Translations under genes and position numbers: made by a program
Shown: piece by piece, positions 1-64,000 of the stretch
How the letters are laid out: each line of letters opens with the position of its first letter
Position numbering within the stretch: the first letter of the stretch is position 1
Notes under the pieces: generated by a model
The model's database searches: none
What the model saw: only the letters and a program-made list of their open reading frames with translations
Told to the model about the DNA's origin: nothing
From: Gigantopelta aegis
Lineage: Eukaryota > Mollusca > Gastropoda > Neomphalida > Peltospiridae
Direction: 5' to 3'
DNA: 64,000 nucleotides
NCBI RefSeq assembly: GCF_016097555.1
Contig: NC_054706.1
Location: forward strand, 45,487,728-45,551,727

Positions 1-109
1 AATCATAACTACTAACTATTAAAAACAATCCACTAGATGAAAAGCGAATAACAAATACATATTCATACATAAAATATACAACAGTAAAGCTTGTGAATAT
101 AAGCGTATT

Positions 110-517
110 TTGACTAGCAATTGAAATGTAACAAAATATTCTACAGTTCAAACCTTCAAAAATTCTGTTCTCGTTTTTAGATTTTGTCCCTTGATTTAAA
201 TGTAACAAAATATGTTATTCGGTGAATAGAAAGGACTATTCACACAAGCAGATGTACTGTCTTCTTCAAACGAAATGTAAGAGACATTTCACAAAGTGAA
301 CAGAAATGCCCAATGACTCGGACACATTTACATCTTCATTGAAATACATGCAACAAGATGTTTCACAAAATGTCTATTCCCGCAAGCATATTCGTCTTTT
401 AATTGAAATGTAAAAAAATTTATTCACAAAGTGAACAAAACGGCCTTTTTACGTAAACACATTTTGTCCCTGAACTGTACACCATATAAATCATAATGTG
501 AACAGAACGCAAGCACC

Positions 518-548
<31 letters not shown>

Positions 549-1050
549 ACACAAAACCCCAACCACCCCTATTCACGGAGGCAGGTTTGTTTCTTCATTT
601 AAATATAACTGCCCATTTTCGTAAACATATTTCTCGCTAAATAAAATTGTATCAATGTAATCAAATAATTCACAATTTGTCAACAGGAATGCCTACTGAC
701 GTAAGCACATCTACATTTTTAAAGTCAAATGGAACGAGATGTTTGACAAAGTGAATAAAAATTCACACAAGAAGATTTGTCTTTTAATTGAAATGTAACA
801 ACATGTTTCATAAACTGAATAAATGCCTATTCACGCAAGTAAACATAACACACTAAGAACACACTGAACAAAACACTTATTGACGCAAGTACATTTCAAA
901 ATCTTAAACGAAATGTAAAAAAAAAAAAAGAGAAAAAAACGTAACTCACAAATTTAACAAAAACCTCCAACCCTGAATAGGCATGCCTTTATTCATTCCC
1001 ACAAGCACATTTATACCTTAACTGAAATACAACAAAATATTTTACACAGG
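110..1050. repeat. Degenerate tandem array, unit about 65-75 bp
   Basis: The motif GAAATGTAACAAAAT followed by CACAAAGTGAACA and CTATTCACGCAAGCACATTT recurs with drift, with starts near 122, 200, 273, 340, 403, 600, 727, 787, 911 and 1022. A C-run and (CA)n interrupt it at about 512-553. No coding potential is visible. It looks like an old satellite or minisatellite. Confidence 0.6.
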
Positions 1051-1089
1051 GAGTGAATAAATAAAAGCCAAACACTTACCTTCAAAGGA

Positions 1090-1660
1090 CCCAGTGCCAT
1101 GGTCAATGGGGAAAAAAACAGGCGGGAGTCAACGTGTTGTCGTCTGCTTTCGTTTTGCCGGTGACTGTTTCTCTTACAACACAGTTCAATACGGTTGTCC
1201 CGCGCTACTCGAATTATTGACAACCTCTTCGCGCGCTCGTCTCGTGGTGAATACGCGTACATTGCATTTGACCGTTTAATAAATATTCAGTATTCTTTAC
1301 AGGCCTTTATTGTTAATTGTGTTACAGGTACGTTTTGTTTATCTGTATTGTGTGTATGCGATATATACAGTATGTCAATGTCAGCGAAGGAAATGCGTAG
1401 CGCCAGCCCTAGTAACGCTATTGTTTACTTAATCTCATCAATTTCACATTGAAATTGATAAACCCGGTTTTTCTATGATTTGCTAACTACAAAGAGTTTT
1501 TCATTCTTTTCTCGCAATGTTATATTGTTGAACTTAATGGAAGGATTATACTCGAGTTTTTAATGCATTTTACTAGCGAATGGTGATCTGCTCTATAACA
1601 ATTTTCCCGATATTGTGACTTCAAAAAATAATACGACCTTTTGGTTTTGTTTTGTTTGGT
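1090..1660. other. Unassigned stretch with a small CpG-richer island
   Basis: Bases 1100-1260 are richer in CpG than the flanks and hold short open frames on both strands, none resembling a known protein. It could be a promoter or first exon of a gene lying outside the window. There is no direct support for that. Confidence 0.2.
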
Positions 1661-1663
1661 TTA

Positions 1664-1896
1664 CATGGGCGTACATGGGGGGGGGGGGGGGGGGTGTTCG
1701 ATGGGTTCGACCGACCCCCCCCCCCCCGAAATCGCCTTTTTTATAATTTAATATATCTGACATTGATATCTGACATTATTATATTTACTCAACATAGAAA
1801 TATATGCCCAATATCTCTACAATCAATTTTGGAACCCCCCTTTTCAAAACCCTATGTATTGGAACCCCCCTTTTCAAAATCCTATGTACGCCCATG
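1664..1896. mobile_element. MITE with CATGGGCGTACAT termini
   Basis: The ends CATGGGCGTACAT and ATGTACGCCCATG are inverted repeats about 233 bp apart. Inside are a G-run, a C-run and two near-identical copies of a 28-bp motif containing GGAACCCCCCTTTTCAAAA. A target duplication is not clear. The terminus resembles that of the MITE inside the MULE at 5902. Confidence 0.6.
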
Positions 1897-1930
1897 ATTT
1901 ATTATGAGAAAATATGAAGGGGCGTGAGAG

Positions 1931-2056
1931 ACCCATTTGGGTTTTCCCCATTCCAATTACTGTTCCATGACGGGTATATCAAATGCCCAGGTATGTGCTA
2001 TCCGGTCTGTGGGCAAGCACATATTAAAGACCCATGTTTCTAATCGATAAAACCTG
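1931..2056 (+). repeat. SINE S1 fragment (middle part)
   Basis: It matches the S1 core from the CCCATTGGG motif through the TATGTGCTATCC...CTGTCTGTGGG motif to the AAAGATCCC region, degraded and truncated at both ends. Confidence 0.65.
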
Positions 2057-2467
2057 ACTTGGTGGTGTAGCATTGGACTTATGGCTGGTAGGTACTGGGT
2101 TCGTCTCCCGATACCGGCTCCCACCGAGAGCGAGTTTAACGACTCATTTGGTAGGTGTCAGACCATTGCACCGACTTCTCTCTTTCTGTATGCTGTCTGT
2201 GGGATGGTGCAAATAAAAGATCCCTTACTGCTAACCGAAAAGAGTAGCCCATGAAGTGGCGACAGCGGGTTTCCTCTCTCAATATCTGTGTGGTCCTTAA
2301 CCATATGTCTGACGCCATATAACCGTAAATAAAAATGTTTTGAGTGCGTCGTTAAATAAAACATTTCTTTCTTTCTCTTTCCGACCATTAACCCACAGAG
2401 AGTCCACATAGCTGAGGTGTGCTTGAACCTTAACTGGATTTAAACACGAAAATAAGTTGAAATGAAT
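2057..2467 (+). repeat. SINE S4 split by a truncated S2/S3-tail SINE
   Basis: The S4 head runs from 2057 to about 2185 and the S4 tail (CTGAGGTGTGCTTGAACC to AAAATAAGTTGAAATGAA) resumes at about 2383. Between them sits a 5'-truncated SINE with the S2 tail ending in ACATTTCTTTCTTTC near 2376. The short flanking repeat TCTCTTTC on both sides suggests a target-site duplication. Confidence 0.65.
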
Positions 2468-2643
2468 TAATGAAATAATCAATAAATGTTGTTTTTCTTG
2501 TCTGAAACGAATATTGAGACACGTAATAGCCATAGCCGAAACGCGCTGGGGAGTCGTAAAACACACATAGCCGAAACGCGCTGGGGAGTCGTAAAACACA
2601 CACTCCTTTCTTTCCTTTCCCGTTCAGACGGACTTTAATCGGA

Positions 2644-3040
2644 GAAAGAAAGAAAGAAAGAAATGTTTTATTTAACGACACACTCAACACATTTTATTTA
2701 CGGTTATATGGCGTCAGATATATGGTTAAGGACCATACAGATTTTGAGAAGAAACCCGCTGTCGCCACTACATGGGTTACTCTTACCGATTAGCAGCAAG
2801 GGATCTTTTATTTGCGATTCCCTCAGGCAGGATAGCACAAACCATGGCCTTTGTTGAACCATGTGTTGGATCACTGGTCGGTGCAAGTGGTTTACACCTA
2901 CCCATTGAGCCTTGCGGAGCACTCACTCAGGGCTTGGAGTCGGTATCTGGATTAAAAATTCCATGCCTCGACTGGAATCCGAACCCAGTACCTACCAGCC
3001 TGTAGACCGATGGCCTAACCACGACGCCACCGAGGCCGGT
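2644..3040 (-). repeat. SINE S3, full length
   Basis: Reverse orientation. The tail (GAAAGAAATG TTTTATTTAA) is at 2644 and the head CCGAGGCCGG ends at 3040. It is flanked by a 10-bp direct repeat AATCGGAGAA (2637-2646 and 3041-3050), a clean target-site duplication showing retrotransposition. Confidence 0.85.
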
Positions 3041-3050
3041 AATCGGAGAA

Positions 3051-3785
3051 GGAAAATTATCAGAAAAAGTTGTCATCACGGAAAGACAGTTCTGATCAGT
3101 TCTAAATGTTTCTTATGTTTTATTTGGTGTATTTTTGTTTTGTTTGTTTTATTATTATTATTTTTTTAATTACATAATATACTCGAGATACCGCTAGCTT
3201 AACGGTACAACGTTCAACGAAATATTTCTGACACCTTCTCCACCTAAAAAAAAACCCAACCCACTAAAAAAAATTTATTTATTTATTTATTTTAAACCCA
3301 AAACACTCCCCTCCAACCCACCCAAACCCCCCCCCAACCCCCCCAAAAAAAACCCCAACAACCCCAAAACAAACAAACAAACAAACAAAAACAACCTCAA
3401 ACCCCACACACTCCAAAACCTACAATCCCACGCCACTATCCTCCCCCCACCCCCCATCCCCGAAAAAAAGAAAAAAAAAAGAGAAAAGTAATCCACACCT
3501 TAATCTGTTATTGTCTAATGGAAAAGCTGGCGTATGCATTTCCGTGTGTACACCAAGCTTGCAGTGGCGTGGTGATGTTCTGGCAATTTGTATAAACGGA
3601 TATTTCTGCTGCATAATTCATGAAAACTAAGACCGAATTTTAACTAGGCAAAACAAGTAACCAATAGACTAATCAAGTCGCAAATACCATTCTGTCGACA
3701 GATTCTTCGTTAATTGATACAATACACGCTATGCTAGTCACGTGATAAGTGACGTTTATGAAGGATATGGCATGCATGCATGCAA
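3051..3785. other. Non-coding stretch, low complexity
   Basis: A/C-rich low-complexity sequence at 3245-3480 (runs of CCCAACCC and AAACAAAC) with AT-rich flanks. I see no gene. Confidence 0.4.
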
Positions 3786-3862
3786 GCCCGAGTACTCCGG
3801 CTGTAAGAGAGCTAGACAGTCCAAATGTTCGTCTAGCTCTCTTACAATCTGAATACTCGGGC
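3786..3862. mobile_element. Foldback MITE, CCCGAGTACTC family, copy 1
   Basis: A 77-bp hairpin with arms running from GCCCGAGTACTCCGG through GTAAGAGAGCTAGAC and back, separated by about 13 bp. It shares termini with copies at 15485 and 29900. Confidence 0.75.
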
Positions 3863-3887
3863 AAGCATGCGGCATAAGCGTACAAGA

Positions 3888-3888
<1 letters not shown>

Positions 3889-3930
<42 letters not shown>
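3889..3930 (+). repeat. (G)42 homopolymer
   Basis: Uninterrupted run of 42 G, followed shortly by a C-run at 3946-3958. One of at least six runs of 25 or more G or C in the window. Confidence 0.9.
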
Positions 3931-3933
<3 letters not shown>

Positions 3934-3959
3934 CAGGGCAATTGCCCCCCCCCCCCCAG

Positions 3960-4353
3960 TGCTGGAGCAAAACCTAAAATTCAGGCAAAAATTATACAGA
4001 TATTCGGGCAAAATGATGAGACCTTTTCACCATGTATCTCCATCATTCTGCCTTCAAAATTAGTTGTAATCCATGTAAAACTGTGTAGTGATTCGTTTGC
4101 CACCCTATATAGCTGTTTGCTATTAATGCTAACGTGAATAAATGTGTGTTTTTTTAATCCAGATTCGGGCATTTTCGTTTTATTTGGAAAAAAACAAGCC
4201 TGCTCCCCTACGAAAATTGGAGCCCATACGCCTATGACATGCGGGGCTGAGACAATATACCCCGGAGCCCGAATGCACGGTCAGTAGCATAGCCGGAGTG
4301 GGGTGGGGAAGGGGTTGGACGCATGGGGGGCAAGACCCCCCCCCCAATTAAAC

Positions 4354-4388
<35 letters not shown>

Positions 4389-4557
4389 GGTATTAAATTT
4401 TATAAAACATACATACATAGATATATAGATACATACATACATACATACATTCATACAACAATACATCGATACATACATAATTATATAGTGACTACGCCAG
4501 TGACCCCGGTGCATAGCACAATGCTTTAATTACATTTGTATTTGACCCCCCCCCCCC

Positions 4558-4597
<40 letters not shown>

Positions 4598-4930
4598 CAG
4601 CCCAACAAAACGGGGGAGAATGACCCGAACCCATAAACTCTTTGCTCACCAGTCTAAACCCTCTACCTCATCCATCACCCCCGCACAATTTCCTGCACGT
4701 GCGCCTACATATATAGAACAGCTTTCCCTACTTGTTACTTGTTTCATAAAGAAAATGGTTCACTCCCATAAGGCAGACATGCCATTTGATAGACAAAACT
4801 CTTTATTGGGTTATGTAATATATCCTGTACACCCCTGACTGCGTTAATGGTATTGTTCCAATCTGCTCAGCAAGCTATGCTGCAGTGCAACAGCAGTCTT
4901 AATTAATGAGCTGATTTCATGCAAACAACA
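3960..4930. other. Non-coding stretch with homopolymers and ATAC repeats
   Basis: It contains a poly-A run (4357-4387), (CATA)n near 4406-4480, and a C-run plus A-run at 4546-4594. The motif AGTAGCATAGCC near 4285, followed by G-rich then C-rich sequence, looks like a decayed MITE end. No gene is seen. Confidence 0.35.
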
Positions 4931-4933
4931 GCG

Positions 4934-5290
4934 AGAGCTTAATTGTAATCTGGTAAATGCAATTAATAAATGTAAAGATACAGTGCTTGGTGGATTTTCC
5001 ACTGCAATATCTCCATTCAATTCATTTCACTTCAGATTGACAATGTTTTGTTTTTATATCAATATGATTACCGCACAGTTATGACAGTACCTATTTAAAA
5101 AAATTGTTATATCTACCAATTCCACACAGGCAACTAGGAGAAGTTAATTGTAATCTGCTAGACAGAATTAACAAATGTAAAGATACTGTGTTTTATGATG
5201 TCCGTGTTTTTAGAGTTTAGCAACATCCGTATACAATTCATTTCACTTCAGATAGACATTGTTTGTATATCAATGAGTATTATGTCTCTG
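4934..5290. repeat. Two-copy tandem duplication, about 206 bp
   Basis: A block containing TTAATTGTAATCTG, AAATGTAAAGATAC and AATTCATTTCACTTCAGAT starts near 4937 and again near 5143, with moderate divergence. It lies just upstream of the MULE transposase and may belong to that element's 5' terminal region. Confidence 0.6.
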
Positions 5291-5414
5291 ACGACCAATG
5301 TCTTGTATTTCATTGACCATACATTTAAACCATAGCTAAGCACAGAGATAACATAAAAGTTCTTATATATTAACTGCATGTAGCTACCAAAAACAGTCAT
5401 TCAGTTTTTTAGTC

Positions 5415-7197
5415 ATGGCTGGTCTTAGAAGGATAGAATTTGTTCAATCACAAAAAAAGGTTCACCACAAGTAATATTGGATGGATTTTTATTTGCAAAG
5501 AATCGCACCAGAGGGGAAAGTGTTCACTGGAGATGCGTGACAAAAAACGTGTACCGGGAAATGCACCACTGTCGGCGAATTTGTACGGAACACATCGGAA
5601 CACAACCATCTTTCAAGTGATCCGAATGTTGCTCGGTTTATCAGCATACTACGGAAGCGAGCAAGAGAAGAAACAACACCTATGCAGCAAATATACAATG
5701 ATGAGGTTGCAAAGCAAGCATTAGAAACTGTTCCTCATTTGCCTTCCTTTCCCAGTATGAGCAGTGCACTGTACAGACAGAGACGAGTTCTGATACCTGC
5801 CCTACCACAGACTAGAGCCGATGTCATCCTAGAAGAACCATGGACACAGACAAATGACGGAAGACGCTACCTGTTATTTAGCGATGGAAATGAAGATAAC
5901 ACATGGGCGGATCCAAGGGGGGGGGGGACCAGGGGGACGCGTCCCCCCCAAAAAATTGTTCAAGTGCCCTCAAAATGTCCAAGTGCCCTTTTTGTTTGTA
6001 GAATTTTTTTTTTTTTAAGTAAACAATAATTATATTGTAGATAAATGAAATCAAGATTTTCGTGTACATGCGCAAGCTTGCAGATATGTGTCTGTGTTAT
6101 TGAGTCTCAATGGGGCCCCATTGAGGTTCTAACGCGAGTGACGCCAATTTACTTCATTATTGCTAGTATATTATGACGTAGAACTGTAGGAATTCATATT
6201 AATTGTAAATATCAAAACTTGTAGTAAGGTGCCCTTTTGACGAGTCAATGTGCCCTTCTTTTTTGGTCCCCCCCTAAAAATATTTCCTGGATCCGCCCAT
6301 GTAACATGCTTGTGTTCTCTACAGATTAGCAAATCGTAGCTCTACAGGCTGCAGAATCCATTTTTATGGACGGAACTTTCTCTTCTTGTCCAGCATTGTG
6401 GAACCAATTATACATCATCCATGCTATGGACGGAACCACTATGTATCCCCTTGTGTTTGCTCTTCTTCCCGATAAACAGAGGATAACATACATTAGACTG
6501 TTCAGTTTGTTGAAAAATGAAGTTCAACAATTATTAAACCAACCCCTTGCTCCAAGTAAAGTTTGAGACTGATTTTGAGATGGCTGCAATCCAGGCAGTT
6601 GAGACGGAGTTTCCGCAAGCTGAAGTAAAAGGGTGCTTTTTTCACTTTACACAGGCCATTTGGAGGAAAACTCAAGAACTGGGTCTTGCTGTTTTGTACA
6701 AAGAAGATCCAGCTGTACAGACATGGATTCGGAGGGCTGCTGGACTACCACTTTTGCCCATTGCACAAGTACAGGATGCATGGTTAGAAGCCATGAACGA
6801 CGGACCTGATGTTCCACAGGCGGAGGCATTTAATGATTATGTTGTTTTAACATGGGTAGACGATGACTCCAGATTCCCTTTGATTGTATGGAACCATCAT
6901 CCGACCACTGGCCCAAGAACAAATAATAATCTGGAGGGATTTCATTCCAGAATAAATCGTTCAATCCAAGTTCATCATCCAAACATATACCGATTTGTAG
7001 AATTAATCAAAGGAATAGAGACCTCCGAACGTGCTAAATTGAGACAGATAAACTTTGGAGCTGCCCCACCACCAAGAAAGAGGGTGTATAAGCAGAATGA
7101 AAATAGAATCGTGAGATTGAAGGCGCAACTAACCCTTGAACAGAAAACACCCATTCAGTTCTTGGATGCTGTTGGACATCTGTTAAAATTAGTATAA
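5415..7197 (+). pseudogene. Mutator-like (MULE) transposase with FLYWCH finger, broken
   Basis: A MULE DDE transposase would cut and insert its own element. The N-terminal part (about 5440-5690) has a FLYWCH-like zinc finger: DGFLFAKNRTRGE, HWRC and a HNH near the end, spread over more than one frame. The catalytic part starts at FMDGTFSSCP (first D, about 6365) and continues with FETDFE (second D) and GCFFHFTQAIWR; the C-terminal ORF at 6547-7197 is the longest intact stretch. The reading frame is shifted several times and carries stops (for example between VFSTD and QIVAL near 6327), and a 400-bp MITE splits it at 5902. The element is dead as a protein source. An AATAAA lies near 7268. Terminal inverted repeats were not resolved. 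Confidence 0.75.
5902..6301. mobile_element. 400-bp MITE inserted in the MULE transposase
   Basis: Inverted ends CATGGGCGGATCC and GGATCCGCCCATG, flanked by a perfect 5-bp direct repeat TAACA (5897-5901 and 6302-6306). The flanking coding sequence becomes continuous (GNEDN followed by MLVFSTD) once the insert is left out, as in other MULE transposases. Internally it has a G-run and C-run near the left end and AT-rich sequence. Confidence 0.85.
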
Positions 7198-7695
7198 ATT
7201 GTGGAACAGACAGAAAATTGAATCGTGAGACATGTTAAAATGTGTATCCCGGGTATATGTATGTGTATAAATAAATCTAATTTTATATAATTTTGTTATG
7301 TGTTTTGTATTTAATTGTATCCGACTATTCCATTATTTACTACATGTATTATTCAAGGTAAACGGCAGGTAATTAGTAATGGGTCTTGTGTTGTTTTAAC
7401 GCGTCTGCGTTATGGGACGTCTGTCTTATGGGAGGACACCAAGAAAATGCTACTGACTCATACAACCAATCAGCTGATAAAACCCATCTATTCTACAGAC
7501 TGCTTGCTCATAAAGGTCAGCTGCCTATACGACCATTTGCTGATAAAGGCCACCTGCTGTAAACGACCATCTGCCACTTGCTAATAGGTTTAAAGGTAAC
7601 ATTTTAAAAAGCTTTAACAGCACAACATTGTCCAGATTTTCGTATCAATATTATTTCATCTGACATAAATGTTACATGCCTGGCGTGTGGAAAAT
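7198..7695. other. Non-coding 3' flank of the MULE
   Basis: AT-rich sequence, probably the MULE 3' region. Short repeated phrases such as CTGATAAA and CCATCTGCC occur near 7470-7575. No gene is seen. Confidence 0.3.
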
Positions 7696-7697
7696 TA

Positions 7698-7699
7698 CA

Positions 7700-7772
<73 letters not shown>

Positions 7773-7823
7773 AGGGAGAGAGAAGTTTGTTTTATTTAAC
7801 GACGCCACTAGAGCACATTGATT

Positions 7824-7890
<67 letters not shown>
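7698..7890. repeat. (CA)n/(GA)n microsatellites around an S1 SINE tail
   Basis: (CA)n at about 7698-7717 runs into (GA)n at 7718-7780. An S1 tail fragment (reverse, 7783-7826) is followed by a second (GA)n at 7828-7884 and a G-run. The tail end of the SINE borders the microsatellites. Confidence 0.85.
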
Positions 7891-7895
<5 letters not shown>

Positions 7896-9772
7896 GTCTT
7901 AGCGGTAGCCCGGGGCTACCGATTTCTCACTCGGACTACCAGTTGTCTAACCCCGGTAGTCCGCCGAGTTACCAAAGGTTTTGGCATGTCCAGTCACAAT
8001 CAACAAGACGTTTGATTCATCGGTGTCTGAAATTCCATCTTTCATGTGCGCGCTCTTTGCTGCCACGAGTCGCTGTAACTGTTAATTGCTCCCCTCGTCT
8101 ATCTAACAGGTGGCCGTTGCGCAATATGATTTAGTGAAATAAAGGAGTATATTTGCCAGTGGTAGGATTTTTTTTTAACACAGCAGACTAATACAAATAA
8201 TTTGATGTAATTCAGTGGCCAGATATACAGGGTTCGTACGGGTCATGGAAAGTCATGGAATTTTCGTTTGGGTCATGGGTTATCTATTCGTACTCGTAGT
8301 CATTTATGACAGTCAACAACACGGCCCGTTCTTTTGACGCCTACTTATAACTAACGCCTTGTATGGTCAAGACTATTTGCTGCTAGCTGATGTCTAAACT
8401 AAACCATAACTCTATCGCGGTTTATTTCCTTCTAGGCTACCTATGCAAATTATCAGATTATTGTTTACAAAATTAATATCTATTATAATTATGTTAAAGA
8501 AATGTATAAATTGTATATATATATATATATATATACACACCCCGGGAATCCCATCTGAAAAACCCCAACAGAAAACTCTGCTGTAGTCTTTCCCATCCTC
8601 CTACAACTGTTTTGTTGTTGTTGTTTTTAAAATAAAAAAAATTCAGTTTGGCTTGACGTAAAAAGAAAAGTAAAAGTATTTTGAAATAACACACAAAAAA
8701 GACCACCCACTATTTACTATTTAGAAAACAATCGGCTCAGAAATAAATACGTTGTAGTAAATTCCATAGTATGAAAACAGGTATTCCCAGGCACGGCAGA
8801 AACGAGCAGACATTTTCACTTTTCAGTGTACTTTTGTTAGTATACAGATTCATTGCAAATTAGTCTTCTGTACTAAACTATCTTCTCTTAAGGTAGAAGA
8901 CATCAGGTTATTTGTGAATCTCCAGCTTTGATTTATGCATGCCAGCCCCTGGAATTCCTAAATGACCACCTATGGTTTAAAAATAAAGAAAGATACATGT
9001 ATTTTAGTCTCAATGAAATTAAAAAAGGGTCATAATTATAAAGAGGACTCATTTAAAATATTCTGAGTTAAATTGTTGTATTACATTCCAAAATATGTCC
9101 CAAAACTGTATGCTTTTGGGTGCATACTTGACAATGTTCAAACCCATACAAACCACACTTAAGTGGGAGTTGACGGATATGACATATATTTATGGAAACT
9201 TTGCTCATCAAACCTTACAAAACTACTCAGTTGAATAAAGGTTTAGCTATTACAAAATCAGCTTGTTTGATAATTACCCCCCAAAAGGTCGCGCCCCACT
9301 TTTATTACGATTAAAACCCGGTGTATGAATACCGAGCCTCATTACAGCCAAACAATTTGCACTCCTCGTGAACAAATAACTCCTTTGCTGTCACTAAGCT
9401 TAAAAATGTACATCATATTACAAATAATTAGCCTTCAAACATGGATCTATGCAAAACAAAAATAAAACAAAAGAACAAGCGAACTCTTTTCGCGACGGGT
9501 ACACACGAGAACTAATGGTATACTACTACTTAACTGTATAAAAGAAATACAAACTAACCTAAAACATAACAGATTCAACAAAAATTAGTGCTATATACAC
9601 ATATTTTCTTTTTAATTTCTTCAATATTTTAGTTCAGAACTACGATTTTTTGTCTTGCTACTGTGTCCCGATTTTTAAAAATGTCTCTCCCCCAGTTGGT
9701 TCAGCCCTGTTGTCAGTATTTTAACTAATGCATTTTTGTTGTCTTATTCAGTTAAAAACAGATCAATTAAAT
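7891..9772. other. Intergenic AT-rich sequence
   Basis: It contains a short palindrome near 7905 (GCGGTAGCCC/GGGCTACCG), a hAT-like terminus CAGGGTTCGTACGGGTCATGG at about 8229 without a recognised partner, and (TA)n at 8516-8535. No coding region is convincing. Confidence 0.35.
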
Positions 9773-9952
9773 CAGGCGCGGATCGAGCTGGGGGTACATC
9801 CCCCTATCCCGCGGTGTAATTATTTTGGTCGGCTTGTGTTTTCATGGAAAACCTGCCTATATATGATGCATTTTAAGTGTTATTTTGAATACAGTAGGTA
9901 CACTTTGTAAAGTGGAACACCTTTCCTGGAACAAATCATGCATCCGCGCCTG
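9773..9952. mobile_element. 180-bp MITE with CAGGCGCGGAT termini
   Basis: The ends CAGGCGCGGAT and ATCCGCGCCTG are inverted repeats flanked by AAT on both sides. The interior has no coding capacity. Confidence 0.65.
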
Positions 9953-10007
9953 AATCTAGAACTGAGTATATTCACTACTGATCTGGTTGTGGTATCGGTT
10001 TTTCCTT

Positions 10008-10880
10008 TCATTTATCACCTTCTTTCAACCATTCACTGTTCAGGATATCTTTAGTGGTGTATCTTTTAGTCTGGTCTGGCTCCAAAACACTTTTCAGTAA
10101 ACATTTGCACGACTCCGGAAGTGGGTTTGCCACTCTTCTGGACAGCGATATGCCTTTGTCCTGGGACTGAATCATCCTCTTGAGACTGATGTCATCGAAG
10201 GGCATCTTGCCAAACAGCATGACGAACAGAACGCAGCCCATACCCCACACGTCACTGCCTTTGCCGTCGTAGGGAATCCCTCGAATGATCTGTGGACAAG
10301 CGTACGCACAGCTTCCGCAGTATGTCCTGCACAATTCGTTGTCCTTGATCGTCCGAGAAAAGCCGAAATCGCTAACAATGATGTCTCCGTTTTCCTTGAT
10401 GAGGATATTTTCACACTTGATGTCTCGATGGATTATGTTGTTCTCGTGGAGATAGTCTACAGCCATGGCCATCTGCCTGAACGCGCGCTTGGCCTCCTGC
10501 TCGCTCATGGCGCCCTTGTTGGTAATGAAGTCCATCATATCGCCTTTGGCCGCGTATTCCATTATAACGAACACCCAGTCGTCGATGTGAATGATCTCCT
10601 CCACGCTGGCGATGTGCTCGTGGTGCACTTTGACCATGATGTCCAGCTCTCTGGGAAGAAACGTCTCTACGTAGTCCTGTGCGGCAGACTTTATGTTGAT
10701 GATTTTCGTCACTAGAGTTTTACCGTCCGACTTTCTCTTGACGAGTCGCACCTGGGAATAGGTTCCCGAGCCGATCTTGGAACCCAATAAGTAACCTTTG
10801 TCGTCCAGCATCTCGGCCAGTTCTGCAAATTCGTTCGTAACAAAGGATGGACGTATCGACATCACTAACTGTGTAATCAC
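10008..10880 (-). CDS. Testis-specific serine/threonine kinase-like protein (TSSK family)
   Basis: A 290-residue, single-exon protein kinase. By homology to TSSKs it would phosphorylate sperm proteins during spermiogenesis. Motifs: glycine loop GSGTYSQV (37-44), the invariant Lys in TLVTKII (K59), helix-C Glu in PRELDIM (E78), catalytic loop HRDIKCENIL (151-160), DFGFSR (171-176), an activation loop with CRTYCGSCAYA, then PYDGKGSDVWGMG and PFDD. The HRD(I/L)KCEN plus DFGFSR plus GIPYD combination is typical of TSSK. The usual APE reads CPQ (195-197), so the structural Glu is Gln. The length fits short TSSKs, which are also often intronless. Met7 (MSIRPSFV) is an alternative start. No poly-A signal is evident nearby. 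The family call is firm; the subfamily number cannot be given. Confidence 0.9.
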   Translation of the reverse strand: MITQLVMSIRPSFVTNEFAELAEMLDDKGYLLGSKIGSGTYSQVRLVKRKSDGKTLVTKIINIKSAAQDYVETFLPRELDIMVKVHHEHIASVEEIIHIDDWVFVIMEYAAKGDMMDFITNKGAMSEQEAKRAFRQMAMAVDYLHENNIIHRDIKCENILIKENGDIIVSDFGFSRTIKDNELCRTYCGSCAYACPQIIRGIPYDGKGSDVWGMGCVLFVMLFGKMPFDDISLKRMIQSQDKGISLSRRVANPLPESCKCLLKSVLEPDQTKRYTTKDILNSEWLKEGDK

Positions 10881-10959
10881 GCTAATGCACTTGTGTACAT
10901 CTGTCGTACCTACCCCCTAAAGAGATACAAGGCTCTCCGGAGTACCGTGGATAACATTT

Positions 10960-11035
10960 CACTTGTAATAATGAATGTTTAACGACACCCCAGAACACAA
11001 ATACACATCGGCTATTGGGTGGCTTGTAATAAAGG
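10960..11035 (-). repeat. SINE tail variant (CACCCCAG...ACATCGGCTATTGGGT)
   Basis: A short reverse-oriented tail with AACGACACCCCAG and ACATCGGCTATTGGGTG. The same variant recurs near 41817, 61138 and 61285. Confidence 0.55.
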
Positions 11036-11504
11036 ATGGAATAATTTACGAGGGAAAACAAAGTTATCTACACCTTTCTACAGCACTGTAAACGGTGGTT
11101 ATCATCCTTATGTTTAAAATAGGGTACATTAACTCAGTATTTTGTTTTAGCTAAACTATCTAGATTCCACGCATAAAAATACGTGACTTAATTATCATTT
11201 TACGTCAAGCCACTATGACGTCATAGTTACATATAAAGGCCACCGCAGACCTTTGCAACAAGGTGCAAATTTTTGTTGCATGCAACAAAAATCGTACGTC
11301 GTTGCATCGTGTGCGCTAGCCTGCGATGCAATTTTTGTTGCATGCAACTGAAATTGCTCCCATCAAACATGTTTGATTTTATTGCATGTAATTGCATCTA
11401 ATTGCACACCGTCGCAAACGTGTGCGTCTTCAATGCAACAAAACATTGACGCAATAATTTAAATTGCCAATGAACGGATAGATAGTGATCACATGACTCA
11501 AAAT

Positions 11505-11797
11505 GGCAGCATGTGATTTACAGAAAAAGAGGATGAAGTAGTGGTAACGTGGCAGACAATGCTATGTCGTTTGACACAGCATCCCCTGAATATAGCAACA
11601 CGGCTAAAAGGGAGATGTGCCTTGCAGGAATGGAATCTGCGCTTGGAATACCAGGTTATATTATAGGTTTTCTACACAAATTATGTGGTTATATCCTAAA
11701 GGACCAAAAAGCGTGCGGGACGAATTCCGTGCAACTTTACGTAAATTCAATCTTCTTCGTCAAAAAAATATGTTGTAGAATGTGGACTACTGCCTGA
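11505..11797 (+). pseudogene. MADF (Myb/SANT-like) domain remnant of the Harbinger element
   Basis: The frame at 11549 reads FDTASPEYSNTAKREMC and ESALGIPG, fitting the MADF pattern of a short Leu/Tyr-rich segment, SPEY, K-x-x-x and a 'G-I-P-G' turn. Upstream, VTWQTM in another frame fits the start of the same domain, so the domain is frameshifted. MADF proteins of PIF/Harbinger elements bind their own termini and import the transposase. Confidence comes from the motif plus its position between PIF-type TIRs. Confidence 0.55.
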
Positions 11798-11844
11798 CTC
11801 TCAAGCAATGAAGTTGTGTTTAGAGAACGTGGAGATTTCTCTCT

Positions 11845-11886
11845 CCCCCCCCCCCCCCCCCCCCCCCCCCCCCACACACACACACT
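11845..11886 (+). repeat. (C)29 run followed by (CA)n
   Basis: Long C homopolymer at 11845-11873 then CACACACACACA; it marks the left edge of the GC-rich cargo in the Harbinger element. Confidence 0.85.
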
Positions 11887-12739
11887 GGGGGCTGTGCTGC
11901 GATCGCTTGGGCCATTGTCCAAGTACCGGATCGAGCACAATGGCGACTCGGCGACCGTCACGTTGATTTACGGCAGTGATAGGAAGCAACGTGCACCTAG
12001 CAGAAGACGGAGGAGGCGACCCAAGACTTCACGGGGGGGGGGGGGGGGGACCTAACTTGGCGGTTCAACCGCCAGGGGTGGCCCCTCCTGTCCCGAAGAG
12101 GAGGGCGAGATTAGGAGCGGCGCAGGGTGATCCAAACCCGGTGGCTCAACCACCGGGGGCGGTGCTCAACCGAGTTTACCTGCTCGACCGAAGCACTCGC
12201 CAGGAACGACCAAAGCTGTCAGCTCCACTGACAGTGGCGGCCCCTTCTACTATGGACACGGGCCACGTGGCCATCAATGACCCACCGTCAAGTCCACCAC
12301 CACCTCCGGTAGTTGTTGTCGACCCAGCGGCGGTCCAGCGAGAATCCATGAGGAGGAAGATGTCATCGGTCACCGTACCAAAGATGTCCGACGACCCCGA
12401 CTGGATTCTCGTCTGCGAAAAACTCCCGACGAAATACAGAGGAGCGGATATCGGTGACTTTACCGATAACAAACACCTCAAGGGACCTTGGATCGAAAAT
12501 CAGTGGCGCCAACTTCCAACTGGACAGGGGAAGTATCCAAACAACTCTACGTGACAGCCCAGCAGGACGGACTGTACAGGCAGGGACTCCTGATGCCAAC
12601 GATGTCCAACGCGACCATCCATCGCATCTTAAAGATGGTATTGCGGGACATCTACCCAGGAGCCATCGACCGCAACATCCAGGTCTTGACTGAAGGACTC
12701 CCCAACTTCAGACCTGAACAGTCCATCAACTCGCCATGA
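11887..12739 (+). CDS. Unidentified GC-rich coding-like region inside the Harbinger element
   Basis: Composition changes abruptly from the AT-rich flanks to GC-rich, with several overlapping open frames. One, at 11976-12554 (192 residues), is rich in Pro, Gly and Arg and contains DDPDWILVCEKLP. Another, overlapping to 12739, contains GLYRQGLLMPTMSNATIH and NIQVLTEGLP. An Arg-rich basic tract (PSRRRRRRPK) lies near 11995-12020. I recognise no family. The basic and Pro-rich character recalls nucleic-acid-binding proteins of mobile elements, but that is only a guess. It may be a decayed second insertion. The G-run at 12033-12050 makes the frame uncertain. Confidence 0.3.
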
Positions 12740-13320
12740 GTCCTGCTGCGCCAACCTTAACTAGGACAGGTAACCTTCTTTTTGGGCTTAGTTGGACTCT
12801 AAAACCTTTTGGCCGCGTTCAAAATTCTTATGTTTATTTTTTTTATAAATAGTCCAACGCATTTTACTTTGGCGCCCGTTCAATTGCTCAAATCACCTTA
12901 AAACCTTTTCGGCCGAGCAGTCAAACTTACTTTTGGGTTTAAATTCTTAGTCCGGACATGATTTTTAGGTGCAGTTATTCTCCGTAGACTTAGTTTTTTA
13001 CAGGTAGAACCGAAGGAATCGAAATTCAGCCAATCAGAGCATGGCCCATACTCGGTGTCTACTTAGTGCCTTCTAGTCGGTCCGCGCAGTCGCTGGACCC
13101 TATTAAATACTTGTATTCCAAATTCCGTCCACTTCAAACTCATACTCCCCCCCCCCCCCCCTTGTCCTAGACTTAGTCACTGGCGAATGTCAGAGATTAA
13201 GCCCATGACAGGCGTGTGTGAAACCTTCGTGGTATATACACACGTTAACCCTTTAATGAATGAATGAGTAGAATGTGTCTCGATGACCACCGTCGAAACA
13301 AATACGGAGAAAAACCCGCC
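12740..13320. other. Non-coding remainder of the Harbinger cargo
   Basis: It contains twice a phrase around AAAACCTTTT followed by GGCCG (about 12800 and 12900), and a C-run at 13147-13161. It may be the 3' region of the unidentified cargo. No open frame of note. Confidence 0.3.
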
Positions 13321-13467
13321 ATTTTGACTGTCACGTGATCACTACTAGACTAAAATTGCTGGTTGTCGCAACGAGAAAAAAGTTGTTTGCAATCATGCAA
13401 TTTCAATTGCATGCAACAAGTTGCAAATGTCTGCGGTGGCCTTAACAAAACTAAAAACAAGAAGACA

Positions 13468-13945
13468 CGACTGTGGTCTCACTACACAGATGCCATCTGC
13501 CACTGAAATCCATGTTAACTTGCCCAACTTCAAATAAAGATTGCCAGTAGAACATACACCATTGCGAACATACATTATATAAGCATTTATTTTCACTCCA
13601 AAATTGAGAACATTTCCGTCTGTTTTGTGCTATATGACCGCATCTGGCTGTAGTACCGGTCCGAACAGGTGTTTTTTGTTTGTTTGTTTTTTAACCGATT
13701 CACTCCGGCTGTCTCTTGTGCTATACACCCATGTCCCAAAAGGTCAATGCACAATATTACAAAATAACATGGGCAAAATACAGCCAGAAAGCTTACCATT
13801 AAACACACATATTGTTTTAATTATTCACCATTTCCTGGAAGTGAATATGTGAACCATAACACGTGTCACAATTAGGAACTATAGTGGACTGTGATCAATG
13901 AACTCTCACCCGGAAGTCAACTATCTAGTGAGACCTGTAGTGTCG
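13468..13945. mobile_element. 478-bp MITE, GGTCTCACTAC family, copy 1
   Basis: The left end CGACTGTGGTCTCACTAC and right end CTAGTGAGACCTGTAGTGTCG form an inverted repeat. The interior matches the 59160-61102 copy in reverse orientation, including GAGTGAAAATAAATGCTTAT and CAATATTGTGCATTGACC (as read on that copy). It starts about 25 bp beyond the Harbinger element. Confidence 0.75.
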
Positions 13946-13980
13946 ACAGCGCTTTGGTCTGAATACACAGAAAGGAAGAA

Positions 13981-14272
13981 GTTTAAAGTTTGCTTTGTTT
14001 ACAGACACCACTAGAGAACACTGATGTATTAGTCATCGGCTATTGGATGACATACATTAGGTAATTTTGATATATAGTCTTAGAAAGGAAATCCGCTATA
14101 TTTTTCCATTAGTAGCAAGGGATTTTTTTTTTTTTTTTTTTACACCATTCCACAGACAGGAAAGCACATACCACGGCCTTTGATATACCAGTCGTGGTGT
14201 ACTGACTGGACCGAGAAACCGACGGGGATCGACACTAGACCGACTGCGCATCAGAAGAAAGCGTTACCACCT
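13981..14272 (-). repeat. SINE S1, nearly full length
   Basis: Reverse orientation; the tail (AAAGTTTGCTTTGTTTACAG) comes first and the box-B region GGGGATCGACACTAG lies near 14225. A poly-T run at 14125-14142 replaces part of the core. Confidence 0.8.
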
Positions 14273-14582
14273 CACAGAGCAATCAATTTCGATCGTACTT
14301 TTTTCCACTGGCTGTGGCAACCCAGTCATCACCTAGCAGCAAACAATCGATATATATCGTTATAAAAATTAATATTACATGTGTGTTATTGGTATGTGTT
14401 ATCATAAGCAAATACGAATAATGTTCTCACCAAAGGGTGTATAAATCGTTTTACGATATCTTGAGTGAGAAATTGATTTGGTCACTGCATGCTTTGTCAC
14501 GACGTGGTTCTACCAATGGTAATTTTCCATTTTTAATTAAAAATTAAAATAAACTGCAAACAATCTAGTAACTTGATAATAG
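14273..14582. other. Intergenic AT-rich sequence
   Basis: No gene or recognisable repeat was seen here. Confidence 0.3.
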
Positions 14583-14727
14583 AGAATAATACATGAGTGG
14601 ACGTTAGATACCATTTATCTGACGAGTTGTTTTAAAATGTATCTAACGAGCGAAAGCGAGTTTAATACGTTTTTAAACAACGGATTGTGAGATAAATGGT
14701 ATCTAACGGACACGAATGTATTATTCT
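14583..14727. mobile_element. Foldback element, AACGAGCGAAAGCGAG type, copy 1
   Basis: The outer arms AGAATAATACAT and ATGTATTATTCT, and inner arms CGTTAGATACCATTTATCT with its complement, make a 145-bp hairpin. The central motif CGAGCGAAAGCGAGTTTAA recurs in altered form near 63628. Confidence 0.65.
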
Positions 14728-15484
14728 ATTTCTTACATATCCTCAAAAACCAGGTTTTAAGCAAATTTTAACATCTTTTTCGACTAAAAGTCATTTACAG
14801 CCGTTGCACTTGTAGCTGACTTACGCGTCAAAGACAATATTGTCAAGTTAACTATACGTCACAGTGTAATCGATTTCCACCGCGTTGTTTTATTGGACGT
14901 ATGACATTGGTATCTAGTCATCACTTGGGAGCAGCCAGTCGTGTCTTGAAATTGTTAAAACACGTACATATGTAAACAACTATGTGTTATCAAAAATAAC
15001 ACATGCTATTCTCACCACCGATTGTAAGAAAATAAATTAAATGACCTCAATTTTGACCAAAAGTTAAGTAACTTTAAAGTAATTAGATTTTATTACCTAT
15101 TCACCGAGAAGAAAATTCAGAATTAAAGAAGAGAAAACATTTGTCAAGGGAAGCAACATATAATATTCGGTAATACAGAGTCGAGGGGTTATTTCCCCTG
15201 GAACTAACCAACGATGCACGGGTTTTTTCTTCTTCTCTCTTTTCCATTTGTCGTATTTGGTAAAATGTACGAAATGACTAATTATTATTGTAACGGCCAA
15301 ATTGGATTTATGCAAATTAGGCAGTGTTCATCTGCTTTGTTTTGTAGGCCTTTCTCAGATGAATGGTGAAGAAACGAAAATGAAGTAACACTTACGGTTA
15401 AAAATGAAAATAAAAAAACATTTATAGTTGGCGTGGTTTTGAAAAAAAATGTTTTAAACCAATACTAAAGCCTGTCTCGATGTA
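14728..15484. other. Intergenic AT-rich sequence
   Basis: No open reading frame or structured repeat that I can support. Confidence 0.3.
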
Positions 15485-15604
15485 GCCCGAGTACTCAGTA
15501 CTCTAATTGTAACACAGCAAGACGGACGTTTGGACAGTTAAAATACTTGCTTCACAAACTGTCCAAACGTCCGTCTTGCTCTCTTACGATCAGAGTACTC
15601 GGGA
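15485..15604. mobile_element. Foldback MITE, CCCGAGTACTC family, copy 2
   Basis: A 120-bp hairpin with arms GCCCGAGTACTC, GCAAGACGGACGTTTGGACAG and their complements, flanked by TA on both sides (15483-15484 and 15605-15606), as for Tc1/mariner-type insertion. Confidence 0.8.
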
Positions 15605-15699
15605 TAGTCTTCGTAAAGAAAAGCTACCCGTTCCACACACCATAACCAATTTTATTTTTGACAACCTTTATAATTTTCACAGGACTCTGTGGTGAAGTT

Positions 15700-15890
15700 T
15701 CGTTCCAGCCAGTGTACCACGACTGGTATATTAAAAGCCGTGATATGTGCTTTCCTGTCTATGGGATGGTGCATATAAAAGATCCCTTGCTATTATTGGA
15801 AAAATGTAGCGTGTTTCCTCTCTAACACCATATGTCGGATTTACCAAATATTTGACATCCAATAGCCGATGATTAATAAATCAAGGTACC
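15700..15890 (+). repeat. SINE S1, 5'-truncated
   Basis: It begins in the CGTTCCAGCCAGTGTACC core and runs to the AATAGCCGATGATTAATAAATC tail motif. Confidence 0.8.
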
Positions 15891-15925
15891 GGGTTCGCAT
15901 AGCACTTCTGGCTCTAACCCGAAAA

Positions 15926-16260
15926 AGGGGCGAGACGTAGCCCAGTGGTACAGAGTTCGCGTGATGTGCGGTCGGTCTAGAATCGATCCCCGTCGGTGAA
16001 CCCATTGGACTATTTCTTGTTCCAACCAGTTCTCCACAACTGGTGCAATAAAGGCCGTGGTATGTACTATCCTATCTGTGGTATGGTGCATATCAAAGAT
16101 CTCTTGCTGTTAATCGAAAAGAGTAGCCCATTTAGTGGTGACAGCGGGTTTCCTCTCAAAATGTGTCTGGTCCGTAACCATATTATGTCTGATGCCATAT
16201 AACCGTAAATAAAAATGTGTTGAGTGCGTCGTTAAATAAAACATTTCTTTCTTTCTTTTT
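15926..16260 (+). repeat. SINE S2, full length
   Basis: tRNA-like head (GACGTAGCCCAGTGG box A, AATCGATCCCCGTC box B region), shared core, then the S2 tail ending in AAATAAAACATTTCTTTC. It shows an S1 head joined to an S3-type tail. Confidence 0.85.
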
Positions 16261-16347
16261 TCTAACTCGATAGGATTGAATAGCTCAATGACCACCACAG
16301 ACATGCCTTCATCCAAAAACGTGTATATAGCTACTTTTAATTTAGTT

Positions 16348-16527
16348 CGAATATTTCTGTCTCTGTGTATGTTTTATATTTAATTTTTAATGATTTGTCT
16401 ATTATATATTTATATCATATGTTCAGTGTAAAAGTCATTGAACATATGATATAAATATAAAATAGACAAATCATTAAAAATTAAATATAAAACATGAAAT
16501 AAAGCTTTACAGAGACAGAAATATTCG
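16348..16527. repeat. Long near-perfect inverted repeat (hairpin), 180 bp
   Basis: The arms run from CGAATATTTCTGTCTCTG at 16348 to ATATCATATGTTCA and back to CAGAGACAGAAATATTCG ending at 16527, about 80 bp each, with a 13-bp loop and one small unpaired segment in the right arm. AT-rich. It could be a foldback MITE or give a hairpin RNA. Confidence 0.85.
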
Positions 16528-16885
16528 GGTTTTTTTTTTAATTATGTGTGTATATATTCTAAGAGCTCATATTGTCATCTTGTTATTGTAAAATACCCAT
16601 TGTACAATAATTCCTCATATGCTGTCGTTTGACGGCCTGAGTGTTCTAAAATAAAGTTCAAAGTTTCACATCTCTCTCTCATTAACCATCAAATGCTGTC
16701 CTGGACCGACAACTCAGATGACAGAATGAAAAATAAATCGAGTCAAAATTATTGAGTGAATATCAGTTTTATTGGTGGAACATCGATACACACGTTTTCT
16801 GTGGGTTTTAAATATGACAGTATCGCAAGATAATAAATTTAAAAAATATATATCATAAAAGAATAATTTAAAGTAAAAAAAAAAA
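16528..16885. other. Intergenic AT-rich sequence
   Basis: No coding or repeat structure recognised apart from short A-runs. Confidence 0.3.
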
Positions 16886-17116
16886 AAAGTTTGTTTTGTT
16901 TAAAGACACCACTAGAGCACATTGATTTATCAAACATTTGGTAATTCAGTCACAGAGAGGAAACCCGCTACATTTTTTTTCGATTAGTAGCAAGGGGTCT
17001 TTTACATGTATATGCACTATCCCATAGATATAACAGCACATACTAGTTGTGGAGCAATGGCTGGGCAGATATATAACCCAATGGGCCCATCGAGGGGAAT
17101 CGATCCTAGACCGACC
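16886..17116 (-). repeat. SINE S1, partly deleted core
   Basis: Reverse orientation; S1 tail at 16886, core motif AGTAGCAAGGGGTCTTTTA and box-B remnant GGGGAATCGATCCTAGACCG. Confidence 0.75.
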
Positions 17117-17379
17117 ACGTCCTGGCCCATGAATAATTAAAAAGCAATCATCTACCAATGTTAATCAGAATCACAGTATCACAAGCCAACACGACATTCT
17201 CTTATGTTACCTTCACTGACCCGATCGTTGGAATGTATACGTAGCGTTTCCATCAAAATACACACACATTGTTAAAATAAGGTTCATTAAATTCTCAGCG
17301 TGGTTTATGGTTGACACACACGAACAGATTAACGCAGAATCGACAGACCCGTCGGCGCTAATAGGTAGGTGTGTGCAGG

Positions 17380-18469
17380 AAAAAAATCCACAAGACAAGA
17401 CAAGACTAGACTTTATTTACACTCGGGCCGTTACACAGCGGCATAGGAGGAATATATACATAAACATTTTGTTATATACACGTGACAAGATGGCTGACAG
17501 TAAATACATTAATAACAATACATACGCAAACACATACAATCACGCACATCAATATATTATGTAATAATACAGATATTTAATACAAATATACGGGTATCCA
17601 AGTACTTATAAACGAATAGATTGTTAAACTTATATATGGTGCAGTGGATGATGATAGTATTTTGTTAATTATGTTTGGTTTTGATGGTGTTTGTAGTCAA
17701 GGGCGTTTGAATTCATTAGTTATTATATTTATGAAATATGATAATTTCTTTAGGGTACTAATTCGTTTATTCTCCATTAGTTCTCTAAATTTATAAATAC
17801 TTGGTCACGTATAATAATATGGGTGTAGCAATTGGACTCTTAATTATGGAAAAAATGGCAAATAAAAAGATAATGGAACTCGTCGCCAATGTCTATTACA
17901 TTACATAATGTGCAAATTCTATCTTCTATGAGTATATTATTCCAACGTCCAATTTCAACGAGTAGGTAATGGTTAGACGTTCTAAATTTTAAGAGTGCTG
18001 TCCACATTTTTTCTGGTAGTTTATTGATATAGCTTTCGAAAAATAGTTGTTCTTTGTATAATCGGTAAGTGTTGCCTCTCGATGACAGTGATATGTTATT
18101 TTTCCATGTTTGTAAATAGTGATCGCATAGCCTTTGTTTAATTTGTTGCGAGAGACAATTTACTGATATGAAAGATTGTCTTATCCAGATATCACCCATT
18201 CCCAAGTTATTCAGTGTGTTTTTAACAGTATTAATCCAGTTATAGTTAGTTCCGTTAGTAAGGTGGTCATTTAACATAATTTTGTATAAAAGAGTAGACA
18301 ATTTTGATTGTTTTCCTGATATCAGTCGCGCCCAGTAACATACCATTCTTCTATATATAATTAACTCGACAGGCGTTCTCCCTAACTCTCCATAAAGCAT
18401 AAATATTGGTGTTGCGTTCTTAACGTGTATAAAAATCTTTTTTTCCTTGATTAGACTCTCGCGTCGGCT
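17380..18469 (-). mobile_element. LINE (non-LTR retrotransposon), 5'-truncated copy
   Basis: The element reads on the minus strand. It ends at 17380 in a 3' region with AATAAAG followed by TCTTGTCTTGTCTTG, and is flanked by a 12-bp direct repeat GGTGTGTGCAGG (17368-17379 and 18470-18481), a target-site duplication. Only the C-terminal end of the polyprotein remains, so it is a normal 5'-truncated insertion. Confidence 0.75.
17697..18400 (-). pseudogene. LINE reverse-transcriptase C-terminal region
   Basis: A 186-residue open frame (17840-18400) has the C-terminal signature of LINE polyproteins: GELGRTPVEL, YRRMVCYWARLISG, a Trp/Leu-rich helical segment and a zinc-knuckle-like CTLCN...H-x4-C end (CTLCNVIDIGDEFHYLFIC). 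After a frameshift the frame continues as SIYKFRELMENKR and ISTLKKLSYFINII, ending at a stop near 17697. It is therefore broken near its end and lacks the polymerase core. A relative with the same ISGKQSKLS phrase lies at 44458. The clade was not determined. Confidence 0.7.
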
Positions 18470-18782
18470 GGTGTGTGCAGGTGCACATTTTCAGACTCCT
18501 GCCGGCTCGACAGTCAAGTCGGCGTTAATCAGCAGGTGTGTGTCAAGCATTACATACAAACACTACAGTGCACAGATTAGATGTGTTAACTAAATGTAAA
18601 CTCGACAAAATTAATTAAGGGCCAGTGGTCTTTTGGAAATTCTTTGCTAGTTTTGTTTTATTTTAGCACATTTTGATCAGAAATGACTTCTAAACATTAC
18701 TGCAGTAAAATCTGACCCTTGATAATATATGCATAAATCTTGAGGTTTTTTGTTTGTTTGTTTGTTGTTGGGGTTTGTTTTG

Positions 18783-18795
<13 letters not shown>

Positions 18796-18816
<21 letters not shown>

Positions 18817-18820
18817 GGGG
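18796..18820 (+). repeat. (G)25 homopolymer
   Basis: Uninterrupted G-run after a T-rich stretch. Confidence 0.9.
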
Positions 18821-18854
18821 CGCATTTTTGAAAACTACTTAAATGCTAAACAAG

Positions 18855-19167
18855 GGTGGGACGTAGCCCAGTGGTAAAGCGCTAGCCTGATGCGTGGTCG
18901 GTCTGGGATCGATCCCTATCGGTAGGTCGACTGACCTATTTCTCATTCCAGTCAGTGTAGCACAACTGGTATATCAAAGGCCGTGGTATATGCTATTCTG
19001 TCTGTGGGATGGTGAATATAAAAGATCCCTTGCTATTAATGGAAAAAAATGTAGCAGGTTTTATCTCTAAGGCTATATGTCAAAATTACCTAATGTTTGA
19101 CATCAAATAGCTGATGATCAATACATCAATGTGCTCTAGTGGTGTTGTTAAACAAAACAAACTTTAA
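18855..19167 (+). repeat. SINE S1, full length
   Basis: Head GGTGGGACGTAGCCCAGTGG at 18855, box B GGGATCGATCCC, complete core, tail ending in AACAAAACAAACTTTAAC. Confidence 0.9.
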
Positions 19168-19370
19168 CAAACTTTAAATGCTAAATCGGCTGGGAGGTCT
19201 TACACATTGGTACATAAGGACATTTGTTTTTTGTTTACTCTAAATTGTTGTATAAATCATTACATTTAAAATCATGGCACAATTTCGACACATTATAACA
19301 GAAAAATGTGTATTTACTTCTTACCATATTGGAAGATAAATACTAAAAATATCTACTGGCCTTTAATTAA

Positions 19371-19802
19371 TTTTGTTGAGTACATGTATACGACTGAAAG
19401 AACCTGGAATCAGATTGAATCTGTTATTTTATCATGGCTATGTTGAGTGTATGACTGATAGAACCTGGAATCAGATAGAATCTGTTATTTTATCATGGCT
19501 ATGTTGAGTGTACGACTGATAGAACCTGGAATTCGATAGAATCAGTTATTTTATCATGGCTATGTTGAGTGTACGACTGAAAGAACCTAGAATCCGATAG
19601 AATCTGTTATTTTATCATGGCTATGTTGAGAGTACGACTGAAAGAACCTGGAATCCGATAGAATCTGTTATTTTATCATGGCTATGTTGAGTGTATGACT
19701 GAAAGAACCTGGAATCCGATAGAATCTGTTATTTTATCATGGCTATGTTCAGTGTACGACTGAAAGAACCTGGAATCCGAAAGAATCTGTTATTTTATCA
19801 TG
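19371..19802. repeat. 61-bp minisatellite, about 7 copies
   Basis: The unit contains ACTGAAAGAACCTGGAATCC, GATAGAATCTGTTATTTTAT and CATGGCTATGTTGAGTGTAC. Each copy shifts one base per 60-base line, giving a 61-bp period. Copies differ by only a few substitutions, so it expanded recently. Confidence 0.9.
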
Positions 19803-20779
19803 GTTATTCCAGAACTGGTCACATGGGAAGTATCTTTTACAAACCCACCAGGGTCCTCAAAATATAAATGTTTATGTAATTTGAATGACAAAGCTGTTAT
19901 TATGATCAAAATCATATTTCCGCACAAGGCAGAGTTGAAAGGGCATTGGCAAAGCTGTAAATCACTAAATGTTTCCAGGAATTGCCATCAGACGCTTTTT
20001 CTGCAGGAGAACTACCACTCATCATAACACTACTCCTAAGTCGTCTGTAGGAAGACTGCCATGTCCAAGACTGATTTGACCAATCTAAAATGACACCAGA
20101 CAGACATCTACACAGCACATACAGGGAACTGATGTGGAAGACACACCACAAGTGACAAATAAAATATCATGGTGCCTTCCAACACGTGTAATATATTGCG
20201 GGATTCCTATTCTTACCACAAGACAGTTCAAACATGTGTAACCTATGCTTACAAAATTAACGTAAGGCTTAAATTATATCTGGAGATTTTAACATGAAGA
20301 CAAGACCATACATATTAAAATTATATGTATGACATTGTTCACCATTCCCACAACAAGTAATGTTTGGCAGTAATCTATTGCACTTTAATACATTATGTTC
20401 ATTCTCCCTTTCAAGAATAACTAGTTACTGTACAAACTGCATTTAGACTAATAGTTTTAGTTTAATAAGACAAGACTTTTTGCCTTTTTTAACAATCAAG
20501 ATCGGGAGTGGGCAAAGCACTCCTCAGAATTAATACAACTTTCCGTAACTTTTTAAAAGCATTTTCCACCATCTTTAATAGTACTTTCATGGATTTTTTC
20601 TGTGATCATCAACATAATCTAATAATATTACAATATTCCCACACAAGTTATTGATCTCTCATTGTGACATTTTAAATGAAAAAAAAAAGAAGCATTTTTA
20701 TTAAATTTTCCATAACTTTTCATAGCGTGATTGAAAATTCCACAACTTCCACACACCTGGAAAATGACATTTACAAATT
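19803..20779. other. AT-rich stretch downstream of TXNDC15
   Basis: One 75-codon open frame begins at 19800 but resembles nothing I know and starts inside the minisatellite. No supported gene. Confidence 0.3.
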
Positions 20780-20990
20780 CCATGACCTGTATAAACCTTC
20801 CCCTGAACCACAGGGTAGGCAGGTTGGTGTGGAATGCAAATCAAAGTCAAATTCCATGACCTGATTTCCATGACCTGTATAAACCTTCCCCTGAACCACA
20901 GGATAGGCAGGTTGGTCTGGAATGCAGCTCAAAGTCAAATTCCATGACCTGATTTCCATGACCTGTATAAACCTGCCTCTGGACCAGATG
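20780..20990. repeat. 88-bp tandem repeat, about 2.4 copies
   Basis: CCATGACCTGTATAAACC starts at 20780, 20868 and 20956, each followed by CTGAACCACAGG and GGCAGGTTGGT. The CCATGACCTGTATAAACC phrase resembles the reverse complement of a hAT-like terminus (GGTTCGTACGGGTCATGG near 8231), so the array may have grown from a transposon end. Confidence 0.8.
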
Positions 20991-21285
20991 AATAGATGGG
21001 TGGGTACGGAATGCAGTGCCAAGGCAATGCAGGAAAATTCTTTCATAAAATTTGATCCAGAGCCAGAATGTCACATACGATATGTCGAGTCCATCTCCCA
21101 CCTAGATCATGACATGAGTGGTGACTACCAAACAGAAATGTATCAAACAGCTACCAGTTGACAATATGTTGGTTTGTTAATAAAAGAAAGAAAAACCCCC
21201 ATTACTTTTGAACTGTTAAACGTACTCGATGTTATTCCACATTGGTGAAATTCCAACAGCCAAAGCCAACATTGCTCTATGGTAT
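20991..21285. other. Non-coding sequence
   Basis: No recognisable gene; a short frame at 20922-21161 is not supported. Confidence 0.25.
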
Positions 21286-22107
21286 TAACCCAGTGTCACT
21301 TTATATGGAGTTAAACCAGTCACTTTATATGATGTTAAACCTGTCACATTATATGGAGTTAAAACTGTGTTACTCTATATGGTGTTAAACCGGTGTCACT
21401 TTATATGGAGTTAAAGGTGTGTTACTATATGGAATTATACCTGTGACACTCTACAGTGCATATAGTGTTAAACCACAACCACTTTAAAGGGCAATGCCTG
21501 TGTCACTCTATATGGTGTTAAAGCAGTGTCACTAAATATGGCATTAAACCCATGTTAGCAGTTAAAACCAGTGGCATGCCTTAATATCAGCTTATGCCTG
21601 TTGGCCGAACCTAAAACCGTACGTGAGAGTAAAAACACAGTGTTTAAACCAAACCAGTTTCATTCAATAAGGAGTTAAAACATGAGTCACTCTATGCTGT
21701 ATATGGTGTCAAAACATGATCACGATATATGGTGTTAAACCAGTGTCACTTTCTATGATTTCACACCATACAGTGTTAACAAGTGTCACTTTAGTTAACA
21801 TTACGCCCCATGTCACTTTCTGTGCCATTGAACCCATATCACTGTGCAAATTTTGAGCAAATTTTATTTAATTTTACCAAATAATTTCATGTAATGATTG
21901 ATATTTTGTTGTAAAATAATAGTGTTTTTCCGGCAATTTGTCATGTTTAAAAGATATTTTCAACATTTTCTGCACACCCAGACCTAACCTTACTATTAAC
22001 CAGTGGTCATATTGTGATATATGACAATGGAGTCACTCTTTATTGTACACTACCATCACTCTATGTGGCATTAATCCAGTGTCACCTCGTACTGCATTAA
22101 ACAAGCA
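21286..22107. repeat. Degenerate ~28-bp array abutting the TXNDC15 stop codon
   Basis: Units of the type GTCACTCTATATGGTGTTAA with ACCAGT repeat through 21290-21870 and again 22020-22107, interrupted by ordinary AT-rich sequence at 21845-22015. The last unit runs into the reverse complement of the final TXNDC15 codons. On the minus strand this is presumably the TXNDC15 3' UTR. Confidence 0.8.
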
Positions 22108-22319
22108 TCACTCTATATGCTGGTGTTCCTGCCACAAGACTCGGACCCTGTTGATAGACTGTTGCCCGTAGTGGCTGTGTACAAACATCCAGCCGCTGCA
22201 GCCGATGACAAAGATCCAGGCAAGCCACAGCAGGTAGTCGGTGTCCGTTGTGGGCACGCTTGGCACGGGGCCGAGGTAGTCGCTCTCCGTGACATTCACT
22301 GTGCTGTTAGCATCCAAAC
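22108..22319 (-). CDS. TXNDC15: TXNDC15, last coding exon (transmembrane C-terminus)
   Basis: Encodes the end of thioredoxin domain-containing protein 15, an endoplasmic-reticulum/ciliary membrane protein needed for ciliogenesis in vertebrates. It starts after an acceptor TTTCAG with two bases that complete a Gly codon from the previous exon, giving ...NVTG then LDANSTVNVTESDYLGPVPS. A transmembrane helix follows (LLWLAWIFVIGCSGWMFV), then a short tail ending in LWQEHQHIE, comparable to the ...EQEHVE end of the human protein. NST and NVT are N-glycosylation sequons on the luminal side. The stop codon sits in the first unit of a tandem array. Confidence 0.85.
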
Positions 22320-22504
22320 CTGAAACATCAACATGTGAACAATCAACACGGCTCTGGAAATTGTTTTGTTTGCATGTCATTCACACACTTCTTGTTTTGT
22401 ATTTATAACCTATTTTTTGTCCATGAATTAAAAAGTTAAAAGTTTGTTTTGTTTAACAACACCAGTCACGGGTGTAGGAAGGTGCCAAAGGGGGGTCGGC
22501 ACAC

Positions 22505-22506
<2 letters not shown>

Positions 22507-22586
<80 letters not shown>
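22507..22586. repeat. (TA)n microsatellite, about 80 bp, plus C-run
   Basis: Perfect TA dinucleotide run followed by a C-run. It interrupts the tail of a SINE in the intron of TXNDC15. Confidence 0.95.
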
Positions 22587-22590
<4 letters not shown>

Positions 22591-22606
22591 CCCCCCCCCC
22601 TCCGTG

Positions 22607-23245
22607 CTCCTAGAGCACATTGATTAATTAATAATTGGTTATTGGATCGCAAACATTTGGAAATTCTGACTCATAGTCATCAGAGGAAGGAAGGAAATGG
22701 TTTATTGAACGACACACTCAACACATTTTATTTACGGTTATATGGCGTCAGACATATGGTTAAGGACCACACATATACTGAGGGAGGAAACCTGCTGTTG
22801 CCACTTCATGGGCTACTCTTTTCGATAAGCAGCAAGGGATCTTTTATATGCACCATCCCAAAGACAGGACAGCACATACCATGGCCTTTGATGTACCAGT
22901 CGTGGTGCACTGGTTGGAGCGAGAAATAGCCCAATGGGCCCACCGATGGGTATTGATCCCAAACCAACTGCACAAGTGACATCAAGCGAACCACTGGGCT
23001 ACGTCTCACCCACTAGTCATCAGAGGAAACCCGCTACATTTTTCCCAGTGCAGCAAGGGATCTTTTATATGCACTTTCCCACAAACAGGAAAGTACATAC
23101 CACATCCTTTGACTAGTTCTTGTACACTGGTTGGAATGAGAAAAAACACAATCAGTTGAATGGATCCACAGAGGTGCTTCGATCCTGCGATGCAAGCACC
23201 TCAAGTGAGCACTCAACTTACTGAGCTAAATCCTGCCCTGTCCAT
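22607..23245 (-). repeat. Outer SINE (S1-type tail) carrying an inner SINE
   Basis: The outer copy occupies 22436-22475 and 22607-22688, and resumes at 23014-23245. Its head ends in a tRNA-like sequence with GAGCTAAATCCTGCC. Its tail is also split by the (TA)n tract. Confidence 0.75.
22689..23013 (-). repeat. Inner SINE S2, with 15-bp target duplication
   Basis: Reverse-oriented S1 head with S2 tail. It is flanked by a perfect 15-bp direct repeat TAGTCATCAGAGGAA (22674-22688 and 23014-23028) that belongs to the outer SINE. Confidence 0.9.
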
Positions 23246-23280
23246 GCATTTAATTTTTGACATTTTATATGGTCATGATG

Positions 23281-23654
23281 GAAAGAAATGTTTTATTTAA
23301 CGATGCACTCAACACATTTTATTTACGGTTATATGGTTAAGGACCACACAGATTTTGAGAGGAAACCTGCTGTCGCCACTACATGGGCTACTCTTTTCCG
23401 ATTAGCAGCAAGGGATCTTTTATTTGCACTTCCCACAGGCAGGATAGCACAAACCATGGCCTTTGTTGAACCAGTTATGGATCACTGGTCGGTGTAAGTG
23501 GTTTACACCTACCCATTGAGCCGTGAGGAGCATTCACTCAGGGTTTGGAGTCGGGTATCTGGATTAAAAATCCCATGCCTCGACTGGGATCTGAACCCAG
23601 TACCTACCAGCCTGTAGACCGATGGCCTAACCACGGCACTACCGAGGCCGGTTG
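23281..23654 (-). repeat. SINE S3, full length
   Basis: Tail GAAATGTTTTATTTAACG first; head ends in CCGAGGCCGGTT. Close match to the copy at 2644. Confidence 0.85.
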
Positions 23655-23792
23655 GTCATGATGGGTTAGGCAAAAATGAAGTGGGTTACATGAATTCGTT
23701 TTGCATGACTCAAATAGTTAATGAAAATGTTCAGCTCTCAGAAACCTGAATCAAATGTATATTATACAGAGTGGGTCAACTGGGTTAGAGAG

Positions 23793-24072
23793 TTTTGTTT
23801 AACAACACCACTAGAGCACACTGATTTATTAACCATCGGCTATTGGATGTCAAACATTTGGCAATTTTTACATATAGTCTTAGAGAAGAAAGCCGCTACA
23901 TTTTCCCATTAGAAGCAACAGATCTTTTATATGCACCATTCTAGACAGGATAGTACATATCACAGCCTTTGATATATCAGTCGTGCTGCACTGGCTAGAA
24001 CGAGAAATAGCCCAACGAGCCCACCGATGGAGATCGATCCGAAACTGACTGCGCATCAGGCAGACCAGTGGC
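23793..24072 (-). repeat. SINE S1, full length
   Basis: Tail TTTTGTTTAACAACACCACT at 23793, core ATCTTTTATATGCACCATT, box-B region GGAGATCGATCCGAAAC near 24030. Confidence 0.8.
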
Positions 24073-24744
24073 CCATAACATTGTTACTCGTTACATAATT
24101 AAATATGCTAAAATCAGGGTGGAAAATTAATGGATAAAAAATCTGGAAGGGTCTTGAAAAGTGTGTGTGGGAGTATTACTGTGAAGTTTTCGTCAACAGG
24201 AACAGTTTTCCTGTTGTGCTAACATGCTAAATTTTAAAGAAGAAAAAAAAAGATGAATTTCTGCATTTACTATACATAAGTTAGTAGTTAGTAGTTTAAA
24301 AAAAAAAACAGTATGAAGTATGTAACCAGAAAAATATATGTCAGGGCACAATATTTCACAATAACTGTTGTTCTGTTCGTGTGTCAGTTACACAACTTTA
24401 AAATCACAAGAACTGCCAATTGGTTATGTGGTGAACAATTACATTCTAACATTGTAAGTACCATATACATGTATCAGTGATGAAAGCGAAAATCAGTTTA
24501 TGTTTCTGAACCACCAATTGAATGTAGCACAGAATCGTAGTTCAAGTATTTTAGATTAGGTAGGCCTAACTCATCGGTTACGAGAACTATAGTCAGGTAA
24601 TCAAACAATCGGTTACCTGGTAAGTAAAACTCATGTGAACGGACTTGTGATTACCTAAGATTTTGAAATATTGTCCCCTGCAGGTGTACAAAGATTGTAG
24701 TTCTTGACATGTACAGTTAGGTGCATTATTTACTGTAATCGTAC

Positions 24745-24875
24745 CTGTGACATTCTTCATAAACTGTATAAAAGTGTTGAAGTTGCGTTCTGTATGGTTG
24801 AATCTAACGGCTGATTTAGAAATGTGAAACAACATGATATTTGGTACTGCAACTGTTCCAAATCTTGCATTCAAG
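24745..24875 (-). CDS. TXNDC15: TXNDC15, middle exon (thioredoxin fold, C-terminal half)
   Basis: A 131-bp exon bounded by acceptor TTTACAG and donor G|GTACGA. Its first base completes an Asn codon with the two bases left by the upstream exon (AA|C), and its last base starts the Gly completed downstream. It encodes LNARFGTVAVPNIMLF, including the conserved cis-Pro of the thioredoxin fold (AVPNI), then SAVRFNHTERNF and TFIQFMKNVT. It matches the human TXNDC15 segment RFGTVAVPNILLF...RFNHTDR. Intron phases agree on both sides, which is strong support for a real spliced gene. The intron above contains the 21-bp minisatellite. Confidence 0.88.
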
Positions 24876-24904
24876 CTGTAAAGAAACAAAAGAATTACAG
24901 GAGT

Positions 24905-25290
24905 CATAATACATCATAGTACAAGAAAGATACATCACGGTACAGGGAAGATACATCATGGTACAGGAAAGATGCATCACGGGACAGGAAAGATACATCA
25001 CGGGACAGGAAAGATACATAACGGTACAGGAAAGATACATCATGGCACAGGAAAGATACATCATGTACCGGAAAGATACATCATGGCACATGAAAGATAC
25101 ATCACGGTACAGGGAAGATACATCATGGTACAGGAAAGATGCATCACGGGACAGGAAAGAGACATCACGGGACAGGAAAGATACATAATGGTACAGGAAA
25201 GATACATCATGGTACAGGAAAGATACATCATGGCACAGGAAAGATACATCATGGTACAAGAAAGATACATCAAGTACAGGAAAGACAAGT
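24905..25290. repeat. 21-bp minisatellite, about 18 units, in a TXNDC15 intron
   Basis: Unit AAGATACATCATGGTACAGG plus A, with CGG/TGG and TAC/GAC variants. It starts about 30 bp upstream of the splice acceptor of the middle exon. An eight-unit block is itself duplicated (see findings). The long open frames through it on both strands are a by-product of the period being a multiple of three. Confidence 0.95.
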
Positions 25291-26086
25291 GATAACTCCT
25301 GCTCTCCTCCACAAACTCGCCTGCAAAGCTGTAATACAGCTGCAAATTAAAAAAAATTACGAACTTCATTGCTCACCTGGCATTATTTGAGTGATCTTGA
25401 GCTTGCCTCGATTTTCGAAATAAAAGTTTTCATGATACATATAAATTGATGGATTATTTTTACTTAAATAACATACATGTATGTAATCAATGGAACAGTA
25501 CTCGTAAGCATTTTTGTGATAACATTTGAAAAATACAACAGCCTACTTTTGTTTTTGTTTTCTAAAGCTAAAACCATTTATGCATTGAGCAATACCAGTA
25601 TTTTGCAATATTTATCACTACACCCATGCACATATCACAATATTTATGGCAAATTATGGCAATATCCAAGGGACAATATTTCAAGTTCTAGAAGTTACTT
25701 CATATGATTTTACCTACAATGTAGATACGATAACCAAATGCAATAAGTGAGTTATCTCACAAACTGATTTTGCAATGAGAAATTATTTTTCAATTTGTCT
25801 ACTAGTTTCCAAAACTCAGCATAAAACATTTTTGGAATACATTTATTATTTTGGAATATATGTATAAAGTTCCATCGATTCTGAAATCTGCAACTTTTAA
25901 ATTGATCATTGGCCGTTTACTTACATTTAAAGTTGCATATCTGATCACATGAAAACAGAACAATGTTTTACATGGAATATTATGCCCTGGATATCCATCT
26001 CTACCAGGCCTTCCGATTTCACTTAAACGATCATTTCTGATACCGTGTTGGTAAAATTATGGAACCAAATTTTTTTTTCCCTCAGT
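25291..26086. other. TXNDC15 intron, AT-rich
   Basis: No gene or clear repeat. Confidence 0.35.
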
Positions 26087-26427
26087 CAGGGCTTCTAGAT
26101 TATGGTAGCCCCACTCCCATGGCTAGTGATATTCAGTGTCGGGCTAGTAAATAACTACTATTGCCATGCCCGATGGCTTGTGAAAAAGAAATGTCAAATG
26201 TTGCAATTAAGAATATCCTGACCCACTCCAACTCACAATGTTAGTGTTTTAAGCTCTATCTACCTCTTTAGGTGACATACATGTATATCTGATTATTACT
26301 ATTATTTAGTAAAACTGTATTAACTTAAAATAAAGTAGGGCTAGTGAATTTTTAATCCTGGCTAGAAATTTGTTTAAATCACTGATCCCATGGCTAGTGG
26401 ATTTTTAAAAAATTCTAGAAGCCCTAG
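26087..26427. mobile_element. MITE with AGGGCTTCTAGA termini in a TXNDC15 intron
   Basis: Left end CAGGGCTTCTAGATTATGG and right end AATTCTAGAAGCCCTAG form an inverted repeat of about 12 bp. CCATGGCTAGTG recurs inside near both ends. The terminus style suggests hAT, but an 8-bp duplication is not evident. Confidence 0.65.
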
Positions 26428-26590
26428 TTTCCCTTGATTATTACATCGAGTACGACTTTTCAGTGTCCGATGGGTTACCATGATCACAAGGCACGGAACC
26501 GAAAAAGTGTTTCCCATGAAATTTGAAATCCTATGGCCTGCTCTACTACACAGGAATTTGAATATATGCATGAAAAGCTTACTAACTTAC

Positions 26591-27311
26591 TTGCTAAACT
26601 GTGCAACATCCACGGCAAGCACCTCAAGCTGGGGAAATGCTCGAGCCATTGCATTATAGTGAGGAGCAGTTTTTGCACAAAAATGACACCACGGGGCATA
26701 AAATAAAACTAAGACGCAATCTGAAACTGTGTAGTTCTTATTAAAAGTTAGCATCTCGATCAGCACGGTGCCGTTCACAATCTCAACAACAGGTGGTCGG
26801 CTAGTAGCATTGGCAGTCAAATTTTTGCCTAAACACTGAAATTTAAATTTTTTATTGCCATCCGTTCCATTCTTGGAATCATTGTTGTTAGAAGTATTTT
26901 CGGCAGTGGTATTCCCCGGCAACACCAATGATAAGATATTTGGCGTGTGTTGAGAATCACTCGTTTCATTTTTGTCTTTTTCAGCCTGAACGTCTTCTTG
27001 GAATTCGTGAATAAACGGATTCAAGAAGCTTTTCACGAAATTTGTTAGAGAAAAAAACTTGTTGTCTTTGTTGTCAATCTTTTTTTCCACATGCTCAGTG
27101 ATAGTTGGTGCATCAAGAGCATTTTCAGTTGATGTTTTGGATTGGTCAGCAATAGTCTCTCCACTAACTCCAGGTTCTGTATTCTGTATGGCTATTGGCT
27201 GATCGGACTGTGTGTATAATATCTTGGTTTCTTCAGTTTCAGTTTTTTCTTTTTGTATATTACTAGAAGCCAATTCTTGACACATAATTCTAGCAAATGG
27301 TGCAGTTAAAA
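26591..27311 (-). CDS. TXNDC15: TXNDC15, large exon (luminal region and thioredoxin active site)
   Basis: A 721-bp exon between an acceptor (TTTCTTTTCAG, ends 27312) and a consensus donor GTAAGT at 26590. It encodes a long, acidic, low-complexity luminal region with several Asn-glycosylation sequons (NTTAEN, NKNETS), then a thioredoxin domain: VLVLFYAPWCHFCAKTAP, FPQLEVLAVDVAQFS. The active-site motif is CHFC, at about 26677-26688. Two bases at each end are shared with neighbouring exons. The frame stays open to an upstream Met at 27360, but that part crosses the acceptor and reads intron, so the real start with its signal peptide should lie in an exon above 27311 that I could not identify. 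Confidence 0.88.
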
Positions 27312-27529
27312 CTGAAAAGAAAGAAGAAAAGAAATAAATTGTAAAGTATTTAGTGTACATATATCTTAAGTGGTTAACAAATGAATTAATTCCATATTGG
27401 TGATATTAATTACTTTACAAACTAAATCTACTCTATATTTGTCCATGTTTCCATAATTTGTGTACAATACCAGAATTACCTAGGTAAAATGCAAAGTTTA
27501 AGCAGCCACATCTAGAACCTTTAGCAGTT

Positions 27530-27700
27530 TCAGTTCAATTTATTTCTGTGCTTATATCCAATTAAGATTCAAGCACGCTGTCCTGGGCACACACCTCAGC
27601 TATCTGGACTGTCTTTCCAGGACAGTAGGTTTGTTGTTAGTGGATAGTGAGAGAGAAGAGGGTGTAGTGGTCTTACACCTACCCACTGAGTCGTTGAAAG
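27530..27700 (-). repeat. SINE S4, 3' two-thirds
   Basis: Reverse orientation: GTGCTTATATCCAATTAAG, CTGTCCTGGGCACACACC, then ACACCTACCCACTGAGTCG; the head is missing. Confidence 0.8.
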
Positions 27701-27998
27701 TGTCTTCAGAATTTATATTGAATGCCAACATGGTCTATGGTGAAATATACTGCACAGACTGTGTCCCTGTAGGACCATTTCTGTTTGGTTGGAAATGATT
27801 AGGGCCGAATTTACAAAGCCTGTTTTTGATTTACACTGGTGTATCTACATATATTTACAATGCATTTAAAAATAAAAAATTGTAAATTCGGCTATTTGTG
27901 TGCTAACAACTAGTGATGGGAATCAGTTAAAATATTATCACTGGTTATGATTAGTTTCCACCAACCGATTATAAAAAAAAAAAAAGTAGAAACAAAAA

Positions 27999-28240
27999 AC
28001 GTTTGTTTCATTTAATGACACCACTAGAACACATTGATTAATTAAACATCGGCTACTGGATGTCAAACATTTGGTAATTATGACTCCTAGTCATCAAAAG
28101 AAACATGTTACACTTTTCCATTAAAAGCAAAGGATCTTTTATGTGCAGTTTCCCACGGACAGGAAAGCACATACCAAGGCCTTTGACCAGTTGTGATGCA
28201 ACGCAAGCACATCAGGTGAGGGCTCAACTGAGTGAGATTA
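27999..28240 (-). repeat. SINE, S1-type tail
   Basis: Tail GTTTGTTTCATTTAATGACACC, core AAGGATCTTTTATGTGCAGTT, head fragment CACATCAGGTGAGGGCTCAAC with box-A-like end, similar to the outer SINE near 23200. Confidence 0.75.
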
Positions 28241-28244
28241 ATAG

Positions 28245-28382
28245 TTTCTGGCATGAGTCCTTTTGTAGATGGTTTTTCGGACACGAGTCTCAAGAAAATC
28301 AATCTTTGGAGCGAGCTCCATGGATTGATTTTCTTGAGATGAGTGTCAGAAAAACCATCTACAAAAGGACGAGTGCCAGAAA
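28245..28382. repeat. Hairpin, 138 bp, arms about 58 bp
   Basis: The left arm starts TTTCTGGCATGAGTCC and reaches TCAAGAAAATCAATC; the right arm is its near-perfect complement ending in GAGTGCCAGAAA, with a loop of about 20 bp containing GGAGCGAGCTCC, itself a palindrome. It is probably a foldback MITE. Confidence 0.9.
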
Positions 28383-28399
28383 TATTTTCTAGCACAACC

Positions 28400-29593
28400 T
28401 GTCTCATAAATTTAATTATTAATTTAGTCTAACTATACTGTAAGTCTCTTCATTTTATTTTTGTAACGTGACGCCACCTCTAAGCTGACACCCATGTTAC
28501 GTCACGAGTGTGAAAGCATACAGTGGTGTCGAGAAGACCTACTCATATTATGTGACGTCATATACTACTTTGTTTAAAAAATGACGTAATCAACTGGTAG
28601 CAACTGCCGTGTACATTCTAATATTAACCAATGAAAAGTGCTAGAATGACATATTCTTACCCATTGGAATATTTATAAATGTATCATCAATGTCCCTAAC
28701 TGCATTATGCTTCAAACTCTGTATGGTTTGTTTTCTCGTGCACGGTTTGCACAATCAACATCTGATTTGTTGTTGTCTGCTTGTTGTTCATTTGTGAGGT
28801 TTTTCTTTGCAGTTTGGGAATAATTTTCACTAACAATGAAGTTCAGACAAGTTAGTATTTAAATACAAAACTTTACAAAACCATAAAACCATTAATTTTA
28901 CCAAGTCATTCTTGTTTATTCCTTAAAATTACCATTATTGGGCCATTTGACTTGAGTGAAATTGAGTGAAAATGGAGAAAGATGAATTAACATCTGGTGT
29001 GTCTCATGACCTCACACGTACCAGATCAACATGGTCAAATTATTACCTTTGTATGATATTCATCTGTCTTTTTAGAATTGTTTTATTTATTATATTTAAT
29101 TTGCAAAAGGTATACAGCATTTTCTGTTCCCTAGCCCGGTTCACGTGTGTATCTACAGAATGTCAACATTAGACTACCACATGTATTTAATCTCTTCACA
29201 ACAGAAACTGGCATGATTATTAACATTTGTTCATTAATTTTGATAATAAATTGAACAAGGTAAAACATTATTTCATTAAAAAGACAATTTACATTACAGT
29301 GCGAGTACACAGAAACCATTTCCCATTAATAGGCCGGCACCAAAGTTAAAACACTTGTCCAAAATACGGCGACAAGGTGCCAAGTGAGCTATGACACTAA
29401 ACAAGTCAGGATATTGACCATTGATGTCTGCTGTATGATTTCGTTTTTGAAATCAGATTAGGTCCTGAATAATATGGCGACTTCAACTTCTCACTACAGC
29501 TAGTAACTTGGTGACTTCAACTGACTTTCAGCGAAAACAAACCCCGCTCATTTCGTTGGCAAGATTAAGGCCAGCAAGTGTTGCTAGCGATCA
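28400..29593. other. Region upstream of TXNDC15 exons, no clear gene
   Basis: AT-rich with small GC islands. The first TXNDC15 exon and promoter may lie here, but no ATG with a hydrophobic leader and matching donor could be supported. Confidence 0.3.
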
Positions 29594-29614
29594 TGGGGCA
29601 AAAAGAGGTACCGG
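29594..29614 (+). CDS. Candidate tiny first exon (MGQKEVP)
   Basis: The context GCGATCATGG gives ATGGGGCAAAAAGAGGTACC followed at once by GGTAAGC, a good 5' splice site. It would encode MGQKEVP with an N-terminal Gly. No downstream exon was recognised before the transposon at 29900, so this is only a possibility. Confidence 0.12.
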
Positions 29615-29899
29615 TAAGCTGACTGCTATTGTTAATATTTCCTTTTAAACAATTTTAATCGAAGTGTTTGTTCACTGTACACATTTCAGAAACATGTTAT
29701 TTTTCATGTAGTGGCCTTACAAATTGAAAATGACAAACCGTACATGCCCAATAGGTTAATTTTTGCTAATTTTTTCATGCATGTGCATGAAACATTGCAC
29801 CTTTTCCTGTTCACAGGATGGTGCTTCACTTTTGTTTATTAGAATGGAGTAATTTTCAGTCCACATTGTTTGTTTTTGTTTACGTTAGCTGACTGGGTA

Positions 29900-31036
29900 G
29901 CCCGAGTACTCTGACGGTAAGAAGGAAGGAAATGTTTTATTTAACACACTCAACACATTTTATTTACAGTTATATGGCGTCGGACTTGTGTTTGAGGAAC
30001 ACCCAGATATTGAGTGAGAAAACCCACTGTCGCCACTTCATGGGCTGCTCTTTTAGGTTAGCAGAAAGGGATCTTTTATATGTACCATCCCACAGACAGG
30101 ATAGTACATATCACAGCCTTTGTTACACCAGTTGTGGAGTACTGGCTGGAATGAGAAATAGCCCAATGGGCCAACCGAAGTGAATCAATCCTAGATAGAT
30201 GGTGCATCAGGCAAGCACTGTACCACTGAGCTATGTCCCCCCCCCCCCCCACCCCCCACGGTAAAAGAGCTAGACGGACATTTTGACAGTTGTTAAAAAC
30301 TATCTTACAGTCATAGACCAACCTATGTAATTTGTTTGCAATCCCTGCCCACCAAATGGTTGTCAAAGATTCACGCTCTACCACAACAATCCTATGTTTA
30401 ATGTCAAATACCTTTACATCAATATTTTTTTTCTCACTTTTCAAAATTTGGTCTCCACATTTGACAATTTTCTGTGTTGTGTCGAATAATTCTTTTTCGG
30501 AAGTTACAGTTACATCAAAAACATCACTTTATGTTTGTGCAGCACTGGGCCCACCTTTGAATTCCAGTTCTCTGAAAATGTCCACTTTTATGCTCGAAAT
30601 GTTCTTTGCAACATGCACATTCCATCGCAAAAACACAAAACAAAACTTTAAATGGTATGAGATAACCCTTAGAAAGGAGAATCACAGAATGGGCTGTGAT
30701 ATCAGATCATGTGACGCTACGCCACGATATAGGTCAGCGAGCTTGGAATACTGCTGGCAAAGTTTGCCAAAGCTTAGCTGAAAGCGGGTGCTGTCAGGTT
30801 TCTTCCTGAAGTGTGTGTATTAATGATTAATATGTGGATCTTTTTTAATCACGGAACTAAAAAATGATCAGTGTATAAAGGTATTTGATGTCAAACAAAG
30901 GATTATTGTGGTATTAGAGAGGGAATCTTGGACTAACATTCGGTGGGCAGCGATTGTGAAAATATTACATAGGTTCGTCTCCAACTGTAAGAGTTTTAAC
31001 AACTGTCCAACTACCTTTCTTTCAGAGTACTCGGGA
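29900..31036. mobile_element. Long-TIR element, CCCGAGTACTC family, copy 3 (1.1 kb)
   Basis: Termini GCCCGAGTACTCTGACGG and CAGAGTACTCGGGA, each flanked by TA. The inverted arms continue for roughly 180 bp or more (CAACCTATGTAAT, CTGCCCACC, ATTGTGGTA region) once the inserted SINE is set aside. It is longer than the two hairpin copies and retains about 700 bp of internal sequence, with one open frame (30332-30781) that I cannot assign. Confidence 0.75.
29921..30257 (-). repeat. SINE S2 inserted in the long-TIR element
   Basis: Tail AAGGAAATGTTTTATTTAAC first, head ending in GAGCTATGTCCC plus a C-run. Flanked by the 7-bp direct repeat ACGGTAA (29914-29920 and 30258-30264), which lies in the TIR of the host element. 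Confidence 0.85.
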
Positions 31037-31809
31037 TACTGATTGAGTAAAATATCAGACCATTACCTCTCTAGTTTTAGTTAGAAGAGTTAGGGTTAGT
31101 TAAATTTACATGTAGTTATGGTTAGTTTTTAGTTTAGAGTCAGCTACATTACCTCTTTATACATGTATCAATATAATGCGGGGATGGGGGTAACAGATGA
31201 ACATCTTTGCTCTCCCGTTAGTTACAGATTTCGAGTAAACAAGGATATGTGGACAACAACTTGAACAAGTATCCCCAAACAATAACGTCAGATATATACG
31301 TTATAATAATGTTATACAATAAAGAGTAACGGTAGGAAAATTCCAATTGAACAGATTTTTGATATCTTCTCAAAAAATAAATAACATACCGTATTTAACA
31401 ACAAAAAGTTACACAATACTATAATCGTAAATGATCATGTTTGCTTTAAAAATAGTGTTTATGTAACAAACTTACAACTAACTTACATGTATTTGTTCAA
31501 CATATGTCTAAAGTTGATTTACAATTCCTAGATGCGATGCGTATGACATTTTTTTCAGTTTTTCACAAGGCTGACAACTCTCATTATTTTTGTGTATTTT
31601 CCTCCTCCTATGCTAATAAATGCAAATTATACGAATGATCATTTTGTGACCAAAATTGACCAGGTTAGAAACGTTAGAGACAAACTGGGTTTTGGGCCTA
31701 TTTCGGGTGACCGTAGGCGTCTATCACTGTATACAGTGTATGATGTGTATCACGATTATGATAGAAAACAAACTAATTCTAACAAATATATATATATTGT
31801 AATTGTTAT
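31037..31809. other. Intergenic AT-rich sequence
   Basis: No structure beyond short repeats such as TAGTTAGGGTTAGTTA near 31080-31140. Confidence 0.3.
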
Positions 31810-31944
31810 GGGGAAAATAAGGAACTCTTGCCGAAGTGTCTTACCTTTACTCTTTATATATGTAACTATAGTATTTGTATTAGGGGTTTCTGTTTGGGGG
31901 TACCTGTCATGTGGACCGCCGGTTTTCGATCAGTCAAGATCAAA
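31810..31944 (+). CDS. Candidate first exon of a type II membrane protein
   Basis: From ATGGGGAAAATAAGG (G at -3 and G at +4) the frame encodes a short basic cytoplasmic tail MGKIRNSCR, then a hydrophobic segment VLPLLFIYVTIVFVLGVSVW, then a Cys/Pro-containing luminal start. A weak donor CAG|GTCAAT follows at about 31954. The layout is that of a type II anchor such as a Golgi enzyme, but no downstream exon is visible and the frame may be chance. Confidence 0.2.
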
Positions 31945-31969
31945 GACCCAGGTCAATGTTGGAATATAA

Positions 31970-32385
31970 AATAAACATTCAATTCTAAATCAACCCTCTA
32001 AACATTGTTATAACACTTTCTGATGCAATTTGTAAAAAACAACACTAAAAGAGCTAACATATTCAGCTCACAAAAGTCTGTCAGTACCTATTAAACTAAA
32101 GAAAACTGAGAAACATTTCCAAACGATGGAAGCCGCCATCTTGAATATGATTTTAAGTCATAAAAGATGATCGCTAATCGACAAGTTCTCTTTTATATTC
32201 ACCGACTTCAAATGACATATTTGAATTTTCATCAAAATTAAAACTAATAATTTGTAATAATAATAAATAAAAACAAAAACATAACGGAGTTAAACAGTAT
32301 TTACATTTTTGTTGTTTATAAAGGATTAAGCCTCCCCCCCAAAAAACCCCCACACCCCCCCCCCCCCAAAAAAAAAAGAAAAAAA
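31970..32385. other. Intergenic AT-rich sequence
   Basis: Contains GCCGCCATCTTGAATATG near 32130 and mixed C- and A-runs at 32334-32385. No gene. Confidence 0.3.
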
Positions 32386-32857
32386 AGAACTCGTCCCATC
32401 AAACTCGCCCCAGCTGTTTGTCAACTCTCCCCATACTGTTTCGTCAACTCACATCATTACTATTTTATTAATTAATATACCAATATTCTAAGCACTAATT
32501 AATGTGCATTACATATTGTTGAATATGCACACCAGTCGGAGTTCAAAAGCCTTCCCCGATAATTCCTTTTAAAGAAATAAGGGACAAACTCACAAACGTT
32601 GTCAGGCTTGACAGTTCATTGTTACAGATTATTATCTATCCGATATTATGATCTCACCAATATAAAACCATTTAATAAGTGGTCGTAATAGCAGTTTCAC
32701 TGTAATATTAATAAATAAAATGGCACCAAAGTTGTAGACGTCCATTTTTAATTTTGTCACAATTATTTAGTGACAGTAAAGTTTGGGGCGAGTTGTTCAA
32801 ACACTGGGTCGAGATCGTAAGGGACGAGCTGGTTTTGGGGCGAGTTGACCAACATGC
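32386..32857. mobile_element. Possible MITE with repeated ACTCGCCCC motifs near both ends
   Basis: The left side has AACTCGTCCC, AACTCGCCCCAGCTG and GTCAACTC; the right side has their complements (GGGGCGAGTTG twice, GGGACGAGCTGG). The inverted arrangement of about 70-100 bp suggests a terminal-repeat element, but exact ends and target duplication were not fixed. Confidence 0.45.
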
Positions 32858-33278
32858 CATGTTAACTAATAATGTTGTATTTTACATTTTAACCCTCTAG
32901 TGCCCAACTTGTGAAACTAAATATTAGCGTTCAGTATATTAGGTCTGAAAATGGTATTCGAATATTAGATAGAAATGACGAGCAAATATTCGGATACCAA
33001 TTAAAAACAACTGACTCAAACTAACCCCAGATAGCACAACTACGTTGGCCCAACGTCGCCATGGTTGGCACTATCGCCGTCGCCGGCCTAACGTTGCCAT
33101 GACGTTGCCATGACGTTGCCGTTGCCGATCTCGCCTCACCTTGCAACTGCGTGAGGAAAACTCTGACCTTCACCTTTAATATTTGAAAACCATAATATAT
33201 AGTGTACTATCTAGTTTGCTTTAAAATTTGCGTTAATCACAAGTGATTATTTGAAGCAACACTAAATTACTTTGAACG

Positions 33279-33549
33279 TCATTCATTTCAACTTATTTTC
33301 GTGCTTATATCCAATTAAGGTTCAAACACGCTGTCCTGGGCACACACCTCAGTTATCTCGACTGTCTGTCCAGGACAGCGGGTTAGTTGTTAGTGGTTAA
33401 TGAGACGGAAGAGAGTGTAGTGGCCTTACACCTACCTATTGAGTCGTTAAAACTTGCTCTGGGTGGGAGCCGGTACCGGGCTGCGAACCCTGTCTGTACC
33501 TACCAGCCTTATGTCCGATGGCTTAACCACGACGCCACCGAGGCCGGTT
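33279..33549 (-). repeat. SINE S4, full length
   Basis: Tail CAACTTATTTTCGTGCTTAT at the left, head ending in GCCACCGAGGCCGGTT at the right. Confidence 0.9.
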
Positions 33550-34035
33550 TACTTTGAACTAACATTGTAACAGGGTAAAAAAAGAAGTTTTATAGTTGAC
33601 GACAATACAATCTTACCAATCGAAATAAGTCAAACAAATTGCAAGAATTTCCTAATTCATCGCTGATATCGAATCTGAACACTATTTCCTGTCATTGTAT
33701 TGTTCATTTATTTCTACTAATAGTCAAAGTTCATAAATTGTGTTTAACGTTTAATTGTGTTTGTTTTGCGCTTCTTTGACCTGTCCTTGTATTAAATCAA
33801 CTAAAATGGCAGCAGCTGTCAAAGTAATAAAGTAACGCCGGCGATTCTGCGGAAATAATAAAATACCACACGCTAGAAAATTGGCGCAGAATATCTGTAA
33901 GTAATATTAATCATTTCTGTATTGTTTACTTTGTCAGTTACTAAAACGTCTATCAAAAACATCACTAACATGGAATACTCTTCAAGAGGGGTGGTACAAA
34001 TTAATCACCCATACACCGGGAACCGAACGTCCGTA

Positions 34036-34037
<2 letters not shown>

Positions 34038-34092
<55 letters not shown>
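34038..34092. repeat. (CA)n microsatellite
   Basis: About 27 CA units within the 6-kb element. Confidence 0.95.
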
Positions 34093-34094
<2 letters not shown>

Positions 34095-35139
34095 ATATCC
34101 CCCACATATTTATACAGCGTGTTTAATTTGTTTCTCTTGCACTCGTTTTTAGATTTTACCTAGTTACATTATTTGGTATGATAAATAATGAAACTAGAAA
34201 ACAATTATCAACATTAAATATTTATAGTATGGAAATTCAAAACCAAAGATTAGGCCATTATAAATATTTTACAAAGGAAATTTTAAATGGAAAAAATTAT
34301 ATAAAAAAAATTGTAATTATAATAAATTTAATTAATAATTCTGTATTTAAATAACAGAAACAGAAATCTCAGCTTGTTTTGAAATAAACAGAAAAACCCC
34401 ACAAACAAAATAAAGCAGTAATAATAATAATAAAAAACATTCAAAAAATCTTATTAATATCTCGGTATCTTATCATTCCAGGAAACATTTTGTTTTCAAA
34501 ATCTTGATTAGTGGTATTTCTTGTTAATTGAAAATTGAGTAGCAACTGCTGTTTAATGTTTTAAAATTATGTAGCGATCTCTGATACTTATGTAGCAAAT
34601 CACGACGCGATACTGAACAAAATGTTACCTGCATTCTCTCCCCTTCTTCTCTCTCACTGTTTTCCTTTCTTATTTTATTTTTCAAAAAGCTAAACATCTC
34701 TTTATGAATGCTATAATTATATTATATATTTGTTTAATTTAATATATTTGATGTCGTTAAAAGCATATTGTAAGGCAGTGATTCAGGGCTCCCCAAGCCT
34801 GACATTCTCATTGATCTGGGGATAATAAAATTTATAATTAAAAAATATATGATATTTATATTAACACTATTAGCATCTACAGAGTGATATTGAAAATTTC
34901 AGACAGTCTGCTTGAAATTTTTGTAGTAAGGTGTGGACATAATGTATTATATTATTTGTTCACAAAAAATAATCTTTCAAAACATTTATTTTAAATCCTG
35001 TGACATATTCTAACAAATAGTATAAATCTGTAATGTGTGATTTTAATATGTATTTTAAGAGCTGAACAATTAATATAACATCCACTTGCAACATATTTTA
35101 ATGATATTTAATGCTGCTGTATTTATGTATTACATATAG
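34093..35139. other. AT-rich interior of the 6-kb element
   Basis: No coding exon recognised; probably intronic to the DUF4806 gene. Confidence 0.3.
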
Positions 35140-35298
35140 GTTGCCTATTTGAATTCTTTGGACGCATAACAGCAAAGGATCTCATTGAGAGAATAATGGA
35201 GTGCATATTCACTCAGTCCTTCGCCTGTCAGTACAACTGGGTTGGCAGGAGGAAAAAAAACGGCATCAGGAAATTAATTCCCAGAAAGGTGATACAAG
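35140..35298 (+). CDS. DUF4806-domain exon
   Basis: Starts after acceptor TACATATAG with two bases of a split codon and ends at CAAG|GTATTA. It encodes CLFEFFGRITAKDLIERIM, ECIFTQSFACQYNWVG and RRKKNGIRKLIPRKVI, matching the DUF4806 pattern (a Gly-containing turn, a helix with D-x-x-x-R-I-M, F-T-x-x-x-A, then Y-x-W-x-G-x-x-x-K). The function of DUF4806 is unknown; such proteins are common in invertebrate genomes and often lie near mobile elements, as I recall. An alternative donor AAG|GTGATA lies 10 bases earlier. The upstream exons were not recognised. Confidence 0.6.
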
Positions 35299-35353
35299 GT
35301 ATTATTACCCCTAATATTATGGTTCAAAATATCTTGGTACGTATCAAAGTGTT

Positions 35354-36496
35354 TGTGACGGTACATGCTCTTAATCTCTTTTCGCCTGTGGCGATATTAA
35401 TTGTTTTAGAAGACCGTGTGCAGTTCCAAATGCCCTTAGCTAGGTGGGCAACTTGTTACGTAATACTTCTGCGCGATGGTCGTCTAATACACACCCAGAG
35501 CAGGTGTGGAGGTCATGTGGCCAGTAGTTACGTAATACCTCCGCGCGACCGTGGAATCTCTAGCGCACTGGCGACATTAAGTCTGACGATCTGAGGAAAA
35601 AAATACCGCTTGGTCGCGGTGGAAATATCAGATGATAAGATTCGGTGCCGCGATTTACCCCCAGGTGATATTTCGATTTATAATAAATAGCTAGTGTTTT
35701 AGAGTTATGAGGAGAAGCAAAAAGGACGGCTCCCAGGGAACGTAGTCCGTTTGGACTTTGGTAAATATTTTATTTCTGCTCTGTTGTATAACCTTGATGT
35801 GATTGATGTGACTTTAAATATTTTAATACTGTATTATACCAATATTCTTTATACAGTGTCTTCGGTCATCTGACGAAGTAAATCGTAGACTTTTTGTTCT
35901 AACATTATACGAGTATTTGGTAATATAAAGCTTAGCCAGTCATCCTAGAAGACCTAGGTAAACTGTAGGTTATTGTCTTTATTGTGATATGTACCAGTAT
36001 TAATCCTGTGTTACAAGGTTACTGAATGAGTAGTTAAGGGTTAATTAAAAATTAACCAGTTAGGAATAGAGTGGTAATTCCTTTATTAATTAACTTCTCC
36101 TGGAAGCGTTTCTCAATTATTATACATGTGGGTGTTGTGTCACGGTGAAGTGATTCGCATATTGTGTAAACTAGACTCCTAGAGATTAACTAATTAAGTG
36201 ATCAGTTCTGGGTTGTTATTATTGTTGTTATTAATTAACTACTACGGCTGTACATTTGTCAGCGTAGGTTAATACAGATTCCAAAGTGTATTGTGTTTTT
36301 GTTGTGTTTTCTAGTGAACTAAACGTGCTATAATAATATATACCTTATATAAGATCGTATCTCTGATATACCTAGAGACGAGCCACAGCGGGTATATACC
36401 GCCTGTTACAGAGAGATCTAATAGATATACAGTTAGGAGAGATATTTGGATAATCGTGTTTTATTCAGTTACAGGTATTATAGAATCCCCGTGACA
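35354..36496 (+). mobile_element. Solo LTR of an LTR retrotransposon
   Basis: Begins TGTGACGG and ends CCCCGTGACA, with the TG...CA ends of LTRs. It is flanked by a perfect 5-bp direct repeat GTGTT (35349-35353 and 36497-36501). At 1143 bp with no internal coding region it is a fossil left by recombination between two LTRs. The family is not resolved; Ty3/Gypsy-like is a guess from size and ends. The perfect duplication suggests it is not very old. It lies in an intron of the DUF4806 gene. Confidence 0.8.
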
Positions 36497-36784
36497 GTGT
36501 TACAACCCACTAGGAGTGTAACGTCCCACTTGACGTCACAAATGATCACCGTCTGCATTCTTATACACTGATTTCTCAATTTAATACATAATTATTTGGG
36601 TAATAAATAGGATATTAGACTGGAAATAATTTTTATTTGTCACTCACTAAGGCAAATAAAAATAATTTCACTTGTGACATAAACTTGATAAGAAATGGAC
36701 AGTCGTTTGAGATCCTATAATAAACTACACAGACACGAAATATCTATTGTTTGTTAGAAATTTGTTAGTATATGCATATATTAA

Positions 36785-37165
36785 AGGGACATTCCTGACT
36801 TTGCTGCAATTTTTAAGATGTTATCGACTAACAGAGACTTTTTGACGACTGTATTTACATATCAAATATATTTTTCTACATAAAATATTAGTGGCTGTAT
36901 ATTAAACGTGTTTCTGATCGTTCTAATATATGTACTAGGTTAAATTTCATTTTATTTCCTAAAAAGGATTTTTTCGTACGTACGAAACTATTTGAAGACA
37001 AAATCCAGTTTGGGCTTCTTACAAATATTAAGACGACCAGAAACACATTGAATATACAGTCACTGATATTCTAAACAAGAAAATTTATTGAATATGTAAG
37101 TTTAACGTAGGACTATTTTATTAGTCGGAAATATCTTACAATGCAGAAAACTCGGGAATGTCACT
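36785..37165. mobile_element. TTAA MITE (piggyBac-like), 381 bp
   Basis: TIRs AGGGACATTCCTGA and its near complement (TCGGGAATGTCACT), continuing to TTTGCTGCA/TGCAGAAAA, flanked by TTAA on both sides (36781-36784 and 37166-37169). TTAA duplication is the piggyBac signature. Confidence 0.8.
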
Positions 37166-37335
37166 TTAAGTTTACAATGATTAATTTTGCTAATAATTCA
37201 AGTTAAAAACCATTAACTCAATAATGTTCAACTTCTAATTTCTTCAAGCTATAATTGGGTTAACTTGTGACATAATTCTACATCTAATAAGTTGAAAATA
37301 TGTATTTAATATTTGCCATTTCTTATTTTCTGAAG

Positions 37336-37418
37336 ATACTGCCAAAAAAACAGCGACATAAAAGACGCAGGAGCGGAACTGCATCTTAGAAATTGGTTAA
37401 GATATGCATCAGACCGAA
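37336..37418 (+). CDS. DUF4806 gene, second exon segment
   Basis: Acceptor TTTTCTGAAG|A, donor A|GTGAGT. The frame DIKDAGAELHLRNWLRYASDR fits the C-terminal helix of DUF4806 (a K/R-N-W-L-x-x-A-x-D-R end). Its last base joins the next exon to give Thr. The frame entering from the previous exon is off by one base in an A7 run at 37344-37350, so either a one-base indel or another splice site applies. This gene copy may be dead. Confidence 0.5.
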
Positions 37419-37868
37419 GTGAGTGTCGCAAAAGGAAGTGAGGTTTTGCCATCATATTTGACTATTTTCGGTTTATAATTTTATTAGGGCTATTCCTTTT
37501 TTTAGTCATGAGGTGGGGAGGAGAGGGCCTGGACATTGTTGGACCCCTTATCTACACATTTTCAGTATTTTGTAATAATGGTGAACATAGCTGAATCTGT
37601 ATAAAGACATCCCTCCCTACATTTAGAAAAATCTTCAGGCTTAACCCCACCCATTTTAAAAAAGAAATATCCATTATATCTTTTTAAACATATTTAATGT
37701 GTAACACTGAATAAGATAAAACAAATAAAGAACTAAGACACGACAAGTAATGTCCATCAACATGGAACAAAATAAGACAAAGCCTATAGTTGTATATCAC
37801 ACCTGTATGTGGCAAGACATGTAATAGCTAGATTATTTAGTTTTAGAATTATGAATAAGTAAAAAAAA
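37419..37868. other. Intron-like sequence of the 6-kb element
   Basis: AT-rich, no coding signal. Confidence 0.3.
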
Positions 37869-37869
37869 A

Positions 37870-38193
37870 GAAAGAAATGTTTTGTTTAACGACGCTCAAC
37901 ACATTTTAATTACGGTTATATGGCGTCAGACATATTGCTAAGGACAACACAGATATTGAGAGAGGAAATCCACTGTCGCCACTTCATGGGCTACTCTTTC
38001 CGATTAGCAGCAAGAGATCTTTTATATGCACCATCCCACAGACGGGATAGCACATACCACGGCCTTTGATATACCAGTCGTGGTGCACTGACTGGCTGTG
38101 ACGAGAAATAGCCCAATGGACCCACCGACGGGGATCGATCCCAGACCGACCGCGCATCGAGCGAGCGCTGTACTACTGAGCTACGTCCCGCTC
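37870..38193 (-). repeat. SINE S2, full length, head-to-head with the next
   Basis: Tail AAAGAAATGTTTTGTTTAAC first, box B region GGGGATCGATCCCAGACCG near 38129, head ending in GAGCTACGTCCCGCTC at 38193. Confidence 0.9.
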
Positions 38194-38212
38194 CTACGAA
38201 TAAATAGTTTCA

Positions 38213-38511
38213 TGGGGCGGGATGTAGCCCAGTGGTAAAGCGCTCGCTTGATGCCCGGTCGGTTTGGGATCGATCCCCGTCGGTGGGCCCATTGGGCTAT
38301 TTCTCGTTCCAGCCGGGTATATCAAAGTCCATGGTATGTGCTATCCTGCCTGTGGGATGGTGCATATAAAAGATCTCTTGCTACTAATGAATAAATATAG
38401 TGGGTTTCCTCTCTAAGACTATGTCAAAATGACCAAATGTTTGACATTCAATAGTCATTGATTAATAAATCACTGTGCTCTAGTGGTGTCGTTAAACAAA
38501 ACAAACTTTAA
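38213..38511 (+). repeat. SINE S1, full length
   Basis: Head GGGGCGGGATGTAGCCCAG at 38213, box B GGGATCGATCCCCG, tail AAACAAAACAAACTTTAAG. Only 19 bp separate it from the oppositely oriented SINE to its left, so the tRNA-like heads face each other. Confidence 0.9.
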
Positions 38512-38728
38512 GTACGTTCATTTTAACTCCAGGAAATGTTATATGTTATGAATTTTTATAACAGTAATAGTCTGAACAAGGAGATATTTGCGTATACTGA
38601 ATACACACGAACAAACGTTTTATTCAGTGGTATTCTTTAATTTTAAATAATTTCAGTTGTATATTTAAGACTAAACTGTTGAAATCCTTTTAGTATGACA
38701 TCCTTATCTTCTGCATTTGTCATTGCAG

Positions 38729-38778
38729 CACTTGAGGAGGAGAGGCAACGTGCGAGACCAGCAGCCACGAAGACGTAG
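38729..38778 (+). CDS. DUF4806 gene, terminal exon
   Basis: Acceptor TCATTGCAG; joined in phase to the previous donor it reads T-LEEERQRARPAATKT and stop. The basic, Glu/Arg-rich tail is short. An AATAAA follows 45 bp after the stop. Confidence 0.5.
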
Positions 38779-38823
38779 TCGGAATCCGAAACGATGATAA
38801 ACAAGATTGATATGTAGTTCGAT

Positions 38824-38829
38824 AATAAA
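38824..38829 (+). terminator. Poly-A signal AATAAA of the DUF4806 gene
   Basis: AATAAA in GATAATAAATG, 45 bp after the predicted stop, just before the right subterminal repeats. Confidence 0.5.
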
Positions 38830-38867
38830 TGTTACATCTGTGCTTTTGTTATTCTTAATTACATAGG

Positions 38868-39073
38868 CCCAATGTTGGCACAATGTTGGGCCAACTATAT
38901 AACGCGGTATGGAAATCTTGGCACAACGTTAGTGCACCGTTGGTGCAACGTGGAATTACCAACATTGAGCCAACGTTGGCCCAACGGACAAAATGACCAT
39001 GTGCCAACGTCGGCAGTCAACGGTGCGGTTTACGTTGGGCCAAAGTTTGGCCAACCATGGTGTGCTATCTGGG
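38868..39073. repeat. Right subterminal repeat cluster of the 6-kb element
   Basis: Repeated GTTGGC/GCCAAC words (CCCAATGTTGGC, GTTGGGCCAAC, GAGCCAACGTTGGCCC) in both orientations, ending in the TIR. The left end has a shorter equivalent cluster at 33026-33140. Confidence 0.8.
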
Positions 39074-39079
39074 ACGTCT

Positions 39080-39565
39080 TTTTTTCATAGCTTGAATTTT
39101 GTAATGAACTTTTTAATAAACATCCCCACAAAAACAAGTTTCTCGTATGACAGAAAACAAATAAAAATCATAATACTTGAGTGACTAGTACATGTAGCTA
39201 ATCTAGCTTTATTTTGACTTCTTGTCAAGTATTAATTTACTGAATTATCAACAACATATTATGAACAAAACAAAAAATATATAAAACAAATATGAGGCGG
39301 GAACTTATATAGGATTAGATGAATTACTAGGTGTTTTTGTTTTTTTTGTTTGCCAGAAAATGTAGCGTTCTAGCTTTGAAGTACCGACTGAACGAAATGC
39401 GGTGGATTTATTGTTTACAGAATTAGAAACATTGCAAAGTGTGACAGGAGGACAATACAAAACACAGTTAACATACACGACAAGAACAAGCATCAACACA
39501 GACATAGATACTTGTAGTTAACATAGAACATCGGCTACCTAATCAAAATGGCTAAAAAAAACCAA
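39080..39565. other. Intergenic AT-rich sequence
   Basis: No gene or recognised repeat. Confidence 0.3.
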
Positions 39566-39567
39566 CC

Positions 39568-39859
39568 TTGTTTTGTTTAACGACAACACTAGAGCACATT
39601 GATTTATTAATCATCAGCTATTGGATGTCAAACATTTGATAATTCTGACATAGTCTTAGAGAAGAAACCCGCTATATTATTCAGTTAGTATCAAGGGATC
39701 TTTTATATGCACAATCACACAGACAGGATAGCACATTAATATATACATGTATTAGTCGTGGTGCACTGCCTGGAAAGAGAAATAGCCCAATGGGCCCACC
39801 GAACGGGATCGATCCCACACAGACCGCGCATCAGTCGATCGCTTTACCACTAGTCTACG
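39568..39859 (-). repeat. SINE S1, full length
   Basis: Tail CTTGTTTTGTTTAACGACAA first, head ending in GCTTTACCACTAGTCTACG. Confidence 0.85.
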
Positions 39860-39995
39860 ATCATTATGAGTGCACCTACTACTATGTAAAAGTGTAAAGG
39901 TAAAACGGTTAATTTTATTTATTTTTCAAATTATGTAGAATTACAGGCATTAGCCTAACCAAGCTTTTAATACTGAAGGGGCAACCACACTGAAG

Positions 39996-39997
<2 letters not shown>

Positions 39998-40035
<38 letters not shown>
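39998..40035 (+). repeat. (G)38 homopolymer
   Basis: Uninterrupted run of 38 G then AAGGGGG. Confidence 0.9.
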
Positions 40036-40036
<1 letters not shown>

Positions 40037-40256
40037 AGGGGGCATATACACTATCTATGCGTGGTCTTATTGGGCGAAAGTCAAATGTTAAGAGATGGCA
40101 ATTACAGGATGAATAAAATAACTGGTTACTCTCTATAAATGGTGTTTGCACATTTTAAACGACGGCTATTTAATGTCTAAAAATATGTTGTTTTGGTGGG
40201 GGTTTTCCTTTATGTGTGGGGGAGAGGGAGGGAGGGCCTGATAGATAGATCGATAA

Positions 40257-40561
40257 TTAGGTAGGTAGGTAGGTAGATAGATAGATAGATAGACAGAAAG
40301 ATATGTAGGTAGGTAGGTAGGTAGATAGATAGATAGACAGATAGATATGTAGGTAGGTAGATAGATAGATAGACAGATATATATGTAGGTAGGTAGATAG
40401 ATAGACAGATAGATATGTAGGTAGGTAGATAGATAGACAGATAGATATGTAGGTAGGTAGATAGATAGATAGACAGATATATATGTAGGTAGGTAGATAG
40501 ATAAGACAGATAAGATAGACAGATGGATAGACAGAAAGACAGACAGACAGAGAAAGATATA

Positions 40562-40651
<90 letters not shown>

Positions 40652-40652
40652 C
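40257..40652. repeat. (GATA)/(GTAG) tetranucleotide array plus (GA)n
   Basis: Blocks of GTAGGTAGGTAG and ATAGATAGATAGACAG alternate with a super-period of roughly 50-60 bp at 40257-40510, followed by (GA)n at about 40566-40646. Confidence 0.95.
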
Positions 40653-40715
40653 CTCAATCATACCTGAGGCAGGTGGTCGACTCTTGAGCTATATCCTGAC
40701 CCTTCAAATTAATAA

Positions 40716-40797
40716 AGTTAGTTTGTTTTGTTTAACGACATCACTAGAGCGCGATGAGTTATTAATCATCGGCTACTGGATGTCAAACATTTGGTTT
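40716..40797 (-). repeat. SINE S1 tail fragment
   Basis: GTTTGTTTTGTTTAACGACA through GGCTACTGGATGTCAAACAT only. Confidence 0.8.
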
Positions 40798-41483
40798 CAA
40801 ATTAATAAATGAACGAACACACGAACGAACGAATGAAAGGTTATTGTATTACTAGTAATTGACATGGATGGAATTCTCACATATACCTAAAATTATATCT
40901 AGATTCATGATTTACCCTTTCCATTATTCACCCCACCCCACCCGGTAACTGCCTAAATCACGCATTCGCCTCAATCTCCGATTCGGTATCATTTATCTTT
41001 CACTTTTCAATATCTGGTTAAACATCTGGGGTAAGTGTTGTCACAGTAGATAACATGGAAGACCCCAAAGAGTTGAGTAGAGGGGGTTGACATCACCCCA
41101 TCGAGCATACATGTGTACAGTGGTCTGATCTAATCCTCCGTCCCGTAACACACCTCTTCTTCCCTTCCGGCTTTCAAAAGATAAATGTGCATCAGGAACT
41201 CAAAATAATGCCCCCCTATTTGCTATTTTCTGCGTATATGTTTGCAGCTTCAAGTGAATCCTTCCCTTTTCAAACTGATGGATACAACCCTTTGATAAAG
41301 CGAAGATCAGGTGACAGGTGAAGAAACGATAAGAAGGGTCTTCCGATACACAGGATACACAGGATTGAAAATACACGCACGTTCACAAACGTTATTTCCC
41401 ACAACTTCGTTTTAATTTTGGTTTAATTCTAAACCTATTTATTCGACAGTGCGATGTAGTGGAATAGTGGCAAATAATTATAA
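40798..41483. other. Intergenic sequence
   Basis: A small (CGAA)n-like tract at about 40810-40835. No gene. Confidence 0.3.
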
Positions 41484-41676
41484 GTTTTAGTTTGTTTTGT
41501 GTAACGGTAACACTAGAGCACATTGATCAATTAATCTTCAGAAAATTAATCTTCTTCTGTTGTGTGTCAACCGTGATAATTATGACACCTAATCACCAGA
41601 GGAAACCCGCTACTTTTTCTCGTTAGCAGTAAGGGATCTTTCATATGCGTTTTTCTACAGACAAGATAGTACATAA
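41484..41676 (-). repeat. SINE S1, 3' half
   Basis: Tail AGTTTGTTTTGTGTAACGG, core GTAAGGGATCTTTCATATGC; the head is missing. Confidence 0.75.
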
Positions 41677-41742
41677 TATTACAAGAAATTTCGTGCACGT
41701 GGTCGTACAAACCGAAGCACATACAAAAATATGAACGCACAT

Positions 41743-41872
41743 ACAGACTGACTGACTGACTGACTGAATGAATGAATGAATGAATGGAATGGATGGAATG
41801 GATGGATGGATGGATTAATGATTAACGACACCAGCACAAAACATACATCGGCTATTGGGTGTCAAACAATGG
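41743..41872. repeat. (CTGA)n/(TGAA)n/(GGAT)n tract with SINE tail variant
   Basis: Tetranucleotide runs at 41743-41815 lead into AACGACACCAGCAC...ACATCGGCTATTGGGTGTC, the tail variant also seen at 10978 and 61138. Confidence 0.7.
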
Positions 41873-42045
41873 TAAAAATTTGAATTAATGATCAACATCA
41901 ATATAAAAATTCAATAGTTAAATTAAAACAGTATACATGTAATTGATAAAGAGCTGTGCAAAACATATCACAGTTATGTATATACACCATTGATAGGTTA
42001 ATACACCTGTACTTGGAGAAAAAACAATCTACGGAATCGGTTCAT

Positions 42046-42312
42046 TTTATTCATTTCAACTTATTTTTGTACTTATATCCAATTAAGGTTCAAGCACACT
42101 GTCATGGCACACACCTCAGCTATCTGGGATGTCTGTCCAGGACAGTGTGTTCGTTGTTAGTTGTTAGTGAGAGAGAAAAGGATGTAGTGGTCTTACACCT
42201 ACCCACTGAGTCGTTAAAACTCGCTCTGAGTGGCAGCCGGTACCAGGCTGCGAACCCTGTACCTACAAGCCTTATGCCTGATGACTTAACCATGACACCA
42301 CCGAGGCCGGTT
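42046..42312 (-). repeat. SINE S4, full length
   Basis: Tail CATTTCAACTTATTTTTGTAC, head ending in CACCGAGGCCGGTT. Confidence 0.9.
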
Positions 42313-42350
42313 ACGGAATCGGTATTCTAAACTATATAGTGGTATGAAAA

Positions 42351-42735
42351 AGTAAAGTTTGTTTTATTTAACGACGCCACTAGAGCACATTGATTTTTTT
42401 ATCTTATCATCGTCAAACATATGGTCATTCTAACACTGTTTTGTTTTTAGAGGAAAACCCGCTGTCGCCACACAGGCTACTCTTTTACGACAGGATCTTT
42501 TATTTGCGCTTCCCACAGGCAGGATAGCACAAACCATGGCCTTTGTTGAACCAGTTATGGATCACTGGTCGGTGCAAATGGTTTACACCTACCCATTGAG
42601 CCTTGCGGAGCACTCATTCAGGGATTGGAGTCGGTATCTGGATTAAAAATCCCATGCCTCGACTGGGATCCGATGGCCTAACCACGACGCCCCAAAAAAA
42701 TCAATGTGCTCTAGTGGCGTCGTTAAATAAAACAA
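42351..42735 (-). repeat. Composite SINE: S3 core with S1-type ends
   Basis: The left end has an S1-type tail (AGTTTGTTTTATTTAACGACG), followed by an S3 core and head (CTACCCATTGAGCC, GACTGGGATCCGATGG). The sequence then turns into an S1-type tail in the opposite direction (CAATGTGCTCTAGTGGCGTC, to about 42735). Confidence 0.75.
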
Positions 42736-42885
42736 ATTTTACTTCATACAAGCATGGCACACAGTGGCGGATTAAGGAGATCTTTTCAAGTGGATCAAAA
42801 ACAAATACATGTATGTATATGAACCAATTAAGGGCATTCGTAACTCTTATACTATATATTGTCATGGACATCCCCAGACTTTTTT

Positions 42886-42990
<105 letters not shown>

Positions 42991-42999
42991 GGGTGGGTG

Positions 43000-43746
43000 G
43001 GTGGGGGTGAGACATGGTGGCAGATTATACATTGTGGTCAGCCTAGGCGAAAGTAAGTGAACAGTAATTTTGTGTTGAGGGGCCGAATGATTGAGATTGA
43101 GTGCAAAGCGCCCGATTTTCGGGGGTGGGTGGGTTATGGGGCATAACAAATTTACAAATGCTGACAAATGCAACACGTCATTTGTCACTATCTGTAACAT
43201 TTGTTTGCAATTTATACGCTAAATATATGAATTTCACAGTTTGTTAGATATAATGAAATAATTACTTACATGAACACCTGTACAATCATATCCAGTTATT
43301 TGATACAATTAAAATCTCAAATATTATGAATATTGTTAACAAACAATCGCATTACTATGTAGGACTTATGTAGGATGTATTGAAATGTTTAGCTGAACTC
43401 TGGTTCAAATCTCTTGGTATAGCGAGTTTATATTATTTCTAGAGGAGGTTCGGGGCATACTGCGAGAAAAGGTTTGAGAATCTGATGTTCTAAAATCCAA
43501 TTTCCTGCTTTCTATAAGTAAAATTAATCATGGCAAATTTTGGTAAATGCCAGTATTTTAAATATGTAAAGCTAACATATGTTAATTTTATAGTGTACAT
43601 ATTTCTTTACTGCTCATAATTTCCCTACATTTATAGATATTTTGTTGGATTTAATAGTATGGATGCAAACACTCTCCGGGTATCATGGAAAAATTTAAAT
43701 ACGAATAAATAACGAAATTAATAGTCCCCTATACCATTTCCATCGC
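43000..43746. other. Intergenic AT-rich sequence
   Basis: No gene or structured repeat recognised. Confidence 0.3.
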
Positions 43747-43873
<127 letters not shown>

Positions 43874-44457
43874 TTGCCCGAGTTACCATCGAGAATGTAA
43901 TTTTGACGGGTAAATCGTTGTTAGAAGTCTTAAATTCCACCATAACGGTCTATCATTTTTTTAGGAATATTATTAAGATAATTTGCTCTTCGAAAAGTTT
44001 GTAGGTTTTACCTCTGGTAGATTATTTCTCCGTGTTTTGTAAGTACTGCTCGTTTTATCTAATGCTAATTTGTTGTGATGGCCATTTTACGTAGGCTATA
44101 CAAAATATTTTTAATATTCATATATTGCTAATTCCTAAGTGATCTAAAATATATTTAACATCAGTAATTCAGTTGCTTTGTTTTTGCTTTTTTTTTTTTT
44201 CATTTTCCCTCCATTTTCACAATATACAAGTATTATAGTGCCACACATACATTTACACATTGCACAAAAAGTAGAATATAAACCAATACACACTTGAGAG
44301 TTGTTCATATACAATGCTTGTTATACAAAAGGTTACTATATACAATTTTTTCTTTCCTTTCAGTCTTTTATGATGCAGTTTTTCCTTGTTTATGAAGATA
44401 GTCGACACACCAAAACATTCTCTGTTTTTACCTAGTCCAGAACTATTTTGTCGCCCA

Positions 44458-44900
44458 TCAGGTTTGAGTCTGCTGAAAAGTATGATTCCATAATTTCCAT
44501 TTCTTAATAAATTTCTCGTATTTATTCTTATTACAATATGCAGCTTTTTCTAAATTATAATAAAAATTTATTTTGACTTTAAGGATTTCAAAACTTGGGG
44601 TTAATTCAGTTGCTTTGTATAGTAATAAAGATAGTTTAGATTGTTTCCCTGAGATAACTCGTGTCAAATAACTAACTCGACTGGCATTATACCAAGCTCA
44701 ACATATAAGATGATACATTCCTGCTTTTCGACAAGCAGAATATATGTAATACAATTAATTTGAACCGAGTCATAGATATCGTTGTTTTCGTATCGCCATA
44801 TTTCAAATCATATAATAAGATTGACAGAAGCATCGTGTCAAACATTTTAAGTGTTGATATATGACTTTTTGCTTTTGTCAACACAAAATACAAAGTCGTT
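44458..44900 (-). pseudogene. LINE reverse-transcriptase remnant
   Basis: On the minus strand one frame reads KTLKMFDTMLLSILLYDLKYG-like sequence (44687-44893: STLKMFDTMLLSILLY), the LINE motif just after the polymerase core. The next frame reads TRVISGKQSKLSLLLYK (44458-44667), closely matching ISGKQSKLSTLLYK of the 17840 copy. Frames are shifted between the two parts. It is an old fragment of the same LINE family. Confidence 0.6.
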
Positions 44901-45026
44901 GTTGCCTGTTGTTTCGGTCTAATTTCGATATAATAATAATAATTTAAAAGTTATTTTATTTAGTATTACTGTCCTGCTCAAGCAAAATACAGGAAGTAAA
45001 AATCAGATACAAATAAATATGTTTTA

Positions 45027-45028
<2 letters not shown>

Positions 45029-45065
<37 letters not shown>

Positions 45066-45177
45066 CATGTATTTATTTATTTATTTATTAATACTAAACA
45101 AAAAGAAAGAAAGTATACATGTAAGTAAGTAAAAATCAGATACAATTTTTTTTTTAATGTGTGTGTGTGTGTGTGTG

Positions 45178-45259
<82 letters not shown>

Positions 45260-45260
45260 T
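45029..45260. repeat. (GT)n, duplicated flank and (TA)n
   Basis: (GT)n at 45029-45062 and again about 45158-45178, with a repeated flank TACTAAACAAAAAGAAAGAAAGTATACATGTAA occurring near 45090 and 45270, and (TA)n at 45181-45258. The block looks locally duplicated. The quoted flank is read from two places and differs little between them. Confidence 0.8.
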
Positions 45261-45299
45261 TATTTATTTATACTAAACAAAAAGAAAGAAAGTATACAT

Positions 45300-46300
45300 G
45301 TAATAATACTCTGTTTATTTCACAATTCTTACAAACGCCATGAATGAAATTTTGAAGAAAAAAAGGATAAATGCACTATTACATAGAATGCTGACTCACA
45401 ATAACCATCAACACCACTATGCCACAAATGTCGCACTGTCTTTATTATCATACATAACTAGAGATAAAAGGCTGGCTTGTGAACCCCCGCCCCCACTAGA
45501 GACTGTGGCGCCCGCACTAGAGATTGTACCCCCCCCCCCCCCACACACACACACACACTAGATATCGTCCCTGTGTGCCTGGTACGTCTATATGACAGAT
45601 AAACCACAACGTATACTGAAGATCAAAAGAAAGTATATCATTTTTTTTGTAATGTGAAATCGAACATTTTACCCTCAGTGCTTTTGTAATGGTAATTATG
45701 CAGCCTCCCCCCCCCCCCCCCACCATCCCCGCCTCCCTGTCTCGCACGTTTATGCTGACAATGTAGTACTTATTATATAATTTTGAAGCCTGGCAATCCG
45801 CACAAATAATTATATATATATATATATTATATGTGTTAATAATCTGAACAAAATCTATGTAGTGGTTTAAAATCTGATTACACGGATATCGGATAATTAA
45901 TTAATTTTTTGTCTTGATTTAAATGTAGCAAAACAGTAAGTTCTGGGGGGTTTTTATATTGAAAAGGCGTATTGTTGAAAATGAAAATAACAAGGCAATA
46001 CGTAAACTTGCATTAGTGACTGGAAAAATAAAATTAATCGTACTGACATAATATTTTTACACATAATATCGCCAAATATTATTAAATAGAATTATGTATC
46101 ATCCATCTTGGATTAGTATCAAACATAATAGGTCGAAATAAGTTAATGTATTAAATGTTGAAACATTTTTAATTATCCATCCACCCCCAACCCCATCCAT
46201 CCCCACTCCACCACCCCGACTATTAAACGAATATACGCCCATTATAATACCTATATAACAGTATGATGACAACGCTGTTAAAGGTTGTTTAGAAGCACGT
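45300..46300. other. Sequence upstream of ELOVL6
   Basis: C-runs at 45530-45541 and 45710-45721 and otherwise AT-rich DNA. No gene is seen. Confidence 0.3.
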
Positions 46301-46525
46301 TTTCTCGTGTGTCAAATGCGTCCGCGATGTTCATTGGCCTATTACTCTCAGTTCATTCATTCAGCAAATCACACACGCCGTTTTCCGGCGTGCGCTTTTC
46401 AGCGACCTTGTGATAAATGAACCCGGTGTGGTAATTTATCGTGGAAACGGCGTGTGCGAGAGAAGGGTTTCTCCGTGAATTTGTCGCTTGCACGTGAGTG
46501 AAGAGCCACGACTATCGGTTCCAAG
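46301..46525 (+). promoter_or_regulatory. Likely 5' UTR/promoter of the elongase gene
   Basis: Composition rises sharply in CpG (GCCGTTTTCCGGCGTGCGC, GGAAACGGCGTGTGCG) immediately upstream of the ATG, unlike the AT-rich surroundings. No TATA box is obvious. Inferred from composition and position only. Confidence 0.4.
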
Positions 46526-47329
46526 ATGGCACTGATGGGAGAACACAACTACTCGTACCTGTTCCACTTCGAGAAAAATTTCGACGAACCGTCCTTCTTC
46601 AAGTTTATGCTCGAGAGATGGACCGACTCATTTTTTTATTCAGGAATGTACGTCCTCGTAATATTTGGAGCCCAGATGTACATGAAAGAACGCCCAAGTT
46701 ACGGACTGAGACCGGCGTTGGCGCTGTGGAGTGGTTTGTTGGCGGTGTTCAGCATAATCGGCGCCATCCGCACCGTCCCGGAACTTCACACCGTCTTGCA
46801 AGTCCACGGGTTCCAGTATTCTATATGTGTGCCGACGTACTTCATAGGCCCCACGGGCTTCTGGTGCTTTTTGTTTACTGTTTCAAAAGTGTTCGAACTA
46901 GGGGACACGATATTCATCGTGTTGAGGAAGCAACAGCTAATCTTTCTACACTGGTATCATCACATAACGGTTCTACTGTATGTGTGGTACAGCTACGCTT
47001 CACACACCGCTGCCGGTAGGTGGTTCATGGTGATGAATTTCATAGTACATTCGTTCATGTATACCTACTATGCGTGCAGGGCCATGCGGTTCAATTTCCC
47101 AAAGTACGTCAACGTTGTCATCACGTCCTTGCAGCTCCTGCAGATGTCGGTGGGGTGCATCGTCAACATTTCCGTGTACCGAGTGAAAGCCAGGGGAGAA
47201 TATTGCCAGCAGAGTTACGAAAATTTGAAATACTCGTCACTGATGTATTTGAGTTATTTTATTCTGTTCGCACAGTTTTTCTATAATACATACATTGATA
47301 AAAAGCTTCCAGCAAAGAAAGCTGCATAA
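46526..47329 (+). CDS. ELOVL6: Very-long-chain fatty-acid elongase, ELOVL6-like
   Basis: A complete 267-residue protein in one exon. ELOVL enzymes condense malonyl-CoA with an acyl-CoA in the ER membrane, the first step of chain elongation; ELOVL6 acts on C12-C16 saturated and monounsaturated chains. Visible motifs: KVFELGDT (121-128), the histidine box HWYHH (142-146), NFIVHSFMYTYY (171-182) and TSLQLLQ (200-206). Several hydrophobic helices match the seven-pass topology, and the C-terminal KKAA fits an ER-retrieval signal. The length equals vertebrate ELOVL6 (about 265). The start ATG sits in CCAAGATGG, a good context. The vertebrate gene has several coding exons, so the single exon here suggests intron loss or a retrocopy under selection. 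AATAAA lies 121 bp after the stop. Confidence 0.93.
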   Translation: MALMGEHNYSYLFHFEKNFDEPSFFKFMLERWTDSFFYSGMYVLVIFGAQMYMKERPSYGLRPALALWSGLLAVFSIIGAIRTVPELHTVLQVHGFQYSICVPTYFIGPTGFWCFLFTVSKVFELGDTIFIVLRKQQLIFLHWYHHITVLLYVWYSYASHTAAGRWFMVMNFIVHSFMYTYYACRAMRFNFPKYVNVVITSLQLLQMSVGCIVNISVYRVKARGEYCQQSYENLKYSSLMYLSYFILFAQFFYNTYIDKKLPAKKAA

Positions 47330-47449
47330 GGGAACAAAGTAACAATACGAATCAGTGAAATGAGAAAAAAGAAAACAATTATTAAATTCCAAAGTGCCAA
47401 GGAACAGCCAGAGAGAACTTGGAACTCTGGTTCTGAAGTAGGAGATGGA

Positions 47450-47455
47450 AATAAA
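47450..47455 (+). terminator. Poly-A signal AATAAA, elongase gene
   Basis: First AATAAA after the stop codon, in GGAAATAAAATAC. Confidence 0.5.
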
Positions 47456-49140
47456 ATACAAAATTTAAAAAAAAGGTTTGATTCAGAAACGATGAGTTAA
47501 AGGGAAGCTCCCACACAATGTTAAAAGCATTGATTACTTGAAGAAAAAAAATTGTTGCTAATTTGAAAGAACTTCGAACCATACGTTTGTTTGATAAAAT
47601 AGTGACAAAAAAGAAGTCTAAACGTGTACCAGGATAAAAAAAAAAAGAAGCAAAAAAGCATAAACTAAAAATATATTTGTTAAATATGGCATATCCGGTA
47701 GCCTATCGTCAATCTGAAGATATAGTTTTGAATTTCAGAATTCGAAGATATTTTATGAATTCTGAGATCTTGTGCCATTAAATGAACACAGATACCCCCT
47801 CCCCACCCACCCCCAACAACCATGAGTTCAGGAATAAAAAAAAATTGTGATCGTCGATATTCTTTATTCTACTTTAACTACTGTTTGAATTTCTACCGAA
47901 CAAAGCAACTTTATTTTGTAGACGATGCCAAAAACCCTCTTCCTTCCATTGACATTAATAATTACTCCCACGTCTTTTTTTTTCGCCTCTGCAAGCAGAC
48001 CGAAGTCTTGATAACAGCTTATGGAATGTTCCTACCTGGAAATCGGATCGCCTGGCCTCGACATCCTAACCTAACGGACTATTGATTAAACGAATTGCGT
48101 TAAGGATTGGGAGAATAGGTTATGTTGCATCGGTTGTAACAGTCGCGCCTTTAGGCTGATTACAGCGGTCATCAAGAGGATGCTCATTTCTGCTAAATTA
48201 TTAAATCGATAAGCAAGCATTGGTTCACCATCTCGATGGACAAGAAACCAGGGGACATTATAATTCAGCTTTTGTTTAGGCGAGGGGTTGTCAACGAGAA
48301 AAAAAAAAGTAGCTATTTCTTGGCAGCAAATCATGCATGCAGCACATTTGGAGAAGAATGAGTCAACCATTATTGATTTTCCAAGCCATTTTCTAATCGT
48401 ACAGTGAAAAAATCCACTGTGGATACTAGTACATTTTAACAATATTTTTACCTACATGTTTGATATACCGGTGACGTTCCGACAGAGTTTGTGTAATCAT
48501 TTGTGTTCAGTTCGTAACGTAACGTCGTGCAAAGGTTCCAGAATTTACGGAGGTGTGTTTGTTGGGAATCGGCCTTCAAATCCGTAGTGTTTGGAAAGTG
48601 TTTAATATGAAGAACGAAGTCCCGTGTTAATACCTGATATTTTGTAGTGAACAAACCCAAACTATGATCAAAGTAAGTGTGGAACTTCGTTACCAAACTG
48701 ATCTTTTTTTTTAAAACTTGTTCGAGCAGTATTATGTTTTTTTGGACAATCAAGATTATTCCAAAGACCCTGCCAGCTGCAGTTTCTGATGAAAAAGCGG
48801 TAAATTTAGCACACACAAATAATGTTAAGTCTGATTTGTAAACCGGTACAGTTTTGCTGCATGCACGCATGCACTTTTTCATGTGATAATTGTTTTAGAA
48901 TAATATAATGGATTGTTTGTGTGTACCTATTGGAACCAAACCTTGCGGTTCCGACGGGTCATACCGACTTGCGTAAAGCCTGATTTCCGTACATACTAGA
49001 GCAGATCGCTCACAGACTCTGAGGTGAATCCAGGGAGGGGGGTGGGGAGTGGGTGGTCGGACTAGAGAACCCTTTCCTCCGAAAAATATTCATGTGCCCC
49101 TTTTTTCTTCTAATTGTTTTTTGTCACTGGGATGCCCTTT
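47456..49140. other. Downstream of the elongase gene, no gene recognised
   Basis: Minus-strand open frames at 48086-48442 and 48448-48882 are 118 and 144 codons long but contain no recognisable domain or splice context. I do not support them as genes. Confidence 0.3.
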
Positions 49141-49147
49141 TGATCAG

Positions 49148-49153
49148 TTGGTG

Positions 49154-49202
<49 letters not shown>
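49148..49202. repeat. (T)n run, about 54 bp
   Basis: Near-pure T tract; together with the adjacent element it may be a retroposed tail. Confidence 0.9.
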
Positions 49203-49205
<3 letters not shown>

Positions 49206-49560
49206 TCCCCTACCCGTCCAGCCGAAGGGGATTATTGGTTTCATGTCCGTCCCGTTTGTCCGTCCGTCCGTCCGTCTGTCCCACCTATAGGTTTTTGGCT
49301 GTTGTTTTTACAATACCATGAGATATTGAGCTGAAATTGTGTTTATAGCTTTACCGTGTAGTTGGAGAACAAGCTCGACTTTCATCACGATATACCCATT
49401 TGTGACAGAGTTATGGCCCTTGAATTTGGGGAAATACGAGCAATTTTTTTCCAATTATGGCCCTTGAATTTAGGATAAGAAATTTTGTTGTGCCTTTTAG
49501 GGATAATGTATTGCGTTAGCAGTACTTCTAAATGCTTCTTTCAATTTGACAACTCAAAAT
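49203..49560. repeat. Dispersed repeat with GTCCGTCC tract
   Basis: AGCCGAAGGGGATTATTGG, TTTCATGTCCGTC, (CGTC)n and TTATGGCCCTTGAATTT (twice, 49410 and 49457). I recall this type of sequence as common in mollusc genomes; only one copy is here. Ends were not defined. Confidence 0.4.
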
Positions 49561-49647
49561 ATTTCCTGATCCGCCCTTGCCCACGCAGACCAAAGACCTT
49601 TTCATGGGAACCTAGTCGCAGACATCTGTGTCTGTTGAGTGCTCGCT

Positions 49648-49910
49648 TGAGGTACTGTTTTTTTTCCCCGCAGGATCGAACCACCTCGATGAATCCATAC
49701 AATTCATTAAAAAAAAAAAAAATCTCGTTAAAACCAGTGCACATAACGAATCAAAGGCCGTAATATGTGCTTTTCTATCTGGGAAAGTGCATATAAAAGA
49801 GCCCTAGCTGCATCCTTTGATGATTACATATCAGAATTGCCAAATGTTTAACATCTAATAACCGATGGTAAATAATCAATGTGCTCTAGTGGTGTCGTTA
49901 AACAAAACTT
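49648..49910 (+). repeat. SINE S1, with altered head
   Basis: Core from CCAGTGCACATAACG and CATATAAAAGAGCCC to tail TCTAGTGGTGTCGTTAAACA. The head region GGATCGAACCACCTCG is unlike S1 and is followed by an A-run. Confidence 0.7.
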
Positions 49911-50734
49911 TAACGTGTGTGTGTGTTCCCATATACATTTTCTTTGGTCTGCGTTTGTGAGCGAATTGCTGCAGGTTTTTATGGAAACCAGTCTTGATGT
50001 GCTTTGTCAGCATTGGGTACTGTTCATATCCCTATTGCTAGGAAATGATTTATCTACTGTTTAATGTAGGATGAAAATATTACTCGTTTATATTGATGAA
50101 ATAACTACTAAATCGAATACGAATGGGCATACATAAATTTATACTATTGAGTTTGTAAATGTACATTGTGTATCTAATAATATGAGCATTTTTTAATGGA
50201 TCCTTTGCGTGCAATTTCTGGTTATAAATGTAACTAGTCAGATAGATATGTAGAAATATATCGATTTATCTTGTATGAATTCCATTATGTGCTGAAATGA
50301 AACATAATTTCCGAGATGCAAAAAAGGAAGTCATTTTATGGGATCATGTTATGTTGTTTAAAACATATATTTGTTTAATGTATGTTAAATCGTGAGCTTA
50401 ATTTCAGTTTTAACTGTCATTTGGTCCTAAATATAAAAGGACTGACAATCAGTTACTGATCTGGCCATGTTCACGTTTTGTGAAAAGAACTAGGTCGGGT
50501 ACTGGCGTCAGTATTCGCCTCTGCACCAATTAAGTGTTTTCTTCATATTTTCATGTTTCTGTCCACTTAAGATTCTGCACGTTGTCCTTGATACAAATGT
50601 AAGCTACCTCGACAGTCTAGAGCAGAAGTTAATGGTTACATGTAACATGTTAATTTGTGAGAGTATTAACTTTAGGCTACACATGCCTAATGCGACGTTG
50701 AAACTCGTTTTGGGTTGTATTCAGTACTGGGACA
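49911..50734. other. Intergenic AT-rich sequence
   Basis: No gene or structured repeat. Confidence 0.3.
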
Positions 50735-50976
50735 CAAACGCATTTCATTTCAACGTATTTTCGTGCTTATATCCAATTAAGGTTCAAGCACGCTGTCCTG
50801 GGCACACACCTCAGCTATCTGGGATGTCTGTCCAGGACAGTAGGTTAGTGGTTAGTGGAGAGAAAGAAGAGGATGTAGTGGCCTTACACCTACCCCAATG
50901 AGCCTTTAAGAACTCGCTCTGGGTTGGAGTCGGTACTGGGCTGCAAACCCTGTACCACTGCGCCACCGAGGCCGGT
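50735..50976 (-). repeat. SINE S4, nearly full length
   Basis: Tail TTTCATTTCAACGTATTTTC, head ending in CACCGAGGCCGGTT; the segment before the head is partly deleted. Confidence 0.85.
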
Positions 50977-51000
50977 TTGGGACGCGAACACAAACCTTAA

Positions 51001-51339
51001 AGGCATATTGTCACAGATCACTGACCTATTTAATGGTCTAACAAAGTATTACCTGAACAAAAATGATTTGATTTGTCCCTAAATGTACTTTATTCAACCA
51101 CCTTCATAACCACCATACTCCATTTATTAATGATATTTTGTAAAAATAATAAATTGAATTATGGCAATGGTCCATAATTCAAAAACTAAAATTGTCGAGA
51201 AGGTTGACATGGATTTCACTCCATCATGGTTCAGTTAAGGCGATGCGATAGCTAGATTTGTTTTCCAACAATTAATGTAATTTTTATTTATTATCCATTT
51301 TTAGAGAAATAAGGTCCTTAAATCCGTGACAGTATGCCT
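51001..51339. mobile_element. TTAA MITE (piggyBac-like), 339 bp, copy 1
   Basis: TIR AGGCATATTGTCACAG and CTGTGACAGTATGCCT, flanked by TTAA (50997-51000 and 51340-51343). About 85-90% alike by eye to the copy at 56286. Confidence 0.85.
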
Positions 51340-51343
51340 TTAA

Positions 51344-51870
51344 TCGCGGATTCTTCAACCACTAAGCTCACGGGGCGTTTGCAGAATCTTGAGCTTTGAC
51401 TACTTAGTATTAATCCTATTCGCGTGTTACATAACACGTTCACAACTGTTAGTATTGCATGTGTCGACGTACTGTGATTTACCCGATTCGAATTTACTGA
51501 CCAGCCATACGATGCTGTACAGTATAATGCAGTATGATTGAAATTGCGAAGTGTGAATCTGGCTTATTATACATACCATTCGGCTCATCCATCTAAACAT
51601 TTTCATCCTATTTTTGTATTTATATATTAAGTGTTGAGCATCATTTGTACATGAAGCCCAAAGAAGTCATTGAAATGCGACATTACTATGTAATAATACC
51701 CGCATGTATATACATGCATTAATTTTTTTTTTTAATGTACGGGTATTTATAGGGTTTCAGTAAAATGTTAGAATGAGCATTATTGTCCGTTACTGATTAG
51801 AAAGAATGATAGAATAGAGTAGATAATTTAGGTTAAAGCCACCCTCCCTTTTAGTTTATACATGCAGTAT
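51344..51870. other. Intergenic AT-rich sequence
   Basis: No gene or clear repeat. Confidence 0.3.
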
Positions 51871-51871
51871 T

Positions 51872-52010
51872 TATATAAAAGATCCCTTGCGGCATTAGGA
51901 AAAATGTAGCGGGTTTTCTCTAATGACTACATGTCAGAATGACCAAATGTTTGACATCCAATAGCCGATGATTAGTTAATCAGTGTGCTCCAGTGGTGTT
52001 GAACAAAAAC
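51872..52010 (+). repeat. SINE S1, 3' half
   Basis: From ATATAAAAGATCCCTTGC to the tail GTGCTCCAGTGGTGTTGAAC. Confidence 0.8.
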
Positions 52011-52504
52011 AAGCATGCAGTAATTCGGTCAAAACTGCTAGTATTTAACAGAATTTCGTTCTACAGATCTGTCCTGCCACCACCACTGTGTACAGACAGG
52101 GTCGCCTCATTCTGTGTCAGACGGCTTAAGCCTGGTTTACATCAAATCTGTAACGGACGCTGACCCCCCCCCCCCCCCCCCCCCCCCCCCCTCACCCCGA
52201 GTCAGGCCACCAATCTTATCGGAGGTCGGACTCTGGATGGGCGTGTTCGAAACCCCAGTAGTATATGAGCACGTTAAACTAGTTGTCTATCCAACATTGA
52301 CGCTATGCGTCAGATATGCAAAGTTGAACATGATTCAACTGCGATCCGTCGCCGATCGGTCACAGGCCATCTTGCAGCTGTCTTCCTATAATCGCTTTCT
52401 GTGTTCTGCTCGGCCGGCAACAGGTTAAAGATGTCAAGAAAATCAGACTTTATTGTTGATAACTTGAAAATTGCTTAGTCGCAGAGAGCACTGTCGGTGT
52501 GGTG
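52011..52504. other. Non-coding stretch with a (C)28 run
   Basis: The C homopolymer spans 52164-52191. An open frame of 104 codons crosses it but resembles nothing known. Confidence 0.3.
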
Positions 52505-52615
52505 GACGACTGAACCATTAAACCTCGCTTTGAAATGGAACCGGTACTGGGGTGCGAGCCCAGTATCTAGGCTACTGTTCATCCTTGGAGCTAATGGCTT
52601 AACCATTATTCATTC
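52505..52615 (-). repeat. SINE S4 head remnant
   Basis: GAACCGGTACTGGGGTGCG and CTAATGGCTTAACCATTA match the S4 head in reverse, strongly diverged. Confidence 0.5.
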
Positions 52616-52627
52616 GTTGGCATTTTA

Positions 52628-52947
52628 AAGTTAAATTTTGTTTTGTTTAACGACACCACTAGAGCACATTGATTTATTAATAGTCTGATATTGGATGTCA
52701 AACATTTGGTAATTCTGACTTAATCTTAGGAAGGAAACCTGCTACATTTTTCTATTTGTAGCAAGGGATCTTTTATATGCACTTTCTCAGAAATAGGACA
52801 GCACAAAGCACGGCCTTTGATATACCAGTCGTGGTGCACTGGTCGAGATGGGGAAAAAACCCAGTCCGAGAATGGGTCCACTGAAGTGATTCAATCTTAC
52901 ATCGCAATCACCTCGGGCGAGCGCTCTACCGACTGAGCTAGATCCCG
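52628..52947 (-). repeat. SINE, S1-type tail, different tRNA-like head
   Basis: S1 tail and core, but the head ends in GCTCTACCGACTGAGCTAG with ATCTTACATCGCAATC, a tRNA-like head different from S1 and related to those near 23200 and 28230. Confidence 0.8.
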
Positions 52948-55555
52948 CCTCGCTGGCCATTTATACTGAAACTGTTTTATATTATGCACTTCTTTCTTCA
53001 ATCTCTTACGTAATTACATTTACTTGAAAACTGATGTTTGCACATGCACTCGTTTTTGGAGTCCATGGGCACGGTATTCAAAATGTACTTGTGATTTATT
53101 GTTCTGCAGAACATTGCGCTAACAAATGAACATTTAGTAGGGTGGGCGCGTTCGTTCCACCTCGCTGCCCTAAGAGTGTTTGCGTGTGTATGCGTGGTGG
53201 CCGAGGGATATTCCATAGGTATTGCCAAATATTTCATATAAACAGTAGTTTGACAAAACAGTGCATTTTAAGTGTGGTCACATGGCTTGCCTTGTCTAGG
53301 TAACTCTATTCTCAAACTAAATTGAATTTCCTTGTCAATCAGGAAAGCGAAACGTCATTCTGGGATTTTTATTGTTATTATGTTACAGTCGAACGGTGGT
53401 AGTATGTACAGATGGAGAGAATCGGCCAATACACGTGATAACCTTGATAGTTAGTTGGCCTTTTATTGACCTATAGCATGGTGACTGTATTCTCGCATAG
53501 CGTTTGACCACTATTATTCGTCCACCATATAGTCCCGCTTTAAAAGTGTTTATTTGGTATAGAGACAATCCAGTACATGTCTGAAGTTAGTATTTGGTCT
53601 GTGTTAGAAGCGCACTGCTTGCTCTACGTTAGTCGCTTAGAAACATTCACTAGGTCATGATAATTCATACTATATATGTTCAGGTTTACATCGCAAAAAA
53701 CAAAGAAGCAAGAAAATAGGAAAAAACATTCTGTAGGTACATATGTAAAATTTATGAGGCCAACACACGCCGATATTCAGAATAATGTGAATAGTAAAAT
53801 GCATTCCATATTTACCACTCGTACAGTGTTTATAATATTTGTAAAATAAAATTATTTACAGACAATGATGGTGTACAGCCATTTATGGTTCTGAAATTAT
53901 ACCGGTCATATTATGTAATGTAAAAAACGCGATTTGTCAGTGAAAGTACATGCATCTTTTTTAACTTTATATGATCATTTGTATTATTGTTATTTGCCTT
54001 TATATTTATTTATTAAGAAATTCAATTGACCAGATCGTTCCCATTTCTTGTTGGTTTATTTGTGTCGAAAGAAAAGAAGCGTTGTTTAATCGACATTTAT
54101 TATTAGATATACAACATGGAACCAAGAAAATGAGCAATAAAATAAAATAAAATAAAATAAATAAATAAATTTTTGGGGTCCATTGCTCGAAAACCCATCG
54201 TTCTCCAGGCGTAAATTTTACCCTCTTAGTGTGTTCGACGGATATTTTTCGGGACTAACCGAAACAATGATTCCGAATTTCGATGAACGACACACATCCG
54301 TAGGTTTCCGAAAGGTAACGACAGCTGAAGTTGAAAGCTGTTAACATTCTAAAACAAACTGTTAGACCCGGTGACATTTATCGCTATTATGCATCATGGA
54401 AACGAGATTGTTTTTCAAGGTATCGGTCATGGGATTTTGTTGTAATATTAATTTGCCCTCTTGTGTATTTTTAGATGTATCAAAGTATAAAGTTAACTGT
54501 TGATTTGATTTGAGCAATGTAGAGGAAAGGTTACGTCAGGTGATCATGCATGATGACCATCGTTGATTTAAAATTGTCTTCGAATTTGAAATGCTTGTCG
54601 CAACCTCCAGTTTTGGCTAGTAACCCATTGACCAATGTTCTTTAAAAATATGATATATTTGACTTTTTATGAGTTAATAATAATAATATATTGATATTAC
54701 AATTAATTGAGCGCCTTTGCTACTCTGGCAATATATTCATTTTGGTGCTTAAATAGATTTACAATGTATTTACCATTAATTGGCAACATACCGTGCGACC
54801 TTTTAAAATTATTACAATTTACATAAAAAAACGTTCCGTTTGTCTTATTTTTTATTATTATTTTTGGATTTGTATATATTTGTTTTAGGTTTGGCGATCA
54901 ATGAAGATTTAATTGTATCGTAGATTTAACTGTATCTTTGTTTACATCTTATTATAATGAGCCATGCTGATATGACTGTACCCGGAGCGAATCCCATTCA
55001 TTTCTCGTTTCCGACATAAAGAAACGTACGTTTGTCCATATATTAGTTTTATAGATTATATGTATTGTTTTGCTTTTTTAGGGTGGATATGTGTGGACAT
55101 TGAAAATCATAATTCATTTTTTTTTGGGGGGGGGGGGGGGGGGGCAGTACATAACTGTACCTCCAGGACTAGTGCTTAATTTGTGAATTCGTCATGGAAT
55201 TTAATAAACCTGTGGCTTGTTGGGTGATCGAGGAATCTAGGATTTCGGATTTAAAATCGTAAATCTGCCCCAAATGTTTGAAATCAAAATTTAGTACAGA
55301 AGCGTTTTACACTTTTCACTGTCTTTTTTTTATAATGTTATTCTTTGGCAATTTATTAAGAGAGAGACAGACATTGGTTTTTGCCATTTGTCAAAAATGT
55401 TTCACTTCAACTAGTTTTACAATTTTTTTTTTATATTGTATGGGTATGATATTTTCAAGTTTGAATTATCACCATGTGAAGATATTTTATTCCAGTATCG
55501 CTGTGTTGGCAGTTATAGCCCGTTTGGTCTTGGCTTCTTGTTTATATGTGAGTAG
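52948..55555. other. Longest repeat-poor stretch, no gene found
   Basis: AT-rich sequence with (AAAAT)n at 54139-54170 and a G-run at 55125-55144. Open frames are short and none is recognisable. Confidence 0.4.
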
Positions 55556-55822
55556 CCGGCCTCACTGGTGTCGTGGTTAAGCCATCGGACTACAGGCTGG
55601 TAGGTACATGGTTCGCAGCTCGGTACCGGCTCCCACCCAGAACGAGTTTTAACGACTCGATGCGAAGATGTAAGATCAATACACCCTCTTCTCTCTCACT
55701 AACCACTAACAACTAACCTACTGTCCTGGACAGACATCCCAGATAGCTGAGGTGTGTGCCTAGGACAGCGTGCGTGAACCTTAATTGGATACAAACACGA
55801 AAATAAGATGAAATAAAAAGAT
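55556..55822 (+). repeat. SINE S4, full length
   Basis: Head GCCGGCCTCACTGGTGTCG at 55556, GGTACCGGCTCCCACCC, tail AACACGAAAATAAGATGAAA. Confidence 0.9.
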
Positions 55823-55948
55823 TTATATGAGGGTATTTTCTTATCGCTGCAATAACCCACCCCAAGTAAAACGGTTTTATACAGTGGAGTATATGCATTT
55901 ACATCTGAAAAATATTTAATTCATGCCATCGTGTCCATTTTACTATTC

Positions 55949-56272
55949 CGGGCTCGAAATAGTGGCCTGCGAAAAGCTATCCATCTGTTTAGACGTAGCA
56001 GGCGAAATAGAAATTCACAAGTAATTTTTCAAGAGACACATTTACATACAATTATCTCATCTGCTATTTAGCTCGAGATTATTATATTTTAATTACACAA
56101 TACTCTAAAATTCATCTCAGAGGTCCTACTGTTTCAAGCACAATCCCAAACCACATGCTGTCGTATAGCCAGCACGCCATTTTGTTTATTTTTCATAGCA
56201 GGACTCATTTCTGTTGGCCTGCTGTTTTGAAAACATAACAGCATGCCATATTATACTTCCTATTACGAGCCT
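55949..56272. mobile_element. Possible MITE with GGGCTCGAAATAG termini
   Basis: GGGCTCGAAATAG at the left and CTATTACGAGCCTAG at the right are imperfect inverted repeats, 324 bp apart. It ends about 10 bp before the TTAA MITE at 56286. Confidence 0.5.
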
Positions 56273-56285
56273 AGCTATTTATTAA

Positions 56286-56621
56286 AGGCATATTGTCACA
56301 GAGCACTAACCTATTAGATGGCCTAACAAAGTATTAACTGAACAAATATATATTTGATTTGTGTCTAAATGTACTTTATTCAACCATCTACGTAACTACT
56401 ATACTTCACCTATTAATGATATTTCGTAACAATAATTGAATTATGGCAATGGTCCATAATTCAAAAAATAATATTTCCAAGAGGGTTGACATTGACTTCA
56501 CTCCAACATAGTTCATTTAAGGTGATGTGATAGGTAGATTTGGTTTCCACAAATTAATGTAATTTTCATGTATTATCAATTTTTAGAGAAAAAAGTTCCT
56601 TAAATCTGTGACCGTATGCCT
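56286..56621. mobile_element. TTAA MITE (piggyBac-like), 336 bp, copy 2
   Basis: Same family and orientation as 51001-51339. TTAA at 56282-56285 and 56622-56625. Confidence 0.85.
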
Positions 56622-56625
56622 TTAA

Positions 56626-57353
56626 TAGATTACGTCTTTTTCTCTTGGTTTTTAATTTTTCTTTCTTAATTTCTTTCTTTTTCTTTCTTTCTTTCTTTAT
56701 TTTAAAATTGTCATTATATTTTTATATACAGATTCGAGGGTGTGTGCAAAATTGAGTCTGCCTGGTTTGTTCATAAGATCGTGTGACAATTGGTTTGACA
56801 ACTGTCACAAGGGAAATTAATCTGGATTGGGACAAACGTTTTTAAATTTGTAATTAGTTACGTTTTTAGTTCAAACATGGTGCACGTAAATGCTTAACTG
56901 TGGAATGTTATAACATTTTACCAACCTAAAGCTTGTAGGCTTGACGATCTTAGTCTCCGTAAAGATAATATGTAGGTTTAACTACATTTATTTATATTGC
57001 ACCACATGGCACGTGGTCTATTTATTTTATTCTTCCATTAGGCCAGGGACAGGATTCCTGAATTGGTTGGATCGTGTATGTATCGTGTATGTATTATGTA
57101 TCAATACATATGTAAATGTATTTTGTTTAATGCTATATATATATTTTTTCTTAGTTATTTTTGCATCATATATGTTATTTTAGTTTGTTAATGAGTTGTT
57201 GGAAGATGTGTCCGGTAGCATCGAGTGATGTTTGGTGTGAAAATTCAAAAAATATTGAATTAAAATAAAGTGTAATTGTGAAACTATTTCGGAATTTTGT
57301 TACGCATTTTTGTTTGGATCTTACCACCGTTATACTTGGGGGATTCTCTCTTG

Positions 57354-57356
<3 letters not shown>
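56626..57356. other. Intergenic AT-rich sequence
   Basis: (CTTT)n at about 56675-56697. No supported gene. Confidence 0.3.

Positions 57357-57388
<32 letters not shown>
57357..57388 (+). repeat. (G)32 homopolymer
   Basis: Uninterrupted G-run. Confidence 0.9.
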
Positions 57389-57390
<2 letters not shown>

Positions 57391-57448
57391 GCGCTTGTGG
57401 TATTTTCAAAGATCGAAGGCGCGGTAACATGGGGTTCTCTCTAGCTGG

Positions 57449-58110
57449 AAGTACGTAGCCCAGTGGCAAAGCGCTGGGCCCATGGGCTATTTCTCGTTCC
57501 AGCCAGTGCACGACGACTGGTATATCAAAAGCCTGGTATGTGCTATTCTGTCTGTGGAATAATGCATATAAAAGATCCCTTGCTACTAATGGAAAAATGT
57601 AGCGGGTTTCCTCTCCATGACTCGAAATGACCATGTTTGACATCCAATAGCCGATGAAACCGGCCTCGGTGGCGTCGTGGTAGGCCATCGGTCTACAGGC
57701 TGGTAGGTACTGGGTTCGGATCCCAGTCGAGGCATGGGATTTTTAATCCAGATACCGACTCCAAACCCTGAGTGAGTGCTCCGCAAGGCTCAATGGGTAG
57801 GTGTAAACCACTTGCACCGACCAGTGATCCATAACTGGTTCAACAAAGGTCATGGTTTGTGCTATCCTGCCTGTGGGAAGCGCAAATAAAAGATCCCTTG
57901 CTGCTATTCGGAAGAGTAACCCATGTAGTGACGACAGCGGGTTTCCTCTCAAAATCTGTGTGGTCCTTAACCATATGTCTGACGCCATATAACCGTAAAT
58001 AAAATGTGTTGAGTGTGTCGTTAAATAAAACATTTCTTTCTTTCTTTCCAATAGCCGATGATTAATAAATCGATGTGCTCTAGTGATGTCATTAAACAAA
58101 ACAAACTTTT
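57449..58110 (+). repeat. Outer SINE S1 carrying an S3 SINE
   Basis: S1 sequence at 57449-57657 and 58048-58110. The head has an internal deletion between GCAAAGCGCT and GGGCCCATGGGC. It is split by the insert at 57658. Confidence 0.85.
57658..58047 (+). repeat. Inner SINE S3, full length, 14-bp target duplication
   Basis: Head AACCGGCCTCGGTGGCGTCG at 57658, tail AAATAAAACATTTCTTTCTT. Flanked by the perfect repeat CCAATAGCCGATGA (57644-57657 and 58048-58061) of the outer SINE. Confidence 0.92.
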
Positions 58111-58344
58111 TCTCTTGCAATTGTTCGTGTCCATGTGACCTTTTGTCGCAAATGACGATTCCAAATGAGTTGAGCTGCTGACAGGTATAATATACAAATG
58201 GTTAAACCAAAGGTTATCTGGATACGGGATGACATTGGTTTGGTACAGGTTTATTAACAGAGGCACATTGTGATGTCTCAAAACGTTTAGGGCTATAATT
58301 CAATAAATGATGGATGCTGTATATGCTAGCATTTTAACACAGTA

Positions 58345-58462
58345 CGTGTGTGAAGGGTGGGGTGGGGTGGGGGGTGGGGGGTCTCTGACGAGCGAAGTTT
58401 TAAGTGATGCTCTCCCAAAAAATATTTGGACCCCAGAAACCCCCCACCCCTTCACACGCGCC
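58345..58462. mobile_element. Short palindromic element, GTGTGTGAAGGGTGGGG ends
   Basis: GTGTGTGAAGGGTGGGG and CCCCACCCCTTCACACGCG are inverted repeats about 118 bp apart. Confidence 0.55.
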
Positions 58463-58829
58463 TGAATTTTTTTTTTTTAATATGAAGTGGGATAATTTAA
58501 TTATTTGTATACAGTATAATACAGCAAAAAACCGACAAAACCAAACAACAAACAACAAACGAGCAAAAAGCCACCGGGGTTAAACATCTAGGTTTTATGT
58601 ATTATAGCCTATTTATATAATGCATTTATTCATTCTAATTTGTGACAAGTAAGTGGGGTCTCCACGAGTCCAACATATTGGACTCTTTGAGTACACTAGG
58701 GTCACACTCGACCCGGACCCGAGTACCCGACACTTACCCTAGACAATAGGAGACTAGATAAACAAGTAAAATCGCATTATGCACTGCATTGTCTTTTGTT
58801 TTCCCTCCATGTCTTATAGCCCTATAATG
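58463..58829. other. Intergenic sequence
   Basis: No gene is seen. Confidence 0.3.
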
Positions 58830-59023
58830 TAACCTGCATTTTTCCATTAGTAGCAAGGGATCTTTTATTTTGACAATACCACATACAGGGTAGTACATAC
58901 CATGACCTTTGTTATACTACACTGGCTGGAACGAGAAATAGCTCAATAGGTCCACTGACGTGGATCGATCCTAGCCCGACCGCGCATTAGGCGATAAGCT
59001 TTTCCACTGGATTACGTCCAGCT
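58830..59023 (-). repeat. SINE S1, 5' half
   Basis: From TTTTTCCATTAGTAGCAAGG to the head TTCCACTGGATTACGTCC; the tail is missing. Confidence 0.8.
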
Positions 59024-59486
59024 CCAAAAATTATACACCGCCAACACGTTCTATTTGTGTATTTAATAATATTTACCAGAGTGGGTGGGGTAAGATCGGT
59101 TTCATAGTTCTTACCTGGATATATGACCTGGAGGGTGGGTGCGTTGGTGTCTTGAGAACACTAAGGTCTCACTACACAGTTCACTTACGGATGAGAGTTT
59201 ATTCACCACGGTCCAATGTAATTCTTATTAAATGGGGAAGAATTAAAACAATTTGTATTTTTCATTGGCAAGTCCTATGGCTGGATTTTGCCCATGTTAT
59301 TTTGCAATATTGTGCATTGACCTTTTTGGACATGGGTGTACAGTGGAATAGGCGGCCGCTGTGAATCGGTTCCTCCACCACCTATTCGAACCGATACTAC
59401 AGCCAGATGTGGTCATATAGCAACAGACATAAATGTTCTCAATTTTGGAGTGAAAATAAATGCTTATATAATATATAATAAACATA

Positions 59487-60983
59487 TACTCTTCAAAAGA
59501 AGAAACGCAAAACCACATTGTCGTAACATTTGGAGAATTGATTTAATTATTGAATGGTGAGTCCGATAATTACCAAATGTTGCAGGATTGTTCACAATTC
59601 ACTCTAGTCCATTGTGAGTAAGTGATAGGACACACCACCAAGGTCAAGGTCATCTGGAGTCAATACCGGGTGTGGCCTCCGCGTGTGTTGACAACTGCCT
59701 GGCACCGCCTGCCCATTGAAGCAACCAGAGTACGGATGACGTCCCGGGGGATGGTGGCCCACTCGGCCTGCAAGGCTGCTGCCAGCTCGGGCAGGGTCTG
59801 GGGCTGTGGTTGTCGCTGTCGGAGGCGTCGGTCCAACTCGTCCCATAGATGCTCAATTGGGTTCAAATCCGGTGATATCGATGGCCAAGGAAGGACATTA
59901 ATGTTGTTGTTCTGTAGGAAAGCCGTTGTGAGACGTGCTGTGTGAGGCCTGGCGTTGTCATGTTGGAACACTACGTTGGCGTTGGCCATAACTGGAACGA
60001 TGTGTGGCCGGAGGATCTGGTCAATGTAGCCCTGTGCATTCAGGTTGCCCTGCACGTGGACCAGGTCAGTTCTGCCAGTGTGTGAGATGGCTGCCCACAC
60101 CATGACACTACCCCCGCCGAATCTGTCCACTTCCTGCACGCAGTTTGCCGCATAACGTTCACCACGACGCCTATACACGCGACATCTTCCATCATGACGT
60201 CGGAGCAGAAATCGGGACTCGTCACTGAACCACACCTGTCTCCATCGCAGTTGAGGCCATTGTCGATGAATCTGGCACCACTGCAGTCGGAGTCGACGGT
60301 GTTGTGGTGTTAAGATGACACCTCGAACTGGACGTCTGGCACGAATTCCTACCTCACGTAGGCGGTTCCGTACGGTCTGGTCGGATATCCTGCGCAAACC
60401 TGGTATTGCTGCGGCTGTGGAGGTGGCAGTAGTTAATCGTTCCCGAAGGTGGCGTTCCGGATGTAGCGGTCCTGCCCGGGGGTAGTGACCCGTGGTCGAC
60501 CGGATCTAGGGAGGTCACGTGTTGATCCATGTTGCTGGTAACGGTCCCACAGTCTGGAGATGGTGCTTGGGGACACATGGAATGCCCTGGCAACGGCCGT
60601 TCTGGATTCGCCTGCGTCTAGTCGGCCGATGGCATTGTTTCTCTGCGGTTCACTGAGACGTGGCATGTCCTGGATTGTCAACTGTCGGCCAGATACAGAG
60701 GCCAGGCAAGCGAACACCCTGCACTTTTATACTGTCGGTGTTCATGTTGCACGTGCAGACAACGCACGTGCAGTGGTGACATGGTTTGCACGTGGCTGCG
60801 TTTTTGCGAATATTCACATTTTGGAACTTTATTGTACAGTAGCTGCGTTTTATCGAATGTAACCGTGGGAATGTGTTTGGGACATGCAATGACCTTATAT
60901 TCACAAAGCATGAACCGGTAGGAAACATAAAATCGGAGTTATAACCCATTTGTACCCTTTTGCGTTTCTTTTTTTGAAGAGTA
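59487..60983 (-). mobile_element. Tc1/mariner transposon, about 1.5 kb
   Basis: TIRs TACTCTTCAAAAGAAGAAAC and GTTTCTTTTTTTGAAGAGTA extend to CGCAAAA, flanked by TA on both sides. The transposase is on the minus strand. It is a complete element in structure. Confidence 0.92.
59660..60717 (-). pseudogene. Tc1-like transposase, one frameshift
   Basis: Cut-and-paste transposase. The N-terminal helix-turn-helix part (60433-60717) begins best at MPRLSEPQRNNAIG and contains FHVSPSTISRLWDRY and a GRPR hook (RSGRPR). The catalytic part (59660-60397, 245 residues) has the DD34E triad: Asp in VWFSDESRF, Asp in FQHDNARPH and Glu in PDLNPIEHLWDELD. The two parts are in different frames; the break falls near 60440-60455, so this copy makes no full protein. 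Otherwise no internal stop is seen in either part, pointing to recent loss of activity. Confidence 0.9.
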
Positions 60984-61137
60984 TATATGGTATATGTTAT
61001 TGGTGCCAACGAGAATCCGTTCTATTATCAATCTTCATTTGAAGTTTGCTAAGTTAACATGCATTTCAATGGCAGATGGCATTTGTGTATTGAGACCTAC
61101 GACCAACCTTGGAACCGCGGCTACAGAAATGAATCTA

Positions 61138-61195
61138 TAACGTTTAACGACACCCCAGCACATAAAAATACATCCACTATTGAGTGTCAAACTAA
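61138..61195 (-). repeat. SINE tail variant
   Basis: AACGTTTAACGACACCCCAG...CACTATTGAGTGTCAAAC, as at 10978 and 41817; a second partial copy is at 61285-61312. Confidence 0.6.
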
Positions 61196-61311
61196 GCGGC
61201 TACAGAAAGTCACGTAAATCTCTTTCTGCAGTAACTCGAGAAGGGTTCCTCACGGAAAGATGGAACATGAATGTTTATATATGTAACGACTAACGACACC
61301 TCAGCACATTT

Positions 61312-61312
<1 letters not shown>

Positions 61313-61402
<90 letters not shown>
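61313..61402. repeat. (GA)n microsatellite, 90 bp
   Basis: Perfect GA repeat between a SINE tail variant and a SINE core fragment. Confidence 0.95.
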
Positions 61403-61404
<2 letters not shown>

Positions 61405-61411
61405 AACACAC

Positions 61412-61480
61412 TGTAAGGGATCTTTTATATGCACTTTACCATAGATAGGACAGTACATACCACCGCCCTTGATTTACCTG
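61412..61480 (-). repeat. SINE core fragment
   Basis: AAGGGATCTTTTATATGCAC through GGACAGTACATACCACCGCC. Confidence 0.75.
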
Positions 61481-61557
61481 TTTAGAACGGGGGAGGGGGA
61501 GTGGACGAAATGTAAGTGAGAAATGTAAGTTTCGGTATTAAAGTGGCAGATCCTAGT

Positions 61558-61738
61558 TTCTCTCGTTCCAGCCAGTGCACCACGACTGGTATATCAAATG
61601 ATGTGGTGTGAGCTGTCCTATCTGTGGGATGGTGCATATAAAAGATCCCTTGACACAAATCGAAACATGTAGCGGGTTTCAGGATAACCAACTGTTTGAC
61701 ATCCAATAGCCGATGATTAATAATCAATGTGTCGTTAA
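61558..61738 (+). repeat. SINE S1, 5'-truncated
   Basis: CTCTCGTTCCAGCCAGTGCA to AATAATCAATGTGTCGTTAA. Confidence 0.85.
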
Positions 61739-61805
61739 AATGGACAGTACCATGCCCAGTGCTTATAAACCTTAAAGTCTAGACTTTAATAAATTCCAGA
61801 CTTTA

Positions 61806-62111
61806 AAGAAAGAAAGAAATGTTTTATTTAACGACGCACTCAACACATTTTATTTACGGTTATATAGCGTCGGACATATGGTTAAGGACCTCACATATAT
61901 TGAGAAAGGAAACCCACTGTCGCCATTTCAAGGGCTACTCTTTTCGATTAGCAGCAAGGGATCTTTTATATGCACCGTCCTACATACAGGATAGTACATA
62001 CACCAGTTGTGGAGCACTGTCTGGAACGAGAAATAGCCTATTGGGCCCACCAACAGGAATCGATCCTAGATCGATCGCACATCATGCGAGCTCAGTGCTA
62101 CCTCCCGCTCC
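61806..62111 (-). repeat. SINE S2, full length
   Basis: Tail AAGAAAGAAATGTTTTATTT, box-B region GGAATCGATCCTAGATCG, head ending CTACCTCCCGCTCC. Confidence 0.88.
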
Positions 62112-62164
62112 AAACCTGTAACATATCTGAATAAAGTTACAACAGACTGAAGTTTCAAAACCGT

Positions 62165-62240
62165 TATTTATTTATTTATTTTATTCATTTATTCATTTAT
62201 TCATTTATTCATTTATTTATTCATTTATTTATTTATTATT
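62165..62240. repeat. (TTTA)/(TTCA) tetranucleotide tract
   Basis: Alternating TTTATTTA and TTCATTTATTCA units. Confidence 0.9.
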
Positions 62241-62422
62241 TATTGTTTAATGTAATCTCAAGAATGAAAATTTTCATTGTTTGAGAAAGCGAACATAGCT
62301 GATTTTCGTATACTCCACTAATGAGGTTTATTTTAACTGGAAGCTGTTAGTAGAATACTTTATTTACATGTCATATCCACCCAGAGTACAATCGCAACAG
62401 CACAAAACTAAATGATCTATTT

Positions 62423-62514
62423 CGCTCTAAGGTGGGAGCCATTACCGGGATCTGAACTCAGTACCTACCATCCTTAAGTTCGATGGCTTAAACACTACAC
62501 CACTGATGCTGGCT
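62423..62514 (-). repeat. SINE S4 head remnant
   Basis: GGTGGGAGCCATTACCGGG, CAGTACCTACCATCCTTAAG, GATGGCTTAAACACTACACC. Confidence 0.65.
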
Positions 62515-62930
62515 ACTTAATATGTATCACCATATGATTTATTATACATATGTGTCACTATATGCTTTATTATACATTTAGATAGCTACATAAATATATA
62601 AACAGATATAATATTACCGTTAATGCTAAGTAAACATTGTGAGAAGTGCTAATGAACCACAAGGATTATAAATGACATCATAGCATATATTGATTACCGA
62701 TTTACAGGAAATAAATATTTGTGTAACATGACACCAAGGCTTTGTTGAATCAACAGCTATGTTGTACTATTGTATGTATGTGTCAAACATGGTAATTTCG
62801 CACATGGTCTAGAGAGTATCCAGATATCGATTTATTTCTATCTATGAATATGTTCAGGGACCTAATATAAACTGCAATAGATCACTGCAAAAGATATGTA
62901 AATAGAACATAAGGGTTACAGAATAAGCCT
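62515..62930. other. Intergenic AT-rich sequence
   Basis: No gene is seen. Confidence 0.3.
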
Positions 62931-62931
62931 G

Positions 62932-63012
62932 TTTCAACAAGTGCACTACGACTGGCACATAAAATGTTGTGGTATGTGCTGTCCTGTCTGTGGGGAATTA
63001 CATATACAATCC
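62932..63012 (+). repeat. SINE core remnant
   Basis: GTGCACTACGACTGGCACAT and GTATGTGCTGTCCTGTCTGT, diverged. Confidence 0.7.
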
Positions 63013-63569
63013 CCATTGCTATTATCAGGGTGCATTAAGCTATGCTGAGCAGCAAGTTTCTTCTCGCGCTATAAGCCAAATATCGAAATATATACACATG
63101 TATCTCTAATATAATCTATTAATATACGCAAGGCAGTTTTAACAGTTTCCAATAGTTCTGACCGCTTCTTTTCTTTTTCATATTTACTGCCGACAGCATT
63201 CTTTGTACTTACCAGGTCAAGCGTTTCGTAAGGATATATTTGCTCTCAAGTCCAGTCGACTACCGTACACACATCGTGCTAAATTAATGTTGCGTACAAA
63301 GATGAATTCCAGTAATACAACCGAAATGGAAGTCGCCATAATGTGTTACTTAACACAAAAGTGCCTATGTACACGGCGATCGTGTATATATAGCTAATGC
63401 TAATGATACCTGGCTATGTACACGGCAGTCATATTTTAGGGGAAAAACCCATGCACTGTAAAGCTACCACACCCCATCTACACTTCCTTGTGTTAAGCAC
63501 GGGATATAACCATCTATATATGTATATATTACATGTTTATATAATAAATAGTTTACAATAAACGGTTAT
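63013..63569. other. Intergenic AT-rich sequence
   Basis: No gene. GCCTATGTACACGGC and GGCTATGTACACGGC repeat near 63362 and 63411. Confidence 0.3.
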
Positions 63570-63697
63570 AGAGGATACTAACGGAGTGGCTGTTGGATAC
63601 CAACGAGTTCTTTAAAAACGTATCGAGCGAGTGAAGGCGAAGTTTCAAATAACTTGTTACAAGATAAGTGGTATGAAAAGACCACGGATATAATATT
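63570..63697. mobile_element. Foldback-related element, copy 2
   Basis: AACGTATCGAGCGAGTGAAG and ACTTGTTACAAGATAAGTGG parallel the centre and right arm of the hairpin at 14583-14727. The outer arms are degraded. Confidence 0.5.
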
Positions 63698-63877
63698 CTG
63701 TTGACCACCACCAGTATAGGGTACTTGTTGGTAGTTCCTAAAAATGTACATATTTACGACGCCATGACCTAATTTTGTATGTTTGGAGGGGTCCGGGAGT
63801 ATGCACCCTGAGCAATGTTTGAATATTAGGTGTTCAAACACGGCATTTTCAGTCTTCTGAGCACATTATCTGAGAAG

Positions 63878-64000
63878 GGGAGGGACGTAGCGCGGTTGAT
63901 CTAGGATCGATTCCCGTCGGCGGGCCAATTGGGCTATTTCTTGTTCTAGCCAGTGCACCACGACTGGTATATCAAAGGCGTGGTATGTGCTATCCTTACT
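63878..64000 (+). repeat. SINE S1, cut by the window edge
   Basis: Head GGGACGTAGCGCGGTTGATC (part of box A/B spacing deleted), GATCGATTCCCGTCGGCGG, core to TATGTGCTATCC; continues past the window. Confidence 0.85.

Follow-up and report, generated by a model that had tools for sequence, protein, structure and literature searches.

On balance, positions 33026 to 39073 of the DNA that we analyzed, a 64-kb stretch referred to here as the window, are best read as one old copy of a non-autonomous cut-and-paste DNA transposon that carries its own accessory DUF4806 gene. Our analysis supports the presence of part of a spliced DUF4806-type gene inside an element bounded by terminal inverted repeats (TIRs), with no visible transposase. 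The whole reading is based on one copy, within the 64-kb window.

Matched inverted termini

The terminal sequence CCCAGATAGCACA has two exact copies in the window, at 33026-33038 (plus strand) and 39061-39073 (minus strand), which face outward. The 33026/39073 pair thus provides the matched inverted ends of a DNA transposon with TIRs. When up to 2 mismatches were allowed, 8 matches were obtained; 3 of these read CCCAGATAGCTGA and lie inside copies of one dispersed repeat. An exact inverted 13-mer is in itself weak evidence, since the window contains 101 runs of non-simple inverted 13-mers spaced 2 to 12 kb apart. We consider the pair to be beyond chance for three reasons. The left TIR (33026-33054, plus strand) and the right TIR (39045-39073, minus strand) are identical at 24 of their 29 bases, the end-to-end alignment inward of the 13-mer scored 63.5, whereas none of 500 letter shuffles scored above 46, and the two ends are filled with copies of a single motif. 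A first-pass annotation of this DNA had proposed an element of about 6 kb with inverted termini, which is borne out by the exact pair, the similarity of the terminal bases, and the motif shared behind both.

Both ends of the element begin with CCCAG. The sole repeat across the ends is AC/AC in the flanks, a 2-bp duplication of the kind expected by accident 1 time in 16, and no target duplication of 3 to 11 bp was found across the 33026/39073 flanks. Provided that the two ends stem from a single insertion, families that generate 7- to 9-bp duplications are unlikely.

Subterminal motif arrays

The motif shared by the two ends is the 11-bp sequence AACGTTGGCCC. With at most 2 mismatches, it has 3 sites in the left 135 bp (33026-33160, plus strand), 10 sites, some of them overlapping, in the right 213 bp (38861-39073, minus strand), and 4 sites in the other 63,652 bp of the window. 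Since the consensus was taken from the right end, the left count is a fair and independent test. The right array is dense and has an 11-bp period, and its sites start at approximately 38866. All 3 window copies of GTTGGCCCAAC and all 4 of TTGGCCCAA fall within the element ends. Motif sites are preferentially spaced by 11 bp, close to a single helical turn, and at 33091-33120 Tandem Repeats Finder reported an 11-bp unit, ACGTTGCCATG, in 2.7 copies. Identity at a lag of 11 was 0.401 for the right end, a value equaled or exceeded in 16 of 1,276 window tiles; for the left end it was a modest 0.355 (116 of 1,278 tiles were as high, and lag 6 scored higher at this end).

The available text of PMC6317261 gives CCAATTGG as the binding site of Insv. 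This site occurs twice in the window and is absent from the ends, and we therefore rejected it as the end motif. The end motif is CCAACGTTGG-like and has a CCAA half in common with the Insv site, a likeness that is suggestive at most.

These data bear on the alternative that an unrelated DUF4806 pseudogene lies by chance between two independent fragments of a motif-rich TIR family. The flanks accommodate no target duplication above 2 bp, neither end has a partner of its own nearby, and inverted 13-mers occur repeatedly in this DNA, all of which would suit two fragments. However, the ends point outward and match fully over their outermost 13 bp, no further end fragment was detected in the 64 kb at the sensitivity used, and only 4 motif sites were found elsewhere in the window. 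We regard two fragments as rather unlikely and proceed with a single element.

Domain evidence for a DUF4806-type gene

The central piece of the gene is an exon at 35140-35298 (plus strand; its end is at 35288 or 35298), which resembles the second half of the DUF4806 domain. In Pfam searches with this exon, DUF4806 was the best family in 5 of 5 tries (E 0.035 to 0.11), with scores of 13.2 to 14.9 bits for the partial domain versus a gathering score of 25 bits for PF16064. A Pfam E of 0.035 alone proves nothing, because the unrelated family YmcE_antitoxin reached E 0.0029 in a solo-LTR-like segment of the same element. We also employed a DUF4806 probe that was composed rather than taken from a database and that itself scores 2e-15 against Pfam DUF4806. 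With this probe, the 35140 exon ranked first of 2,156 window frames (E 3.4e-5), and the next frame had an E of 1.9. A second probe, composed with knowledge of the window sequence, gave E 4.9e-7 for the exon and ranked a frame at 37334 second (E 0.14); this frame dropped to third (E 1.4) when the two probes were combined.

A further exon was placed at 37336-37418 (plus strand; alternative acceptor at 37371), followed by the donor GTGAGT at 37419. It contains AELHLRNWLRYASDR, which resembles the region after the DUF4806 domain. This exon was not among the best 8 matches of the first probe, and its sequence does no more than suggest that it may be part of the DUF4806 gene. The first half of the domain was not found upstream among the best-ranked probe matches. 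When folded alone, the 35140 exon yielded a low-confidence prediction (pLDDT 62.8, pTM 0.25) of one helix and two strands, too poor for a structure search; no BEN chain was present among 4 weak PDB matches.

Could the exons be chance reading frames with no relation to DUF4806? The Pfam score lies under the cutoff, and long frames are not exceptional in this DNA, as 13 of the 79 window frames of at least 90 amino acids reach at least 160. Against this, the 35140 exon came first of all frames with the first, composed probe, at the E value given above, and DUF4806 was Pfam's top family for it in every try. Chance frames are thus a very improbable explanation.

Splicing and 3′ end of the gene

The first-pass annotation had described three exon-like segments with DUF4806-like residues, splice sites, and a poly-A signal, and a phase-matched join of the second and third exons. 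The latter was confirmed: joining 37418 to 38729 is in phase and creates a Thr codon (A|CA), from the donor at 37419 to the acceptor at 38729. The donor GTGAGT is equaled or surpassed by 37 of 3,884 window GTs; splice scores were derived from an approximate matrix, and none was exceptional. The last exon comprises 38729-38775 followed by the stop codon TAG at 38776-38778 (38729-38778 in all, plus strand), and after the join the protein ends with RYASDRTLEEERQRARPAATKT. An AATAAA poly-A signal lies at 38824-38829 (plus strand). Of the three-segment description, the 35140 exon with its probe match, the last join, and the AATAAA signal stand. The first join can be made in frame only with weak sites, and the domain is only partial: none of the GTs at 35289, 35299, and 35337 keeps the frame when joined to the best acceptor, 37336, and a join from 35299 to 37371 is in frame by phase but uses weak splice sites.

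Search for a transposase

We searched Pfam with all frames of at least 45 amino acids between 32900 and 39200. None of these 44 frames contained a transposase domain, or a domain of any other kind, at cutoff, which upholds the earlier observation that no transposase is visible. The shorter exon frame at 37334-37438 had no Pfam match. The sole transposase-type hint was HTH_Tnp_4 (E 0.088, 12.9 versus 27 bits) in frame 38859-38993 within the right array, which we take for chance. Elsewhere in the window, a MULE transposase-like frame is located at 6538-7194 (plus strand; Pfam MULE E 1.1e-4, 23 bits versus a cutoff of 27.6). It lies about 26 kb from the element, and no link to the element ends was seen. 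A Tc1/mariner-type transposase frame occupies 59663-60505 (minus strand; DDE_3 E 1.1e-17, HTH_Tnp_Tc3_2 E 5.2e-11).

Accessory gene or captured cargo

The first-pass annotation had offered two options, a captured host gene or an accessory protein of an unclassified transposon superfamily. A transposon might have captured a host DUF4806 gene, or part of one, as cargo without a role in transposition. The partial recognition of the domain, the lack of a transposase, and the retained introns are all in keeping with capture. On the other hand, the gene has its own poly-A signal at 38824, and its 3′ end lies approximately 40 to 90 bp inside the right array. Moreover, DUF4806 is described in the accessible part of PMC11075544 as a BEN subtype, a domain of the DNA-binding type, which suits an element with motif arrays at its ends. 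To judge from the sequence, the end arrays and the proximity of the gene end to the right array favor an accessory gene over a captured one, and we consider capture unlikely.

In our reading, an accessory gene would work as follows. An intact element would encode, in its DUF4806 gene, a small DNA-binding protein of its own. This protein would bind the AACGTTGGCCC arrays of the two ends and would help bring these together for the transposase. The transposase would have been lost from the copy at 33026-39073 or would be supplied in trans by another element. Integration would produce a target duplication of 2 bp (AC), judging by the flanks.

Comparison with known transposon systems

The closest parallels were found with CACTA / En-Spm elements. 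In the portion of PMC2613891 available, Tgmt*, a member of this group, has 13-bp terminal repeats, subterminal arrays of 4 sites on the left and 24 on the right, and a 3-bp target duplication; the group encodes a transposase together with TNPA, a DNA-binding protein that recognizes the subterminal repeats. On that description, the element resembles CACTA / En-Spm in its short ends, in its subterminal motif arrays, which are likewise uneven (3 and 10 sites here), and, if the AC repeat is one, in a short target duplication. An array-recognizing protein may be a further likeness, TNPA there and, by analogy, DUF4806 here. Unlike the described elements, the ends start with CCC and not with CAC, the duplication is at most 2 bp, no transposase was found, and DUF4806 is not TNPA. 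The non-CAC ends and the lack of an En/Spm-type transposase in the frames searched kept us from filing the element as an En/Spm member.

Two other groups were compared using the accessible text of PMC12730594. The KDZ group (Kyakuja, Dileera, and Zisupton) consists of DNA transposons, some of which carry, like the element, an extra gene, there of chromatin type (TET/JBP, in fungi). Zisupton produces 8-bp duplications and Kyakuja 7-bp duplications according to this text, whereas the flanks of the element agree at 1 of 8 and 2 of 7 bases, and no KDZ transposase was found. Membership in KDZ/Zisupton was rejected, as the 8-bp duplication is absent. In the Harbinger (PHIS) group, the same text describes Nuwa families that have a transposase plus a separate DNA-binding protein (Myb/SANT), and duplications of 0, 2, or 3 bp occur in the group; both features would fit our reading of the element. 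In contrast to Harbinger, neither a Myb/SANT nor a DDE domain was found in the element.

A broader proposal, which we put forward tentatively and consider possible but doubtful, is that the copy represents an undescribed family of animal transposons. In this family, a BEN-like DUF4806 protein would be the counterpart of TNPA and would recognize phased AACGTTGGCCC arrays at either end, and most of the numerous DUF4806 genes of some animal genomes would be accessory genes of such elements. A domain table in PMC7642931 that also lists transposase domains gives DUF4806 counts of 69 and 54 for its two Hydra columns, whereas the five other columns have 0 to 6; we also count this in favor of an accessory gene in the element. 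In the DUF4806 literature, as far as its accessible text goes (also under PF16064, IPR032071, and BEN domain), nothing links the domain to a transposon whose ends are of this kind. The literature retrieved with the terminal and array sequences contained, by title, no transposon paper. If the proposal is right, it would assign a role to this domain of unknown function, of which some animals have many copies. It would also name the DNA site to be bound by DUF4806, so that a single binding assay could serve as a test, and it would show that the two-protein En/Spm system of plants has an independent parallel in animals.

Nested insertions and age of the element

Several segments lie nested in the element. 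A dispersed repeat at 33267-33559 is bordered by an 11-bp target duplication, TTACTTTGAAC. A solo-LTR-like segment running from TGTGACGG to CCGTGACA occupies 35354-36496, within the intron, and is bordered by a 5-bp target duplication, GTGTT. It measures 1,143 bp, has TG..CA termini, and its ends are inverted at 7 of 8 bases. The scanned stretch contains two TG..CA pairs that have a duplication of at least 4 bp, this segment being one of them, and no second copy of the segment was found in the window. Two copies of a dispersed repeat other than that at 33267-33559 are present at 37861-38193 and, inverted relative to it, at 38214-38500, without a clear duplication. We take the nested dispersed repeats to be SINEs; ARAGORN and Rfam gave no match on 33000-39100. 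Provided that the nested segments were inserted into it, the element predates them.

Relatives in other collections and genomic context

We searched viral contigs and prokaryotic genome contigs for relatives. In the viral contigs, the TIR pattern matched 3 stretches, each with a single 10-base core and no partner; two were in long frames (602 and 900 amino acids) and one in a frame of 104 amino acids, and all were taken for chance. A looser TIR pattern matched 5 stretches there. Each of them lies in an open frame (about 1,000 amino acids in 4 cases and 208 in one) and lacks a partner end. The array pattern had 0 matches in the viral contigs, and the TIR pattern had 0 in the prokaryotic genome contigs. 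With the joined peptide, 9 stretches of viral contigs yielded 0 confirmed relatives, and alignment of the DUF4806 probe revealed no relative in viral contigs (34 stretches) or genome contigs (54 stretches). Since the collections searched consist of viruses and prokaryotes, this absence says little about animals.

In its spliced genes, dispersed repeats, and microsatellites, the window itself resembles animal DNA, and the type of its repeats may point to a mollusc. Host-type genes were recognized for a protein kinase (10011-10916, minus strand; Pkinase E 3.2e-64), a fatty-acid elongase (46502-47326, plus strand; ELO E 1.7e-65), and a thioredoxin-domain protein (26590-27405, minus strand; E 7.3e-8). 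Long tandem repeats with 61-bp and 21-bp units are found at 19389-19807 and 24909-25285, respectively.
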